From positions 1 through 64,000 of the forward strand of contig CACNWB010000007.1 in assembly GCA_902624095.1 (NCBI GenBank): a stretch of DNA of 64,000 nucleotides, given 5' to 3'. A program made the translations under genes and the position numbers. Within the stretch, counting starts at the first letter, position 1. Every line of letters starts with the position of its first letter. Of this stretch, positions 1 through 64,000 are shown piece after piece. A model generated the notes under the pieces. That model was not told the DNA's origin. It made no database searches and saw only the letters and a program-made list of their open reading frames with translations. Source of the stretch: an uncultured PS1 clade bacterium. GTDB lineage: Bacteria > Pseudomonadota > Alphaproteobacteria > RS24.

Positions 1-172
1 CGGCGGCCAAAGACATTTCAAAAAATGCAAAATCGTTACGCATAAATATCGCTAAACTATCTGCAACTGAAATTTCACATTCTTCTTCAAGTCCCCTAGC
101 CGCCTTTGCCGCATTCTGAAGAATTTCTTGGTGAGATATTTTTCTCTCACCGCTTATTACAAATTTTTCCAT
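1..172 (-). CDS. Partial AMP-dependent acyl-CoA synthetase/ligase, N-terminus (runs off left edge)
   Basis: Minus-strand reading from ATG at 172: MEKFVISGERKISHQEILQNAAKAARGLEEECEISVADSLAIFMRNDFAFFEMSLAA, resembling the N-terminus of acyl-CoA ligases (SVADSLAIFMRNDFAFFE). Confidence 0.6.
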   Translation of the reverse strand, partial: MEKFVISGERKISHQEILQNAAKAARGLEEECEISVADSLAIFMRNDFAFFEMSLAA

Positions 173-307
173 ATTAGCCTCAGCGCATTATTTTGATTTG
201 ACTTGTGACAGAAGGGTTACCTCTAATTAGGGGTCGATGGACACACATTCACTACCTAGAAATAGCCCCATCAGAAACGCAGATAAAAGAGATAGGGCTA
301 TTCCCTA

Positions 308-763
308 TTAGTTTCCTGCACGTCTTCTATTTAGTATTTCGTCAAACTTCGATTCACTTATAGTTGTGCCATCTCTCGACAGAGATTCTGCCAGCGAATT
401 ATCAACTGCTTTTAAATTAAACAGTACCAAGGCGCCCTCCGGCCCGCCGCGCTCCATATGCACGTCACCCGGGTCTTTATGAGCATAATCTCCGGCTTTG
501 CGAATTTTCGTGTCGAGTGTTTCGCCAGTATTTGGGTCTACAGTGTCCACATGCAACTCCCCTGCGAGCACCGTCGAGGTGGTCTCAGCCGTATGACGAT
601 GGAAATGGCAATAACTGTGCGGTGCCCAACGATACAGAAGATCGACATGTCCATCATCGCGAATGCTTAAAAGCGCCGCTTCATAGTCAATCGGATAATC
701 GCAACTGTCATCGCCTACAAAACGGCGCCATCTCAGATTTTCATTGTCGAACAGGTTCATCAC
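308..763 (-). CDS. Cupin-domain protein
   Basis: HFHRHTAETTSTVLAGELHVD...GDYAHKDPGDVH cupin metal-site pattern. Confidence 0.65.
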   Translation of the reverse strand: MMNLFDNENLRWRRFVGDDSCDYPIDYEAALLSIRDDGHVDLLYRWAPHSYCHFHRHTAETTSTVLAGELHVDTVDPNTGETLDTKIRKAGDYAHKDPGDVHMERGGPEGALVLFNLKAVDNSLAESLSRDGTTISESKFDEILNRRRAGN

Positions 764-1105
764 TTACTCCAAAATAATCTGGTATTACCAAGAGTAAACC
801 GAACAACAATTGCAAGGCAATAAGTGATGCGCGCGCAGCAGGTGAGCATCACTCATTAGTCTTCAAGGCTGTTGACCTAATCAACCAGACTGGCTCCAAC
901 TTACCGACAACAATCACCATCAGGTTAGGGCGTCATGGTCAATACTATTTGTTTCAGGTCAGTTCCAATACCCTTGGCTGCTAGCAGGTGTTCAACGTAT
1001 TTTAAATGACGCAAACATAGTTAACCCATATTTGGCAAACGCATTTGGACAATTGACCCCTATTTTTAGACTCAATAGGCTAAGGTATGTTTCTGGAGGG
1101 GAAAA

Positions 1106-1855
1106 ATGGACCACGATTTGCAGGGGCGCAAAGTTATTGTCACCGGGGCCGCGACTGGCATTGGCAAGGCAACGGCCGAGGCCCTCATCGCGGCAGGCGC
1201 TTCTGTTGCCCTTTGGGACACTAACAAAGCCGCTTGCGTGCCCCTCGTTGAAAACACAGATGCAAAAGCCCTTGCACTGGAGGTGGATGTCGCCAGTTCT
1301 GCCTCCGTCGAGTCCGCTATGAAACAGAGTGTCGAAGCCCTGGGGAGCATTGACGGAGCGTTTAACAACGCGGGCATCGGCATCGATACTGTCCCGATAG
1401 AAGCTGTGGAAGAAGCCGATTTTGACACTATTGTATCAGTCAATATGAAGGGTGTTTGGCTATGCATGAAAAGCCAATTAAAACACATGAAGGCCAATGG
1501 CGGTGGCGCAATTGTTAATAATGCCTCGGTAGCCGGTTTGGTCGGGCTGGCCATGCAAGGGGCATACAGCGGCACCAAACACGCAGTCATAGGTATGACC
1601 AAAGCCGCCGCTGCGGAGGCCGCACCTAAACAGGTTCGTGTCAATGCAATTTGTCCTGGCGCAACACGCACGCCCATTTTGACACACTTGTTGGAGGCAG
1701 GCATCTCCGAGGACATGCTGGCCGAAATGGCCGCGCAAAAGCGTCTTGCCGAGCCCGAAGAAATTGCAGCCGCCGCGTGCTGGCTCTTGTCGGATGCCGC
1801 TAGCTACGTGACCGGCGCAGCCATGCCTGTCGATGGCGGCTGGACAGCGCATTAG
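1106..1855 (+). CDS. SDR-family NAD(P)-dependent oxidoreductase
   Basis: VTGAATGIGKATAE, NNAG, YSGTKHAV motifs. Confidence 0.93.
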   Translation: MDHDLQGRKVIVTGAATGIGKATAEALIAAGASVALWDTNKAACVPLVENTDAKALALEVDVASSASVESAMKQSVEALGSIDGAFNNAGIGIDTVPIEAVEEADFDTIVSVNMKGVWLCMKSQLKHMKANGGGAIVNNASVAGLVGLAMQGAYSGTKHAVIGMTKAAAAEAAPKQVRVNAICPGATRTPILTHLLEAGISEDMLAEMAAQKRLAEPEEIAAAACWLLSDAASYVTGAAMPVDGGWTAH

Positions 1856-1864
1856 GGGACAAGA

Positions 1865-3079
1865 ATGAGCGAAACGAAACAAGCGGAGGTTGGCGACTGG
1901 GTCGGGGCAGATTTTTTCGACCCGAGTTTTCGAGATGACCCCTATCCGAAACTGGCGCATTTGCGTGAAAACGATCCGATCAATCTGACACCGGTCGGAA
2001 CATGGCGCATCAGCCGTTATGAGGATGTGAAGGCGATTTTCAATGATGCGCCGACCAGCATGACCGACAAACATGACGACAGTCCGAATTTTGACCCGTT
2101 GGATACAAAAGGCAGTTTTCTCGAGTTCGTGTTGAACAAAGATGGCGATGCTCACCGACGCCTGCGCATGCTGGTACAAAAATCATTCGGGCAAAAAACC
2201 GTTAGGCTTATGGAAGAAGAGGTTGCAAAAACTGTGGCAGCCGCTTTCGACAAAGCACTGGCCGATGGTGGCATGGATGTAGTGCCGGCGCTGGCCCACG
2301 AGGTGCCATCGCGCATGATTTGTCAGATTATGGGTGTGCCTATGCAGGATCGGCAAATTTTCAACGAATGGACTGCGGCGCGCACCAATGCATTTTTCGC
2401 CAAATTTTTACCGCCGGATGTGCAGGAGCGTACACGAAATGCGGGCGCAGCCATGGAGGATTATTTCCGCGCGCTCATCACCGAGCGCAAAAAGGATCTG
2501 GGTGATGATTTGCTCAGCTCGATGATTATGGCCTCGGAAGGGGGTGACAAATTCACCGATGACGAGCTGATTATTCAGGCTATTGGCGTCATTGTGGCCG
2601 GATATGAGACGACCATCGGCCTGCTGGGCAATGGCACGCGCGCCTTCGTCGAGCATCCCGACCAATTAGCCAAATTGCACGACAATCCTGAGCTTGTTTC
2701 AAATGCTACGGATGAGTGCCTGCGATTTGATACGCCAATTTTGTTTAACTGGCGGGTGCTGAAGCGCTCTTACGAGCTGGGAGGCGTAACACTTCCCGCC
2801 GAAGCGGTGATCTGGCAACTGCTCGCTGCAGCCAATCGTGACCCTGCGCGCTTTGCCGACCCAGATCACTTTGACATTGAGCGCGAAGATTTAGCGCACC
2901 AGTCATTTGGCGGAGGCCCTCATTTCTGCCTCGGCAATCAATTGGCAAAAATGGAAGCGCGTTATGTGTTCAATGAAATGGCGCAGCGCACAAAAGGGCT
3001 CACTATTAATGCCAGTAATATTGAATGGTCACACTCGTTCTTCCGCGTGATGGCTAGCTACCCGCTTGAATTTAACTAA
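1865..3079 (+). CDS. Cytochrome P450
   Basis: I-helix AGYETT and heme-binding FGGGPHFCLGNQLAKME. Confidence 0.96.
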   Translation: MSETKQAEVGDWVGADFFDPSFRDDPYPKLAHLRENDPINLTPVGTWRISRYEDVKAIFNDAPTSMTDKHDDSPNFDPLDTKGSFLEFVLNKDGDAHRRLRMLVQKSFGQKTVRLMEEEVAKTVAAAFDKALADGGMDVVPALAHEVPSRMICQIMGVPMQDRQIFNEWTAARTNAFFAKFLPPDVQERTRNAGAAMEDYFRALITERKKDLGDDLLSSMIMASEGGDKFTDDELIIQAIGVIVAGYETTIGLLGNGTRAFVEHPDQLAKLHDNPELVSNATDECLRFDTPILFNWRVLKRSYELGGVTLPAEAVIWQLLAAANRDPARFADPDHFDIEREDLAHQSFGGGPHFCLGNQLAKMEARYVFNEMAQRTKGLTINASNIEWSHSFFRVMASYPLEFN

Positions 3080-3090
3080 GGGAGAAACCC

Positions 3091-3546
3091 ATGGAAGATT
3101 TGAACCTCGAAACAAAATGGCTTTGCACCATGCGCGGCGCGATTCCCGAACCCAACATGGCGTTGGAAAATCTGATGGTCTTTAATGTTGACGACGCATG
3201 GATCGAAAGCCCTCGGTTTAACGCCAAACTTGTCGGCCCGGGCGGAGACTGGATACGGTTGCAACCAAACGGCAATTGGAAACTTGATGTCCGGCTTTTG
3301 TTTCATGGCGATGACGGTTCCGCCATTCACTGCTTTTACAATGGCGTGTTGCGAATGGAACCACATATTGCCGAAGCGATAGAAAAGGGGGAGGAAATTG
3401 ACGGCAATAACATGTATTTCCGCGCCACGCCCTATTTCGAAACGCAATCTGAAAAATATGGGTGGCTGAATGATATCGTTACGGTCGGCAGAATGCGCAA
3501 ATTTGGCGGCGGCAACGCCGTTTATGATATTTTTGAGGTGCTGTAA
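3091..3546 (+). CDS. DUF3237-family protein
   Basis: Pattern GPGGDWIRLQPNGNWKLDVRLLFHGDDGSAI...YFRATPYFETQSEKYGWLND; in operon with P450. Confidence 0.7.
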   Translation: MEDLNLETKWLCTMRGAIPEPNMALENLMVFNVDDAWIESPRFNAKLVGPGGDWIRLQPNGNWKLDVRLLFHGDDGSAIHCFYNGVLRMEPHIAEAIEKGEEIDGNNMYFRATPYFETQSEKYGWLNDIVTVGRMRKFGGGNAVYDIFEVL

Positions 3547-5000
3547 TGGCAGCTCCACAAAGTCCGAAAATTCTAATTATCGGTGCTGGCATGTCCGGCA
3601 TATTGGTCGCTATGCGTCTTTTGAAAGCCGGCTTCACAGATTTCCGCATCTATGAAAAAGATGCGGATTTGGGCGGCACCTGGCGCATCAACACATATCC
3701 CGGCATTGCTTGTGATGTGCCGTCGCATTACTACACATATCAAAATGAGCCAAATGACGCGTGGAGCGCACGCCTGCCGCAGGGCGCTGAAATTCGTCAA
3801 TATTTGCAATCCGTTGCCGATAAATATGACATTCGCAAATATATTTGCTTCAACAAGGAGGTCGTGCGCTGCAAGCATGACGGCGAAACGTGGACGATTA
3901 AAATGGCCGATGGCGAGACGCTCGTGCATGATTATGTCATCGCCTGTTGCGGTCTGCTTTACCACCCGACTTACCCCGACATTGACGGGCTAGACAGCTT
4001 TTCAGGCGAAGCATTTCATTCGGCGCGCTGGAACCATGACGTCGATTTGACGGATAAAAAAGTCGGACTGATCGGAAACGGCTCAACGGCGGCGCAGATT
4101 ATTTCAAGTCTCGCCAAAGACAATATTGATGTGACGATGTTCCTGCGTACGCCGCAATGGGTCTTTCCCCTGCCCGATCGCAGATACACAACCATCGAGC
4201 GTACATTAACGCGTTGGTTTCCTGCACTCGCCCGGTTTGGGCATGCTTTTTACCGCGTCGCTTTTGAAAACCTATTTGCCAAAGCGGTCATTCAATCGGG
4301 CTGGCAGAGAAATTTGATGGGCTGGGCGTGCCGGCAAAATTTGAAAACCGTTAAAGATCCGGCACTGCGCGAGCGCCTAACCCCCGATTTCGAACCTTTG
4401 TGCAAAAGGTTAGTCATGAGCACCACTTATTACGATGCTGTTCAGCAAGACAATGTAACCATCGCCGACGGTAATATCGAGAAAATCGACGCCAATAAGG
4501 TTTTTACCAAAGACGGCAACACGCATGAACTGGATGTACTAGTCATGGCGACGGGCTATGACGCTCATGCATATTTCCGACCAATGAATATGACCAATGC
4601 CCAAGGCGTTTCGCTGGATGACACATGGAAAGATGGTCCCTATGCGTTGCGCACGGTGGCAGTGCCGGGCTTTCCGAATTTCTTTTTCACGCTTGGGCCG
4701 CAAAGCCCGATCGGTAATTTTTCGGCCATCAGCATTGTCGAAACGCAAATTGATTACATAGTCGACTGCATCAAAATGGCGACGTGCGAAAATTTTAAAA
4801 CGATAGACCCGAAAACATCAGCGACAAATGCTTTTAACGACATGGTATATTCCGCCATGCCAGATACAATTTGGGTGAGCGGATGCACCAACTGGTATAT
4901 TGGTGAAAAGGGCATCCCATCAGCTTGGCCGTTTACTGGCGCACGGTTTCGCAAGGAACTGAAAAAGCCCGATTTCAGCGAGTATCTGACGAGCGGGTAA
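3546..5000 (+). CDS. Flavin-containing / Baeyer-Villiger-type monooxygenase
   Basis: GAGMSG, GGTWRINTYPGIACDVPSHYY, FSGEAFHSARWNH (close to BVMO fingerprint FxGxxxHxxxW), GNGSTA. Confidence 0.9.
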   Translation: MAAPQSPKILIIGAGMSGILVAMRLLKAGFTDFRIYEKDADLGGTWRINTYPGIACDVPSHYYTYQNEPNDAWSARLPQGAEIRQYLQSVADKYDIRKYICFNKEVVRCKHDGETWTIKMADGETLVHDYVIACCGLLYHPTYPDIDGLDSFSGEAFHSARWNHDVDLTDKKVGLIGNGSTAAQIISSLAKDNIDVTMFLRTPQWVFPLPDRRYTTIERTLTRWFPALARFGHAFYRVAFENLFAKAVIQSGWQRNLMGWACRQNLKTVKDPALRERLTPDFEPLCKRLVMSTTYYDAVQQDNVTIADGNIEKIDANKVFTKDGNTHELDVLVMATGYDAHAYFRPMNMTNAQGVSLDDTWKDGPYALRTVAVPGFPNFFFTLGPQSPIGNFSAISIVETQIDYIVDCIKMATCENFKTIDPKTSATNAFNDMVYSAMPDTIWVSGCTNWYIGEKGIPSAWPFTGARFRKELKKPDFSEYLTSG

Positions 5001-5011
5001 GCAGGCCTAAT

Positions 5012-5989
5012 TCACGGCGTGATGATAGAACATCCAGTAGTTGCGCGCGCTTCCAAATCTTCATGCACCCGCTGGACCTCCTCCAACCCGTAACGTTGGT
5101 TAATTTCAACCGACAACACACCATCTTCGACCAATTGTAAGACTTTGGCCGATGATTGCTGCATCCAACCGGGTATGCCCATGTAGGTTGCCAACGTCGG
5201 GCGGGTGAAGTTCAAAGAGCCATTAGCGGCCAAGTCTTGCGGCGACACCGCCTCTATCGCGCCGGACGCATTGCCGAAGCTGGCAAAGGTGCCAAGTGGC
5301 GCCAAAACTTCCAGCCCCAGATGATATGTGTCTTTGCCAACCGAGTCGTATACCACGGGAAACCCGCCATCCGGCGCTAGTGGTTTCAGCGTCTCAGCCA
5401 AGTTCTGTGCTCCTGACAAAACACATTTCTTCGCCCCATGACTTTCGGCCAGCGCGCATTTTTTATCCGTCGAGGCCGTGCCAATAAGATTGACATTCAT
5501 GTGGCGGGCCCATTGGCAGGCGATGAGCCCTACCCCTCCGGCGGCGGCGTGAAACAACACCGTTTCGCCACCCTTTAAAGGAAAAGTATCGTTAAACAGA
5601 TAATCGACGGTCATGCCTTTCAACAAAACGGCAGCGGCTTGCTCAAACCCAATCGAAACCGGCAGGGGGATGAGCGCAGTGGCAGGTAAAACAATCGCTT
5701 CAGCATAGGCGCCTAAAGCCAAGGTCAGCGCAACACGCGTGCCTAAGGGCAAATCGACCCCCGCGCCCACCGCTTCAACCTCGCCAGCGCCTTCAACGCC
5801 GAGGCCGCTTGGCAGGTTTAACGGATACAGTCCGGTGCGGTGGTAGGTATCGATAAGATTGACGCCGATTGCGGCCAGTCGCACCCGCACCTGACCAGGT
5901 CCGGGCACAGGCACAGGCTTGTCAACAAGCTGCATGTTTTCCGGTCCGCCAAAGGACGTGATTTCAACCGCTTTAATGCTGTTTTTCAT
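5012..5989 (-). CDS. Quinone oxidoreductase (zinc-independent MDR family)
   Basis: GGPENMQLVDKPVPVPGPGQVRVRLAAIGVNLIDTYHRTGLYP; AAAGGVGLIACQWA. Confidence 0.92.
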   Translation of the reverse strand: MKNSIKAVEITSFGGPENMQLVDKPVPVPGPGQVRVRLAAIGVNLIDTYHRTGLYPLNLPSGLGVEGAGEVEAVGAGVDLPLGTRVALTLALGAYAEAIVLPATALIPLPVSIGFEQAAAVLLKGMTVDYLFNDTFPLKGGETVLFHAAAGGVGLIACQWARHMNVNLIGTASTDKKCALAESHGAKKCVLSGAQNLAETLKPLAPDGGFPVVYDSVGKDTYHLGLEVLAPLGTFASFGNASGAIEAVSPQDLAANGSLNFTRPTLATYMGIPGWMQQSSAKVLQLVEDGVLSVEINQRYGLEEVQRVHEDLEARATTGCSIITP

Positions 5990-6106
5990 GAATTCACCTC
6001 TAAGGAGATTACAAGTCTAACCCATCTTTTGATTTGGGCACGAAAATCTTCGAAACCCTTCCGGAATTATTGGCCAACGCAGTTGGTGGGTAGAGTTAGA
6101 GCTTTC

Positions 6107-7333
6107 TTACTTCCCCATGCCCCGGGTTTCTTCTGCCTGCCGCAAAAGGCGTAGCATATTGCCGCTCCAAATCTTTCCAATTGTCTGGGACGAAATTGAT
6201 TTATCCCTCAAGGCGGCAGTTATTCTGGGCAGATTGGAAACATCCTGCAAGCCGTTAACCCCGCCACCGCCATCCCAATCGAGGCCAATGCCGACGTGGT
6301 CAGCGCCCATCACCTCAAGCGTGTGAAATATATGCGCCATTACGTCTGAAAACTCAGCGTAGTCAGGCGGGTATTTCTTATCGAGCGCACGCCGTTCTTC
6401 GATAAAGGCCGCATGATTTTCGCGCATGCCGCCCGGCGCGTTTTGATATTTACGATAAATGGCCAGAAATTCGGGCAAGCGGTTTGGATCCTCTCTGGAG
6501 TCACGCAAATACGCCGAGAGAGAATTTATCTGTATTACCCCGCCAGACCGTGCCAGCTTTTTCAACAAATCATCTGGCACATTTCGCGGGTGCTTGTGCA
6601 GGAAAGCTGCGCCGGAATGCGACAGGATAATTGGAGTTGTGGAGAGTTCAATTGCCTGCGCCAGCGCATCGTCATGGGCGTGAGACATATCAACAATCAT
6701 ACCCAGCCTGTTGGCGCGGCGGATGAGTTGGCGACCAAGTGGTGACAAGCCACCCCATTTCTGGCCTTTCAAATCCGTCGCGCTGTCAGCGAATTGATTA
6801 TTTTTTGAATGTACGAGCCCGACCATGCGCACACCGGCCGCGTAAAACTCATCCAGCAAATCGATATTTTCGCCCAGCGGATAGGCGTTTTCGATACTCT
6901 TATAGACAACGCGCTTGCCAGTCGCGGCGATACGTGGTGCATCCTCCGCGCGCGAAGCAAATTCGAAATCTGGGCCATGTCCGCGCAGCATTTCGTCAAT
7001 TACCTGATTGCGGTGACGCGCATGGGCCAAGGCTTTAGCATAGCCGCGTTTTGTCAACGCGCCCTGCGCTGTGTAAATCACCCAAAAGCCGCCATCCAGC
7101 CCGCCCTCCTGCATACGCGGCAAGTCGACCTGGGCGTAATCTTTTTGCCAATCATGGCGACGGGTTATGTCAAAACCGGCTCTATCAAGCACAAGTGGTG
7201 TATCCAGATGGCTGTCAAGCACCAGAAAATCATTGTGTCCCATCTGGCTCATTGAGCGCAAAGGCGTGTTACAGGCGGAAACCGCTAACGCCATACAAAG
7301 CAACACAATTAAACTATTAAACTTTCTTAACAA
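6107..7333 (-). CDS. Membrane dipeptidase (peptidase M19), predicted lipoprotein
   Basis: LDSHLDTPLVLD, DMSHAHDDAL, ILSHSGA; signal peptide with lipobox AVSAC. Confidence 0.9.
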   Translation of the reverse strand: MLRKFNSLIVLLCMALAVSACNTPLRSMSQMGHNDFLVLDSHLDTPLVLDRAGFDITRRHDWQKDYAQVDLPRMQEGGLDGGFWVIYTAQGALTKRGYAKALAHARHRNQVIDEMLRGHGPDFEFASRAEDAPRIAATGKRVVYKSIENAYPLGENIDLLDEFYAAGVRMVGLVHSKNNQFADSATDLKGQKWGGLSPLGRQLIRRANRLGMIVDMSHAHDDALAQAIELSTTPIILSHSGAAFLHKHPRNVPDDLLKKLARSGGVIQINSLSAYLRDSREDPNRLPEFLAIYRKYQNAPGGMRENHAAFIEERRALDKKYPPDYAEFSDVMAHIFHTLEVMGADHVGIGLDWDGGGGVNGLQDVSNLPRITAALRDKSISSQTIGKIWSGNMLRLLRQAEETRGMGK

Positions 7334-7338
7334 AAAAA

Positions 7339-8205
7339 TTACGGCGTGGCTCCAAGTTTCAGAGGACGGTCCGGATCAGACGCCCACTCGGACATCGACC
7401 CATCATAGACCCCTACATTTTGCTGGCCGAGTAACATGCAGGCAAAGCCGTCCAAGGTGGCCGCGATTCCCCCGCCGCAGTAAATGAGGGTGCGCGCCTC
7501 ATTTAGCATGTTCTGCGCTGACAATAATTTTTGCAATTCGTCTGCTGGAAGGAAGTATTCGTCGCGCAACAGGTCAGAAAATGGAAGCGAGAGACTGCCC
7601 GGAATATGTCCTTTCCGGCCGTAGTAAAAATCACCGGAACCTTCATACACCGGTGCCGGCAGCGCATTAATAGTACAAACCGCGCCATCCATGCCTTCAG
7701 CAACCTCGCGTGTAGTGGCAAATAGTTCTGGGCGAAGCGATGGTGTAAAAGTGGCCGGCGGATAGGCCTCCTCGCCGCCTCTCGTTGGTAATTCTGCAGA
7801 CCGCCAAGCCTGCAAACTACCATTCAATACGCGCACATTGTTGTGACCGGCATAACGCAAAAGCCACCAAGCCCTCGTGGCCCACATAAGATGACCAGAA
7901 GAATATAAAACAACCGGATTGTCATTGCCAATTCCATCTTTGCCAATAGCTGAACTAAGCGCATCGATTGACGGAAGGGTATTGCTGAAACCAGATGCTG
8001 TGTCTGACCAGTCCTCACACAGGTTTATAAACCCAGCGCCCGAAATATGTTCCTCTAGATAATCAGCCCGACCTGGCTCAGCCCTGTAACCTCCATCATC
8101 ATGGTGCAACAAAACGGATGTATCAAAAATTCGCAAGGATTGATCGCCTAGCTTCGCGGCAAGTTCACTTGCACTAATTAGAAATTCGGGGTGGGCATAG
8201 GACAT
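7339..8205 (-). CDS. Sulfurtransferase, tandem rhodanese (SseA type)
   Basis: Two rhodanese-like halves; active-site loop YCGGGIAA. Confidence 0.9.
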   Translation of the reverse strand: MSYAHPEFLISASELAAKLGDQSLRIFDTSVLLHHDDGGYRAEPGRADYLEEHISGAGFINLCEDWSDTASGFSNTLPSIDALSSAIGKDGIGNDNPVVLYSSGHLMWATRAWWLLRYAGHNNVRVLNGSLQAWRSAELPTRGGEEAYPPATFTPSLRPELFATTREVAEGMDGAVCTINALPAPVYEGSGDFYYGRKGHIPGSLSLPFSDLLRDEYFLPADELQKLLSAQNMLNEARTLIYCGGGIAATLDGFACMLLGQQNVGVYDGSMSEWASDPDRPLKLGATP

Positions 8206-8279
8206 CTAATTGCTCCTGAAAAATTCCAACGTTCCGTTTTTTGACAAGATAAAGGCGAGCCTTAAGCAATAAACGACAG

Positions 8280-9146
8280 CTAGATGTCTTTACCTTGCCA
8301 GTGTGGCGAAAGACCAAATCCACTTTGAATGGCTGGATTTTTAGCCATAATTTCCTCTTTTATAATCGACCACACTTTTAAATATCGGTGAAAAGGAATG
8401 TTTGGATAAAGATGGTGGATTAAATGGTAATTCTGAAAAACCATGACAGGCGTAAGCAGCCACTCATGGCCTAATCGCATAGTTGTTGCTTTGAATTTAT
8501 CAATCTTTGAGGAAATCTGTGCCGGATAATGTGGCAAAAACACAAAGACATAGCCTGTCAATCCAAGCGCCAACCGCGTTGGAAGAAACCACAAAAGAAA
8601 GAATTCGGCAAAATATCCACTGGTAATGCTGACAGTGATAACTGCGATAAAAGCAGCAAGATAGACCCAAACAGTCCTTTTATGACGCAGTACATGTTTG
8701 TCTGTGCTTTCAAAAAAGGCTTTTAGGTAATAGAAATCAAAATTGGCCCATCGAAATGGCAAAATGAACCAATGACCGTGATGCATGAAGTTATCCGGAT
8801 CAGTGTCCGCCGTAGTATGGGCATGATGCTTGAGATGAATCCACCGAGCAATCTCCATTGGCGCTGCCGGAATAAAAACCGCTAGGGATATTCTTCCAAT
8901 AGCTTCGTTTAAAATTTTATTTGACGAAACTGAGCCATGCAAAGCGTCATGCATGGGGGAAAAAAGAAAATACAAAAAAACGCCGTTCAACAACCCAGCC
9001 AACCACCAGTTTAAGTCACCTGATACAGCAAAGAATGTAACGATCGCGAACGCTGAGATACATCCGATAAAAAGCAAAATAGACGGCCAGGCAATAACTG
9101 GAACTTTTGACAAAACTATCATCTGCGCGTCGGCATTTTTTGACAT
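8280..9146 (-). CDS. Membrane di-iron fatty acid desaturase/hydroxylase family protein (copy 1)
   Basis: His boxes HDALH, HLKHHAHT, HLIHH; start placed at internal Met (MSKNADAQ) of ORF 8280..9188. Confidence 0.85.
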   Translation of the reverse strand: MSKNADAQMIVLSKVPVIAWPSILLFIGCISAFAIVTFFAVSGDLNWWLAGLLNGVFLYFLFSPMHDALHGSVSSNKILNEAIGRISLAVFIPAAPMEIARWIHLKHHAHTTADTDPDNFMHHGHWFILPFRWANFDFYYLKAFFESTDKHVLRHKRTVWVYLAAFIAVITVSITSGYFAEFFLLWFLPTRLALGLTGYVFVFLPHYPAQISSKIDKFKATTMRLGHEWLLTPVMVFQNYHLIHHLYPNIPFHRYLKVWSIIKEEIMAKNPAIQSGFGLSPHWQGKDI

Positions 9147-9286
9147 TTTTAACCTCCTCTTTACCCAAGAAAGAGTTGAGAGCCACACTTTTTCGCTTAC
9201 TTCATTTATTACAGCTTTTGCAAAAGCTACGGCGTAGCGAAGTTGAGGCTATCAGATTTTTACACCCTGACAAACCTAAACTGCGG

Positions 9287-10678
9287 TCAAAAAGTAATAT
9301 CTTGAATACTCGACGGCCAAAATTGACGAATTTTCTGGAGGTCTGGATGATAAAGAGACAATAGAGGTCGAAAAAAGCCTTTAGGGGTAGGCAACCAGTT
9401 TCCAAGCACTCCGTCAGGTCTCTCGTGACTAAATATTATGGTTATTGAACCGTCATCGTTAAACTTAAGATCTTTGTCGTAACTTGAAATTGAGTATTTT
9501 TGCTCCGCATTATCGTACAGAAAAAAGTCTGGAACAGTGTAATTTGTAACAGACCAAAAAGCTTTTGCGGGCGGCGGGTTCTGCAAGACCAGTTGGTAAA
9601 TTTTTTTACCTTCTAACCTGACGCCATTTTTATCTTCGAACGCCTGATAAAACGCGGCCTCATAACCATGATTTCCCCATAAACCAATCCGAGCAGCAAT
9701 GGCACGATGCTCCACTGCATCATTCAAATTCTCAATTATCCAATTTTTTGAGTTGATAACACCACTACCAAAGTGATCTCGATTAAAATTAAATAGGTCA
9801 ATCAACGAGTTCCAACCATCAATTTGCGTCTCATTAAATCCTGTCGCTTGCTTCTCTAACCATATTTGGCCTTGATTCTCTAAGAGCTTCAAAGTCTGCA
9901 GCTTTAGTGATGAAATTTTATTGAAATTTCGCGTGCCTAGCGAAAAACTCTTTACCTGGTTAACAAAGCGCAACTCACTTTTTGAGGGCGGATATGCACT
10001 GATCGCCCAATCTAATTGTTCCCAGAAAGCATATTCCCCCATCGACTGAGGGCCGACGATCGCCTCTTCTCGAACCGTCTTTTTTATTGAGGGTATTAGA
10101 ACAAATCCATTTTGCATTTCATGAAGATCAGAGCTGTCATCGACGTCTGCGATTGCGATACGCAATACTGCGACGGCAAGCTTAGAGGGTGAGCGAACGA
10201 TTTTGCGCCCATCAAATGTTTCCAATGCGCTAGAACTTAGATCGTCATCCGGCCCGACTATCAAAAAGCTTCCAGGTTCTGTGCCGGTACTTCGTTTTCC
10301 CAAATATGCAAAACTGTTCGTCCATGGATCCAGAAACTGCAACACATAATAACGTTGTTTGGTATCAGGAAGTTCCAAGGCAATTGGCCCCTGACTAAGG
10401 TCCATAATGGCGATTGAAAATAAAACATCCACATTGGGGCTCACGAATTTATCTTCTGGCGCCATGGGCCTTCTGGCGTGGACAAATTCATTGACTTTAA
10501 CAGGCCCGAACATCGGAAGCGCGCCTCGCATCAAGCCCCTTATTGCATTCATATTGCTTACTATTGGGTAAGCCCAAGCATAAAGCTCCTCGTATTCAGC
10601 TAATTTTTCTCGAGTTTCAATCGCCCAACAAACGGAGTTCGCGGTCAGGAGAAGGAAAACTAATGCGACACGTGCCAT
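9287..10678 (-). CDS. DUF1254/DUF1214-domain protein, predicted secreted
   Basis: YAWAYPIV..., FVSPNVDVLFSIAIMDLSQGPIALELPDTKQRYYVLQFLDPWTNSFAYLG; N-terminal signal peptide. Confidence 0.85.
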   Translation of the reverse strand: MARVALVFLLLTANSVCWAIETREKLAEYEELYAWAYPIVSNMNAIRGLMRGALPMFGPVKVNEFVHARRPMAPEDKFVSPNVDVLFSIAIMDLSQGPIALELPDTKQRYYVLQFLDPWTNSFAYLGKRSTGTEPGSFLIVGPDDDLSSSALETFDGRKIVRSPSKLAVAVLRIAIADVDDSSDLHEMQNGFVLIPSIKKTVREEAIVGPQSMGEYAFWEQLDWAISAYPPSKSELRFVNQVKSFSLGTRNFNKISSLKLQTLKLLENQGQIWLEKQATGFNETQIDGWNSLIDLFNFNRDHFGSGVINSKNWIIENLNDAVEHRAIAARIGLWGNHGYEAAFYQAFEDKNGVRLEGKKIYQLVLQNPPPAKAFWSVTNYTVPDFFLYDNAEQKYSISSYDKDLKFNDDGSITIIFSHERPDGVLGNWLPTPKGFFRPLLSLYHPDLQKIRQFWPSSIQDITF

Positions 10679-10695
10679 TTCAAAAACAACTTATA

Positions 10696-12165
10696 TTAGG
10701 GCGTGTAAGGATCTGGTGTGCCCGGCGGTATCGGCGGCTCTTTTTTGAGGGAGTTGACATGCTCCTTAAGAATTTCAGACATCGGAAAGCGAACCCACAA
10801 ATCCTCTAAAATACGCGCGTCCATAGGATACATTTCCTTAGGGTCTGTATGAAGGTCATAGAATTGAGGAACTGAATTAATTTTGACCCCTACACCAGCA
10901 CCTTGGGAGACCTCTTTTGTCATCATTTTCCAATTGCGCCATTTCACACCATATATTTCTTCCCCTACGTAGACTACAAATCCATCGCGCTTTGATTTCT
11001 GGCTGACACCGGTAAAAAATTCAGATTGGTTGATACCATCAATGATGCGATCAGAAGGAATCTGGGCTTCAGCGATAGAAGCGATAGTGGGGAGAATATC
11101 CATTTGGTGCACAATCTCATTGCTTACAGCCCCAGCGGGTATTCTCGCGGGCCACTTAATTATAAAAGGTACTCTCAGAGATCCCTCCAAACCAGTAAAG
11201 TATGTTCCCCTCCATGGACCTGTAAATCCATGAGCGGGCATAAACATTTCCCCACCATTATCTGAAGTGAAAATAAAGATCGTATTATCCGCGACACCAG
11301 CATCTTCTAATGCGTCTAATAGACGTCCCACATAATCATCTATTTGCAAAAGCATGTCTGCAAATGCACCATTTCGTGTTTTTCCTTTGAACCGTTGCTC
11401 AGGTATCAGCGGGTAATGGGTAGCGGTGTAAGGGATATAAGCGAAGAACGGCTTATTATTTCTGGATGCGTTTTTAATATAATTTATAGCTTTATTAGTT
11501 ATATCCCGATCTATAATAGCTCGTTGAGACAAGTCGTAAACTCGAAGCTTCTTCGTTTTCTTACCTTTTTTTGAACTCATTACATACGACGGTTTAGAAG
11601 ATTCGTGGCTTTCGCTTCGAAAACGATCGCCTTCAGGCCAGTGAGCTTCGTCACTTGAATGGGGAATGCCAAACCACTGATCGAAACCCTGATCAGTAGG
11701 GTATCTCCCTTCCGCATGCCCCAAATGCCACTTCCCAAAGGCTGCGGTTTGATACCCAGATTCGGAAAGCATTTCCGCTAAGGTAATTTCCCATCGAGTA
11801 AGCCCATATGTTTGCGTAAAAAAGGGAACGCTTCCGTTCCCAGACCGAATTGCATAGCGCCCAGTCATTAATGCGGCCCGACTAGGCACACATTGCGCTT
11901 CGACATTAAAGTTCAGCAAGCGCATGCCCTCTCGAGCTAATTTGTCGAGGCGGGGTGTTGCTGCCCCTCTTATGACCCCACCTCCGTAGCTGCCTAGTTC
12001 ACCCCAACCAAAGTTGTCCATCAGAACCAGAACTATGTTAGGCCTTGAAGCCTGAGCCAGCGCTTTAATAGGCGTCACCATTGAAACGAATAGCAATAGG
12101 CAGACGAGAGAAATATTCGAAGAAATGCGCCAGTCAAGAACTCTTAATTTGATATATCTGCGCAT
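10696..12165 (-). CDS. Secreted sulfatase (arylsulfatase family)
   Basis: FGly motif CVPSRAALMTGR; GKWHLGH; FTSDNGGE; signal peptide. Confidence 0.95.
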   Translation of the reverse strand: MRRYIKLRVLDWRISSNISLVCLLLFVSMVTPIKALAQASRPNIVLVLMDNFGWGELGSYGGGVIRGAATPRLDKLAREGMRLLNFNVEAQCVPSRAALMTGRYAIRSGNGSVPFFTQTYGLTRWEITLAEMLSESGYQTAAFGKWHLGHAEGRYPTDQGFDQWFGIPHSSDEAHWPEGDRFRSESHESSKPSYVMSSKKGKKTKKLRVYDLSQRAIIDRDITNKAINYIKNASRNNKPFFAYIPYTATHYPLIPEQRFKGKTRNGAFADMLLQIDDYVGRLLDALEDAGVADNTIFIFTSDNGGEMFMPAHGFTGPWRGTYFTGLEGSLRVPFIIKWPARIPAGAVSNEIVHQMDILPTIASIAEAQIPSDRIIDGINQSEFFTGVSQKSKRDGFVVYVGEEIYGVKWRNWKMMTKEVSQGAGVGVKINSVPQFYDLHTDPKEMYPMDARILEDLWVRFPMSEILKEHVNSLKKEPPIPPGTPDPYTP

Positions 12166-12441
12166 CGAAAAGATCCCAAACTAGGTGACATTAGGATTCT
12201 ATGATCTCAGCATTCTCCAATGAAATGCAAGAGTCAAAAAAATGTTCAATATTTTACTTACAGCAGAAAGATTTAAAAATTTTCTATCAGTTTATTAGTA
12301 ATTTAATAGAGCTTACTCAACCGTAAGTTTTACATTTCCAACTAATTTCTCAGATCAAAAAAAGCAAAATGAAAAAGAATTAGGAAATCCGCTGACTTTC
12401 AGATCTTGAATCCTATATCAACTGAAGAATGTGAGATAGGC

Positions 12442-13851
12442 ATGACTGAACTTAAAACCGATTATTTGATTGTCGGCTGCGGCGCGATGGGTATGGCTTT
12501 CGCAGACACGTTGCTAGTTGAAACAAAAGCCGACATGGTGATTGTAGACCGCCACGCCAAACCTGGAGGCCACTGGAATGTTGCCTATCCTTTTGTGCGT
12601 CTACATCAGCCATCATCATTTTTTGGCGTCGCATCGCGCGAATTGAGCCGATTTGAAAAAGATAAGGTCGGTTTGAATAAAGGACTTTATGACCTCGCTT
12701 CGGGTTCAGAAGTCAGTTCCTATTTTGACGATGTGATGCAACAAACGTTAATGCCGAGTGGACGCGTACGTTATTTTCCGATGTCCGATTACAAAGGTGA
12801 CGGGATTTTCACCTCTCTCACTGGAGGTCAGGAAACCAAAGTTCATTTCAAAAAACTGGTAGACGCAACACGCTTGACAGTTGATGTACCAGCCGAGCAC
12901 ACGCCCGCCTTTAGCATAGCGCAAGGCGTCAATTTCATGCCGCTCAATGATTTGCCGATGTTGAAATCTCCGCCACAAGGATATGTTGTTATTGGGTCTG
13001 GCAAAACAGGCATGGATGCCTGCCTGTGGCTGTTGCAAACTGGCGTAAACCCAGATGCAATACGCTGGATCATGCCGCGGGATTCCTGGATGTTGCCCCG
13101 CGAGTTTGCACAAAACTCAGAAGAGTTCTTCAGCGAAACTTTCGGCAATCAGGCCAAACAGTTAGAAGCTTTATCAGCAGCCAAGGACATTAATGATATG
13201 TATGATCGTCTCGAGGCAGCCGGATGCGTGGTAAGGTTTGACGAAACCATACGGCCGACTATGTTTCATGCCGCAACAATCAGCCAACCTGAACTGGAAG
13301 CGCTACGGGGCATTAAACAAATCATTCGTAAAGGGCGCGTATCGGCATTGGAAGTTGATAAAATCATTCTCGATGATGGCGTATTGGAGACCAGCCCTGA
13401 CATTGTGCATGTCGATTGCTCGGCAAGCCTGTCGCGCACCATGCCGCAGATGAGGCCCAAGCCTGTCTTTGAAGCCAATGTAATTACGCCTCAAACCATC
13501 CGTAGCTTCATGCCAGTGTTCAGCGGCTCAATGATTGCCTATGTCGAAGCTCATTACAGCGACGACGAACAAAAAAACTTGCTGTGCAGCGTTGTGCCCC
13601 TGCCCAATTCAGCTGAGGATTTCGTACCAATGACCCTGGCGGCAATGATGAACCAGTTTAATTGGTCGCAAGACAAACCTTTGCGCGAATGGATTCGCAA
13701 TAATCGCCTTGATGGGTTCACCAAATTAACAAGCGGGGTTACCCCGAATGACAAAGAGAAAATGGATATACTGATGCGAATGCGCGACACCGCCCCAAAA
13801 GCGGTTGGTAATTTGATGAAGCTGGCCGAACAAATCCCCTCACCTACCTAA
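12442..13851 (+). CDS. FAD/NAD(P)-binding oxidoreductase (paralog 1)
   Basis: TDYLIVGCGAMGMAFADTLL, GGHW...YPFVRLHQPSSFFGV, second GSGKTGMDACLWLL; start aligned to paralog at 15846. Confidence 0.85.
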   Translation: MTELKTDYLIVGCGAMGMAFADTLLVETKADMVIVDRHAKPGGHWNVAYPFVRLHQPSSFFGVASRELSRFEKDKVGLNKGLYDLASGSEVSSYFDDVMQQTLMPSGRVRYFPMSDYKGDGIFTSLTGGQETKVHFKKLVDATRLTVDVPAEHTPAFSIAQGVNFMPLNDLPMLKSPPQGYVVIGSGKTGMDACLWLLQTGVNPDAIRWIMPRDSWMLPREFAQNSEEFFSETFGNQAKQLEALSAAKDINDMYDRLEAAGCVVRFDETIRPTMFHAATISQPELEALRGIKQIIRKGRVSALEVDKIILDDGVLETSPDIVHVDCSASLSRTMPQMRPKPVFEANVITPQTIRSFMPVFSGSMIAYVEAHYSDDEQKNLLCSVVPLPNSAEDFVPMTLAAMMNQFNWSQDKPLREWIRNNRLDGFTKLTSGVTPNDKEKMDILMRMRDTAPKAVGNLMKLAEQIPSPT

Positions 13852-13950
13852 GGCCGACGTAAATCACTTGCGGCATTTATCGACCATTGGCATTTCTGGA
13901 ATCATAGGGCTTTTATATAACCGTTGAATACAAAGTAGCGAGGAAAACCG

Positions 13951-14499
13951 ATGTCATCAAAAAAAGACACTATACAAATCGATGAAACCGCTTGGGTACA
14001 TGAAAGCGCACTTTTGTTCGGTAATATTTCGGTGGGTAGAGAAAGTTCGATCTGGCCGAACGCCGTTATGCGCGCAGAAATGTTTCACATAGAGATCGGC
14101 GCCCGAACCAATATTCAAGATTTCGTGATGATCCATGTCGGCGCAACGACCCCCACAATTATCGGCAATTATTGCTCAATTACTCATCACGCTACACTGC
14201 ACGGCTGCAAACTCGGCGATAAATGCTTGGTTGGAATTAATTCAACAATTATGGATGGCGCAGTCATCGGCAACAACTGCATTGTCGCCGGGCATTCAAT
14301 CGTTACTGAAGGCAGCGACTTTCCCGATAATTCCATTGTTGCCGGTAGCCCGGCCAAGCTACTAAAAACACGTGATAGCAGCGTCGCCAATGAGATGAAC
14401 GCCGCTTTTTATGTTCTAAACGCAAAAAATTACAGGCAGGGCATTCATCGCATCAGTGAAGACGATATACGTTCTGCTGGTTTTATGTCAGAGGGCTAA
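13951..14499 (+). CDS. Gamma-carbonic anhydrase-like left-handed beta-helix protein
   Basis: Hexapeptide repeats, WPNAVMRAE, NIQDFVMIHVG, GHSIVTEG, VAGSPAKL. Confidence 0.88.
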   Translation: MSSKKDTIQIDETAWVHESALLFGNISVGRESSIWPNAVMRAEMFHIEIGARTNIQDFVMIHVGATTPTIIGNYCSITHHATLHGCKLGDKCLVGINSTIMDGAVIGNNCIVAGHSIVTEGSDFPDNSIVAGSPAKLLKTRDSSVANEMNAAFYVLNAKNYRQGIHRISEDDIRSAGFMSEG

Positions 14500-14550
14500 G
14501 CAAACGGGCGGGGACACAGGAACGTGGTGAAAGCCTCGATCAAACAATAA

Positions 14551-15846
14551 TCAAAGATTTGCTTTGCGAATTTGTTTTAGAACTTTTACCCCGTCAGCAA
14601 GGTAGGAAATTAAGCTTTGTTGGCCAGCGCCATTAAGCCTAGCCGTTCGCATCCACACAGGAAATTTCCTATTCACCTGTTCTAAATTTTTGAAGCTTTG
14701 GAATAAGCATGCGGGCAAATCGTCTACAACCTCTGGATGCGCCACTGGACTGACCAAGGCATTTTTTTCACTAACCCCTAAACTCAATGACTCAATTTTT
14801 GCAATTATTGAAGCACTGAATACTTGCTGACACATCATTGTCGATTGCAGAACAATGGCGTTTTCGGAAAAAATTTTCTTCTCTGGTCTTGAAGCCAGGC
14901 CACAGGCCGAACAATCTACAGTTATCGACATTTCCGTATTTCGTTCTTTACCGCGTTCTAGAAAAATATTGTTTTTACTTACTTTTTTTACTCTGCCCTT
15001 TCTGATCACGTTTTTAATTTTTCTTACCGTCTCAAGCTCCTTCTTGCTGATAGTTGCACATTTCCATTTTGTCGGCCTGATTTCTTTGTCCAGTCGAAAA
15101 ACATGTCCGATTTTTTCAAGATCCAGAAATGCTTCATTGGCCAACTTATTCTTATTAACAGCATTTAAAAGAGCCAAAAAAGCTTTGCCAACCAGAGGCG
15201 GTTGGACAATTTCACGGTTCCAAAACCAGCTATCCTGAGACACAAACCAATAAATTTTTTCTTTTGGCACACCGCTATCTACCAGGAAGCAAATTGCATC
15301 CAAGGCAGTCTTACCGGCACCTATAATATTGTATCTTTCGTAGCTAGCTCTAAGCGAAAACAAATAATTGGGTGGAACCAAATTCACATGATTGGAGACC
15401 TCAAAGTTAGGTCGGGTTGTGGATGGCACCTCGACCTGCATATACGTAGAGTCCACCAGACGTTTTTTTATTTTGAATTTAATTTTTTTATTATGATCAT
15501 TGATTGATCGTACCTCTCCGTTATTAGTGTGCTCCATCATCCCGAAAAATCGCACTTGGCCGGCATTTTCCATCCCGTGAAGAACTCTAGAATAATAAGC
15601 CAATATTTCTTGCTTTGATGAAAGATCGCCGCTGCTCGTTTGGAGTCTCTCCGAGTTTACCCCATAGAACGAAGCTGGCTGATGAAGCCTCACATAAGGA
15701 TAAGCGTCTAACCAATGACCGCCTGGGGCCGGTCTTTGGTCAACCAGAGTAATATTTGAATTCGGCTGTTCTTTTATTATTGTGTCAGCGAACGCCATAC
15801 CCATAGCCCCAGCCCCAACAACCAAATAATCGGTTTCCAATTTCAT
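14551..15846 (-). CDS. FAD/NAD(P)-binding oxidoreductase (paralog 2)
   Basis: TDYLVVGAGAMGMAFADTIIKE, GGHWLDAYPYVRLHQPASFYGV; colinear with 12442..13851. Confidence 0.85.
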   Translation of the reverse strand: MKLETDYLVVGAGAMGMAFADTIIKEQPNSNITLVDQRPAPGGHWLDAYPYVRLHQPASFYGVNSERLQTSSGDLSSKQEILAYYSRVLHGMENAGQVRFFGMMEHTNNGEVRSINDHNKKIKFKIKKRLVDSTYMQVEVPSTTRPNFEVSNHVNLVPPNYLFSLRASYERYNIIGAGKTALDAICFLVDSGVPKEKIYWFVSQDSWFWNREIVQPPLVGKAFLALLNAVNKNKLANEAFLDLEKIGHVFRLDKEIRPTKWKCATISKKELETVRKIKNVIRKGRVKKVSKNNIFLERGKERNTEMSITVDCSACGLASRPEKKIFSENAIVLQSTMMCQQVFSASIIAKIESLSLGVSEKNALVSPVAHPEVVDDLPACLFQSFKNLEQVNRKFPVWMRTARLNGAGQQSLISYLADGVKVLKQIRKANL

Positions 15847-15859
15847 TCTCTCGCTTAAA

Positions 15860-16348
15860 TCAATTATCTTTAGAAAAAGCTGCCCTTGCGACGATTACCA
15901 TGGCTGCCATCAATACCAGCGCGAACACTGCGGCGGGTAAAAAGCCAACCAAGCCTGCCAAACTTGCTTCGCCAAGGCGGTTGGACCCTGCCGTAATAGC
16001 CCTATTAGGCGCCAAAATTCCTGCCCAATAAAAAACAGTATTTGCGTAGGCGGTGCCAACGATCATCCACCAAATATGGAAACTTTTTTTTTCGTCCAAA
16101 TTCAAACTGGACAAAACCCAGGCGAAAGCAAGTACCAACAAACCGTTTAGAAGCCCACCAGTGTGAGCACGCGCCCATGCTGACGGGTCTCCGGGCATCT
16201 CAAAGGGCAATATATAACCCGGGAAAATTTCAAAACCTCCGATTAAACTCATTGCCAAACCCCACCCCGCCAAAAGTGCGATGAAGATAACAACGGCAGA
16301 GTGCCCAATCATATTTCTTATTTTAGAGTTCAAAAACTCATCTCCCAT
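15860..16348 (-). CDS. Styrene oxide isomerase (StyC)-like integral membrane protein
   Basis: GGFEIFPGYILPFEMPGDPSAWARAHTGGLLNGLLVLAFAWVLSSL...FYWAGILAPNRAITAGSNRLG closely follows recalled StyC pattern GGFEI-PGYI-F-PG-WARAHSG-LNG-FY-PNRGLT-G-N. Confidence 0.75.
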   Translation of the reverse strand: MGDEFLNSKIRNMIGHSAVVIFIALLAGWGLAMSLIGGFEIFPGYILPFEMPGDPSAWARAHTGGLLNGLLVLAFAWVLSSLNLDEKKSFHIWWMIVGTAYANTVFYWAGILAPNRAITAGSNRLGEASLAGLVGFLPAAVFALVLMAAMVIVARAAFSKDN

Positions 16349-16407
16349 ATAGATTTTTGAGGTTTTCGGAGTCTGACGAACCCGAGCAGGAACTGTTCCA
16401 CTCCATT

Positions 16408-16710
16408 TTAGATTATGACCTCAAAGCCTTCAAACACAGGGTGCCCTAAATAGATATCGTTGTGTTCACCAGCACCACTGTGCGCCCTCCTGAAAGCCTC
16501 AGATTTAGTCCAGTCCAAAAATGCCGACTCTGACGCCCACGTACTATGGGAAGCGTAAAGTGTGAATTCGCTTTCTTTTTTACCCTTTATCAAATGAAAG
16601 CTCTTAAAGCCGGTGACACCTTCCAAATGGCTATCCCGTTCCTTCCAGATACTTTCAAAAACGTCTTCCTTACCAGGTATGATTTTAAAGCGGTTCATGG
16701 CTATAAACAA
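16408..16710 (-). CDS. Antibiotic biosynthesis monooxygenase (ABM)/HmoA-like dimeric ferredoxin-fold protein
   Basis: NRFKIIPGKEDVFESIWKERDSHLEGVTGFKSFHLIKG...YASHSTWASESAFLDWTKSEAFRRAH. Confidence 0.85.
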   Translation of the reverse strand: MFIAMNRFKIIPGKEDVFESIWKERDSHLEGVTGFKSFHLIKGKKESEFTLYASHSTWASESAFLDWTKSEAFRRAHSGAGEHNDIYLGHPVFEGFEVII

Positions 16711-16815
16711 TTTTCAACCTCCAATTAAATAAAATAAATTTCATCTACCATTAATCTAAGTAAAGCTAACGTAAAGAATGTCTTTTACTAGATAAAAAAA
16801 TTACATAAATCTGTT

Positions 16816-16858
16816 GCCAGACTACCTGCGGACAGCTGTTGATAGGTAGCGTTGATTG
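16816..16858 (-). promoter_or_regulatory. Shared upstream element, copy A (upstream of ABM/StyC-like/FAD unit)
   Basis: gccagactacctgcggacagctgttgataggtagcgttgattg; 34/43 identical to copy B, about 106 nt from ORF start. Confidence 0.5.
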
Positions 16859-17070
16859 CCAAAACCTCTGTTTAATTTTTGTTGATTTTGTCTACTCCAG
16901 CCCACTCGATAAATGTGCTGTGGGCCGCAGACTTTTGCAAAAATGGTTGCTTACTGGGGTCAACAGACAAAACGGACAACAGTCAACAATGGTCGGAGCA
17001 GAACCGCTTTAAGCTGTTTTTACTATTTAACAACAATAACTTGCTTTATGACCCTGTTTTATTCTCTTTT

Positions 17071-17973
17071 TTATTTTTTATCGACCGTCCCGGTTGCTAC
17101 TGCCGATCCTAGGGTTTCAGCATTATTCGGCTGAGGTATTAGCGAAAAATTTCTCATAATCAGAGGGCCGTTGGATAGATGTTCATCTAGGTTTAAATTC
17201 CAAAGCCTCTTCATTCTATAAAACGGGGCCCTAGGGTATAGGTGGTGAACTAGGTGATAGTTTTGAAAAGTCATAAGCGGCGTAAATAACCACTCGAAGC
17301 CCTCACGATTACTAGATGCCTGATATTTGTTTTGTGCCGCAGTAGCCAAAAATGGCACGTGTGGTAGATAGCTAAATACTAATACAAATAGAAACGAACT
17401 CACTCGCGTAGGCAAAATCCACAGGAACAATAACTCTAAGAAACTTTGCGCATAAAAACTAACTGCAATAACGGAAATTATAAATGTTAATTGCAATATG
17501 AGACGAGGCAAAAATTTCCGCCTTACGGATCCGGCCTGTTTAAGAAAAAAGCTCGTATAATAATAGTCAAAAAAACACCACCGGACTGGAGTAAAAATAT
17601 CGATTTTGTGAGCGTAGAAGTCCGGATCAAGATGCGGCTCATTGGTGTGGCGATGGTGCTGGTTATGAATCCAACGAGCAAGGTCTAGTGGAGCAAGCGG
17701 GCCAAAAAAAAGCATGCCAACATGCCCAAACAGATTGTTGAACCAATGCACACGCGAAATCGCAAAGTGTGCGGAGTCATGAACAGCAGAGAACAAAAAA
17801 TATATTGTTATGCCATTAATGATCGTGGCGAAACTTAGCGACAATTCATCGATAATAGCCAAATGTGAGGTTGTAAAAATTAGGCTTATGCATAGCCCAA
17901 AAATGATGACTGTCGGCCATGCAACAAGAGGTGCCGATAAAAGATTTTGGATTTGCTTTTTTTTGTCGTCCAT
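17071..17973 (-). CDS. Membrane di-iron fatty acid desaturase/hydroxylase family protein (copy 2)
   Basis: His boxes HDSAH, HNQHHRHT, HLVHH; paralog of 8280..9146; start placed at internal Met (MDDKKKQ). Confidence 0.85.
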   Translation of the reverse strand: MDDKKKQIQNLLSAPLVAWPTVIIFGLCISLIFTTSHLAIIDELSLSFATIINGITIYFLFSAVHDSAHFAISRVHWFNNLFGHVGMLFFGPLAPLDLARWIHNQHHRHTNEPHLDPDFYAHKIDIFTPVRWCFFDYYYTSFFLKQAGSVRRKFLPRLILQLTFIISVIAVSFYAQSFLELLFLWILPTRVSSFLFVLVFSYLPHVPFLATAAQNKYQASSNREGFEWLFTPLMTFQNYHLVHHLYPRAPFYRMKRLWNLNLDEHLSNGPLIMRNFSLIPQPNNAETLGSAVATGTVDKK

Positions 17974-18020
17974 GGGTATTTCGTTTCCTAATCCGATGCT
18001 ACAGCTCGCGTATTGGTCTG

Positions 18021-18728
18021 TCATTCTAGACAAGCTCCCTGCTCTGAACTTACAGCATTCTCGTTTTCAGAGACTAAATGATTGCTGGAACTTCCAACAA
18101 GCAGTGACATGTGCGATTTCATTTCATTAAAAGCCGCAAGGTCCTGCAGATAAAACTTGTCATGTGGGACCTTTTTCATTTGCGCGTCATTTAATTCATA
18201 TTCCGCTAAATCCGGCAGGCCCGCTTCAAACCAGGCTTCATTCCACTCTTCTTCTTTTGAAAGCACATAGGAGTTCCAAATATCAAATAGAGAGATCCTA
18301 TCGGCCTGAGCACTTCCCCAGCCACCCTCTTGAAACACGCGATAAACTTCTGGAACGTTCTGTTCTAAAAAATTTGGCGTGAAGAATTTTTCTGAAATAT
18401 ATTTCTCGGCAGCTTTTCTGGCCTTGGTTGACTCAATTATTAGGTTCGATCTCCAATAACCATCACCTGGAGTACGAGCAAGATAGGCATCTCTGACTGT
18501 TCTCCACTCAAATTTTCTTTCATCAATGCTTTTTACAAAAAAATCTGGATAAAAATTTTCGGAAAGTTCAGCATCAAAATGTTTTGAAACTATTTCGGTT
18601 TTTGCGGTCAATGAAGTCTTACTGTCTATGCATTCAGCGCGTGCAGTTAAAAATGAATTGCCGTCAACTTCTCCGGCCCAAGCTGACGTAGCAAACAGCA
18701 TTGAAAAGATGATGGCTAAGCGGGTCAT
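18021..18728 (-). CDS. Hypothetical secreted protein
   Basis: 235-aa ORF with signal peptide MTRLAIIFSMLFATSAWA; same strand and close to desaturase. Confidence 0.7.
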   Translation of the reverse strand: MTRLAIIFSMLFATSAWAGEVDGNSFLTARAECIDSKTSLTAKTEIVSKHFDAELSENFYPDFFVKSIDERKFEWRTVRDAYLARTPGDGYWRSNLIIESTKARKAAEKYISEKFFTPNFLEQNVPEVYRVFQEGGWGSAQADRISLFDIWNSYVLSKEEEWNEAWFEAGLPDLAEYELNDAQMKKVPHDKFYLQDLAAFNEMKSHMSLLVGSSSNHLVSENENAVSSEQGACLE

Positions 18729-18820
18729 GTTGAGAGCTCCAGTTTGATTTTAGGTGGATAATAGAAAAGCACTATCACTAGATGATAATCAAGACTCCGC
18801 TCACCCACGAACAGGTAGTC

Positions 18821-18863
18821 ACCCGACTACCTCCGGTCAGCCGTCGATAGATAATGTTGATTG
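18821..18863 (-). promoter_or_regulatory. Shared upstream element, copy B (upstream of secreted-protein/desaturase unit)
   Basis: acccgactacctccggtcagccgtcgatagataatgttgattg; about 93 nt from ORF start. Confidence 0.5.
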
Positions 18864-18902
18864 TGTTTTATTTTTTATAACCTGTCTCGGCTTGCCCCTC
18901 AG

Positions 18903-20042
18903 CTATGAAACTGATGAAAGCCCAGCGTGCAGCATGCTTTGCAAAGCTGCTATACAAGTTTCTACATTTTTCTCCGACGCACCGAAGCCCATTAAGCCTA
19001 TGCGCCATATTTTACCAGCCAAATCGCCGAGGCCGGCACCTATTTCTAAATTATGCTTACTCAAAAGAGCCTTGCGAATATCGCCTTCTCGCTCTCTTAA
19101 GGGGCCCGGAATAACCACTGAATTCATTTGCGGTAGGCGGAAACGTTCATCAACTAAAAGGGATAAACCAAGGTTTTCCAGACCAATTTTTAAAAATTTA
19201 TGCTGGGTTTCATGTCGCGCCCATGAATTTTTCAAGCCTTCGTCTTTTAAAAGCAGTAGGCTCTCATGAAGTGCATACATCGAATTGATGGGAGCAGTAT
19301 GGTGGTAAGAGCGTGCGCCTTCTCCGGACCAGTAATCCATAACCAAAGACAGATCTAAAAACCAACTCTGTACTTTTGTCTTACGTTTTCTAACTACATC
19401 CGTAGCGCGCGGCGAAAAGGTGATTGGCGAAAGACCAGGCGGACATGAGAGACACTTCTGCGAGCCGGAGTAAGCGGCATCGATGCCCCACTCGTCAATT
19501 AAAACTGGAATGCCGGCTAATGAAGTCACGCAATCCATGATGGTAAGGCAGCCATATTTTTTTGCGATTCCGGCAAGAGTGGCGGCGTCGGAACACACGC
19601 CAGTTGAAGTTTCAGCATGGACAAATGCAAGAATATTAATATCAGGATGGGCCTGCAAGGCAGCTTCCACCTTGTCACTAGAAACTGGCGCGCCCCACTC
19701 GTCTTCAACAATAATTGCTTCTCCACCGCAACGTATAACATTTTCCTTCATCCGCCCGCCAAAAACACCGTTAACACACACGAGCACTTTGTCACCCTGT
19801 TCCACCAAGTTGGCAAAACAAGTCTCCATACCAGCAGAGCCGGGAGCCGATATAGGGAAAGTCAGAGGGTTTTCAGTTTGAAAAGCGTAGCGCAGCAGAT
19901 CCTTTATATCATCCATCAACTCAATAAATTGAGGATCGAGATGCCCAATAATCGGTCGAGCCATCGCTTGTAACACGCGCGGATCGATGTTCGATGGACC
20001 AGGGCCCATTAGGGTTCTAAAGTTAGGATTGAAGCTATTCAC
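18903..20042 (-). CDS. Class V aminotransferase (alanine/serine-glyoxylate aminotransferase family)
   Basis: GPGPSNIDPRVLQAM, GSAGMETCFANL, HAETSTG, SGSQKCLSCPPGLSP (PLP lysine). Confidence 0.92.
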   Translation of the reverse strand: MNSFNPNFRTLMGPGPSNIDPRVLQAMARPIIGHLDPQFIELMDDIKDLLRYAFQTENPLTFPISAPGSAGMETCFANLVEQGDKVLVCVNGVFGGRMKENVIRCGGEAIIVEDEWGAPVSSDKVEAALQAHPDINILAFVHAETSTGVCSDAATLAGIAKKYGCLTIMDCVTSLAGIPVLIDEWGIDAAYSGSQKCLSCPPGLSPITFSPRATDVVRKRKTKVQSWFLDLSLVMDYWSGEGARSYHHTAPINSMYALHESLLLLKDEGLKNSWARHETQHKFLKIGLENLGLSLLVDERFRLPQMNSVVIPGPLREREGDIRKALLSKHNLEIGAGLGDLAGKIWRIGLMGFGASEKNVETCIAALQSMLHAGLSSVS

Positions 20043-20111
20043 AATTGGTCGCTTATGAACTGAATGAGGGATTAATAACTAGTTTAGCATGTTCCAAACA
20101 TTATTGAAGCT

Positions 20112-20188
20112 TGGTCGGGGCAGCAAGATTCGAACTTGCGACCCCCTGGTCCCAAACCAGGTGCGCTACCAGACTGCGCCATGCCCCG
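20112..20188 (-). tRNA. tRNA-Pro (anticodon TGG)
   Basis: Minus-strand cloverleaf CGGGGCA...TGCCCCG-A-CCA; loop TTTGGGA flanked by CCTGG/CCAGG; CCA encoded. Confidence 0.95.
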
Positions 20189-20255
20189 ATGGAGCTAGCG
20201 ATACAATGAAATGAAGCGTGTTTCAAGCACGCAGAAACAAGAATATTCGACGCAC

Positions 20256-20726
20256 TTAATCTACGGGATCAAACAGGCGAAAAACGCCACTGGCAGTGAA
20301 CACGAAGTCTGCCTCGGGCATATGGACATCTTCGCCAACCCAACCGCGCACCTCGACAAAAGCCATGCGGCGTGTCGCCCGTACCAGCCAACCTGTCCCC
20401 TGCAACCAATCTCCTGCGCGCGCCGAACCCAAAAATTCCGTGTTGAGCTTCATGGTGACCGAACTGCGCTTCAAATTGCGGAACACTGCAGTCGCCGCCA
20501 AACCATCAGCCAGCGCACACAAAAACCCTCCATGACAAATATCTCGGCTATTGCAATGGCGAGTTTGCAATCTGACGCCCTGCCGGAAACTTTCACCATC
20601 TGCCCAATGATACCAGGGGCCATTATGCGTGGTGAAAGGCCCACGCCGAACGCTCAACCTAAAGGGTTCGGGCGCGTTAGTATCAAAATCAATATCTGAT
20701 TTCGCATTTGAACCGTGTTCTAACAT
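20256..20726 (-). CDS. PaaI-family hotdog thioesterase
   Basis: NSRDICHGGFLCALADGLAATAVF...VTMKLNTEFLGSARAGDWLQGTG. Confidence 0.85.
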   Translation of the reverse strand: MLEHGSNAKSDIDFDTNAPEPFRLSVRRGPFTTHNGPWYHWADGESFRQGVRLQTRHCNSRDICHGGFLCALADGLAATAVFRNLKRSSVTMKLNTEFLGSARAGDWLQGTGWLVRATRRMAFVEVRGWVGEDVHMPEADFVFTASGVFRLFDPVD

Positions 20727-20853
20727 GCGCCATCACTGCCACAAGCCGAGGCGTTGAACAACCCCTGCGCAACGCAGCCAATTTTTTCCGTATCTGAAGT
20801 ATCCGGCGTAATGCCCGTTTTTTCGGACATCGCTTTGTCGTGTTCCGTTAGTA

Positions 20854-21603
20854 TCAGCTATTTAATCCAACAAGGTTAGACAATACCTCTCCTATTTCGG
20901 CGTTAAGAACGAGGTCGGCAGCTTCGTCCAAATCTGTCGGTTCACGGTTAATGATGACAAGCCGCGCACCATTATGCCGCGCTAGAACTGGGAACCCCGC
21001 CGCAGGCATAACCTGTAAAGACGACCCGATAGCGATGAAAAGATCACATCCCAGAGTAGCAGACTCAGCGCGCCGCATTTCAGATTCCGGCATAGCTTGG
21101 CCGAATGAAATCGTCGCCGATTTCACCCAGCCACCGCAATCCTGACAGCCGGGTGCGGTTTTTTCACCTGCGGCGATAAATGCCTGTTTGACCTGTTCCA
21201 GTTCGTGGCGCAAACCACAATCCAGACAAGTCGCATATGTTCCATTACCGTGCAGTTCAATGATTTTTGCCGCGTCAACGCCCGACTGTTGATGCAAATT
21301 GTCGATATTCTGCGTAATCACATGCGTAATTTTACCTTGCGCCACAAGTTGCGCGAGGGCTTTGTGGCCCTTATTGGGTTGGGCTCCGCCAATCTCGGAA
21401 TCAACAGCAATTTTGCGCCGCCAGGCCTCAATTCGCATTTCTTCGCTGGCAATAAAATCCTGAAACATAATCGGCTGCATGCGCGTCCACACCCCGCCTG
21501 GACTGCGAAAATCCGGAATGCCGCTTTCCGTGCTCATTCCCGCACCGGTAAAAACCACCACGCGCTCGGCTTGGTCCACCCATTGCCGCAGGGTTACATC
21601 CAT
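20854..21603 (-). CDS. Sir2-family NAD-dependent protein deacylase
   Basis: FTGAGMSTESGIPDFRS, TQNIDNLHQ, CxxC pairs, SFGQAMPE. Confidence 0.95.
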   Translation of the reverse strand: MDVTLRQWVDQAERVVVFTGAGMSTESGIPDFRSPGGVWTRMQPIMFQDFIASEEMRIEAWRRKIAVDSEIGGAQPNKGHKALAQLVAQGKITHVITQNIDNLHQQSGVDAAKIIELHGNGTYATCLDCGLRHELEQVKQAFIAAGEKTAPGCQDCGGWVKSATISFGQAMPESEMRRAESATLGCDLFIAIGSSLQVMPAAGFPVLARHNGARLVIINREPTDLDEAADLVLNAEIGEVLSNLVGLNS

Positions 21604-21605
21604 GT

Positions 21606-22556
21606 TTATAAGAACCTGTCAAAATGGGCGGCGGCTTCAGCGATTGCGCGGCGACGAAGCTGGCCGCGCAACATGCCGAAATGCCCGCACTTATAAGAAG
21701 ATGCGGTTACAACTGGGCCGGTACGCCGAACAAAAGTGTTTATCGGCTCTTGTGGCGATATTTCGTCTTTTGTACCGACCTGAATGAGGGTTGGCGTAAT
21801 CAGAATATCGGCTAATTCAGTCGGATTGTTTTTCTCCAGTTTGCCGGACAAAAAACTGTCTACCGAGATGCGGTTTTCAAAGCTCGGCCCGGCAATTGCC
21901 AAATATTCAGGCGCTTCGGGGGCATTAAGCAAGACCGGATAGGTGTTACCCTCCGGCACAGCCGGGATAAATCCGGTTTTTCGTCCGGTCATGAAACGCA
22001 AAAGATTACCGGAAATCTGCTTGTGCAAGGCCGAAGTAGCTTTTTCACCGCGCCACAAATCACCCAGTACGAAAGACAAATGCGCGTCCATGACCGGTGC
22101 TTGCGAGACCACTGCACGCACGCACGCGTTGTCACAAGCCGCGTACAGCACATGCCCGCCCGAAAATGAAAACCCCCAAAGCCCTACACGGTCAGGATCA
22201 ATATTTTCAAGACCGCTAATACATTCCAACGCAGCTTGCCAATCTTCACGCTGCATCGGAACGGAAATGTGCTGGCGTTTATTGCCTCCGCTTTTGCCGA
22301 AATTTCGATAGTCGAAGACCAACGCATGAAAGCCGTTTTGGGCAAAGCCATCCGCCATTTCATAAAGGCCGCTGTCGGCCGTGCCGCACAGGCCATGGGC
22401 AAGAACAATCGCGCGCGCGCGGCGTTCTCCGTCCGGCACATATAATCGTCCGGCGCAGGTATCGTTTTGGGATTTGAATTCAATGTCGTAATGCATGGCC
22501 AAAATATCACTAATTGTAATACGAATGAGAGTGCAAGCACTCGGCCGTGTAGTCAA
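21606..22556 (-). CDS. Alpha/beta hydrolase
   Basis: [49 protein letters not shown] nucleophile elbow. Confidence 0.88.
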
Positions 22557-22608
22557 ATGTCAAATAGTGTGGCAAATTTCCTTAATTGTTATCTGGGGAG
22601 CGTCTGCC

Positions 22609-23028
22609 ATGAAATATCTGCACACAATGGTGCGTGTCACCGATCTCGATCGGTCTTTGAAGTTTTACTGCACCCATTTGGGGCTCGAAAATATGGGGCG
22701 CTTCGATATTGAAGAGGGCCGCTTCACGCTGGTGTTTCTAGCCCCGCCCGGCCAACCCGATGCACAAATCGAGCTGACCCATAATTGGGACCCGGAAACG
22801 CTTGGGGAAGGCCGCAATTTTGGCCACCTCGCCTATGAAGTCGAGGATATTTACGCCACCTGCCAAAAACTCTCCGATGCCGGCATTGTCATCAACCGGC
22901 CACCGCGCGACGGGCGCATGGCCTTTGTACGCTCGCCCGACAATGTGTCAATTGAGCTTTTACAGGCCGGTGAACCGCTTCCGGCAGCCGAACCATGGGT
23001 CTCCATGGAAAATACTGGCGCGTGGTAA
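22609..23028 (+). CDS. gloA: Lactoylglutathione lyase (glyoxalase I)
   Basis: [28 protein letters not shown]...[15 protein letters not shown]; start moved to internal Met. Confidence 0.92.
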
Positions 23029-23657
23029 CCCAGTTGAAGAACTGGGCAGTCATTTGTCTGCTGCTGGCAGGGCCGATGGACGCGCTGGCCCAAGTGAGCG
23101 ACCGGCAAATCAGCGATGAACTGCGCCAACGCCGCGTCGAACGCGAAATGCGCCTCGACCCGTATTGGGACGGCTTCATTCTGAAATATGAAGGAAATTG
23201 TGAAGCGGCGACAGCTAAACTTCATCCGATTGCCGCGCTGGGGCTTGGCTATGAGGAAGCGCAAACGGCGCTTGGAGAATGCCTGCTGACGCTGGCAGGC
23301 ATGCCTGAAGATCGCTCCGCGCCGCCGGCGCGCGACATGATTTTTGCCAAGGACACTTTCCAAAGCGGATTGACATGGATTTTGACCGCCGCGCAAAGCG
23401 GCGGCTTCAAAGCGCAAGGCATTCTGGTTGCGCTGTACGCCGCCAATCTGGGCCCGGACCGTGATCCCGTCGAGGCAGCAAAATGGGCGCATTTATACCT
23501 GACCAATCCGACACGCTTGAACCTGGGCGCGTCGGTTCTAGCGCAAGGCGCGATTGACGCGCTTGAGGCCCGACTAGATAGAGAAACATGGCTGGCCGGC
23601 AAAGAGCGTGCCCGCACATGGACACCGATTTTTCCATCGGCCACAAAAAAGCCTTAA
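22995..23657 (+). CDS. Hypothetical exported protein, possibly SEL1/TPR-like
   Basis: ORF with hydrophobic N-terminal segment; overlaps gloA 3' end; helical-repeat-like composition. Confidence 0.55.
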
Positions 23658-23677
23658 ACCTCCGGCATAAGACAAAC

Positions 23678-24319
23678 ATGAAAAACAAACAAAAAAATAC
23701 ACCTTCATGCATCGCTCTTTTCAGCCTTGTTTCCTTCATCCTAACAAACAGCCTAGCACTCGCCGAGCCTAATCACCGCACAGCCTATTTCGCGGGCGGG
23801 TGCTTTTGGTGCACCGAGACCGATTTTGAAAAAATTGACGGCGTTTTCGAAGTTATTTCCGGTTTCATGGGCGGCGAAAAAGCCAACCCGTCCTATAATG
23901 AAGTCGCTTCGGGCAGAACCCAGCATCGCGAAACCGTAAAAGTCGTTTTCGACCCCGCCCGGGTCAGCTATCAACAACTTCTGAGTGCATTTTGGCGTAT
24001 GCATGATCCGTCAGACGCGACTGGTAGTTTTGTCGATCGGGGTCGCCAGTACGGTTCGGCGATCTACTATGTGGATGCCGAACAGCGACGGCTGGCCGAA
24101 GGTGGCGCGAAGGCTCTTGATACTTCAGGAAAATTCGACACGCCGATAGCAACTTCCATTGAACCGGCATCGGAATTTTACCTCGCAGAGGCCTATCATC
24201 AGGACTATTATCTGAAAAGCCCGCTGAAATACAAATATTATCGATATCGTTCGGGACGCGACCAGTTCATTGAAGCAATGTGGGCCGGCGACGACATCGT
24301 CTACCAATCAACGCAGTAA
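23678..24319 (+). CDS. msrA: Peptide-methionine (S)-S-oxide reductase
   Basis: FAGGCFWCTETDFEKIDGVFEVISGFMGG; start placed at internal Met (MKNKQK). Confidence 0.95.
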   Translation: MKNKQKNTPSCIALFSLVSFILTNSLALAEPNHRTAYFAGGCFWCTETDFEKIDGVFEVISGFMGGEKANPSYNEVASGRTQHRETVKVVFDPARVSYQQLLSAFWRMHDPSDATGSFVDRGRQYGSAIYYVDAEQRRLAEGGAKALDTSGKFDTPIATSIEPASEFYLAEAYHQDYYLKSPLKYKYYRYRSGRDQFIEAMWAGDDIVYQSTQ

Positions 24320-24365
24320 ATCGGGCAATAAAACAGGTAATAAATCTGAAAAGTCCAAAAAGCCA

Positions 24366-24440
24366 TGGCACGCCCTAGGGGAATCGAACCCCTCTTTCCA
24401 GGTTGAAAACCTGGCGTCCTAACCGATAGACGAAGGGCGC
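24366..24440 (-). tRNA. tRNA-Glu (anticodon TTC)
   Basis: Minus-strand cloverleaf with loop TTTTCAA flanked by CCAGG/CCTGG, GGTTCGATTCC T-arm, encoded CCA. Confidence 0.95.
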
Positions 24441-24486
24441 TCTATGGCTTTAGAAAGGTTTGATATACTCACATTTTCAGCGGATT

Positions 24487-26277
24487 TCAAGCACTGTCAG
24501 CATATGCGGCATCATGCACCATCAGTTGCACATCATTGCGTCCATTCCAGTTATCGGCGCGCAAAAAACCGGCGATATGACATAGCGATGGCTGCTTGGT
24601 AAGAAGCGCGCGCACGCTCTCGGGCACACTCGAAAACGCAATGGCTTTCAGCCGCCCGCCTTCGCGACCGGCAAGAATACAGCGCACGTGGCCGTCACCC
24701 ACGATAGCGGATTGCAAAACCCTAACCGCAGGAAAAACAAAACGCGGCTCGGCATTGCCTGCTCCAAAGGGACCGGCCTTTTGAATCAGTTCAAAAAGGT
24801 CAGTATTGACCGCTGCCGGCGACAAAGTGGCATCAAGCCAAAGGTCGCGAGGGCCATCCAACGCAAATGCGCCCAGCTCTTGAGACAAATAAGCTTCAAA
24901 CCCCGCCATTTGCTCTGCACGCAAAGTCAGCCCAGCGGCCATGGCATGCCCGCCCCCGGCTTCGATAAGGCCGAGATCCACTGCACCGGCAATCAGGCGG
25001 CCGATATCAATGCCCGTAATCGAGCGTGCCGATCCTTTACCAAGGCCGTCCTTGTCAAGCGCGATTACAAAACTCGGCCGTTTAAATCTATCCTTCACCC
25101 GTCCGGCAACGATGCCGATAACACCCGGGTGCCACCCCGCCCGCGCGACCAAAAAATAAGGCGGCGGCGCATTGTGCGCGGCAATTTTATTCTCTGCATC
25201 ATGCATGGCTTCGGACAAAACTTCGGCTTCAATGGCACGCCGCTCGGCGTTCAGATCGTCAAGCCGCATGGCAAACCCACTGGCTTCCTCGCTGCTTTCG
25301 GTCGACAGCAAACGTGCCCCCAGCGAGGCCTCTCCAACGCGGCCTCCTGCGTTGAGGCGCGGACCCAACTGAAAGCCAAATTCATATGCGCCCAATTGTT
25401 GGCTTGCGCGCGACACACGCGCCAGGGCCCGAATGCCTTCATTGTTGGTTTGCGCGGCCACCGCTACGCCCTGGCGTACCAGTGCGCGGTTGAGCCCCCG
25501 CAATGGCACAACGTCACACACCGTGCCCAGCGCCACTATGTCCAGCAGGCCCAGCACATCGGGTTCGGCGCGCCTATCGAAATATCCACTCCGGCGCAGG
25601 CACCTGTTCACCGCAACGACCAGCAAAAACGTGACCCCAACTGCGGCGAGATCGCCCAAGCCGCTTGTGTCATCAGCGCGGCGCGGATTGACCAGTGCAA
25701 AACACGTCGGCAGACCGCCGCCAGTTTGGTGATGGTCGGCGACAATCACTTCAATACCCGACGCATGTGCCGCGGCCAGCGTGTCATGGGCCATGGTGCC
25801 GCAATCGACGGTCACAATGAGATTATTCCCCTCATCTTGCAATTGGCGGAACGCGTCAATATTCGGCCCGTAGCCTTCTTTCTGGCGGTCGGGAATATAA
25901 ACCCGCAAGTGCTTTCCCAGCGCCGCAAAATATCGTGACAGAACGGCTGACGACGTTGCCCCGTCTACGTCATAATCTCCGAAGACGGCTATGTTCTCAT
26001 CATGCTCAACCGCAAGTGCCAGACGCTCGGCCGCCTTGTCCATATCGGTCAGACATGACGGATCAGGCAGGAGGTCGCGCAGTCGCGGCTCCAGATAGGC
26101 CGGCACTTCTTCCAGTGCTACGCCGCGGGCCACCAGCACGCGCGCTAAAATATCCGGTATGGTGTGACGCTGGCACATTGCCAGCACGAGACGATCATCG
26201 CTTGGACGAAACTTCCAGACCTGCCCGGCCGCCGAACGCGAAACCCCCAAAGCTGTCTGGTCTGTTGCCTCAATCAT
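24487..26277 (-). CDS. recJ: Single-stranded-DNA-specific exonuclease RecJ
   Basis: FGDYDVDGATSSAVLSRYF, VTVDCGT, DHHQTGG, GGGHAMAAG. Confidence 0.97.
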   Translation of the reverse strand: MIEATDQTALGVSRSAAGQVWKFRPSDDRLVLAMCQRHTIPDILARVLVARGVALEEVPAYLEPRLRDLLPDPSCLTDMDKAAERLALAVEHDENIAVFGDYDVDGATSSAVLSRYFAALGKHLRVYIPDRQKEGYGPNIDAFRQLQDEGNNLIVTVDCGTMAHDTLAAAHASGIEVIVADHHQTGGGLPTCFALVNPRRADDTSGLGDLAAVGVTFLLVVAVNRCLRRSGYFDRRAEPDVLGLLDIVALGTVCDVVPLRGLNRALVRQGVAVAAQTNNEGIRALARVSRASQQLGAYEFGFQLGPRLNAGGRVGEASLGARLLSTESSEEASGFAMRLDDLNAERRAIEAEVLSEAMHDAENKIAAHNAPPPYFLVARAGWHPGVIGIVAGRVKDRFKRPSFVIALDKDGLGKGSARSITGIDIGRLIAGAVDLGLIEAGGGHAMAAGLTLRAEQMAGFEAYLSQELGAFALDGPRDLWLDATLSPAAVNTDLFELIQKAGPFGAGNAEPRFVFPAVRVLQSAIVGDGHVRCILAGREGGRLKAIAFSSVPESVRALLTKQPSLCHIAGFLRADNWNGRNDVQLMVHDAAYADSA

Positions 26278-27268
26278 TCAGGTGGAATTTATCCCTGTTG
26301 GCGTGGCACGCTTTAATCCAGCGAATAGTGCCAGTCAATGAGCGCATGAGCAGGGTTTCTGTCCAGATAACGCCATTTTGATGCGATATACCCGAAAGCA
26401 TTGACCCCGATGTAACGCCCGTGGCAGACAGAACGACATCGCCCTTTGCCATTTCATCGACTTTGTATTTGCGGTCGAAATCGGTAATTCCCATTTTGCG
26501 GGCACGCTCCTTCTGGTCATCGCCATTGAGCACCAGCCGCCCCTGCATCTGGCCGCCAGTGCAGCGCAATGCGGCGGCGGCCAGAACGCCCTCGGGAGCC
26601 CCGCCCGTACCCATATAAAGATCAATGCCAGTCGAGGGATCTGTTGTGTGAATAACGCCTGCTATGTCGCCGTCGGTGATGAGCGTGACGCGCGCACCGC
26701 ACTCACGCACTCGCGCGATCATGGCGGCGTGTCGCGGTCGGTCGAGAATACAAACATTAATCAATTCAACGCCTACACCCTTTACAGTAGCAACCGCTTT
26801 CACATTTTCTTCCGGCGTTGCATCCAGATCAACAATGTCGTCCGGATAATTGCCGCCCAGTGCAATTTTATCCATATAGGCATCGGGCGCATTTAGCAGG
26901 CTTCCGGCCTCTGCCATGGCAACCACTGCCAATGCGTTTGGCATGCCCTTAGCAGTCAGAGTTGTGCCCTCCAGAGGGTCGAGCGCAATATCGACCTTCG
27001 GGCCTTTTCCCTTGCCGACTTTTTCGCCGATATAGAGCATTGGTGCTTCGTCACGCTCGCCCTCGCCAATGACAACCTCCCCGTCAATCTCCAGGGAGTT
27101 CAATTCTCGACGCATGGCATCAACCGCGGCCTGGTCTGCCGCTTTCTCATCGCCGCGACCGATCAAGCCCGCCGCCGCAACCGCCGCCCGCTCGGTCACG
27201 CGTGCCAGTTCCAGTGTCAAAACTCGGTTAATGCCTTTGGATTTACTCATAACCTCTCCTATTTGCAC
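26270..27268 (-). CDS. glpX: Class II fructose-1,6-bisphosphatase
   Basis: GRGDEKAADQAAVDAMR, IGEGERDEAPMLYIGE, ALDPLEGTTLTAKG, GTGGAPEGVLAAAAL. Confidence 0.97.
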   Translation of the reverse strand: MQIGEVMSKSKGINRVLTLELARVTERAAVAAAGLIGRGDEKAADQAAVDAMRRELNSLEIDGEVVIGEGERDEAPMLYIGEKVGKGKGPKVDIALDPLEGTTLTAKGMPNALAVVAMAEAGSLLNAPDAYMDKIALGGNYPDDIVDLDATPEENVKAVATVKGVGVELINVCILDRPRHAAMIARVRECGARVTLITDGDIAGVIHTTDPSTGIDLYMGTGGAPEGVLAAAALRCTGGQMQGRLVLNGDDQKERARKMGITDFDRKYKVDEMAKGDVVLSATGVTSGSMLSGISHQNGVIWTETLLMRSLTGTIRWIKACHANRDKFHLND

Positions 27269-27280
27269 CCATCTTATTTA

Positions 27281-28549
27281 TTATGGCTCGAAAACAGGCA
27301 AAGCCAGAACCTGATTAGGGATATTGTCCTGCTGGGCAAGGCTACTCAAAGCCGCCCGTAGGTGAGCCGCATCAACCTTGTGCGTAATAAACACTACAGG
27401 GAGATATGTGTCACCCGCATTGCGCGATCTTTGCACAACTTCCTCAATTGAAACGCCGCTTTCGGCCAAAACTTGGGTAACGGATGCCATGCTGCCCGGC
27501 TCATCGGCCAGTGCGAGGCGCAAATACCAAGCCTGTGGCGGCAAGTCGGCCGCTTTCACGGCTTGCATGTTCAGCGCATCGGCACCGAAAACGGGCCGCC
27601 CGAAACCTTGTGCCAAATCTGCAATATCCGACAGCACCGCAGAGGCTGTCGCCCCGCCGCCAGCTCCCGGCCCTTGCAAAAACAATTGTCCGATGGGGCT
27701 TGCCTCAATCGCAACGGCGTTCAGTTCATTTTTGACCTGCGCCAGCGCATGCGTGCGCTCGACCAGCATTGGCGCCACGCATTGCACCAGCCCGTTTGAG
27801 GTTTCCCCGGCAATCGCAATCAGGCGGATGACACTGTCGAACTCTTCGGCAAAGGAAATGTCCTGATCAGTTATTGCTTCAATGCCGGTAATGGATATTT
27901 GCGATACATCGGGCTGAACACCAAAGGCCAACCCCGCCAATAGTGCCAGCTTCTGTGCGGCATCCATGCCGCTAATGTCCAGATCGGGCTCGGCCTCCGC
28001 AAAGCCAAGTTTCTGGGCATCTTTTAATGCCTTTTCAAATGATACGCCTTCGTTTTCCATCTGGCTCAATATGAAATTACACGTGCCGTTTAAAATACCG
28101 CTGATGCGGTTCATTTTATTGCCGGCCAGTGCTTCGCGCAGTGTTTTGATAACCGGAATGCCGCCGGCCACCGCTGCTTCATAGGCCAATGACGCGCCGC
28201 TTGCCTCGCAGACCACGGCCAGTTGCATGGCGCGTTCAGCCAATAACGCCTTATTGGCCGTGACCACCGACTTACCCGCCTCCAGAGCAGAGTCAATCAG
28301 AGCCGCAGCCGGATCATTCGTGCCGCCAATCAGTTCGACAACAAGGTCAACATCGCCGGCCGCAGCGAGTTCAACCGGATGATCAACCCAACGCACCACT
28401 GACAAATCAACTCCGCGGTCGCGCGCCCTGTCACGGGCACAGACAGCCGTCAGCGTCACACCGGGCACCGCCCCGTGTAACAACCGACTGGCCACCTCGA
28501 TACCGACCGTTCCCAGACCCGCCAAACCTATCCGCAGCGACCCATTCAT
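27281..28549 (-). CDS. hom: Homoserine dehydrogenase with ACT domain
   Basis: GLGTVGIEVA, GGIPVIKTLREALAGNKMNRISGILNGTCNFIL, C-terminal ACT-like segment. Confidence 0.96.
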   Translation of the reverse strand: MNGSLRIGLAGLGTVGIEVASRLLHGAVPGVTLTAVCARDRARDRGVDLSVVRWVDHPVELAAAGDVDLVVELIGGTNDPAAALIDSALEAGKSVVTANKALLAERAMQLAVVCEASGASLAYEAAVAGGIPVIKTLREALAGNKMNRISGILNGTCNFILSQMENEGVSFEKALKDAQKLGFAEAEPDLDISGMDAAQKLALLAGLAFGVQPDVSQISITGIEAITDQDISFAEEFDSVIRLIAIAGETSNGLVQCVAPMLVERTHALAQVKNELNAVAIEASPIGQLFLQGPGAGGGATASAVLSDIADLAQGFGRPVFGADALNMQAVKAADLPPQAWYLRLALADEPGSMASVTQVLAESGVSIEEVVQRSRNAGDTYLPVVFITHKVDAAHLRAALSSLAQQDNIPNQVLALPVFEP

Positions 28550-29748
28550 GCGGTCTTCCGTTTTTCCGAATGCTCTTCCATAAACCGCCGCAGGTTTCTA
28601 CCTGCTTGACGGGTGCGCTGCTCGTTTTCAACCAATGCAATGCGCACATGGTTATCGCCGTACTCGCCAAATCCAATACCTGGCGACACCGCAATATCTG
28701 CTCCCCGCAATAGCAATGAAGAAAATTCAAGAGAGGTCATGCCTTCAAACAATGATGGAATGCGCGCCCAGGCGAACATGGTGGCTTGCGGCGATGGCAC
28801 ATCCCATCCGGCACGCGAAAAAACGTCAATCAGAACGTCACGCCGCTCCTTATACACATTCCGTATATTTCGAATTACTTCTTCCGGACTATCCAAAGCC
28901 GCGGAAGCGGCCACCTGTATTGGTGTAAAAGCACCATAATCGAGATAGGATTTAATCCGCGTCAACGCCCCGATAAGCCGCTCATTGCCGACAGCAAAAC
29001 CCATGCGCCAGCCAGGCATGGAAAATGTTTTCGACAGCGAAGTAAACTCAACCGCAACGTCTTTCGCGCCGTCTATTTGCAAGATTGAGGGCGGCGGCGC
29101 ATTGTCATCGAAATAAATTTCGGAATAGGCCAGGTCAGACAAAAGGATAATATCGTGCTTTTTTGCATAAGCGACCGCTTCTTTATAAAATGCCAAATCC
29201 ACCACTTCCGCCGTCGGATTGGCAGGGAAATTTAGCACCAGCGCCTTCGGAGTCGGATGGCTGTTAGCAACAGCGCGGTCTAGAACGGCAAAAAAATCAC
29301 CGCCCTCTTCCAGTGGCAGATGCCGAATAGTTGCACCGGATATAATGAAACCGAACGCGTGGATCGGATAAGTCGGGTTCGGTACAAGGATCACATCGCC
29401 CGGATCGGTGATGGCCTGCGCCATATTTGCAAACCCCTCTTTAGACCCCAGCGTGGCAATGACCTCCGTTTCAGGATTCAGTTTCACGCCGAAACGCCGT
29501 TCATAATAGCTTGCCTGTGCCCTGCGGAGACCGGGAATGCCTTTTGAGGCCGAATACCGGTGGGTGCGCGGATTGCGAACAGTCTCGACCAGCTTTTCAA
29601 CAATATGGTCCGGCGTCGGCAAATCCGGATTGCCCATGCCGAAGTCGATAATATCTTTGCCTTGCGCGCGCGCCTGCGCTTTCAGTTTGTTGACTTGTTC
29701 AAACACATAAGGCGGCAGACGCTGAATACGCTGAAAGTCTTGTGCCAT
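28546..29748 (-). CDS. Class I/II aminotransferase (AlaC / LL-DAP aminotransferase-like)
   Basis: FGMGNPDLPTPDHI, NFPANPTAEV, SLSKTFSMPGWRMGF; adjacent to hom. Confidence 0.92.
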   Translation of the reverse strand: MAQDFQRIQRLPPYVFEQVNKLKAQARAQGKDIIDFGMGNPDLPTPDHIVEKLVETVRNPRTHRYSASKGIPGLRRAQASYYERRFGVKLNPETEVIATLGSKEGFANMAQAITDPGDVILVPNPTYPIHAFGFIISGATIRHLPLEEGGDFFAVLDRAVANSHPTPKALVLNFPANPTAEVVDLAFYKEAVAYAKKHDIILLSDLAYSEIYFDDNAPPPSILQIDGAKDVAVEFTSLSKTFSMPGWRMGFAVGNERLIGALTRIKSYLDYGAFTPIQVAASAALDSPEEVIRNIRNVYKERRDVLIDVFSRAGWDVPSPQATMFAWARIPSLFEGMTSLEFSSLLLRGADIAVSPGIGFGEYGDNHVRIALVENEQRTRQAGRNLRRFMEEHSEKRKTA

Positions 29749-29828
29749 CGGTCTTCTCTTGCCTCTTTAGTTTCCCGTCTATGCCACCGAATTGCGGCCA
29801 ATTAAAGGCTGCATACGGTCGCGGGCGC

Positions 29829-30875
29829 TTAGGGGTAAAGCGGTTGTTGTTGTAGTCCTTCTGTTTCGTCAAAACCGAACATAATGTTCAAATTTTGAAC
29901 GGCCTGTCCGCTCGACCCCTTAACCAAATTGTCCAGCGCTGAGAACAAAATAACCCGCGCAGGCAACCGGTCGTCAAATGCGGCCAATTCGCACAAATTC
30001 GACCCGCGAACATGCCGCGTGGCAGGCACAAGACCCTCGTGCGCCAGCCGCACAAATGGCGCATCGGAATAATGCGCTTGCAGACAGGCGCGCATGTCTT
30101 GTGCCTTGGCACCATTGGCCGATTTTGCATAAACAGACAAATACTCACCGCGGTTCATCGGCACCAGATGCGGCGTGAAATTGACCATCACCGAGCGGCC
30201 TACGACCAGCGACACTTCTTGTTCAATCTCAGGCGCATGCCGGTGCGCCCCAACACCGTAAGCATGCATGGCCTCGGCCACCTCGCTGAACAGATTTTGC
30301 TCCTTGAGGCTACGACCGGCACCGGTAACGCCAGATTTGGCGTCGATAATCAAATCTTCGGTCTCAATTAAACCAGCCTGCACAAGTGGCAGCAGAAGCG
30401 TCAACGCGGCGGTCGGATAGCAGCCCGGGCACGCCACCAGGCGCGCTGAGGTAATTTGCGCGCGATAATGTTCGGTGAGACCGTAAACAGCATCTGCCAG
30501 AAGGTCGGGCGCATCATGCGTGCGCCCATACCACTCTTTGTAAACCTCCGCATCGCGCAACCGGAAGTCGGCCGACATGTCGATAATCCGCACATGGCGT
30601 GGAATTCTGGCTATCACATCCTGCGCAGTCGAGTGCGGCAGGCCGCAAATCGCGGCGTCAATGCCCGTCCAGTCTAAATCTTCGGCGCGCGTCAGCGGCG
30701 GAACGTCAATATCGGCAAATTGCGGGTATATTTCCGCCAGTTCCAGTCCGGCATGAGCATTTCCGGTAAGCGCGGCAATGCGCGCGCGCGGATGGGCTGC
30801 CAGCAACCGCACGGCATCGGCACCAGTGTAACCGGAAGCGCCTATGATGGCGACCTTGATTTGTGACACGCCCAT
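29829..30875 (-). CDS. argC: N-acetyl-gamma-glutamyl-phosphate reductase
   Basis: IIGASGYTGADAVRLL, VACPGCYPTAA, SGVTGAGR. Confidence 0.96.
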   Translation of the reverse strand: MGVSQIKVAIIGASGYTGADAVRLLAAHPRARIAALTGNAHAGLELAEIYPQFADIDVPPLTRAEDLDWTGIDAAICGLPHSTAQDVIARIPRHVRIIDMSADFRLRDAEVYKEWYGRTHDAPDLLADAVYGLTEHYRAQITSARLVACPGCYPTAALTLLLPLVQAGLIETEDLIIDAKSGVTGAGRSLKEQNLFSEVAEAMHAYGVGAHRHAPEIEQEVSLVVGRSVMVNFTPHLVPMNRGEYLSVYAKSANGAKAQDMRACLQAHYSDAPFVRLAHEGLVPATRHVRGSNLCELAAFDDRLPARVILFSALDNLVKGSSGQAVQNLNIMFGFDETEGLQQQPLYP

Positions 30876-30882
30876 TTTTTCC

Positions 30883-31353
30883 TCAATCGTCGCTCTGGTT
30901 TACAGCCATAATTTCACCCTCGGCGGCAAGTTCATCGCCGACATAAACGTGTCCGCGAAACTTATAAGCCCAACCGCGTCGCCGGATTTTTTCGACGTGA
31001 ATACGCATCTGGTCGCCGGGCACAACCGGCCGCCGAAACCGCACATTGTCTGCCGTCATGAAGTAAATCTTGTCGGCAATAATGGGTTCGCCCCTCAATT
31101 TGGCGTTTTGCATGACCAAAATCGCGGACACTTGCGCAATCGCTTCAATGATTAGCACGCCTGGAAATACCGGACGATTAGGAAAATGGCCGGTGAACCA
31201 AGGTTCGCTATAGGTAACATTTTTTATACCCACAGCGGTTTCCTCGCCCTGCATTTCCTCAACTCGGTCTACCAACAAAAACGGGTAGCGATGCGGCAGA
31301 AAATCAAGAATTTCCTGAATGTTAACTGAAGTTCCGGGAAGTGAAACGGTCAT
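30883..31353 (-). CDS. fabZ: 3-hydroxyacyl-ACP dehydratase
   Basis: LPHRYPFLLVDRV, GHFPNRPVFPGVLIIEAIAQ. Confidence 0.97.
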   Translation of the reverse strand: MTVSLPGTSVNIQEILDFLPHRYPFLLVDRVEEMQGEETAVGIKNVTYSEPWFTGHFPNRPVFPGVLIIEAIAQVSAILVMQNAKLRGEPIIADKIYFMTADNVRFRRPVVPGDQMRIHVEKIRRRGWAYKFRGHVYVGDELAAEGEIMAVNQSDD

Positions 31354-31396
31354 CTTTTTCTCCCATGAATCGACGTAAGCCGATCATTAATAACAA

Positions 31397-31420
31397 AAAA
31401 GGGGCTGAAAAGCCCCTTTT
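31397..31420 (-). terminator. Intrinsic terminator downstream of rpsI
   Basis: Perfect hairpin AAAAGGGGCT-GAAA-AGCCCCTTTT right after rpsI stop (minus strand). Confidence 0.85.
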
Positions 31421-31442
31421 CTTTTCCGGATGGGTAAAGAAG

Positions 31443-31925
31443 CTAACGTTTTGAGAACTGGAAGCTACGACGGGCTTTCGCGCGACCATATTTTTTGCGT
31501 TCTACGACGCGGCTGTCGCGTGTCAGGAAACCGCTGGATTTCAGCGTGCCGCGCAAGGCCGGCTCATAAAAGGTGAGCGCCTTGGATAATCCGTGGCGCA
31601 CGGCACCCGCCTGCCCAGACAGGCCACCACCACTGACCGTTACGACAACATCGAATTGCCCATCGCGCGCCGCAACCACAAGCGGCTGACGCACGATCAT
31701 GCGCAGTACTGGCCGCGCAAAATATGTGGTTTCTTCACGACCATTAACTGTGATAACGCCGCTGCCAGGCTTAATCCAAACGCGTGCAATGGCGTTTTTA
31801 CGTTTGCCTGTAGCGTAAGCGCGCCCCTGCGCATCGATTTGCGGTTCTGCCGGTGCAGTCGGTTCAACCACCACACCTTCTTCGGCTAATGCCGTGTCCA
31901 AATTTTCGAGATTTGTCTCTGACAT
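31443..31925 (-). CDS. rpsI: 30S ribosomal protein S9
   Basis: [20 protein letters not shown]-terminal [16 protein letters not shown]. Confidence 0.98.
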
Positions 31926-31927
31926 TT

Positions 31928-32389
31928 TCAGGCCCTCACATTCTTGGCATTCACCGCCGCAACATCAAGCGTTTCAGGGGCTTGAGCCTCATGCGGATGT
32001 TCTGTGCCAGCATAAACGCGCATATTTGACAATTGCTGACGCCCCAAAGGCCCGCGCGGCAGCATGCGTTTGACGGCCAGCTCCAGAACCCGCTCAGGAA
32101 ACTTGCCCTCAAGCAGTTTTTCAGGCGTGGTTTCCTTAATGCCACCGGGATAACCGGTGTGACGATAATAGGTTTTGTCTGACCGTTTATTACCGGTGAA
32201 AACAACCTTATCAGCGTTAATCACGATAACATTGTCGCCACAATCCATGTGCGGCGTGTAGCTTGGCAGATGCTTGCCTCGCAACCGCGTTGCAATAACT
32301 GCGGCAAGCCGCCCTACAACCATATTTTCAGCGTCAATCAACACCCATTTCTTGTCGATATCAGCTGGTTTTGCAGAAAAGGTTTTCAT
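31928..32389 (-). CDS. rplM: 50S ribosomal protein L13
   Basis: [40 protein letters not shown]. Confidence 0.98.
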
Positions 32390-32516
32390 CTTTCGACCCC
32401 GCTTCTCGCGCCTCGCGAGCGTTTACACAGTCTTTATCTAAACCGCACGCCAAATGCAATGAAAAACAGATGAATATATTCCATTAAAGACAATGGCTTA
32501 AAAATAAGGTAAATAA

Positions 32517-33569
32517 TTACCTTAGTGTAACTACATCAGGAAACCGCATATAATGTAAATGCGTGACGGCGAGCCCCAAAACCAGCACGGCACCCAGTTG
32601 ATGGACCACCCCAAGCAGCAGAGGCACGGCATTCATCAAGGTGACAATGCCGAGTACGCCCTGCCCCAGTACAGCCGCCGCCAGCAGGGCGCCTGACACC
32701 AGAACAGTTTGTGGCGCTTTCGTGCGTGCAAGCCTAAAAACATGCCAAATAACGGCAATTGTCAGCGCATAAGCGACCAAACGGTGATTGAACTGCACGG
32801 TTAGGTGGCTTTCAAACAGGTTGCTGACCGCGGGCGACATGTCAAACAGGCCGGAAGGTATTACATCGCCATCCATAAACGGCCAATCCGTGTAGGTGGT
32901 GCCCGCATCAAGTCCGGCAACCAGTGCGCCCAAAAGCGATTGCACAAGCACCAAAACCGCGATTGTGCCGCTAAGAGCAACACCGGGACCGGCAGCGGCA
33001 GGCAAGCGCGCATCGCGGATAAAATGCAACCCCATCCAGAGGCAAAACGAAAAAATAATTAAGGCCAGCCCCAAATGCATGGCGAGGCGATATTGGCTGA
33101 CATCAACCCTATCGATCAGCCCGCTTTGAACCATATACCATCCCATAAAGCCCTGCAGTCCGCCCAATGCAAAAAGGGCCAAAAGGGGGCCTATGGCGGG
33201 TTTTGGAATTTTGCGTTGCAGCAAAAATACAATGAAAGGCAGTAAAAATACCAGCCCGACCACACGCCCTAATTGGCGGTGTCCCCACTCCCACCAGTAG
33301 ATCACCTTGAAGGCTTCGAGGCTCATGCCGGCATTGACCAGCTGGTATTCAGGAATTTCACGATATTTTGCGAAGGCAATTTCCCAATCCGCCGCATTCA
33401 GGGGCGGTAGGGCACCAGCAATCGGCTGCCATTCGGTGATTGACAAACCGCTGTCGGTCAGCCGCGTCAATCCGCCAACCAACACCATTAACACAACAAA
33501 TCCGGCAACGGTAAACAGCCAATAAGCCAGTTGACGTCGATGCGCCGTAAGTGTTGCGAAGTCTTTCAT
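32517..33569 (-). CDS. ctaA: Heme A synthase (COX15/CtaA)
   Basis: GGLTRLTDSGLSITEWQPIAGALPPL, multi-TM, VQFNHRLVAY. Confidence 0.96.
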   Translation of the reverse strand: MKDFATLTAHRRQLAYWLFTVAGFVVLMVLVGGLTRLTDSGLSITEWQPIAGALPPLNAADWEIAFAKYREIPEYQLVNAGMSLEAFKVIYWWEWGHRQLGRVVGLVFLLPFIVFLLQRKIPKPAIGPLLALFALGGLQGFMGWYMVQSGLIDRVDVSQYRLAMHLGLALIIFSFCLWMGLHFIRDARLPAAAGPGVALSGTIAVLVLVQSLLGALVAGLDAGTTYTDWPFMDGDVIPSGLFDMSPAVSNLFESHLTVQFNHRLVAYALTIAVIWHVFRLARTKAPQTVLVSGALLAAAVLGQGVLGIVTLMNAVPLLLGVVHQLGAVLVLGLAVTHLHYMRFPDVVTLR

Positions 33570-33698
33570 AGGCTATGTATAGCCGCCTGAAATGCTTTGC
33601 GGTAGCACTTGCTAGCGCGACCAATCGGCGCGCAGTAACTGCCGGTTCTGCCACCAAAATCCCTCGCCTGTGGTAGCAAAAGCCTCTATATACATCCC

Positions 33699-33923
33699 AT
33701 GAACCTCGGCAAACCTTTGTTTCCAATGCGTGTGCGCAAGCTGATAGGCCTGATCGGGCTACTGCTTTTACTGTTTGTTTACGCGCTGATTGTCATGACA
33801 ATTGCCGTTAGCGGCCGCGCACCACAAAGCGGGGCGGCAGAATTTTTCTTCTATCTGATAACGGGTCTTGCGTGGACCCCGCCTGCGGCGGCAATTATCT
33901 GGTGGATGCAGAGACCAGATTAA
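33699..33923 (+). CDS. DUF2842-family small membrane protein
   Basis: MRVRKLIGLIGLLLLLFVYALIVMTIAVS...LAWTPPAAAIIWWM; ORF start may be at internal Met (MRVRK). Confidence 0.7.
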   Translation: MNLGKPLFPMRVRKLIGLIGLLLLLFVYALIVMTIAVSGRAPQSGAAEFFFYLITGLAWTPPAAAIIWWMQRPD

Positions 33924-33926
33924 CGC

Positions 33927-34007
33927 CTAGTCAGGTCGACCGAACTGAATGATATTCAGAGCAATAATGGCCACGATAAAAATGGCAATCGGCAAAATCG
34001 AAGTCAT
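33927..34007 (-). CDS. Putative 26-aa single-TM microprotein
   Basis: ATG at 34007 to TAG at 33927: MTSILPIAIFIVAIIALNIIQFGRPD; AGAGGA purine-rich site just upstream. Confidence 0.45.
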   Translation of the reverse strand: MTSILPIAIFIVAIIALNIIQFGRPD

Positions 34008-34264
34008 GGCATAATCCTCTCAGTGCGCGCGACACTAGCATTCGACACACAATTTGCAAGAGCTGACAGCATATGCAAATAGACAGCAGCTGAAGCAGAG
34101 CAACTTGCCCCGCCAACGGCCTGTGGAGAGGCACAGCATGCTCTACCGACATATCACACAATTTACCAAATCTACCTTTTCATCCATTTTCTGTTTCGCC
34201 GATGGATAGCGGGGTCTCCTAATGAATTTTTAAGGAGCTATACGAGGAATTTTTGATTTCCACC

Positions 34265-35188
34265 CTATACTAGCGTAGTCGGCTCAAACCCCTCCTTGCG
34301 CAGCCTATCGTGCAAATGTGCTACATGAGCTGGACCCACCTCGCAGCAGCCACCAATAATTGTTGCGCCATGCTTCACCCACCCAAGCGCATGCTCGGTG
34401 TATACAACAGGAGTCAGATCTGTCCGAGCATCTAGGCTGTCAACCGTGGCACCCAAGACAAGGGGCTCCACTGATTTAAATGCATTAGCGTAGGCACCGA
34501 AGCGGAGACCGCAATCAGACAGCATTGTCAGCGCATTATCTATAGTTTCAGGAGATGAACAGTTGAGGCATATCGCATCGGCCCCGTTTTCGCCGAGCAC
34601 ATCAATTGCCCGAGCTAGCGGCTCCCCTGAACGAAGACTAATAGTCAAATCATCTTTGAGAGTTAGGCCCAAGAAACAATTTTGGCCCGCTGCCTTTAAA
34701 GCTGAAACAGCTGCCCTGGCCTCAGTAATGCTTGACATTGTTTCGACCAAGAAAACATCAACATAATCTGCCTGCGCGGCAATAATGCTGCAGTATTGAT
34801 CATAACAATCTTGGTAATTCTGATCCGCCGGAACATAGTAGCTTGCTATGAGTGGGGGTAATACCCCCGCGACGTTTACCGCTTTTTGATCGCCAGGCTC
34901 CGGAAAGGCCTCTGCAATCGCTTGACGAGCGAGCGATGTAGCAAGTTGGTGGATTTCAGAAAATCTGTCCGCCAACCCATACTGTGCGAGACGTGCCGAC
35001 GTAGCGCTATAATTATTGACAGTGATAACTCGGGCGCCAGCCCGTAGAAAATCTTTGTGAACAGCCACTACAATTTCGGGCTCCTCAATCATAACCTGCA
35101 CTGACCACAAGGGGTGGGAACTATCCCGCCCGGAACGCTTGTTAATTTCCTGTCCCAATCCACCGTCTAACAGGGCAATATCCTGCAT
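34265..35188 (-). CDS. Homocysteine S-methyltransferase family protein
   Basis: LLDGGLGQEI, ICLNCSSPE, GGCCEVGPAHV zinc-site motif. Confidence 0.92.
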   Translation of the reverse strand: MQDIALLDGGLGQEINKRSGRDSSHPLWSVQVMIEEPEIVVAVHKDFLRAGARVITVNNYSATSARLAQYGLADRFSEIHQLATSLARQAIAEAFPEPGDQKAVNVAGVLPPLIASYYVPADQNYQDCYDQYCSIIAAQADYVDVFLVETMSSITEARAAVSALKAAGQNCFLGLTLKDDLTISLRSGEPLARAIDVLGENGADAICLNCSSPETIDNALTMLSDCGLRFGAYANAFKSVEPLVLGATVDSLDARTDLTPVVYTEHALGWVKHGATIIGGCCEVGPAHVAHLHDRLRKEGFEPTTLV

Positions 35189-35257
35189 TTCAAAGCTACT
35201 TTCTAAGCAAAACCCAAGCTATTTAGCTGATTGGAGGCAAGATACTCTATGAGGGAT

Positions 35258-35923
35258 TCATCGTTGGGAGTTAACCGACGATGATGTCTCATTGCCAATT
35301 GGAATATCACAAACCTCGTCGCCCCTAAGCTCGCTTGCCATCCTGTGGTTAGTTCGACTGTGCCCCATCTCATCAGCCCGCACAGCCATCACGACGTCTG
35401 ACAAGCGAGCATTTGCCGGTAACTTATAATAATCCCTTGCGATTTTCGGTGCACCAACATTTTCAATTTCACCGTTTTGGATGCAATTGAGATACTCCGT
35501 GTAACTAATAACCGCCTGCTCCTCAAAATATCCTACCATTCGATGCGCGGTAGCTGGAAAAAAAACGTAGAGTGCAAAATAAAAGTGCCAAAAACAAAAC
35601 TGGGCTGCCAAAATCAGCCATCGCTCAAACATATTTGGCTGGGCGATCTCGACAAAGATCATCAAGTGCATCCGCTCGTTTTCAGCTTCATCAAGCAGCT
35701 CCTTTATCCACCCCTTCTCATCCTGCTTCATATGCCGAAGTGATTTTAGGTGGGTCCACATTCCCGCAACCATGCCAGGGACGCCAGCTATTGTTTCTAG
35801 CACCACGGCCCTGTGGCCGTACCTTTTTGAAAAAAAAGCGTCTGCAAATAGTCTAAAAAACATTGTCAGATACAGCGCAACTCTATCTGAATTCGAGTTT
35901 GGTCTAAAAGTTTCATTTTCCAT
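35258..35923 (-). CDS. Alternative oxidase (AOX), di-iron ubiquinol oxidase
   Basis: LETIAGVPGMVAGM, NERMHLMIF, YFEEQAVISYTEYL, RADEMGH (ExxH) in the expected order. Confidence 0.92.
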   Translation of the reverse strand: MENETFRPNSNSDRVALYLTMFFRLFADAFFSKRYGHRAVVLETIAGVPGMVAGMWTHLKSLRHMKQDEKGWIKELLDEAENERMHLMIFVEIAQPNMFERWLILAAQFCFWHFYFALYVFFPATAHRMVGYFEEQAVISYTEYLNCIQNGEIENVGAPKIARDYYKLPANARLSDVVMAVRADEMGHSRTNHRMASELRGDEVCDIPIGNETSSSVNSQR

Positions 35924-36033
35924 AAGTTGGAGTTAGTCCTCGAGCGCAGTATTTACCAGATGAAATTTTGACGCAGTTAAGCCAGAAAAAACCGAATCGC
36001 CAATATACTCTTAGTCCAAAAAAGGAGATTATT

Positions 36034-36768
36034 GTGGCCGACGTTAAAAGCACCGTCACAGAGCTGGACGAAATTCGCTCTCGGAAATCAAAAAAACGCG
36101 CTGATAAGAATGACCAAGAAAAACGGGCTGACGAAGCCCACGCTTTTACAGTTCAGGCAACGTTTCATCGCAAGAGGGTTAATTATTTTGGCAGGCCATT
36201 TCGGACAAAAGACGACTTCGGGATAAATACAACAACAATTAGTCACTATTCACAATTTGGATTAGATATCTTTGGCGACATAAGGTTTGAAATAACCAAT
36301 CTGGTACATCCTAATAAATTATTTATTTCAGGGCTCCCAATTTATCCCTATTTCGGGGATCCTAGACTCCACGACCTTCCAATGAGGGATGCACAGTCAG
36401 CCATAACCGATAAAGCATCTAACCTTACCAATGGATTATCATGGGGCCACATCCAAAACGCTGAGTTTCTGTACTCGGACGGGGTAAATAAACCGTTTGC
36501 AGTATTCAATTTGTCAGAAAGAGATAGGCAGGTGTTAACTGAATCCGCTGCTTACAATGCCATTGTATTTTCAATGTTCTTTTCAGAAGAGATCCAGAAT
36601 TTCCATTCAAATACAGACGGTCTCGACTTTAATCTTGTTGCACAAGAGCCCGACGATGAGGCGGGAAGAACCACACAGACGCTGAGCGATTTTAGCATTC
36701 GCAGCACTCAGGAACGGTGCCCCTACATCTATTTTTGGGCTACTATTTATAGTTTAAGGGATCCGTAG
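36034..36768 (+). CDS. Hypothetical protein
   Basis: ORF 35968..36768 with SD AAAGGAG upstream of GTG at 36034; no family recognised. Confidence 0.6.
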   Translation: MADVKSTVTELDEIRSRKSKKRADKNDQEKRADEAHAFTVQATFHRKRVNYFGRPFRTKDDFGINTTTISHYSQFGLDIFGDIRFEITNLVHPNKLFISGLPIYPYFGDPRLHDLPMRDAQSAITDKASNLTNGLSWGHIQNAEFLYSDGVNKPFAVFNLSERDRQVLTESAAYNAIVFSMFFSEEIQNFHSNTDGLDFNLVAQEPDDEAGRTTQTLSDFSIRSTQERCPYIYFWATIYSLRDP

Positions 36769-36997
36769 GACCGTAGGAGGTGGTCAGTACTTTTTTGTTT
36801 CGATACTTGTTTGCAACTGATAGCAACAATTACTTCGCGCTTTTGAATAAAACTGGCTTTCAGTGTATTGACAAAAGATAAAGTCGGAGATAAACCCGCA
36901 TCATGACTTTGTAAGAGTTCTCCAAACAGATTTCTTTGTGATCAAGGGCCTTGGGCCCCGATTGCTGTTGTTTGAAATCTGAATAGGAGAACTTGGT

Positions 36998-37309
36998 ATG
37001 ACATCGTCGTATTCAAAAGGCTTCGGCCGAATTGCTTTTCTTGGCAACGAAAAGTTTGACCACCTGATAAGAAAATCTGAAACACGCTGGTGTTCGAGTG
37101 AGCAGATGGTGAAAGAACTTTTGATTGCTACAATTAGCGATCAAAATGGAATTGATCGCAGAATAATTGAAAGCTCTGAGGTTTGCTTAGAAGGCAATAT
37201 TTACTTACGGCTTAGAGAAAACCCTGCCAATAATCGCCACCTAAAAAAACGACAAAATGGTGCCGCCAGAGGAAAGCAATCGAACTTTCCAAAGCGACTT
37301 CTTAAATAA
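36998..37309 (+). CDS. Hypothetical protein
   Basis: 103-aa ORF preceded by AGGAG; no family recognised. Confidence 0.5.
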   Translation: MTSSYSKGFGRIAFLGNEKFDHLIRKSETRWCSSEQMVKELLIATISDQNGIDRRIIESSEVCLEGNIYLRLRENPANNRHLKKRQNGAARGKQSNFPKRLLK

Positions 37310-37438
37310 TAATGATCGTTTTAAAGGAATAGAATAGAGAGATGAGACCGACGCTTTAATAAAAGACGGGAAGGGTTTAAAGGTGTTCTAGTCATTCGGC
37401 GATTTCTCGAAAAAGAGACTGGAACTTAATTAGAGGTG

Positions 37439-37467
37439 TTGGGAGCGGGATATTATCCTGCTCCCAA
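37439..37467. other. Strong 13-bp stem / 3-nt loop hairpin
   Basis: TTGGGAGCGGGAT-ATT-ATCCTGCTCCCAA (one internal G-U pair); no U-tract on either side. Confidence 0.7.
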
Positions 37468-37642
37468 TCACAATATGTCCTTCAGAAATATTGAGTTGTT
37501 GATCGCTATCAAATTGGTCATGCTTGAACGCGTCAATGTGCAGACATTTAAGGGTCACCGATGTGCTAGGGCAAATTAGATAGGGCCTCCAACAAGTAAA
37601 TTTCTATTTATCTTCGATCTCTAATACGCTATGCATCTATTT

Positions 37643-37704
37643 AGGCATTTAATCACCAACTTGTGCGCCCTGGCATCCCGCCTAAAGCACTAAAGCGGAG
37701 AACA
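37643..37704 (+). repeat. Duplicated 5' leader, copy 1
   Basis: aggcatttaatcaccaacttgtgcgccctggcatcccgcctaaagcactaaagcggagaaca; 59/62 identical to 38132..38193. Confidence 0.9.
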
Positions 37705-37707
37705 CCA

Positions 37708-38097
37708 ATGACAAATATTGTCGATTTCCCAGAAATTGAAGTAAACCCAGAGACGCTTCCGCGCCAGAGAGTATTTTACGTTGGCTACAGATATGTAGGA
37801 CCAATGCTATGCCAGGACGTGCAAAATCTCTATCTAAAGCGAAAGGGCGTAAAAAATGGCAAACGGTGGTGGGCGATTATTACCTACACTACCCTCGATG
37901 AATACAGCTCAAAGACATATTCATTCGAACTAGAGGAATGCTCCGAAAATCATGTTCCCGATATGCTAGAGAGGTTTGAACTCGATGGTGAAGTCAGCAT
38001 TTCTGATCTCAGAAAAATGGGGTGGCGGGGCAGACACCGAGCCCAAATAGTTCAGTTAGGCGCGGAGCAGGGAGACCTGTTCAAAGAGCGGCATTAG
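37708..38097 (+). CDS. Hypothetical protein
   Basis: ATG at 37708 after GCGGAG; listed ORF starts upstream at GTG 37663 inside the duplicated leader. Confidence 0.6.
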   Translation: MTNIVDFPEIEVNPETLPRQRVFYVGYRYVGPMLCQDVQNLYLKRKGVKNGKRWWAIITYTTLDEYSSKTYSFELEECSENHVPDMLERFELDGEVSISDLRKMGWRGRHRAQIVQLGAEQGDLFKERH

Positions 38098-38131
38098 GGG
38101 CACTGAGAGCTAAAGACCTCCGAATATTTCA

Positions 38132-38193
38132 AGGCATTTAATCACCAACTTGTGCGCCTTGGCATCCTGCCTAAAGTACTAAAGCGGAGAACA
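38132..38193 (+). repeat. Duplicated 5' leader, copy 2
   Basis: aggcatttaatcaccaacttgtgcgccttggcatcctgcctaaagtactaaagcggagaaca. Confidence 0.9.
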
Positions 38194-38196
38194 ATC

Positions 38197-38811
38197 ATGA
38201 CACACATTGAAAAATTTGATCTCGGTTTTCGGCCGACAACGTATTTTTCGCCTGAGATTCTTACAAAACATCAAATCTCGCAGATAAAAGATGAGCTTGT
38301 GCGAAGACATCTTTTAGATCTTTATGAATCGGCAGACTTCGATCAAATAGATGAGGTTTTAAAATCACATCAGCAGAATGGGGACCAGTACGGTGCCATT
38401 CATCCTGCGTTTATGGGCGGTCAGTATCTCCCCGACCTGGAAAAGAATGAAATGGAAATAGCCAGGTTAATGATACGATCAGTTACATACGATATCACCG
38501 CTTTGTATGCGCGATTTGAAAAAGGCAAAATCCATTATCGCATGGCCGACGAGTATGAGGGAGAGACATTAGTTGAACCTACAAGTCTGGTTTCAGACAA
38601 GCCCCTGTCACTCGGCGAAATGCGCGGATTCTTCCTATCATCCTATTCATTACTCGAGTGTTTGGAATGGAACGATATGTTTTGGGAAAATGGTAGAGCA
38701 GAGGCGCTAGACTTTTTCAAAGCATCCTCAGATTTTTATCCCGGTTTCCATGAGAGCTGTGTAGCTATTGTAGAACACAAATTCGATGAGATTGCTGCTG
38801 AGCAAAACTAG
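38197..38811 (+). CDS. Hypothetical protein
   Basis: ATG at 38197 after GCGGAG; GAIHPAFMGGQYLPDLEKNEMEIARL segment; no named family. Confidence 0.65.
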   Translation: MTHIEKFDLGFRPTTYFSPEILTKHQISQIKDELVRRHLLDLYESADFDQIDEVLKSHQQNGDQYGAIHPAFMGGQYLPDLEKNEMEIARLMIRSVTYDITALYARFEKGKIHYRMADEYEGETLVEPTSLVSDKPLSLGEMRGFFLSSYSLLECLEWNDMFWENGRAEALDFFKASSDFYPGFHESCVAIVEHKFDEIAAEQN

Positions 38812-39051
38812 GAATAAAACTCTAGTGTCTCGATTTACCCAAGCGGGCAATCTCTCGATAGTTAGGTAATTTTCGAGACGCGCGTGCCTATCTCTGTACT
38901 GGTTTAGGGAATCAATTTATTCCCTTCCTCATTGTGCTCTAACCAAACTACACCGAGGAACATTGCTAACATCATCAGTACCCAAAGCGTTTTTTGGCAA
39001 GTGATGAAATTTACACCATCTCTTTTGATATAATAATAACATAAGGTTAAG

Positions 39052-39128
39052 TGGTCGGAGCGGCGGGATTTGAACCCACGACCCCTTGTCCCCCAGACAA
39101 GTGCGCTACCGGGCTGCGCTACGCTCCG
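39052..39128 (-). tRNA. tRNA-Pro (anticodon GGG)
   Basis: Minus-strand cloverleaf CGGAGCG...CGCTCCG-A-CCA; loop CTGGGGG flanked by CTTGT/ACAAG. Confidence 0.95.
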
Positions 39129-39174
39129 ACAATGACGGTTTTAGGAGGTTTCCGATTTATTGGCAAGCAGGCCC

Positions 39175-39585
39175 TTAGCCTGCTTCGTCACCGAGCAAAC
39201 GATGGCGGATTTTGCCCAGTTGATCACGGGCGGCAGACAATTGGTCGCGTTGCGGCTTGGTCAGTCCAGCCCCATTGCCCAGCAGGGCACTGGCACCTTC
39301 GACGCGTGCGCGCACATAATCGGCACCATGGTCTTTGATAATTTTTTGCACACCCTTTATCGTCAGTCCATCTTCGTGCAACAGACATTGAATGCCCGCA
39401 ATCACCTGCACATCCTCGGGGCGGTAAAACCGCCGACCAGCGGCGCGCTTCAATGGCTGGATGATATCGAACTTTGTTTCCCAGAAACGCAGGACATGGG
39501 TTTCCACATTCAAGGAACGCGCTACTTCACTGATACTACGAAAAGCGGTTTCGGATTTCTCTTCAGACATTTGAAAGCTGACCAC
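39175..39585 (-). CDS. MerR-family transcriptional regulator
   Basis: [42 protein letters not shown]; next to ihfA. Confidence 0.92.
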
Positions 39586-39592
39586 GCATTAT

Positions 39593-39922
39593 TCAGTCAG
39601 ACAGGCCCGCCAATTTATTTATTTTCGACTTCAGCACATGGCTGGCACGAAAGGTAAGTACACGGCGCGGATCGATCGGCACTTCTTCTCCCGTTTTCGG
39701 ATTGCGCCCGACCCGACCATTTTTATGGCGCACCATAAACGACCCGAAGGAAGACAACTTCACCGCCTCGCCTTTCACCAGCGCGTCGGAGATTTCGGTA
39801 ATGACGCTTTCGACAATTTGCGTGGATTCACTTCTCGACAAACCAATCTCATTATAAACCGCCTCGCTGAGATCTGCCCGAGTTACCGTCTTGCCAGTCA
39901 TAGTGCCCTCGTTTAATTCCAA
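39593..39922 (-). CDS. ihfA: Integration host factor subunit alpha
   Basis: [21 protein letters not shown]...[30 protein letters not shown]. Confidence 0.96.
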
Positions 39923-39976
39923 AATTTAACCACATAGAGTTAAATATGTGCAAGAGAATAGTGGCCCAAAATTGCT

Positions 39977-40948
39977 TTAAGACCAACGAATTAAATTCGC
40001 ACCCCAGCTCAACCCGCCGCCCATGGCTTCTGTCATCACCAGGTCACCAGCATTGATCTGGCGATTTTGAACGGCCTCATTCAGCGCCAGCGGAATGGAA
40101 GCGGCGGAGGTGTTGGCATGATGGTCGACCGTCAAAATGGTTTTTTCCAGCGGTAGGCCGATTTTACGCGCCACGCCATCGATGATTCGTTTATTGGCCT
40201 GATGCGGCACGAACCAGTCAATGTCGCTCACGTCGAGCTCGGCCATATCAAGCAAAGTGCACACGGCTTCGGAAATATTCGTCACCGCATGTCGGTAAAC
40301 TTCGCGGCCCTGCATGTGAATCTTGGCGTCTCTGGCGGCGGCATTGGCACTGCCCGTCGCATAGAGCAAATCACTATATTGACCTTCAGAACGAATGTAA
40401 TTTTTGATTACATGGGGCCCATCGTCACCAACGTCTTCGGCACTCAGAACAATGGCACCGGCGCCATCGCCAAAAAGTACTGCCGTGCTGCGGTCTTGCC
40501 AGTCCAACAGGCGTGTCATGAGTTCGGCCCCGATCAGCAAAGCGCCATTGGCTTGCCTGGTCTCAAGCATGGCTGTAACGAGACTCATGCCATAGACGAA
40601 CCCCGAACACGCCGCCTGAACATCAAACGCCGCACCATGCGATGAGCCCAGTTTGTGCTGAACAACAGAGGCCGTTGCCGGAAACGCGAAATCTGGCGTC
40701 GAGGTGGCAACTACAATCAAATCAATATCGGCAATATCCATGCCCGCATGTGCCAGCGCATTTTGCGCCGCAATGACACCAAGGTCCGACGCCATAACAC
40801 TGTCTTCGGCCTGATGGCGCTGGTGAATGCCTGAACGCGACACAATCCACTCGTCGCTTGTATTCATAATCTCGGCGAGGTCCGCGTTCGAAAGAACTTT
40901 GTCGGGGACATATCCCCCAATACCTCTTACCTGCGCTTTTCTTGCCAT
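39977..40948 (-). CDS. fabH: 3-oxoacyl-ACP synthase III
   Basis: GIGGYVPDKVLSNADL, DVQAACSGFVYGM, VPHQANKRII, DHHANTSAASIPLAL. Confidence 0.97.
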   Translation of the reverse strand: MARKAQVRGIGGYVPDKVLSNADLAEIMNTSDEWIVSRSGIHQRHQAEDSVMASDLGVIAAQNALAHAGMDIADIDLIVVATSTPDFAFPATASVVQHKLGSSHGAAFDVQAACSGFVYGMSLVTAMLETRQANGALLIGAELMTRLLDWQDRSTAVLFGDGAGAIVLSAEDVGDDGPHVIKNYIRSEGQYSDLLYATGSANAAARDAKIHMQGREVYRHAVTNISEAVCTLLDMAELDVSDIDWFVPHQANKRIIDGVARKIGLPLEKTILTVDHHANTSAASIPLALNEAVQNRQINAGDLVMTEAMGGGLSWGANLIRWS

Positions 40949-40951
40949 TTT

Positions 40952-42010
40952 TTAATCCAATGTCTGAGCCCAAGCATCGTCGAGCAATATTTGCATCTTC
41001 TCGATATCTGCCGCAATAGTGTTTGAGATATCGGCATCAACCACATCGATTGCCACGCTGACAGCCGAGGCGAAACCGCCAGCATCAGCACCTCCATGGC
41101 TTTTTACAACAATACCATTCAAACCCAAAAATATACCGCCATTTGCGCCATTCGGATCCATGCGCTGCTGCAGGTTTTTGAACGCAGAACGGGCGAAAAC
41201 ATAACCCAGTCGCGAAAAAACTGAGCCGCCCATCGCCTGACGCAGATATTCGGCTATCTGGCGCGCTGTGCCCTCGGCTGTTTTAAGCGCTATATTGCCG
41301 GTAAAGCCATCTGTGACAATGACGTCGGCGTCGCCACGCCCAATCCCGTCACCTTCGATAAATCCGGTAAAATTCAATTCTGAGCGCGCCAGTATCTCGG
41401 CCGCTTCGCGCACGCTGTCAGTGCCTTTCACATCTTCGACGCCGATGTTCAACAGGCCAATTGTCGGGTTTGATATATCAAAAATCGCGCGCCCATAAGC
41501 CGCCCCCATCACCGCAAACTGTGCATATTGCGATGCCGGCCCGCCAATAGTTGCGCCAACATCGAGCACAACACTGCGGCCTCTGACAGTCGGCCAGACG
41601 GCCACAATCGCCGGTCGTTCAATGCCAGGCAATGTGCGTAGCGCAACTTTGGACATCGCCATTAAAGCACCCGTATTGCCGGCGGAAATACATGCCTGCG
41701 CCGCGCCGGATTTAACCGCCTCAATGGCCTGCCACATACTGCTAACCTTGCGCCCCTGGCGCAAGGCAATGCTGGGTTTAGCGTCCATCGCAACCGACAT
41801 ATCGCAATGCGTGAAGGTGCTGGCGGCTTCAACACGCGGCCTGCGGGCCAGTTCCGGCCCGACTAGCTCCTCATTGCCGAAAAGCCGAAACCGCGCATCC
41901 GAACGCTGCGCGAGCGCCTTTTCGATCCCGTCCAGGATAACCTTCGGGCCATGGTCACCGCCCATGACATCGACAGAAATAACGGGGTACGCCATATTCC
42001 CCCTAACCAA
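40952..42010 (-). CDS. plsX: Phosphate acyltransferase PlsX
   Basis: [49 protein letters not shown]. Confidence 0.97.
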
Positions 42011-42057
42011 ATATTAGAACTAAATCCGGTAATGGATGCGACAATTCGTTGCGAATA

Positions 42058-42615
42058 TCAAGTGTCATCATTACCGACACTCGCTTTGTGAAAATCCGCC
42101 AACACGGAAAAAGGCGAATCCGCTTTTTCGACACCAGCTGCAGCGGCATCGAAAGCAGCTCCTTCTTTGCGCGGATATGCCGGAATTTCCATCGCAAAAA
42201 CCTGAATTGCCAATTCGCCAATATTTGCCGCACCGTCCTGCAAAGCTTCCGGCAAATCCGTCTCAAAATCATCATCGGGAATGACGAATTTGGCGACCAT
42301 GTTTTCGGGTTGAAACTCGGCAGAAAAACTCTGGGAAATATCTGTCCATACGGGCTCAAGCGTGACACCACAGATTTGTTCGACACGGCCCTGCACCTTA
42401 CCGGTGACATGCAGGCACTTTTTGTCCAAAGGCATAAGGAGCGCGTCGACTTTCAGCGCTTCAAGATTTTTGACTGCGAACCTCTGGGTCAGGGTCGCGC
42501 GCATTTCCTCCGGCAGTTCAAACGAGGCATCACGGCCTGTTGGCGGCACATCTTCGACGCGGATGACATAATCAAGCGTCAAGTCATCGCGCAAACTCAA
42601 TTCACTGTCATCCAT
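42058..42615 (-). CDS. DUF177 (YceD-like) family protein
   Basis: CLHVTGKVQGRVEQICGVTLEPV; located next to plsX. Confidence 0.85.
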   Translation of the reverse strand: MDDSELSLRDDLTLDYVIRVEDVPPTGRDASFELPEEMRATLTQRFAVKNLEALKVDALLMPLDKKCLHVTGKVQGRVEQICGVTLEPVWTDISQSFSAEFQPENMVAKFVIPDDDFETDLPEALQDGAANIGELAIQVFAMEIPAYPRKEGAAFDAAAAGVEKADSPFSVLADFHKASVGNDDT

Positions 42616-43210
42616 GTGCTACCCTCGGGATTGGTGCCGCTTCAAAGCCCAAACCAGATAAAATTTCGTCAAGCGTCACGTCCGCCAGATGCGTCTCAAG
42701 GCCCAGAACATAAGAAGCCAGCGCAGTCAACACCATTTCGTGCTGAGCCGATAAAGCGGCATCGGGATAAAGATTGCGCGACAGAATATCATAGATGCCG
42801 CTTGCCATATCCTCTCTATTTGTGTCGGGAAGAGCGTCGAGCACTTCGTCATATGCCGAGGCGCGACCATAGAAAGCCTCAACCATTTTCTGCACCTTTT
42901 TGCCGACACCCATATCGCCGACCCCGGCTTCTCGCATGGCCTGATCCATGTCCTTGAAAAACAGGTCAAAAAGATCCTGCCCGATATCCGAACGCCCCAT
43001 GCCCAGCGCCCGTAAGCGGCGCAATACCAGATGCACGTGCAACGCCATCATGTCAAAACGCCCGTCAAAATTATCCGGTGCGCCGCCAGTCGCATAAAGT
43101 TCAGGCCGACGCGCCTGTTTGACGATTGACAGATACGCCACATGCACAGAGGTGGTTTTGTCGCGCGGCTTCAAGAAATCCAGCAAGCCCATTAGGTTTG
43201 TCTCCTGCAC
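42608..43210 (-). CDS. Ubiquinol-cytochrome c chaperone (CBP3-like)
   Basis: PDNFDGRFDMMALHVHLVLRRLRALG...LFDLFFKDMDQAMREAGVGDMGVGKKVQKMVEAFYGR. Confidence 0.9.
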   Translation of the reverse strand: MQETNLMGLLDFLKPRDKTTSVHVAYLSIVKQARRPELYATGGAPDNFDGRFDMMALHVHLVLRRLRALGMGRSDIGQDLFDLFFKDMDQAMREAGVGDMGVGKKVQKMVEAFYGRASAYDEVLDALPDTNREDMASGIYDILSRNLYPDAALSAQHEMVLTALASYVLGLETHLADVTLDEILSGLGFEAAPIPRVAHG

Positions 43211-43287
43211 GGATATAAGATTTAAGTTGCAACACCATATACGATTGTTTAGGTCATTTATACGGTTTCGCGGCTAAGAGAGTTAAA

Positions 43288-43782
43288 ATGAAGCAGGCAA
43301 TAAGCATTTCACTCCCGTATGAAAAAGGAAAAAATTGGTTTTGCGGTGCGGCGACGGGCATGGCTATTGCGTGTCTTGTGGCGTGTGCGCCAGTTATCGA
43401 CAATCGCGGTTATGTCTTTGACGAAAGTTTACTGCCGCAGCTTAAAGTGGGCACCACCAGCCAGACCGACATCATAACCCTAATGGGCTCGCCATCAACC
43501 GCATCGACGCTAAACGGTGGCGCTTATTATTATATTAGCAGCAAATTCATTACCGAGGCCTATCGCGCACCGCGCGAAACAGAGCGCCGCGTGCTTGCGA
43601 TCTTTTTCGACGGGGACAAAAAAGTCCGCGACCTTGGCTTTTATACGCTTGAGGACGGCAATATTGTGACCCTTGTCGGGCGCACCACCGAAACGCAAGG
43701 GCGCGAGTTGTCATTCCTGCAGCAAATCCTTGGAAATCTGGGCCGGGTTGAATCCGGTGAAGATGGCCCCGTCGGCTACTAA
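43288..43782 (+). CDS. bamE: Outer membrane assembly factor BamE (SmpA/OmlA)
   Basis: Lipoprotein-type N-terminus; GTTSQTDIITLMGSPST, YYISSKFITEA. Confidence 0.85.
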   Translation: MKQAISISLPYEKGKNWFCGAATGMAIACLVACAPVIDNRGYVFDESLLPQLKVGTTSQTDIITLMGSPSTASTLNGGAYYYISSKFITEAYRAPRETERRVLAIFFDGDKKVRDLGFYTLEDGNIVTLVGRTTETQGRELSFLQQILGNLGRVESGEDGPVGY

Positions 43783-43802
43783 GTTCAAAATACAGGCGCA
43801 AA

Positions 43803-43836
43803 AAAACCTCCGACGGATTACTCTGCCGGAGGTTTT
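43803..43836. terminator. Bidirectional terminator between convergent bamE and hppA
   Basis: AAAACCTCCG...CGGAGGTTTT hairpin between converging genes. Confidence 0.75.
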
Positions 43837-43851
43837 ATCACTTGCTACGCC

Positions 43852-45963
43852 TTAATGAGCCAGAACAGCCAGCATCAAAAGCGCAACAATATTTGTAATT
43901 TTAATCATAGGATTGACCGCCGGGCCGGCAGTATCCTTATAGGGATCGCCGACAGTATCGCCGGTAACGGCGGCTTTATGGGCCTCCGAGCCCTTGCCAC
44001 CATGATTGCCATCTTCAATATATTTTTTGGCATTGTCCCATGCCCCGCCGCCAGCTGTCATTGACAGCGCAACAAAAAGGCCCGTGACGATGACACCAAG
44101 CAACATGGCGCCCAGCGAAGAAAACGCCGCCGAACGACCGGCAATCTGTTCAATGATGAGATAAAGCGCAATTGGCGACAGCACCGGCAGAAGCGACGGA
44201 ACAATCATTTCCTTAATCGCCGAACGCGTCAGAAGATCAACTGCAGCCGAGTAATCCGGCTTTTCTTCACCCTTCATAATACCCGGTTTTTCTCGGAACT
44301 GTCGGCGAACTTCCTCGACAATCGCGCCGCCTGCACGGCCAACTGCCATCATGCCCATGGCACCGAATAAGTAGGGCAGCAAACCGCCAATGAACAGGCC
44401 GGTTACGACGTAAGGGTTGGATAAGGAAAAGTCGGTTGTAACACCAGCGAAATACGGATACTCGGCCGTATTGGAAGTGAAATATTTCAAGTCCTGCGTG
44501 TAGGCAGCAAACAGAACCAGCGCGCCCAAGCCAGCCGAACCGATGGCATAGCCTTTTGTTACGGCTTTAGTGGTGTTGCCTACAGCATCTAACGCATCTG
44601 TTGTGTTACGCACTTCTTCGGGCAATTCGGCCATTTCAGCGATACCGCCTGCATTATCCGTCACTGGGCCAAACGCGTCCAGCGCAACCACCATGCCGGC
44701 CAGCGCCAACATGGTTGAAACTGCAATCGCGATACCGAACAGACCGGCCAGCGAAAAGGTCGAAATTATGCCAATAACAATCACTAGTGCCGGCAGTGCC
44801 GTGGCTTCCATTGAAACCGCCAGCCCTTGGATTACGTTTGTGCCATGGCCAGTTTCTGAGGCGGCGGCAACCGATCTGACCGGACGATAATTCACGCCGG
44901 TATAATATTCGGTGATCCAGATAATGAGACCGGTAATGACCAAGCCGATAAAGCCGCAAAGATAAAGATCGAGGCCGTTAAATACCTGATCTTCAATATT
45001 GCGCTGGGTTTCAAGGCCAATAACGGCGTCGGTAACAAAATATAGCGCAATGAGCGACAAGACGGCGGAAGCGATAAAGCCTTTGTACAAGGCACCCATG
45101 ATTGAATTACTGCTGCCCAGACGGACAAAAAACGTACCGATGATCGAGGTAACAATGCAGGTCGCACCAATAGCGAGCGGATACATCATCATAACTAGTG
45201 TATCGGCAGTGAAGAAAATGGAACTCAACACCATCGTTGCAACAATGGTCACGGCATAGGTCTCAAAGAGGTCAGCGGCCATGCCTGCACAGTCACCTAC
45301 ATTATCGCCTACATTATCAGCGATCGTGGCCGGATTGCGCGGGTCGTCTTCGGGGATGCCGGCCTCAACTTTACCAACCAAATCACCGCCAACATCGGCG
45401 CCTTTGGTGAAAATACCGCCGCCCAGACGGGCAAAAATCGAGATGAGCGAGGCACCAAACCCAAGTGCCACCAGCGCGTCAATGACCTGACGGCTATCAG
45501 GGTCAAGGTTAAACCCGTCGACCAGAATGGAGAAATAGACCGCGACGGACAACAGCGCCAGCCCTGCAACCAGCATGCCGGTTACAGCACCTGATTTGAA
45601 GGCCATGGAGAGACCCGCCGCGAGGCTGGTGCTGGCAGCCTGGGTGGTGCGGACATTGGCACGCACCGAAACCAGCATGCCAACATAACCAGCCAGACCC
45701 GATAGCGTGGCACCGATTATGAAACCGAGCGCGACTTTTAGCCCGAGAAAATATGCCACCAGTGCTGCAATTGCGACGCCGACAATAGCGATGGTCCGAT
45801 ATTGGCGGCTCAGATATGCGCTGGCGCCTTCCTGAATGGCCGCGGCAATTTCTTGCATTTTTTCATTGCCGGCATCGGCTGCCAAAATGCTGCGTACTGC
45901 CCAAATACCATAAACAATGGCCAAAACGCCAGACGCGATGATAAGCCACATAAAAGTGCCCAT
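43852..45963 (-). CDS. hppA: Membrane-bound proton-translocating pyrophosphatase
   Basis: [67 protein letters not shown]. Confidence 0.97.
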
Positions 45964-46102
45964 TTGATCTACCTCATTGTTGGCGAGGAACTACAGACGC
46001 ATGATGCGCCACTCCCCCTGATTAAAGTGACGAGAAAGTGCCTGAAATTTGGCTTAAAAGCAACAAAAAGTCATTTTCCAGACCGCTTTCGGCAAAAACT
46101 TT

Positions 46103-47062
46103 TTACAAATGCGTATATCCGCGGTTTTCAATACCGATTTCTGTGCCTTTGGCGTCCATAAACCGCGCTACGTAGCGTTTCTCCGGGCTTTGCGAGACAG
46201 CGCCGATTCTTGTTAGCGCGACATTTGTGATGCGACTAATATCTCTGAGTTTGTGTTCGTTCTCAGCGTTAACGGTAAAGGCCAGTTGATAATCATCCCC
46301 GGCGGTCAAAAGAATGCCGAGTTGACCTGGGTCTTGGGCATACGCCACCCCCGCCGCGGAAAGCGGCACGGCCATCGCCTCAACCTCCATGGCAATTTGG
46401 GAGGCACGGCAAATATGGTCGAGGTCCGCCGCCAACCCGTCAGAAATATCAATACATGCCGAGGCGACACCGGCCAGAGCTTGGCCCAGAGCCAGTTGCG
46501 GAACGGGAGCCTCAAAGGCCGAAACCCCCTCGCCGTAGGTCGCATTGCCATAAGCCTGCAAGCCCAAAAACCCATCGCCAATCGTACCCGAGACATAAAC
46601 CGCATCGCCGGCCTGCGCGCCCGACCTGCTTAAAAGATCCGATCTTCGGCCAAAACCATGCACGCAAACAGATATGAAAGGCGTGGCCGCACGCACAGTA
46701 TCTCCGCCCCACAAATCGACTTTATAGGTACTTAGGTCAGCCTTAAACGCTTCAACAAACCGAGTGAAAAACGTATCTTCCCAATCGGGGCCGATACCCC
46801 ATGTCAGCAGACAGCCAGTTGGTGTCGCGCCCATAGCGGCTAAATCGGATAGTGCGCTTCCAAGCGCGCGGCGAGCCACAATATCACCGGTCGCGTCACA
46901 TGGAAAGTGCACGCCCGACACCAGCGCGTCGGTCGATACCACGCCGTGAAATCCCTCCGGAACGTCAAAAACGGCAGCGTCATCGGCCAAACCGCGCGCG
47001 GCATCATTTGCGGCAAGCGGTGTCAGATAGCGCGAAATCAGGTCAAATTCGTCTGTGCCCAT
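46103..47062 (-). CDS. thiL: Thiamine-monophosphate kinase
   Basis: MGTDEFDLISRYL, DDAAVFDVPEG, SALSDLAAMGA; start moved to internal Met from ORF start 47182. Confidence 0.94.
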   Translation of the reverse strand: MGTDEFDLISRYLTPLAANDAARGLADDAAVFDVPEGFHGVVSTDALVSGVHFPCDATGDIVARRALGSALSDLAAMGATPTGCLLTWGIGPDWEDTFFTRFVEAFKADLSTYKVDLWGGDTVRAATPFISVCVHGFGRRSDLLSRSGAQAGDAVYVSGTIGDGFLGLQAYGNATYGEGVSAFEAPVPQLALGQALAGVASACIDISDGLAADLDHICRASQIAMEVEAMAVPLSAAGVAYAQDPGQLGILLTAGDDYQLAFTVNAENEHKLRDISRITNVALTRIGAVSQSPEKRYVARFMDAKGTEIGIENRGYTHL

Positions 47063-47072
47063 GGAAAGCCCA

Positions 47073-47591
47073 TCACTCCGGCGATGGGGTGCCGGACAAA
47101 TTTGCGTCAGATAATACGCCCTGCCCGACACGGTCGAGCAAAGCATTTGCCATGCCGCCTTCGGGCCCGTCAAAAAACGCATGCGCTATATCGGTATATT
47201 GCGAAACAAGCACCCCCATCGGTGCTTCGCCGCCATAGGCAAGCTCAAAAACCCCGCAGCGCAAAATAGCGCGCAATGTACTGTCGAGCCGCGCCAAATG
47301 CCAGTTTTCACTCAGGCAATCGTCAATCTTGCGGTCAATGGGTGTCTGATTTTCAACGACGCCTCGCAATATTTTTTCAAAATACACCGCGTCACTCTCT
47401 GGCATATCTACACCATCTATCGACACATTCAAACGATGCGCAACAAATTCGCGGATGATGTTTTCCAACGGCGTTCTGGCAATGTCCATCTGGTACAGCG
47501 CCTGAACCGCAAGCAACCGAGCTGCCGCGCGAGCATCACGGTTACTTCCCAGTTTTGTGTTTGACACCAAATCTGCCACTAAATTTGCCAT
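47073..47591 (-). CDS. nusB: Transcription antitermination factor NusB
   Basis: [37 protein letters not shown]. Confidence 0.95.
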
Positions 47592-48007
47592 TCGTCGCGC
47601 AAGCCCAGAAGCGCCAGTGCCGCTTTTGCTGCGCCGCCACCTTTGTCTTTATCCGACCGGTTGCAGCGCGCCCAGGCCTGTTGTTCATTTTCGACCGTCT
47701 GGATGCCATTGCCAATCGCGAGACCGTCCCGCACGCCCAAGTCCATCAGCCCGCGCGCACTTTCCCCGCACACAATATCATAATGAGTTGTCTCGCCGCG
47801 GATCACCACACCCAACGCGACATAGCCGTCATATTTGCCGGTCTGGGCCGCGTATGCGATGGCGACGGGAATTTCCAAAACGCCAGGCACTTGCACGCGC
47901 TCATATTGGCAGCCCGCCTCTTCGAGCACGTGAATGGCGCCTTCCACCAAAGCGTCGGCCAGCGCGTTATAAAACCGCGCTTCGGCAATCAATATGCTTT
48001 TGTTCAT
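47579..48007 (-). CDS. ribH: 6,7-dimethyl-8-ribityllumazine synthase
   Basis: [16 protein letters not shown]...[28 protein letters not shown]. Confidence 0.95.
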
Positions 48008-48012
48008 CGATT

Positions 48013-49122
48013 TCAGTCTCCGAATACCGGCCGCTGGCCTGAAATTTTCAGGTCATAACCGTCTAATGCCACCACCGTGCGCGGCGTGTCGGACAACAGC
48101 TCTATCTCGTGCAAACCGAGGTCGAGCACAATTTGTGCGCCCATGCCATAATCGCGCAAACGCGTCGGCATGGATTCGCCACTGTCCTTTGGGTTCAACC
48201 TGTCGGAGAACGGCGTTGGCGAGGTGTTGCGGATTAACACAATAACTCCGCGCCCTTCATCAGCGATGATTTTCAGCGACCGACGCAACGTATTGGCGCG
48301 CGGCATGGCGCTACCCAACACATCGGTAACAATATTTTCGGCGTGAAACCGGGTCAAAACTGGCGAGGCACCTGAAATATCACCCTTCACCAGCGCGATA
48401 TGCTCTTCATTTTCAACCGTATTGCGAAAAATAATGGCCTTGAAATCACCGCCTTCTTCGGTTTCAAAAGCGGTTTCGTGAACGCGCTCAACCAACGTGT
48501 CCTTCCGACGGCGATAGGCAATCAAATCAGCGATGGTGCCCAGTTTCAGCCCGTGCAATTGGGCAAATTGCACTAAATCCGGCAACCGCGCCATGGTGCC
48601 GTCGTCATTCATAATTTCACAAATCACGCCGGACGGGTAGAGCCCCGCGAGGCGAGCAATATCAACTGCGGCCTCGGTATGACCGGCGCGCATCAAAACG
48701 CCGCCTTCGCGCGCAACCAACGGAAACACATGGCCCGGCGAAACGATGTCCGTTGCACCCTTGGTTGGGTCAATTGCCACAGATATGGTGTGCGACCTGT
48801 CATGAGCAGAGATGCCGGTGGTGATGCCCTCGCGCGCCTCAATGGAAACGGTGAAAGCAGTCTGGTGACGCGAGCGGTTCGTTTGCGACATTAACTCAAG
48901 CCCCAGCTGGTCCGAGCGGTCTTGCGGCATTGCCATACAAATCAGTCCGCGTCCAAATTTTGCCATGAAATTAATAGCTTCTGGCGTTGCCATTTGCGAC
49001 GGAATGATAAGATCGCCTTCATTTTCGCGATCTTCAGCGTCAACAAGAACGATCATCTTGCCATTGCGAGCATCTTCAATTATGTCTTCGGTTGGCGACA
49101 AATACTGGCTGTATTCAGACAT
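48013..49122 (-). CDS. ribB: 3,4-dihydroxy-2-butanone-4-phosphate synthase with degenerate GTP cyclohydrolase II-like domain
   Basis: [48 protein letters not shown]-terminal domain lacks GCHII cysteines. Confidence 0.95.
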
Positions 49123-49729
49123 TTGCGTCTCCTTCGGTATCTTTCAGGCGCGCAACGTAGCGCGCCAGCACATCAATTTCCAGATTGACCCGGTCGCCCA
49201 CCCGCGCCACGCCCCAGCTTGTCACGCTTTGGGTATGCGAAATCAGATTTACGCCAAACGTGTCGCCCTCCACTTCATTTACCGTGAGCGATGTGCCATC
49301 AAGCGTGATCGAACCCTTTGGCGCAACAAAGCGCATTATGTCTTTCGGCGCGCGAAAGGTGAAGCGCTGGCTGTCGCCTTCGGGTCGAATGCTGATGATC
49401 TCCGCCAACGCATCAACATGACCAGACACTATATGCCCGCCCAGCTCGTCGCCCAGTTTTAGCGCTCGTTCTAGATTGAGCCTGCGTCCTACCTGCCAAT
49501 CGCCAGCCGTGGTGACATCCAGCGTTTCTTTTGAGGCCTCAACCGCAAACCAATGTGTGTCATCTCGTGTGCCTTTTTCGATAACGGTAAGACACACCCC
49601 CGAACACGCAATAGACGCACCTATATCAATGCTGTCAGGCTCATATACGGTTTCAATCTCAAAGCGTGTATCTCCACTTCCCGAAGCCGACGCCACGCTT
49701 CCAACATCCGAGACTATGCCTGTAAACAC
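49115..49729 (-). CDS. ribE: Riboflavin synthase subunit alpha
   Basis: MFTGIVSDVGSV, ACSGVCLTV, GGHIVSGHVDA. Confidence 0.96.
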   Translation of the reverse strand: MFTGIVSDVGSVASASGSGDTRFEIETVYEPDSIDIGASIACSGVCLTVIEKGTRDDTHWFAVEASKETLDVTTAGDWQVGRRLNLERALKLGDELGGHIVSGHVDALAEIISIRPEGDSQRFTFRAPKDIMRFVAPKGSITLDGTSLTVNEVEGDTFGVNLISHTQSVTSWGVARVGDRVNLEIDVLARYVARLKDTEGDANV

Positions 49730-49732
49730 TTG

Positions 49733-50887
49733 TTATCCTTCTCTCATCTTTGCCCACATTTGTATTTTAGCCTTGCGTCGCCATAGACTGAAGCGGTCAG
49801 TATCAAAAACCTTACGATCCAAGCAATCGAAATAGCGGTTCAGTTCGGTCGAGGCCAGCCCTATTCGTGATATATCACTTTCGCCGCTCATAACGATTTC
49901 TTGGGGCGCTTCAAACAAGGCAATGTCGTCAACGCATCCCTCTTCCAAAAACGCGGCAGCTAGTCGTGGGCCGCATTCGAGCAACACGCGGTTGATGCCG
50001 CGCGCTGCCAGATTTTCCAACACGGCCTGCGGGCGCAAATTGTCAAAAGTGCACAGCTCGGCTTGACGGGCATCGGCGTCTGCGGCTTCACTCTCACACG
50101 CCAACACAACGGTGTGTGTTTCCGCGCGCTGTGCCAGCTTGGAGGCGACCGGGAAATAGCCACTTCGGCTCATCACTACCGGCAGGGGAGAGGAACCTGT
50201 CAATCCGGGTAAGCGGCAATCAAGGCTTGGGTCGTCGGTTTCAAACGTGCCGCGTCCGGTCACAATTGCATCATGCGTAGCGCGCAACATGTGGCCAATA
50301 TTGCGCGATAATGCCCCCGTAATCCAAGGAGGCTCACCGTTTGGGGTGCGCATAAAGCCATTTTTGCTCACGGCAAGCTTAAGGGTAACATGCGGTAGCC
50401 CACCACTGACGCGTGACAAAAAACCGGCGTTAATCCCATAGGCCTCATCTCGCATCAGCCCTTCGTGGACCTGGATGCCGGCTTGACGCAATTTTTCAGC
50501 ACCACTCCCTGCCACACGCGGGTCGGGGTCGAGAAGTGCAAAGAAAACGGATTTTAACTCCGCCGTCACCAATGCATCGGCGCAAGGAGCTGTTTTGCCT
50601 GTATGCGAACATGGTTCTAGTGTGACATATGCCGTGCCGCCGCGCGCCGCGCTGCCAGCCTCTTTGAGCGCTTCCGTTTCGGCATGCGGGTGGCCGCCGC
50701 TTTGTGTCCATCCTGAGCCCACAACCGCGCCATCGGCACTGACGATAACGCAGCCGACCGCTGGGTTAGGGCCGGTTGCCCCCTGCCCGCGCATGCCCAA
50801 GCGCAAAGCCTGTTCCATGAAATGACGGTGTTTCACTCCGGCATCACGGGAAGCCGTATCACTTGTTTTGGTGCCGCTTTCTCGCAT
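49733..50887 (-). CDS. ribD: Bifunctional riboflavin deaminase/reductase
   Basis: GATGPNPAVGCVIV, HAETEAL, YVTLEPCSHTGKTAPCADAL. Confidence 0.95.
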   Translation of the reverse strand: MRESGTKTSDTASRDAGVKHRHFMEQALRLGMRGQGATGPNPAVGCVIVSADGAVVGSGWTQSGGHPHAETEALKEAGSAARGGTAYVTLEPCSHTGKTAPCADALVTAELKSVFFALLDPDPRVAGSGAEKLRQAGIQVHEGLMRDEAYGINAGFLSRVSGGLPHVTLKLAVSKNGFMRTPNGEPPWITGALSRNIGHMLRATHDAIVTGRGTFETDDPSLDCRLPGLTGSSPLPVVMSRSGYFPVASKLAQRAETHTVVLACESEAADADARQAELCTFDNLRPQAVLENLAARGINRVLLECGPRLAAAFLEEGCVDDIALFEAPQEIVMSGESDISRIGLASTELNRYFDCLDRKVFDTDRFSLWRRKAKIQMWAKMREG

Positions 50888-50908
50888 AACGCCCCATATT
50901 TGGGAGAG

Positions 50909-51376
50909 TTATAACTCGCCATCCGACTGGATCGACATTTCCCCCAGAAACTCTTCAAAGTCCTTAGCTTCACGAAAGTTCCGATACACTGAGGCAAACC
51001 GAACATAGCCCACCTGATCCAGCGCATATAGACCTTCCATCACCAATTCGCCGACTAGCTTGGCCGGAACTTCACTCTCGCCCAAATTCTCAAGACGACG
51101 CACAATTCCGCTTACCATACGCTCAATTCGCTCTGGCTCAACGGGTCGTTTTCGCAGAGCGACTTGCACAGATCGCATGAGCTTGTCGCGGTCAAACGGA
51201 ACTTTTCGACCGGTATTTTTGATGATTGTCAATTCGCGCAGTTGAATACGCTCAAAGGTCGTAAAGCGCCCACCGCAGTCGGGACAGACCCGACGGCGTC
51301 TAATAACAACGTTGTCTTCCGTCGGCCGACTGTCCTTAACTTGCGTGTCGGCATTCATGCAATAAGGACAACGCAT
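50909..51376 (-). CDS. nrdR: Transcriptional repressor NrdR
   Basis: [21 protein letters not shown]...[17 protein letters not shown]. Confidence 0.98.
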
Positions 51377-51385
51377 GAAATCCGC

Positions 51386-52687
51386 CTAGTAAATCGGGAA
51401 CTGCGCACACAGCGCCTTGACCTGATCGCGAACACCGGCCTCGGCTTCGGGCACGGGCTGATTGGCGGCGGCGGCAACCGCTTCCAGAACTTCAGCAATC
51501 AGATCTCCGACACGGCGAAATTCGCCAACGCCAAAACCGCGGGTTGTGCCGGCCGGTGTGCCAAGGCGAATGCCTGATGTTACCATCGGTTTTTCGGGGT
51601 CAAACGGCACGCCGTTTTTATTGCAGGTAATATTGGCGCGCTCCAGAGCATTTTCTGAAATATCACCGGTCAGCCCTTTGGGGCGCAAATCCACCAGAAC
51701 TAGATGGTTTTCGGTACCGCCCGAAACAATATCGAAGCCGTGCCCCTGCAACGTATCGGCAAGCGCTCGGGCATTATTGACCACCTGCTGAATATACAGT
51801 TTGAACTCCGGCTGGAGCGCCTCGGCAAAGGCCACTGCCTTGGCCGCAATCACATGCATTAGCGGGCCACCCTGAATGCCCGGGAAAATGGCCGAATTAA
51901 ATTTTTTGCCCAGCGCTTCGTCATTGCACAAAATCAGCCCGCCACGAGGCCCGCGCAGGGTTTTATGCGTTGTTGTCGTGACCGCATGAGCATATGGCAA
52001 CGGGCTAGGATGTGCGCCACCAGCAACAAGGCCAGAAATATGGGCCATATCAACCAGCAAATAGGCACCAATACTGTCGGCAATTTCGCGGAAACGGGCA
52101 AAATCGATGATGCGCGGATAGGCCGAACCGCCCGCAATGATGAGTTTCGGCTGATGCTTTTTTGCCAAGGCCTCAACCTCGTCAAAATCAATGCGATGGT
52201 CATCGCGGCGCACACCATATTGCACGGCATTGAACCACTTGCCAGACTGGTTGGGAGCCGCACCATGGGTCAGGTGCCCACCTGCGGCGAGGCTCATGCC
52301 CAAGACGGTATCACCGGGCTTGATGAGCGCCTGAAACACCGCTTGATTGGCTTGCGATCCGGAATTAGGCTGCACATTGGCATAGGCGCAATCGTAAAGC
52401 TTACGAACACGCTCGATGGCAAGCTCTTCGGCCACATCGACATGTTCGCATCCGCCATAATAACGCCGACCGGGATAGCCCTCGGCATATTTATTGGTCA
52501 GCACCGAGCCTTGAACCTGCATCACAGCCTTGGAAACAATATTTTCCGAGGCAATCAGCTCAATTTGGTCTTTCTGGCGCGTCAGTTCGCTGTCCAAGAC
52601 GCGGGCAATATCAGGATCGCGTTCGACAATATCGCCACCAAAAAACGGATTTTCTCCGGACATGGGAAGTTCTTTGCTTTGCGACAT
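51386..52687 (-). CDS. glyA: Serine hydroxymethyltransferase
   Basis: [54 protein letters not shown]; start moved to internal Met. Confidence 0.97.
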
Positions 52688-52804
52688 GCTGCTTCCTTTC
52701 ACGCGAGCTGTTCTCGCCGATTGTGTACCACAATCACGGGACCTTACCAACAGACACAATTCGCCATGTGGTCGCAGTTTTGAGGATATTAACATAAAGC
52801 GTTA

Positions 52805-53569
52805 TTACGCCCACATGTTCCGCTCCATCAAAACCGATTTTAGCAGAGCGCAATCGTCGGTCATGATGCCGTCCACGCCAATATCGATCAAATTGTGCAT
52901 GGTTGATTCGTCGTTGATCGTCCACGCATGAACTTGAAGCCCAAGCTTATGGGCATGCGTCACTGAAGCAGGCGTAACCATAGAAACACCCTTTCGGTTG
53001 ACGGGGAATTGCACACATCCGGCGGTAAAATAAGCATTCAACCCCAACCACGCGGCCAAACGAAAGCGCGAAGATTCGCGTACCCCGATACTGTGACACA
53101 GGGGTCGACCAACAAGCTGGCATACCTTGAAAATCCGCTCATCATTAAACGCGCCAACGCATACTCTGGCATCGACCTCAGTGCGCCGGATGAGTAGTCC
53201 GAGCGGCTCCACAACAGACCACGCTTTAGCATCAATGTTGAACCTACATTCGGGAAACGCTTCCAGTAAATCTTCCATGCGTGGAATAGCGTGGCCGCCA
53301 GCTACCGTGATACTATCGATATCGGCGGCATCCAGCGCATTGATAGCAATGTCTTCACCAGTCATCCGCAACAATGTGGCATCGTGAAACGCGAAGACCA
53401 CGCCATCTCGCGATGCGTGAACATCTGTTTCCAAAAACCGATATCCCTGTCGAGTAGCATCGGAAAACGCCGCCATCGTGTTTTCCGGAGCCTCCAGATT
53501 ACCTCCCCGATGGGCAATTGCCAAAATGCCGTCATGTTCGAGATAAGGAAATTTCGGTGTCGGACGCAT
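52805..53569 (-). CDS. Glycerophosphodiester phosphodiesterase
   Basis: AIAHRGGNLEAPENTMAAFSDATRQGYRFLETDVHASRDGVVFAFHD. Confidence 0.93.
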   Translation of the reverse strand: MRPTPKFPYLEHDGILAIAHRGGNLEAPENTMAAFSDATRQGYRFLETDVHASRDGVVFAFHDATLLRMTGEDIAINALDAADIDSITVAGGHAIPRMEDLLEAFPECRFNIDAKAWSVVEPLGLLIRRTEVDARVCVGAFNDERIFKVCQLVGRPLCHSIGVRESSRFRLAAWLGLNAYFTAGCVQFPVNRKGVSMVTPASVTHAHKLGLQVHAWTINDESTMHNLIDIGVDGIMTDDCALLKSVLMERNMWA

Positions 53570-53623
53570 TTAAAAACCTAATTTGGGGCTGACACTGATG
53601 TTAAGACCCGTTATCCATGATGA

Positions 53624-54427
53624 ATGACAAATATTTCAATATTAATTAGCAACCCCGCTTTGGCAGGCGCAAGTGCCGCCGGGCTACTTCTTTTTTCAGT
53701 TTGGATCGTCAGCCTTGTGATCCGCGATGCAAGCATAATAGACATGTTTTGGGGCGGTGGCTTTGCCATTATTGCGGCAACGTGCCTCTTGGTTAGTGAA
53801 AAATTGAGCACCACGGCAATCGCCCTCGCGGCGCTCGTAATCTTATGGGGCACGCGCCTCTGGCTGCATTTGTTTTTGCGTTGGCGACGCGAAGGTGAGG
53901 AAGACTTCCGCTATCAACGTATGCGTGCCTACCACGGCAAGCATTTCTGGTGGCGAAGCCTGTTCACGGTTTTCACCTTTCAGGGTGTTCTCATGTGGTT
54001 GATTGCCATGCCTTATATGGCGGCGCTGGACTTTGGCGGCCCTGCCGCGGCGCCGATTGCCGGGCTAGTCGGGCTTGCGATAGCGCTTTTCGGCCTGACC
54101 ATGGAAACTTTGGCAGATATTCAACTCACCAAATTTCGAGCAACCGCACAGCCGGGCGATCTTCTGACCAATGGCTGGTGGTCGCGCACCCGCCATCCAA
54201 ATTATTTCGGCGATGCGTTGTTCTGGTGGGGTATCTGGGTTGCTGCCGTTGCAACAACGCCGGAAGTTATCTGGACGATTTATGCGCCTGCAATGATGAA
54301 TTTCCTGATTGTCAGAATTTCAGGTGCCGACATGCTGGAGCGCCATCTCATCAAAAAGCCGGGTTATGAAGAATATATGGCCCGCACCAATCGGTTTGTG
54401 CCGCGCATCTTCCGAAAACTCTCCTAA
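53624..54427 (+). CDS. DUF1295 / steroid 5-alpha-reductase-like membrane protein
   Basis: SIIDMFWGGGFAI; GWWSRTRHPNYFGDALFWWGIW; GYEEYMARTNRFVPRI. Confidence 0.9.
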   Translation: MTNISILISNPALAGASAAGLLLFSVWIVSLVIRDASIIDMFWGGGFAIIAATCLLVSEKLSTTAIALAALVILWGTRLWLHLFLRWRREGEEDFRYQRMRAYHGKHFWWRSLFTVFTFQGVLMWLIAMPYMAALDFGGPAAAPIAGLVGLAIALFGLTMETLADIQLTKFRATAQPGDLLTNGWWSRTRHPNYFGDALFWWGIWVAAVATTPEVIWTIYAPAMMNFLIVRISGADMLERHLIKKPGYEEYMARTNRFVPRIFRKLS

Positions 54428-55326
54428 AGCGCGCCCTGCAACATGCGCATAATTCCTGAAAAATCGAGGTCCTCGGACCCCGCTTCGGCCATTTGCTGAT
54501 AGAGCGCCGTGGCGCGCGCTCCCATCGGCGTCTCGCACGCAGCCGTCTGGGCGGCCTCTTGCGACAGAACCAGATCCTTCAACATCATGGCGGCGGTGAA
54601 CCCGGCCTGATAGTCGTTATTTGCGGGGCTGGCAGGCACCGGCCCCGGCATCGGGCAATAGCTGGTCATCGACCAATTCTGGCCTGAGGCCGTCGACGAA
54701 ATGTCAAAAAATGTCTGTGCGTCCAAGCCCAGTTTTTCGCCCAGCAAAAATGCCTCGCAAGTGCCGATCATCGAAATGCCGAGCAACATGTTGTTGCAAA
54801 TTTTGGCGACCTGCCCATTACCACTTGCGCCGGCATGAAAAATGTTTTTGCCCATCACCTCAAGCACGGGACTGGCGCGCGCAAAACCCTCGCCCGTACC
54901 GCCGACCATAAATGTCAGCGTCCCAGCGGTTGCCCCACCAACCCCGCCGGAGACGGGTGCATCGACCATGGCAAAGCCTTTTTGCGACGCGGCATCACTT
55001 ACCTCGCGTGCTGTAGCAACGTCAATTGTTGAACTGTCGATGAGCAAGCTGCCTTCCTGCACGGCACCTAAAATACCGCCTGCCTCTAAATACACCTCCT
55101 CGACATGGCGACCTGCCGGGAGCATGGTAACCACAATCTCAGCTCTGGCAACCGCACTGGCAATGTCTGACGCGCTTTGTCCGCCTGCAGCCACCAACTC
55201 GGTAAGAGCTGTTTCAACGTGGTCAAAACCGGTGACGCTATGGCCCGCCGCGACGAGGTTTTTCGCCATGGGAAGCCCCATATTTCCCAAACCTATAAAT
55301 CCAATTTCAAGCATTTGAATCCCCAA
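54424..55326 (-). CDS. mmsB: 3-hydroxyisobutyrate dehydrogenase
   Basis: IGFIGLGNMGLPMAKNL, DAPVSGGVGGATAGTLTFMVGG; next to acyl-CoA dehydrogenase/hydrolase. Confidence 0.93.
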   Translation of the reverse strand: MGIQMLEIGFIGLGNMGLPMAKNLVAAGHSVTGFDHVETALTELVAAGGQSASDIASAVARAEIVVTMLPAGRHVEEVYLEAGGILGAVQEGSLLIDSSTIDVATAREVSDAASQKGFAMVDAPVSGGVGGATAGTLTFMVGGTGEGFARASPVLEVMGKNIFHAGASGNGQVAKICNNMLLGISMIGTCEAFLLGEKLGLDAQTFFDISSTASGQNWSMTSYCPMPGPVPASPANNDYQAGFTAAMMLKDLVLSQEAAQTAACETPMGARATALYQQMAEAGSEDLDFSGIMRMLQGAL

Positions 55327-56350
55327 ATTTAAGTTCGTCTAAGCCCAGCGACGCAAAAATCTTTTCGATATCAGCCGCTGCGACGCCAGCGTGATCGGGC
55401 GGTGTCCAAGACGGCGCATTGTCTTTATCGAGAATGACCGCCCGCACACCCTCGTAAAAATCAGGCAGGGCCATCAACCGCGTAACCGCGCGCATTTCAA
55501 TCTGCATACAGCCGTTAAAATCTGCTTTTGCACCGTCGCGCATCTGACGCAGGGCTACAGCGGAACTGGTCGGTGATTTAGTATTAATAATGTCGAGTTG
55601 TTTACGCGCCCAATCCGTGTCAGCAGCAGCAAGAGCGGCCAGAATATCGACAATGCTGTTGGCGTGAAAACACGCATCGATCGCATCGCGTATTTCCGCA
55701 AGCGGCGGCGAGCCGGCATCAGCATGAAATCTGGCAAGTGTCTCATCAATATCGCCGCCCGCCGCCAGCTCTTGTTTCAAACTCTCAAGCTGCGCTGTCG
55801 ACACATAATGAGTAGCAATGCCCGCATAGCACAAATCCGCCGCGCGCAGGCGGGCACCGGTCAACACCATATAGGTACCGATATACCCAGGCAGACGCGG
55901 CAAAAAATAGGTGCCCCCAACATCCGGTAATAGGCCAATGCCTGTTTCCGGCATGGCGAAGACCGTATTCTCGGTACATACCCGATACCGCCCATGCACC
56001 GATACACCAACACCACCGCCCATAGTAATGCCGTCAATCAGGGCGATATAGGGTTTAGGAAATGTTTTGATGAGATGGTTTAGTGCGTATTCCTCGCGAT
56101 AAAAGCCAGTTGCTTTGGCATCACCCGCACGCCCCCAATCATGCAACGCGCGAATATCACCGCCGGCGCAAAAGCCCTTTTCACCCGCCCCTTCGATGAC
56201 GACATGTTCGATCGCCAGATCGTTTACCCAATCCTTCAGCACCGGCGTTATATCGCGCACCATTGACAGGGTCAGCGCGTTTAGCGCCTCAGGTCGATTC
56301 AGGGTAATGACACCGCTGGCACCGTTTTGGGAGAATTTGACGTCCATCAC
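55307..56350 (-). CDS. Enoyl-CoA hydratase/isomerase family, likely 3-hydroxyisobutyryl-CoA hydrolase
   Basis: GFCAGGDIRALHDWGR, DGITMGGGVGVSVHGRYRV, LPDVGGTYFLPRLPG. Confidence 0.92.
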   Translation of the reverse strand: MMDVKFSQNGASGVITLNRPEALNALTLSMVRDITPVLKDWVNDLAIEHVVIEGAGEKGFCAGGDIRALHDWGRAGDAKATGFYREEYALNHLIKTFPKPYIALIDGITMGGGVGVSVHGRYRVCTENTVFAMPETGIGLLPDVGGTYFLPRLPGYIGTYMVLTGARLRAADLCYAGIATHYVSTAQLESLKQELAAGGDIDETLARFHADAGSPPLAEIRDAIDACFHANSIVDILAALAAADTDWARKQLDIINTKSPTSSAVALRQMRDGAKADFNGCMQIEMRAVTRLMALPDFYEGVRAVILDKDNAPSWTPPDHAGVAAADIEKIFASLGLDELKFGDSNA

Positions 56351-57477
56351 GAATTCAGCAAATGGCGCGCGATAATGACGCGCATGATTTCATTGGTACC
56401 TTCGAGAATTTGATGCACCCGCAAGTCGCGTACCATGCGTTCAACTTCATAGTCTTGCAGATAGCCGTAGCCGCCATGAATTTGGAGCGCTTCATTGGCA
56501 ACATTAAAGCCCGCATCCGTTACAAAGCGCTTTGCCATGGCCGAGCGTTTGGTGCGTTCGGGGTCATTGTCATCGAGCGCGCGCGCGGCGTCATAGAGCA
56601 TGAGGCGGGCGGCCTGCAATTCGGTCGCCATATCGGCCAGTTTGAACTGTATCGCCTGAAAATCGCTGATACGATTGCCGAATTGCTCACGCTCGCCCGC
56701 GTAAGTCAGCGCCTTGTCAAAGGCGCGCTGGGCGGTGCCGAGCGAACAGGCGGCAATATTCAGGCGCCCGCCATCTAGACCCTTCATGGCGAATTTAAAG
56801 CCGTCGCCTTCCTCGCCTAGAAGATTTTCGACTGGCACGCGGCAATCTTCAAAAATAACCTGCGCGGTGGGCTGGTTATTCCAACCCATTTTGCGTTCGT
56901 TCGCACCAAAGCTTAAACCTTGCGTATCTTTTTCAATCAAAAAACACGACACGCCGCCCGCGCCCGCTTCACCGGTGCGCACCATGGCGACATAGAGATC
57001 AGAATGACCCGCGCCGGAAATAAACGCCTTACTGCCGTTTAGAACATAGTGATCGCCATCGCGTGTCGCCCGCGAACGCATGGCCGCCGCATCAGATCCT
57101 GAACCTGGTTCGGTCAGAGCATAGCTTGCCATCATATCCATCCGCATAAGCGGCGGCAGAAATTTGGCTCGCTGGCTTTTATTGCCAAAACTGTCAATCA
57201 TCCAGCTCGCCATATTGTGAATGGTCAGATAAGCCGCGGTCGAAGTGCAGCCCGCCGACAGAGCTTCAAAAACCAGCGCGGCCTCTAGCCGGCTTAGCCC
57301 TGACCCGCCATATTCTTCACCGACATAGACGCCGGCAAACCCAAGCTGGGCAAGCTGGCGCAGAATATTCGTGGGAAATATCTTTTCCTCGTCCCATTTC
57401 ATGGCGTGTGGTGCCATTTCTGCCATCGCAAAATCCAGCGCCATATTCTGAATTGCCTTTTGTTCTTCGGTAAGCAT
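56347..57477 (-). CDS. Acyl-CoA dehydrogenase (isobutyryl-CoA dehydrogenase-like)
   Basis: YALTEPGSGSDAAAMR, QIHGGYGYLQDYEVERMVRDLRVHQILEGTNEIMR. Confidence 0.94.
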   Translation of the reverse strand: MLTEEQKAIQNMALDFAMAEMAPHAMKWDEEKIFPTNILRQLAQLGFAGVYVGEEYGGSGLSRLEAALVFEALSAGCTSTAAYLTIHNMASWMIDSFGNKSQRAKFLPPLMRMDMMASYALTEPGSGSDAAAMRSRATRDGDHYVLNGSKAFISGAGHSDLYVAMVRTGEAGAGGVSCFLIEKDTQGLSFGANERKMGWNNQPTAQVIFEDCRVPVENLLGEEGDGFKFAMKGLDGGRLNIAACSLGTAQRAFDKALTYAGEREQFGNRISDFQAIQFKLADMATELQAARLMLYDAARALDDNDPERTKRSAMAKRFVTDAGFNVANEALQIHGGYGYLQDYEVERMVRDLRVHQILEGTNEIMRVIIARHLLNS

Positions 57478-57489
57478 GCGCCCTCCTAG

Positions 57490-58623
<1,134 letters not shown>

Positions 58624-58963
58624 CCACCCGGAGGCAAATACAGCCCCTCGCCTATCTGTCCATCCTGTGAACCAGCGCCCGCCAGCCCCGCATCGCCGCC
58701 ACTGCCATAACTGCCCCCCCCGCCGCGAACCGCAATCAGGATAATAAACGGCGCGAGCAGGCCCAAATCTAGTAAGGGCCGGCAGTAGAACGATTGAAAT
58801 TTTCTAGAAACACAAACACAAAAATATAGAGCTAATACTTTTTAACTTTCTCATTAAAAAGTCATGGTCCCGATAAATGTTTTATTAACTAAAAGATAAA
58901 TTTTAACAAAGTTACTTTTTAATTGTTTTGTTTGATTGAGTATATTTATTTTAAAGGAAATTT

Positions 58964-59848
58964 TTAATTATTTTCCCTAAGCCGCGCAATCAGGCTCGAC
59001 GTATCCCACCGCCCGCCACCCATGTTCTGCACATCGCCATAATAATCCCTAATGATTTGCGTGATTGGCAAGTCAGCGCCATTGCGCTTTGCCTCGTCCA
59101 GACAGATGTCCAGATCCTTGACCATCCAGTCCACGGCGAAGCCGAAATCAAACTGATTGTCGATCATCGTCTCGAAGCGGTTTTCCATCTGCCAGCTTTG
59201 CGCCGCGCCTTTGGAAATCACATCAATCACATCGCGTCCGTCCAGACCAACCTTTTGACAAAACAACAAGGCTTCGGACAGGCTTTGCAACAGACCGCCA
59301 ATGCAAATCTGATTGACCATTTTCGTCAACTGACCAGCCCCCGAGGCACCCATCAGTCGTACGGCGCGCGCGTAATGCCTCAAAACAGGTTTTACGGTGT
59401 CGAATATCTCCTGCGGCCCGCCGACCATAATCGTCAGTGCGCCGTTTTCCGCCCCCGCCTGACCGCCTGAAACGGGCGCATCTAACATATGACAGCCTTG
59501 GGCCCCGAGCTGCGCGGATAAATGCCGCGCGATGTTAGCCGAAGTTGTTGTGTGGTCGATAAAAATGGCGTCTTCATCCATGCCCGCGGCGGCGCCTTCA
59601 TCGCCGATTATGACAGCGTTCAAATCCGCATCATTGCCGACGCATGCGAAAACCAGTTCCGCGCCTTTTGCCGCTTCTGCGGGTGTGTGTGCCAAATGCC
59701 CGCCATGTGCGGCGACCCATGCTTCGGCCTTGGCGTGCGTGCGATTGTAAACTGTAATATCAAGACCAGCACTGGCCAGATGCCCAGCCATTGGAAACCC
59801 CATTGCGCCAAGCCCGATAAATGCAACCCGCATGTCATTTGCCTCCAA
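58964..59848 (-). CDS. Beta-hydroxyacid dehydrogenase (HIBADH/GarR family)
   Basis: VAFIGLGAMGFPMAGHLASAG, DAPVSGGQAGAENGALTIMVGG. Confidence 0.92.
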   Translation of the reverse strand: MEANDMRVAFIGLGAMGFPMAGHLASAGLDITVYNRTHAKAEAWVAAHGGHLAHTPAEAAKGAELVFACVGNDADLNAVIIGDEGAAAGMDEDAIFIDHTTTSANIARHLSAQLGAQGCHMLDAPVSGGQAGAENGALTIMVGGPQEIFDTVKPVLRHYARAVRLMGASGAGQLTKMVNQICIGGLLQSLSEALLFCQKVGLDGRDVIDVISKGAAQSWQMENRFETMIDNQFDFGFAVDWMVKDLDICLDEAKRNGADLPITQIIRDYYGDVQNMGGGRWDTSSLIARLRENN

Positions 59849-59868
59849 TGAACGCGCTTAAACGGCGC

Positions 59869-60345
59869 TCAAGCCAGCCCCGCATAACCGCCACGAAAAT
59901 ACAAAAGCGGAGCGTTCTGTGTTTCGGCGCAGTCGGCATTTTCGACATAGCCTATATAGATAATATGATCGCCTGCCTTGATGCGCTCTTGCACGCGGCA
60001 ATCAAAATGCGCCAATGCGCCAAGAAGGCGCTTACCGCCTGATGCGCTAGCCAAAATATGTCCGGGCTCCAGCTCATGCGTGCCGGGCCGCGCCATGGCG
60101 TTCGACAACTCTTCTTGCTCGGCCGACAATATATTGACGCAAAACCTGTCGGTATCGGCAAAGCGCGTCATCATGTCGGAATCATTGGCAAGGCACCAGG
60201 AAACCAGCGGCGGGTCGAGGGAAACGGATGAGAAACTGTTCACGGTAAGCCCCAGCGTGCTTCCTTTGGGATCGGTAATGGTTATGATTACGACACCGGT
60301 GCCAAATTGCCCAAAAGCGTTGCGCAGCGCGCGATGTTTGTTCAT
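59869..60345 (-). CDS. Flavin reductase-like FMN-binding protein
   Basis: FGQFGTGVVIIT, GLTVNSFSSVSLDPPLVSWCLA; start moved to internal Met (MNKHRA). Confidence 0.9.
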   Translation of the reverse strand: MNKHRALRNAFGQFGTGVVIITITDPKGSTLGLTVNSFSSVSLDPPLVSWCLANDSDMMTRFADTDRFCVNILSAEQEELSNAMARPGTHELEPGHILASASGGKRLLGALAHFDCRVQERIKAGDHIIYIGYVENADCAETQNAPLLYFRGGYAGLA

Positions 60346-60441
60346 TTTTCGGACCCTTGATGTATAAATGATGTTCTTATGCCTCAATCGCGCGCCTTTA
60401 TCCAGTGTTGTCATTAGTGCGATCAACCAAAACGGGACACT

Positions 60442-62271
60442 ATGATTTCTGAATTACACATGTGTCTGACCTTCGGAGTTATTGCCGGTGCCATGTTGCT
60501 TTATGTCACCGAATATGTGCCGATTGAAATGACCTCGCTGTTGGCGCTGGTTGCCATGTTGCTCCTGTTCACGCTGTTTCCCCAAATCGGGCCGAACGGC
60601 ACAAACCTTCTAGACGCTTCGGCTCTGCTCGCGGGTTTCGGCAATCCGGCGCTCATCACAGTTATGGCTTTATTGGTGATGGCGCAGGGGCTGTTTCAGT
60701 CCGGCGCCCTTGAAAACCTCATCGACCGTGCCACTCGCCGCGCGACACGTGCGCCAATACGCGCCATTTGGGGCATGTTGATCGGCGCCATGCTGGCCAG
60801 CGCCCTACTCAACAATACGCCCGTGGTATTGATGGCGATACCCATTATTGTCGCCATCGCCAAGCGCGCCAAACTCAATCCGGCGCGGCACATGATGTCA
60901 TTGAGCTTTATGACCATATTGGGTGGCATGCTGACACTTATCGGCTCATCCACCAATCTTCTGGTAGCGGATGCGGCGGCACGCTTCACCGACTATTCGT
61001 TGGGCTTTTTCCAGCAAACGCCAATTGCACTCGTTCTGATAGGCGTCGGCACGCTTTACATTTTTTTCGCGATGCCGCGCATTATCGGTGAGACGGAAGT
61101 GGAAGAAAAAAGCGACAGCGCCGAAACTGGCCGCCAATATATTATCGAATTGCGCTTGCGCATTGGCGACGCGCTGGTGGGCGCAAACACCGCTGCCGGT
61201 TTTTTGCCCGCATTAAGCGGCATGACTTTGCAAATTATCGAGCGCAACGGCGAAACCTTTTTGCCGCCATTTGACGACATCACCCTCGCGCCAGGTGACC
61301 GGTTGTTCATAGCTGCGACCCGCAGGGAAATTTCCGATGCGTTGACCAGTAAAGACCACCCGTTTTCACGCCAGCTTTTGCCTCTAGTGCCGGACATTGA
61401 GGCCGATAGCGATGACGAGACAATTCTGGCCGAGCTTGTCGTTGCGCCAGGCTCGCGCATGGCAGCGCGCGCCGTTCATCAAACCGGCTTTACCCATGAG
61501 ACGGGCTGCTTCATTATTGGCATTCAGCGGCGTCGGCGTATGTTGCGCCACGAGCTGACCGAGAACCGCCTTGAATCGGGGGACGTGTTGCTGGTTATCG
61601 GGCGGCAGGCAAATATTGAGAGCTTGCGCGACAATCGCGATACATTGCTGATGGAATGGTCGGCGCGTGAATTACCGCGGTTTGAAAAAGCCCGACCCGC
61701 AGGCCTGATATTTGCTGGCACGGTTTTATCCGCCGCGACCGGCTTTGTACCGATTGTGGCGGCTTCCGTGGCCGGGGCAACTTTAATGGTCGTCAGCGGA
61801 GTCCTTAATGTGCGCCAAGCCAGCCGCGGCTTTGACTTACGGATATTTCTCGTCGTCGCCGCCGCGCTTGCCATGTCGCATGCGCTGTTTGTTTCGGGCG
61901 GGGTGGAGTTCATTGCCGCGCAATTATTATATTTGTTTGATGGGCAAACGCCAGCCGTCATTTTGTCGGCGTTTTTCCTACTCTGCGCGGTGATTACCAA
62001 TATTCTATCGAACAATGCGACAGCCGTTTTGTTTACGCCTCTGGCGGTCAATCTTGCAGGCTCTTTGAGCGTTGACCCGCTGGCCTTTATTCTGGCCGTG
62101 GTGTTTGCGGCAAATTGCAGCTTCGCAACGCCGATTGCCTATCAGACGAATTTGCTGGTAATGACACCGGGCAATTATCAGTTCCGCGATTTTCTGCGTG
62201 CAGGCACCCCGTTGATTATTCTTGTTTGGTTAACCTATTCTATTGTTGCGCCGTGGTATTTCGGTTTTTGA
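60442..62271 (+). CDS. SLC13/DASS-family permease with TrkA-C domains
   Basis: Multi-TM; GGMLTLIGSSTNLLVADAA; central RCK-C-like segments; NILSNNATAVLFTPLA. Confidence 0.9.
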   Translation: MISELHMCLTFGVIAGAMLLYVTEYVPIEMTSLLALVAMLLLFTLFPQIGPNGTNLLDASALLAGFGNPALITVMALLVMAQGLFQSGALENLIDRATRRATRAPIRAIWGMLIGAMLASALLNNTPVVLMAIPIIVAIAKRAKLNPARHMMSLSFMTILGGMLTLIGSSTNLLVADAAARFTDYSLGFFQQTPIALVLIGVGTLYIFFAMPRIIGETEVEEKSDSAETGRQYIIELRLRIGDALVGANTAAGFLPALSGMTLQIIERNGETFLPPFDDITLAPGDRLFIAATRREISDALTSKDHPFSRQLLPLVPDIEADSDDETILAELVVAPGSRMAARAVHQTGFTHETGCFIIGIQRRRRMLRHELTENRLESGDVLLVIGRQANIESLRDNRDTLLMEWSARELPRFEKARPAGLIFAGTVLSAATGFVPIVAASVAGATLMVVSGVLNVRQASRGFDLRIFLVVAAALAMSHALFVSGGVEFIAAQLLYLFDGQTPAVILSAFFLLCAVITNILSNNATAVLFTPLAVNLAGSLSVDPLAFILAVVFAANCSFATPIAYQTNLLVMTPGNYQFRDFLRAGTPLIILVWLTYSIVAPWYFGF

Positions 62272-62295
62272 GCCGCGGTGGTAAGGGATAGAATT

Positions 62296-63021
62296 ATGAA
62301 TCAGCAAACAGGCTTGCGGCTACCGTCTTTCTTTATAACGGAACCTGCCCCCTGCCCTTATATTGAGGGGCAGATGGAACGCAAGCTCTTCACCCATCTT
62401 GCGGGCAGCGATGCCGACACGCTGAACAATAGGCTGACCCATGCTGGTTTCCGGCGTAGCCAGTCGATTGCCTATCGTCCGGCCTGCGACGCCTGTTCGG
62501 CCTGCCAGTCCGTGCGTATCGTGCTGAGGCATTTTACGCCGTCGACCTCGTTTCGACGTCTGATGCGTAAAAATGTCGATTTGACCGGGGAAGTATGCCC
62601 GCCGCACACAGGGCGCGAGCAATATGATTTGCTGCGGCGCTATCTCGATGCCCGCCATGAATATGGCGGCATGGCCGATATGACCCCGGGCGATTATGTC
62701 GCTATGGTCGAGGAAACCGCCGTCGACACATTTGTTACCGAATATCGTAACACAGACGGCGACTTGCTCGCCTGTCTCCTAGGCGACCGCATGCGGGACG
62801 GTATTTCACTCGTTTATTCGTTTTTCGACCCGCTCGCCGAGAAGCGCAGCCTTGGGAGTTTCATGATACTCGACCAGATCGCGCGCGCGAAAGAGTCCGG
62901 ACACGCTCATATTTACCTCGGATATCTGATAGAAGATTGTCGCAAAATGGCTTACAAAAAGCGCTTCGGACCGCTCCAGAAACTGGGGCAGGACGGATGG
63001 GAAGACTATCACCCCGCTTGA
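62296..63021 (+). CDS. bpt: Leucyl/phenylalanyl-type arginyltransferase Bpt (N-end rule)
   Basis: PCPYIEGQMERKLFTHL, LTHAGFRRSQSIAYRPACDACSACQSVRI. Confidence 0.94.
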   Translation: MNQQTGLRLPSFFITEPAPCPYIEGQMERKLFTHLAGSDADTLNNRLTHAGFRRSQSIAYRPACDACSACQSVRIVLRHFTPSTSFRRLMRKNVDLTGEVCPPHTGREQYDLLRRYLDARHEYGGMADMTPGDYVAMVEETAVDTFVTEYRNTDGDLLACLLGDRMRDGISLVYSFFDPLAEKRSLGSFMILDQIARAKESGHAHIYLGYLIEDCRKMAYKKRFGPLQKLGQDGWEDYHPA

Positions 63022-63052
63022 CGGATGATGGTGCGGTTCAGGGAGGACGCGC

Positions 63053-64000
63053 ATGACGAACAAAAAATTCGGACGTCGCCAAATTTTGGGCGGGCTGGCG
63101 ACTGGCTCGGCAGCACTGGGGCTATCGGCTCAGGCACCGGCCTATGCAACAGGAAAACGCCGCATGAAAATGGTGACGACTTGGGCGAAAAACTTCCCCG
63201 GCCTTGGAACCGCGCCCGAAAACATTGCCAAGCGCGTGCGTGACATGACCGACGGGCAACTCGACATTAAAATTTACGCCGCTGGGGAACTGGTTAGCCC
63301 GTTTGATAGTTTTGACGCGGTATCCACCGGAACGGCAGATCTCTATAGTGGGGCCGAATATTACTGGCAGGGAAAATCGCCTGCGTTCAATTTCTTCACC
63401 GCCGTTCCCTTCGGCATGACCGCGCAAGAGCTGACTGCATGGATTAATTTCGGCGGCGGGCAGGAATTGTGGGACACGCTTTCGGCAAAGTTCAATATTC
63501 GCGCGTTTCAGTCGGCCAATACCGGCGTTCAAATGGGCGGATGGTTCAACAAGGAAATCAACACGCTTGACGACTTTAAGGGTCTGAAAATAAGAATGCC
63601 GGGGCTGGGCGGTGAAGTGATGCGCAAACTTGGTGCCGCCGCCGTCTCGCTGCCGGGCGTTGAAATTTTTCCGAGCATGAAAAGCGGTGCCATTGACGCG
63701 ACCGAATGGGTGGGGCCGTGGAATGATCTGGCATCGGGGTTCTATCAGGTAGCAAAATATTACTATTGTCCAGGCTTTCACGAGCCGGGCGCGGGGCTGT
63801 CGACCGGCATTAATCTTGATGTCTGGAATTCATTGACGCCCGGCCAGCAGGAAATTCTGCGCACAGCATGTCAGGCGGAAAATGAGCACACATTCAGCGA
63901 ATATAATTATCGCAATGCCGCGGCGCTTGCGACGCTCATCACCCGCCACAAAGTGCAGGTGCGCCGTTTCTCGCCCGATATTATGACAGCTCTGAAACAA
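63053..64000 (+). CDS. TRAP transporter solute-binding protein DctP (partial, runs off right edge); possible Tat signal
   Basis: MTNKKFGRRQILGGLATGSAALGLS...KMVTTWAKNFPGLGTAPENIAKRVRDMTDGQLDIKIYAAGELV; no stop in window so absent from ORF track. Confidence 0.92.
   Translation, partial: MTNKKFGRRQILGGLATGSAALGLSAQAPAYATGKRRMKMVTTWAKNFPGLGTAPENIAKRVRDMTDGQLDIKIYAAGELVSPFDSFDAVSTGTADLYSGAEYYWQGKSPAFNFFTAVPFGMTAQELTAWINFGGGQELWDTLSAKFNIRAFQSANTGVQMGGWFNKEINTLDDFKGLKIRMPGLGGEVMRKLGAAAVSLPGVEIFPSMKSGAIDATEWVGPWNDLASGFYQVAKYYYCPGFHEPGAGLSTGINLDVWNSLTPGQQEILRTACQAENEHTFSEYNYRNAAALATLITRHKVQVRRFSPDIMTALKQ

Follow-up and report, generated by a model that had tools for sequence, protein, structure and literature searches.

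Two nearly identical leaders, each ending directly before the start codon of a different open reading frame, are very probably translational OFF riboswitches of a divergent SAM-V subtype. They lie in a stretch of 64,000 nucleotides from an uncultured PS1 clade bacterium (the window), as cargo of an island inserted at a tRNA-Pro gene, and would form part of a mobile regulon scattered among marine bacteria. Leaders and reading frames are:

37636 to 37707, forward strand: leader 1, predicted SAM-V-type riboswitch aptamer with expression platform (model R1 87.6 bits, E 3.4e-17)
37708 to 38097, forward strand: ORF1, 129 aa; the same leader stands before its family in five further genomic contexts
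38125 to 38196, forward strand: leader 2, predicted SAM-V-type riboswitch aptamer with expression platform (model R1 83.4 bits, E 3.4e-16)
38197 to 38811, forward strand: ORF2, 204 aa; no homologue found

A repeat search of the window returned 37643-37720 and 38132-38209 as a direct repeat of 78 nt with 90% identity and a spacing of 489 nt, far above chance within the organism's own genome (BLAST E 6e-31 and 9e-23). The sequence-only reading had described a 62-nt leader pair (37643-37704 and 38132-38193) placed just 5' of ATGs at 37708 and 38197. Both ATGs are present, and the copies differ at exactly three positions, copy 1 reading C and copy 2 reading T each time (37670/38159, 37679/38168 and 37688/38177). 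That 62-nt core stands, with the element somewhat longer than claimed (about 37636-37707 and 38125-38196) according to R1, a covariance model built from 51 relatives. BLAST and R1 found no further close copy in the genome; a third, decayed one lies on another contig (C15:15104-15174, R1 53.7 bits, E 3e-9), and a weak whole-genome match to the Rfam SAM-V model RF01826 on C28 (E 9.9) was taken as chance. A second tRNA island of this genome, at 7733-11456 of L096 (G000:C15:5000-24000), carries a tRNA-Arg, a tyrosine integrase, part of a D5-like primase and a decayed SAM-V-type element, behind which comes an ORF of four codons (MKYY).

When 35900-39400 was scanned against all of Rfam, RF01826 matched both leaders over the complete model (1-66), with E-values in the 3.5 kb scanned of 0.0044 for leader 2 (34.7 bits) and 0.017 for leader 1 (32.0 bits); both scores lie under the Rfam gathering threshold of 41 bits. 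The SAM-II model RF00521 gave no match among those listed (E up to 5). In the numbering of the metY crystal structure, the nucleotides that bind SAM or build the triplex (U8, U9, U10, U19, U20, U47, A48, A49 and A50) are all found in both leaders, and they are invariant or almost so across alignment A1 of 51 distinct copies. Position 18 is C in both leaders rather than A, so that the A18-A50 pairing is missing; among the relatives it is C in 43 of 51 and A in 5 of 51. Judged by its sequence, the leader RNA is a divergent SAM-V subtype and not a new class. Since the score stays below the Rfam cut-off and A18 is absent, we speak of a variant predicted to work like SAM-V rather than of a strict member.

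The leaders share with the SAM-V riboswitches of Pelagibacter (RF01826; before metY, bhmT and mmuM) the H-type pseudoknot of P1, P2 and P3, the triplex strand, the equivalents of U47, A48, A49 and A50, the helix P2a over the Shine-Dalgarno sequence, the nearness to the ATG and some methionine-cycle targets. They differ from them, beyond score and C18, in two additional loop nucleotides, a G after A50 and a longer P3. The SAM-II riboswitch has the same pseudoknot architecture and SAM contacts (PMC6061858), but RF00521 is unmatched here at E up to 5, and most SAM-II riboswitches are transcriptional (PMC6061858). The standard Rfam cut-off misses this subtype, and the SAM-V model would need widening.

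The helices in the window, in the P2 register of Huang and Lilley 2018 (PMC6061858), are:

37643-37646 with 37667-37670, forward strand: P1 of leader 1, outer pair an A.C mismatch
38132-38135 with 38156-38159, forward strand: P1 of leader 2, outer pair A-U
37661-37666 (UUGUGC) with 37687-37693 (GCAC-U-AA), forward strand: P2 pseudoknot helix of leader 1, U 37691 being the U47 equivalent
38150-38155 with 38176-38182, forward strand: P2 of leader 2
37672 to 37682, forward strand: P3 hairpin of leader 1 (GGC-AUCCC-GCC)
38161-38171, forward strand: P3 of leader 2, lengthened to GGCA-UCC-UGCC
37656-37657 (CC) with 37697-37698, forward strand: P2a of leader 1, pairing with the GG of the Shine-Dalgarno sequence GGAG (37697-37700)
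38145-38146 with 38186-38187, forward strand: P2a of leader 2

Pairing in the SAM-V pseudoknot reaches 98.3% across the 51 copies. Double-change cells number 43, where shuffles give 9.2, and sliding the pairing partner gave much lower values. P2 is paired in every copy and nearly invariant. Because the search pattern prescribed the P1 core (GG/CC) and the greater part of P2, constancy in these places is not independent evidence, and independent structural support comes from the outer P1 pair and P3, where the bulk of the covariation is located. The outer P1 pair is AU in 26 copies, GC in 9, CG in 7 and GU in 4, the inner P1 pairs also covary, and all three P3 pairs, at positions left free in the pattern, vary on both sides. 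The two pairs of P2a, which joins the triplex turn to the Shine-Dalgarno GG, covary as well (CG 47/UA 4; CG 26/UA 12/UG 8). According to the proposal of Huang and Lilley this helix closes on SAM binding (PMC6061858), and here it overlaps the Shine-Dalgarno GGAG lying 7 nt before the ATG at 37708. The three C/T changes of the window fall in or beside helices: the A.C of P1 becomes A-U, P3 gains an A-U pair, and a G-C of P2 becomes G.U. In a subset of copies (L023, L024, L061, L063, L082, L085 and L095) a short hairpin of the type GAYCCACCT-NA-YGGRTC stands immediately 5' of the aptamer; the window does not have it.

The two leader-ORF units are carried by an island whose features are:

34061 to 39051, no strand: island of 5.0 kb, inserted at the 3' (CCA) end of tRNA-Pro(GGG)
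34265 to 35188: homocysteine S-methyltransferase of the island (PF02574)
35258 to 35923: alternative oxidase of the island (PF01786)
39052 to 39128, reverse strand: tRNA-Pro(GGG), the insertion site (ARAGORN)

The rest of the cargo is two ORFs and both leader-ORF units, and the ORF1-ORF2 part has a lower G+C content. In two genomes of the same genus (G001 and G004; L132, L133) the site is empty, tRNA-Pro being followed directly by a 74-aa gene and CtaA, and in G007, of the same family, these two genes closely trail tRNA-Pro(GGG). At the far island end the 3' end of tRNA-Pro is not repeated over 13 nt or more, and no integrase was recognised in the island. An AlpA-like gene occupies the same tRNA-Pro site in G002. 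We considered an aptamer of its own for the island homocysteine methyltransferase and ruled it out, the genome having only three above-chance R1 matches. Since G001 has a homologue of ORF1, together with the leader, elsewhere in its genome, ORF1 and its switch appear to travel jointly. Homologues of ORF1 are found at L026, L030, L034, L037 and L090/L099. Neither ORF1 nor ORF2 has a match at a useful score in Pfam, NCBIfam or PHROG or a PDB relative at a useful score, and both are absent from the IMG/VR and phage records searched; ORF2 is also absent from the plasmid records searched and from 385 alphaproteobacterial genomes. An AlphaFold model of ORF1 with five homologues was discarded (pLDDT 35, pTM 0.22).

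Pattern scans located the element in 12 IMG/VR contigs and at 32 loci of GTDB genomes. Most of these loci belong to SAR116, Rhodobacteraceae and Planktomarina, and some to genomes with the label Litoricola or Halieaceae; a match in G064 (L010) lies inside a coding gene and was dismissed as chance. Among 70 distinct copies the downstream gene belongs to a 165-aa family B in 12, to a 61-79-aa family C in 8, to the ORF1 family in 6 and to a 66-aa family D in 3; SNF2 helicases follow in 4, OmpW in 4 and metY in 3, and other genes in the remainder. Some of the contexts are methionine genes. The closed genome G238 has R1 matches before metY (L098, PF01053 E 3e-121), an ORF1 homologue and a family-C gene; at L014 the element precedes metK and then an SNF2 helicase; and at L035, which is of the A/A/C subtype found in the window, it precedes a homocysteine S-methyltransferase and then metY. 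An association with methionine or SAM-cycle genes (metY, metK, homocysteine methyltransferase) is thus a property of the element family and not of the window's two genes. The family as a whole differs from known SAM-V in its targets, mostly small and uncharacterised but including an Mrr-type nuclease, SNF2 helicases and OmpW, in its location on islands and podovirus-type contigs, and in occurring several times per genome and operon. The first description of SAM-V, from 2009, gives metY, bhmT, mmuM and metH as targets, with phage unmentioned in its text (PMC2704228).

Integrases, tRNAs or D5-type primases lie close to many copies. Podovirus-type structural genes are present on most of the 12 viral contigs, those tested being portal (phrog_1216), major head (phrog_1328) and terminase; L014, with its metK, is the exception. 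In L011, L012, L016, L018 and their relatives, which are podovirus-type metagenomic contigs, the element and the structural genes are on opposite strands; the element lies beside the portal gene and precedes small uncharacterised proteins, those of L011 and L020 looking related. The element occurs exactly once per viral record and up to six times in a bacterial genome. A blastn search of sequenced phage records found no trace of the aptamer, and six isolate or named relatives of the viral contigs gave no R1 match, so that the phage part of the regulon stands on metagenomic contigs; plasmid searches returned nothing above chance-level matches. The glutamine riboswitch of methylophage Melnitz (PMC9004378) is likewise a phage-borne metabolite riboswitch controlling phage genes, but it is of another RNA class and ligand, whereas the podovirus-type contigs have a single SAM-V-type element before a small gene, usually by the portal. 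The open-access literature searched holds no description of this SAM-V subtype or of its island and podovirus-type regulon.

These results agree with the sequence-only reading on both of its general points. It had proposed a shared cis-regulatory RNA or translational control element, which comparison with SAM-V supports in the form of a putative translational riboswitch aptamer, and a mobile expression cassette, in keeping with leader units on a tRNA-Pro island and the element on other mobile elements; the RNA class and the island had no part in it. It would have given up its proposal had the motif been confined to the window and unstructured, and had called for searches of other genomes and for a look at the genes behind the leader: the leader recurs elsewhere and is structured, and several recurrent small uncharacterised families follow it.

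SAM is very likely the ligand and repression the likely direction of the predicted switch, both of which we infer from the position of the element before metY, metK and a homocysteine methyltransferase-metY operon. At high SAM levels the ligand would bind in the P2 triplex and P2a would shut over the Shine-Dalgarno GG, blocking the ribosome start; at low SAM, ORF1 and ORF2 would be translated. The gap between the ORF1 stop and the second aptamer is just 35 nt, which suggests that the two genes are probably a single transcript with a switch of its own for each cistron. As SAM-V acts on translation, a polycistronic mRNA would need one switch per cistron, and together with the short gap this leads us to propose a single mRNA on which two OFF switches act independently. 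Tandem operons of element copies, with gaps of 6-55 nt, occur at six loci including the window. The leader-ORF units would belong to a mobile regulon under SAM-V control that is scattered across marine bacteria and their phages.

The fold might instead have shifted its specificity towards SAH, methionine or another adenosyl compound, as position 18 and a triple of positions differ from the Pelagibacter type. C replaces A18, columns 16, 24 and 61 of A1 switch jointly between A/A/C and G/G/A in 48 of the 48 copies with letters there, and methionine genes are a minority of targets. The joint switching fits a base triple but could also mark two lineages. Yet C18 types stand before metK (L014), metY (G238) and the homocysteine methyltransferase-metY operon (L035), and every nucleotide touching SAM or its sulfonium is retained, which makes a shifted ligand improbable. 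We give marginally less credit to a recent local duplication that serves as a ready promoter and ribosome-binding site with a defunct aptamer. Near-identical copies so close together, the P1 mismatch of leader 1 and the visible decay of the C15 copy would all suit it; all three differences, however, keep or improve pairing or give G.U, leader-ORF1 units with intact aptamers occur in five other contexts, and a promoter and terminator scan of the leaders and the sequence upstream stayed at chance level.

Repetition before unrelated ORFs on mobile elements could also point to a recombination site or cassette end acting as DNA, akin to an integron attC. This is very improbable, for the element always lies immediately 5' of a start codon, precedes core methionine genes too, links its P2/P2a geometry to the Shine-Dalgarno sequence and matches a known riboswitch model. 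The least credible of the alternatives is that the leader is translated from GTGs at 37663 and 38152, lengthening ORF1 and ORF2 at their N-termini. These frames do open into both ORFs of the window, where the three changes read P/L, P/L and A/V as the sequence-only reading had stated in arguing against coding. That argument is upheld by the wider set of 64 copies, in 48 of which the GTG-ATG distance is not a multiple of 3 (over all 64, the distance modulo 3 is 2 in 37, 0 in 16 and 1 in 11) and in 13 of which the GTG frame holds a stop; moreover, the ATGs have good Shine-Dalgarno sequences and P3 covaries.

With a SAM-responsive switch of the divergent SAM-V subtype as the preferred reading, uncharacterised gene families on islands and podovirus-type contigs, with one element per cistron, gain a testable expression condition, namely low SAM, and the element would clearly exemplify how mobile elements can disseminate a metabolite sensor. 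A bolder and rather doubtful extension is a SAM-responsive regulon common to the phages and mobile elements of marine bacteria, with targets that are jointly relieved of translational repression as SAM falls. If so, several unrelated small genes would be released together with an Mrr-type nuclease and an SNF2 helicase resembling ZorD/DrmD, for example in phage infection or sulfur starvation, and SAM depletion would serve mobile-element or defence genes as an alarm or a timing cue.

Some individual targets merit mention, the functions of their products being putative. SNF2 helicases lie directly behind the element, or in an operon after element and metK, at L014, L032, L043, L047, L085 and L038; in PADLOC the SNF2 protein resembles ZorD/DpdE/DrmD helicases, a likeness that may reflect a generic helicase alone. 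Behind one copy is a protein with an Mrr_cat nuclease domain (E 6e-6), and in an operon at 88-1560 of L024 an element with an Mrr_cat-type nuclease is followed by another element with a family-B protein. An unexpected target is an OmpW outer membrane protein of one alphaproteobacterial family (f49), found behind the element at L008, L057, L058 and L064.
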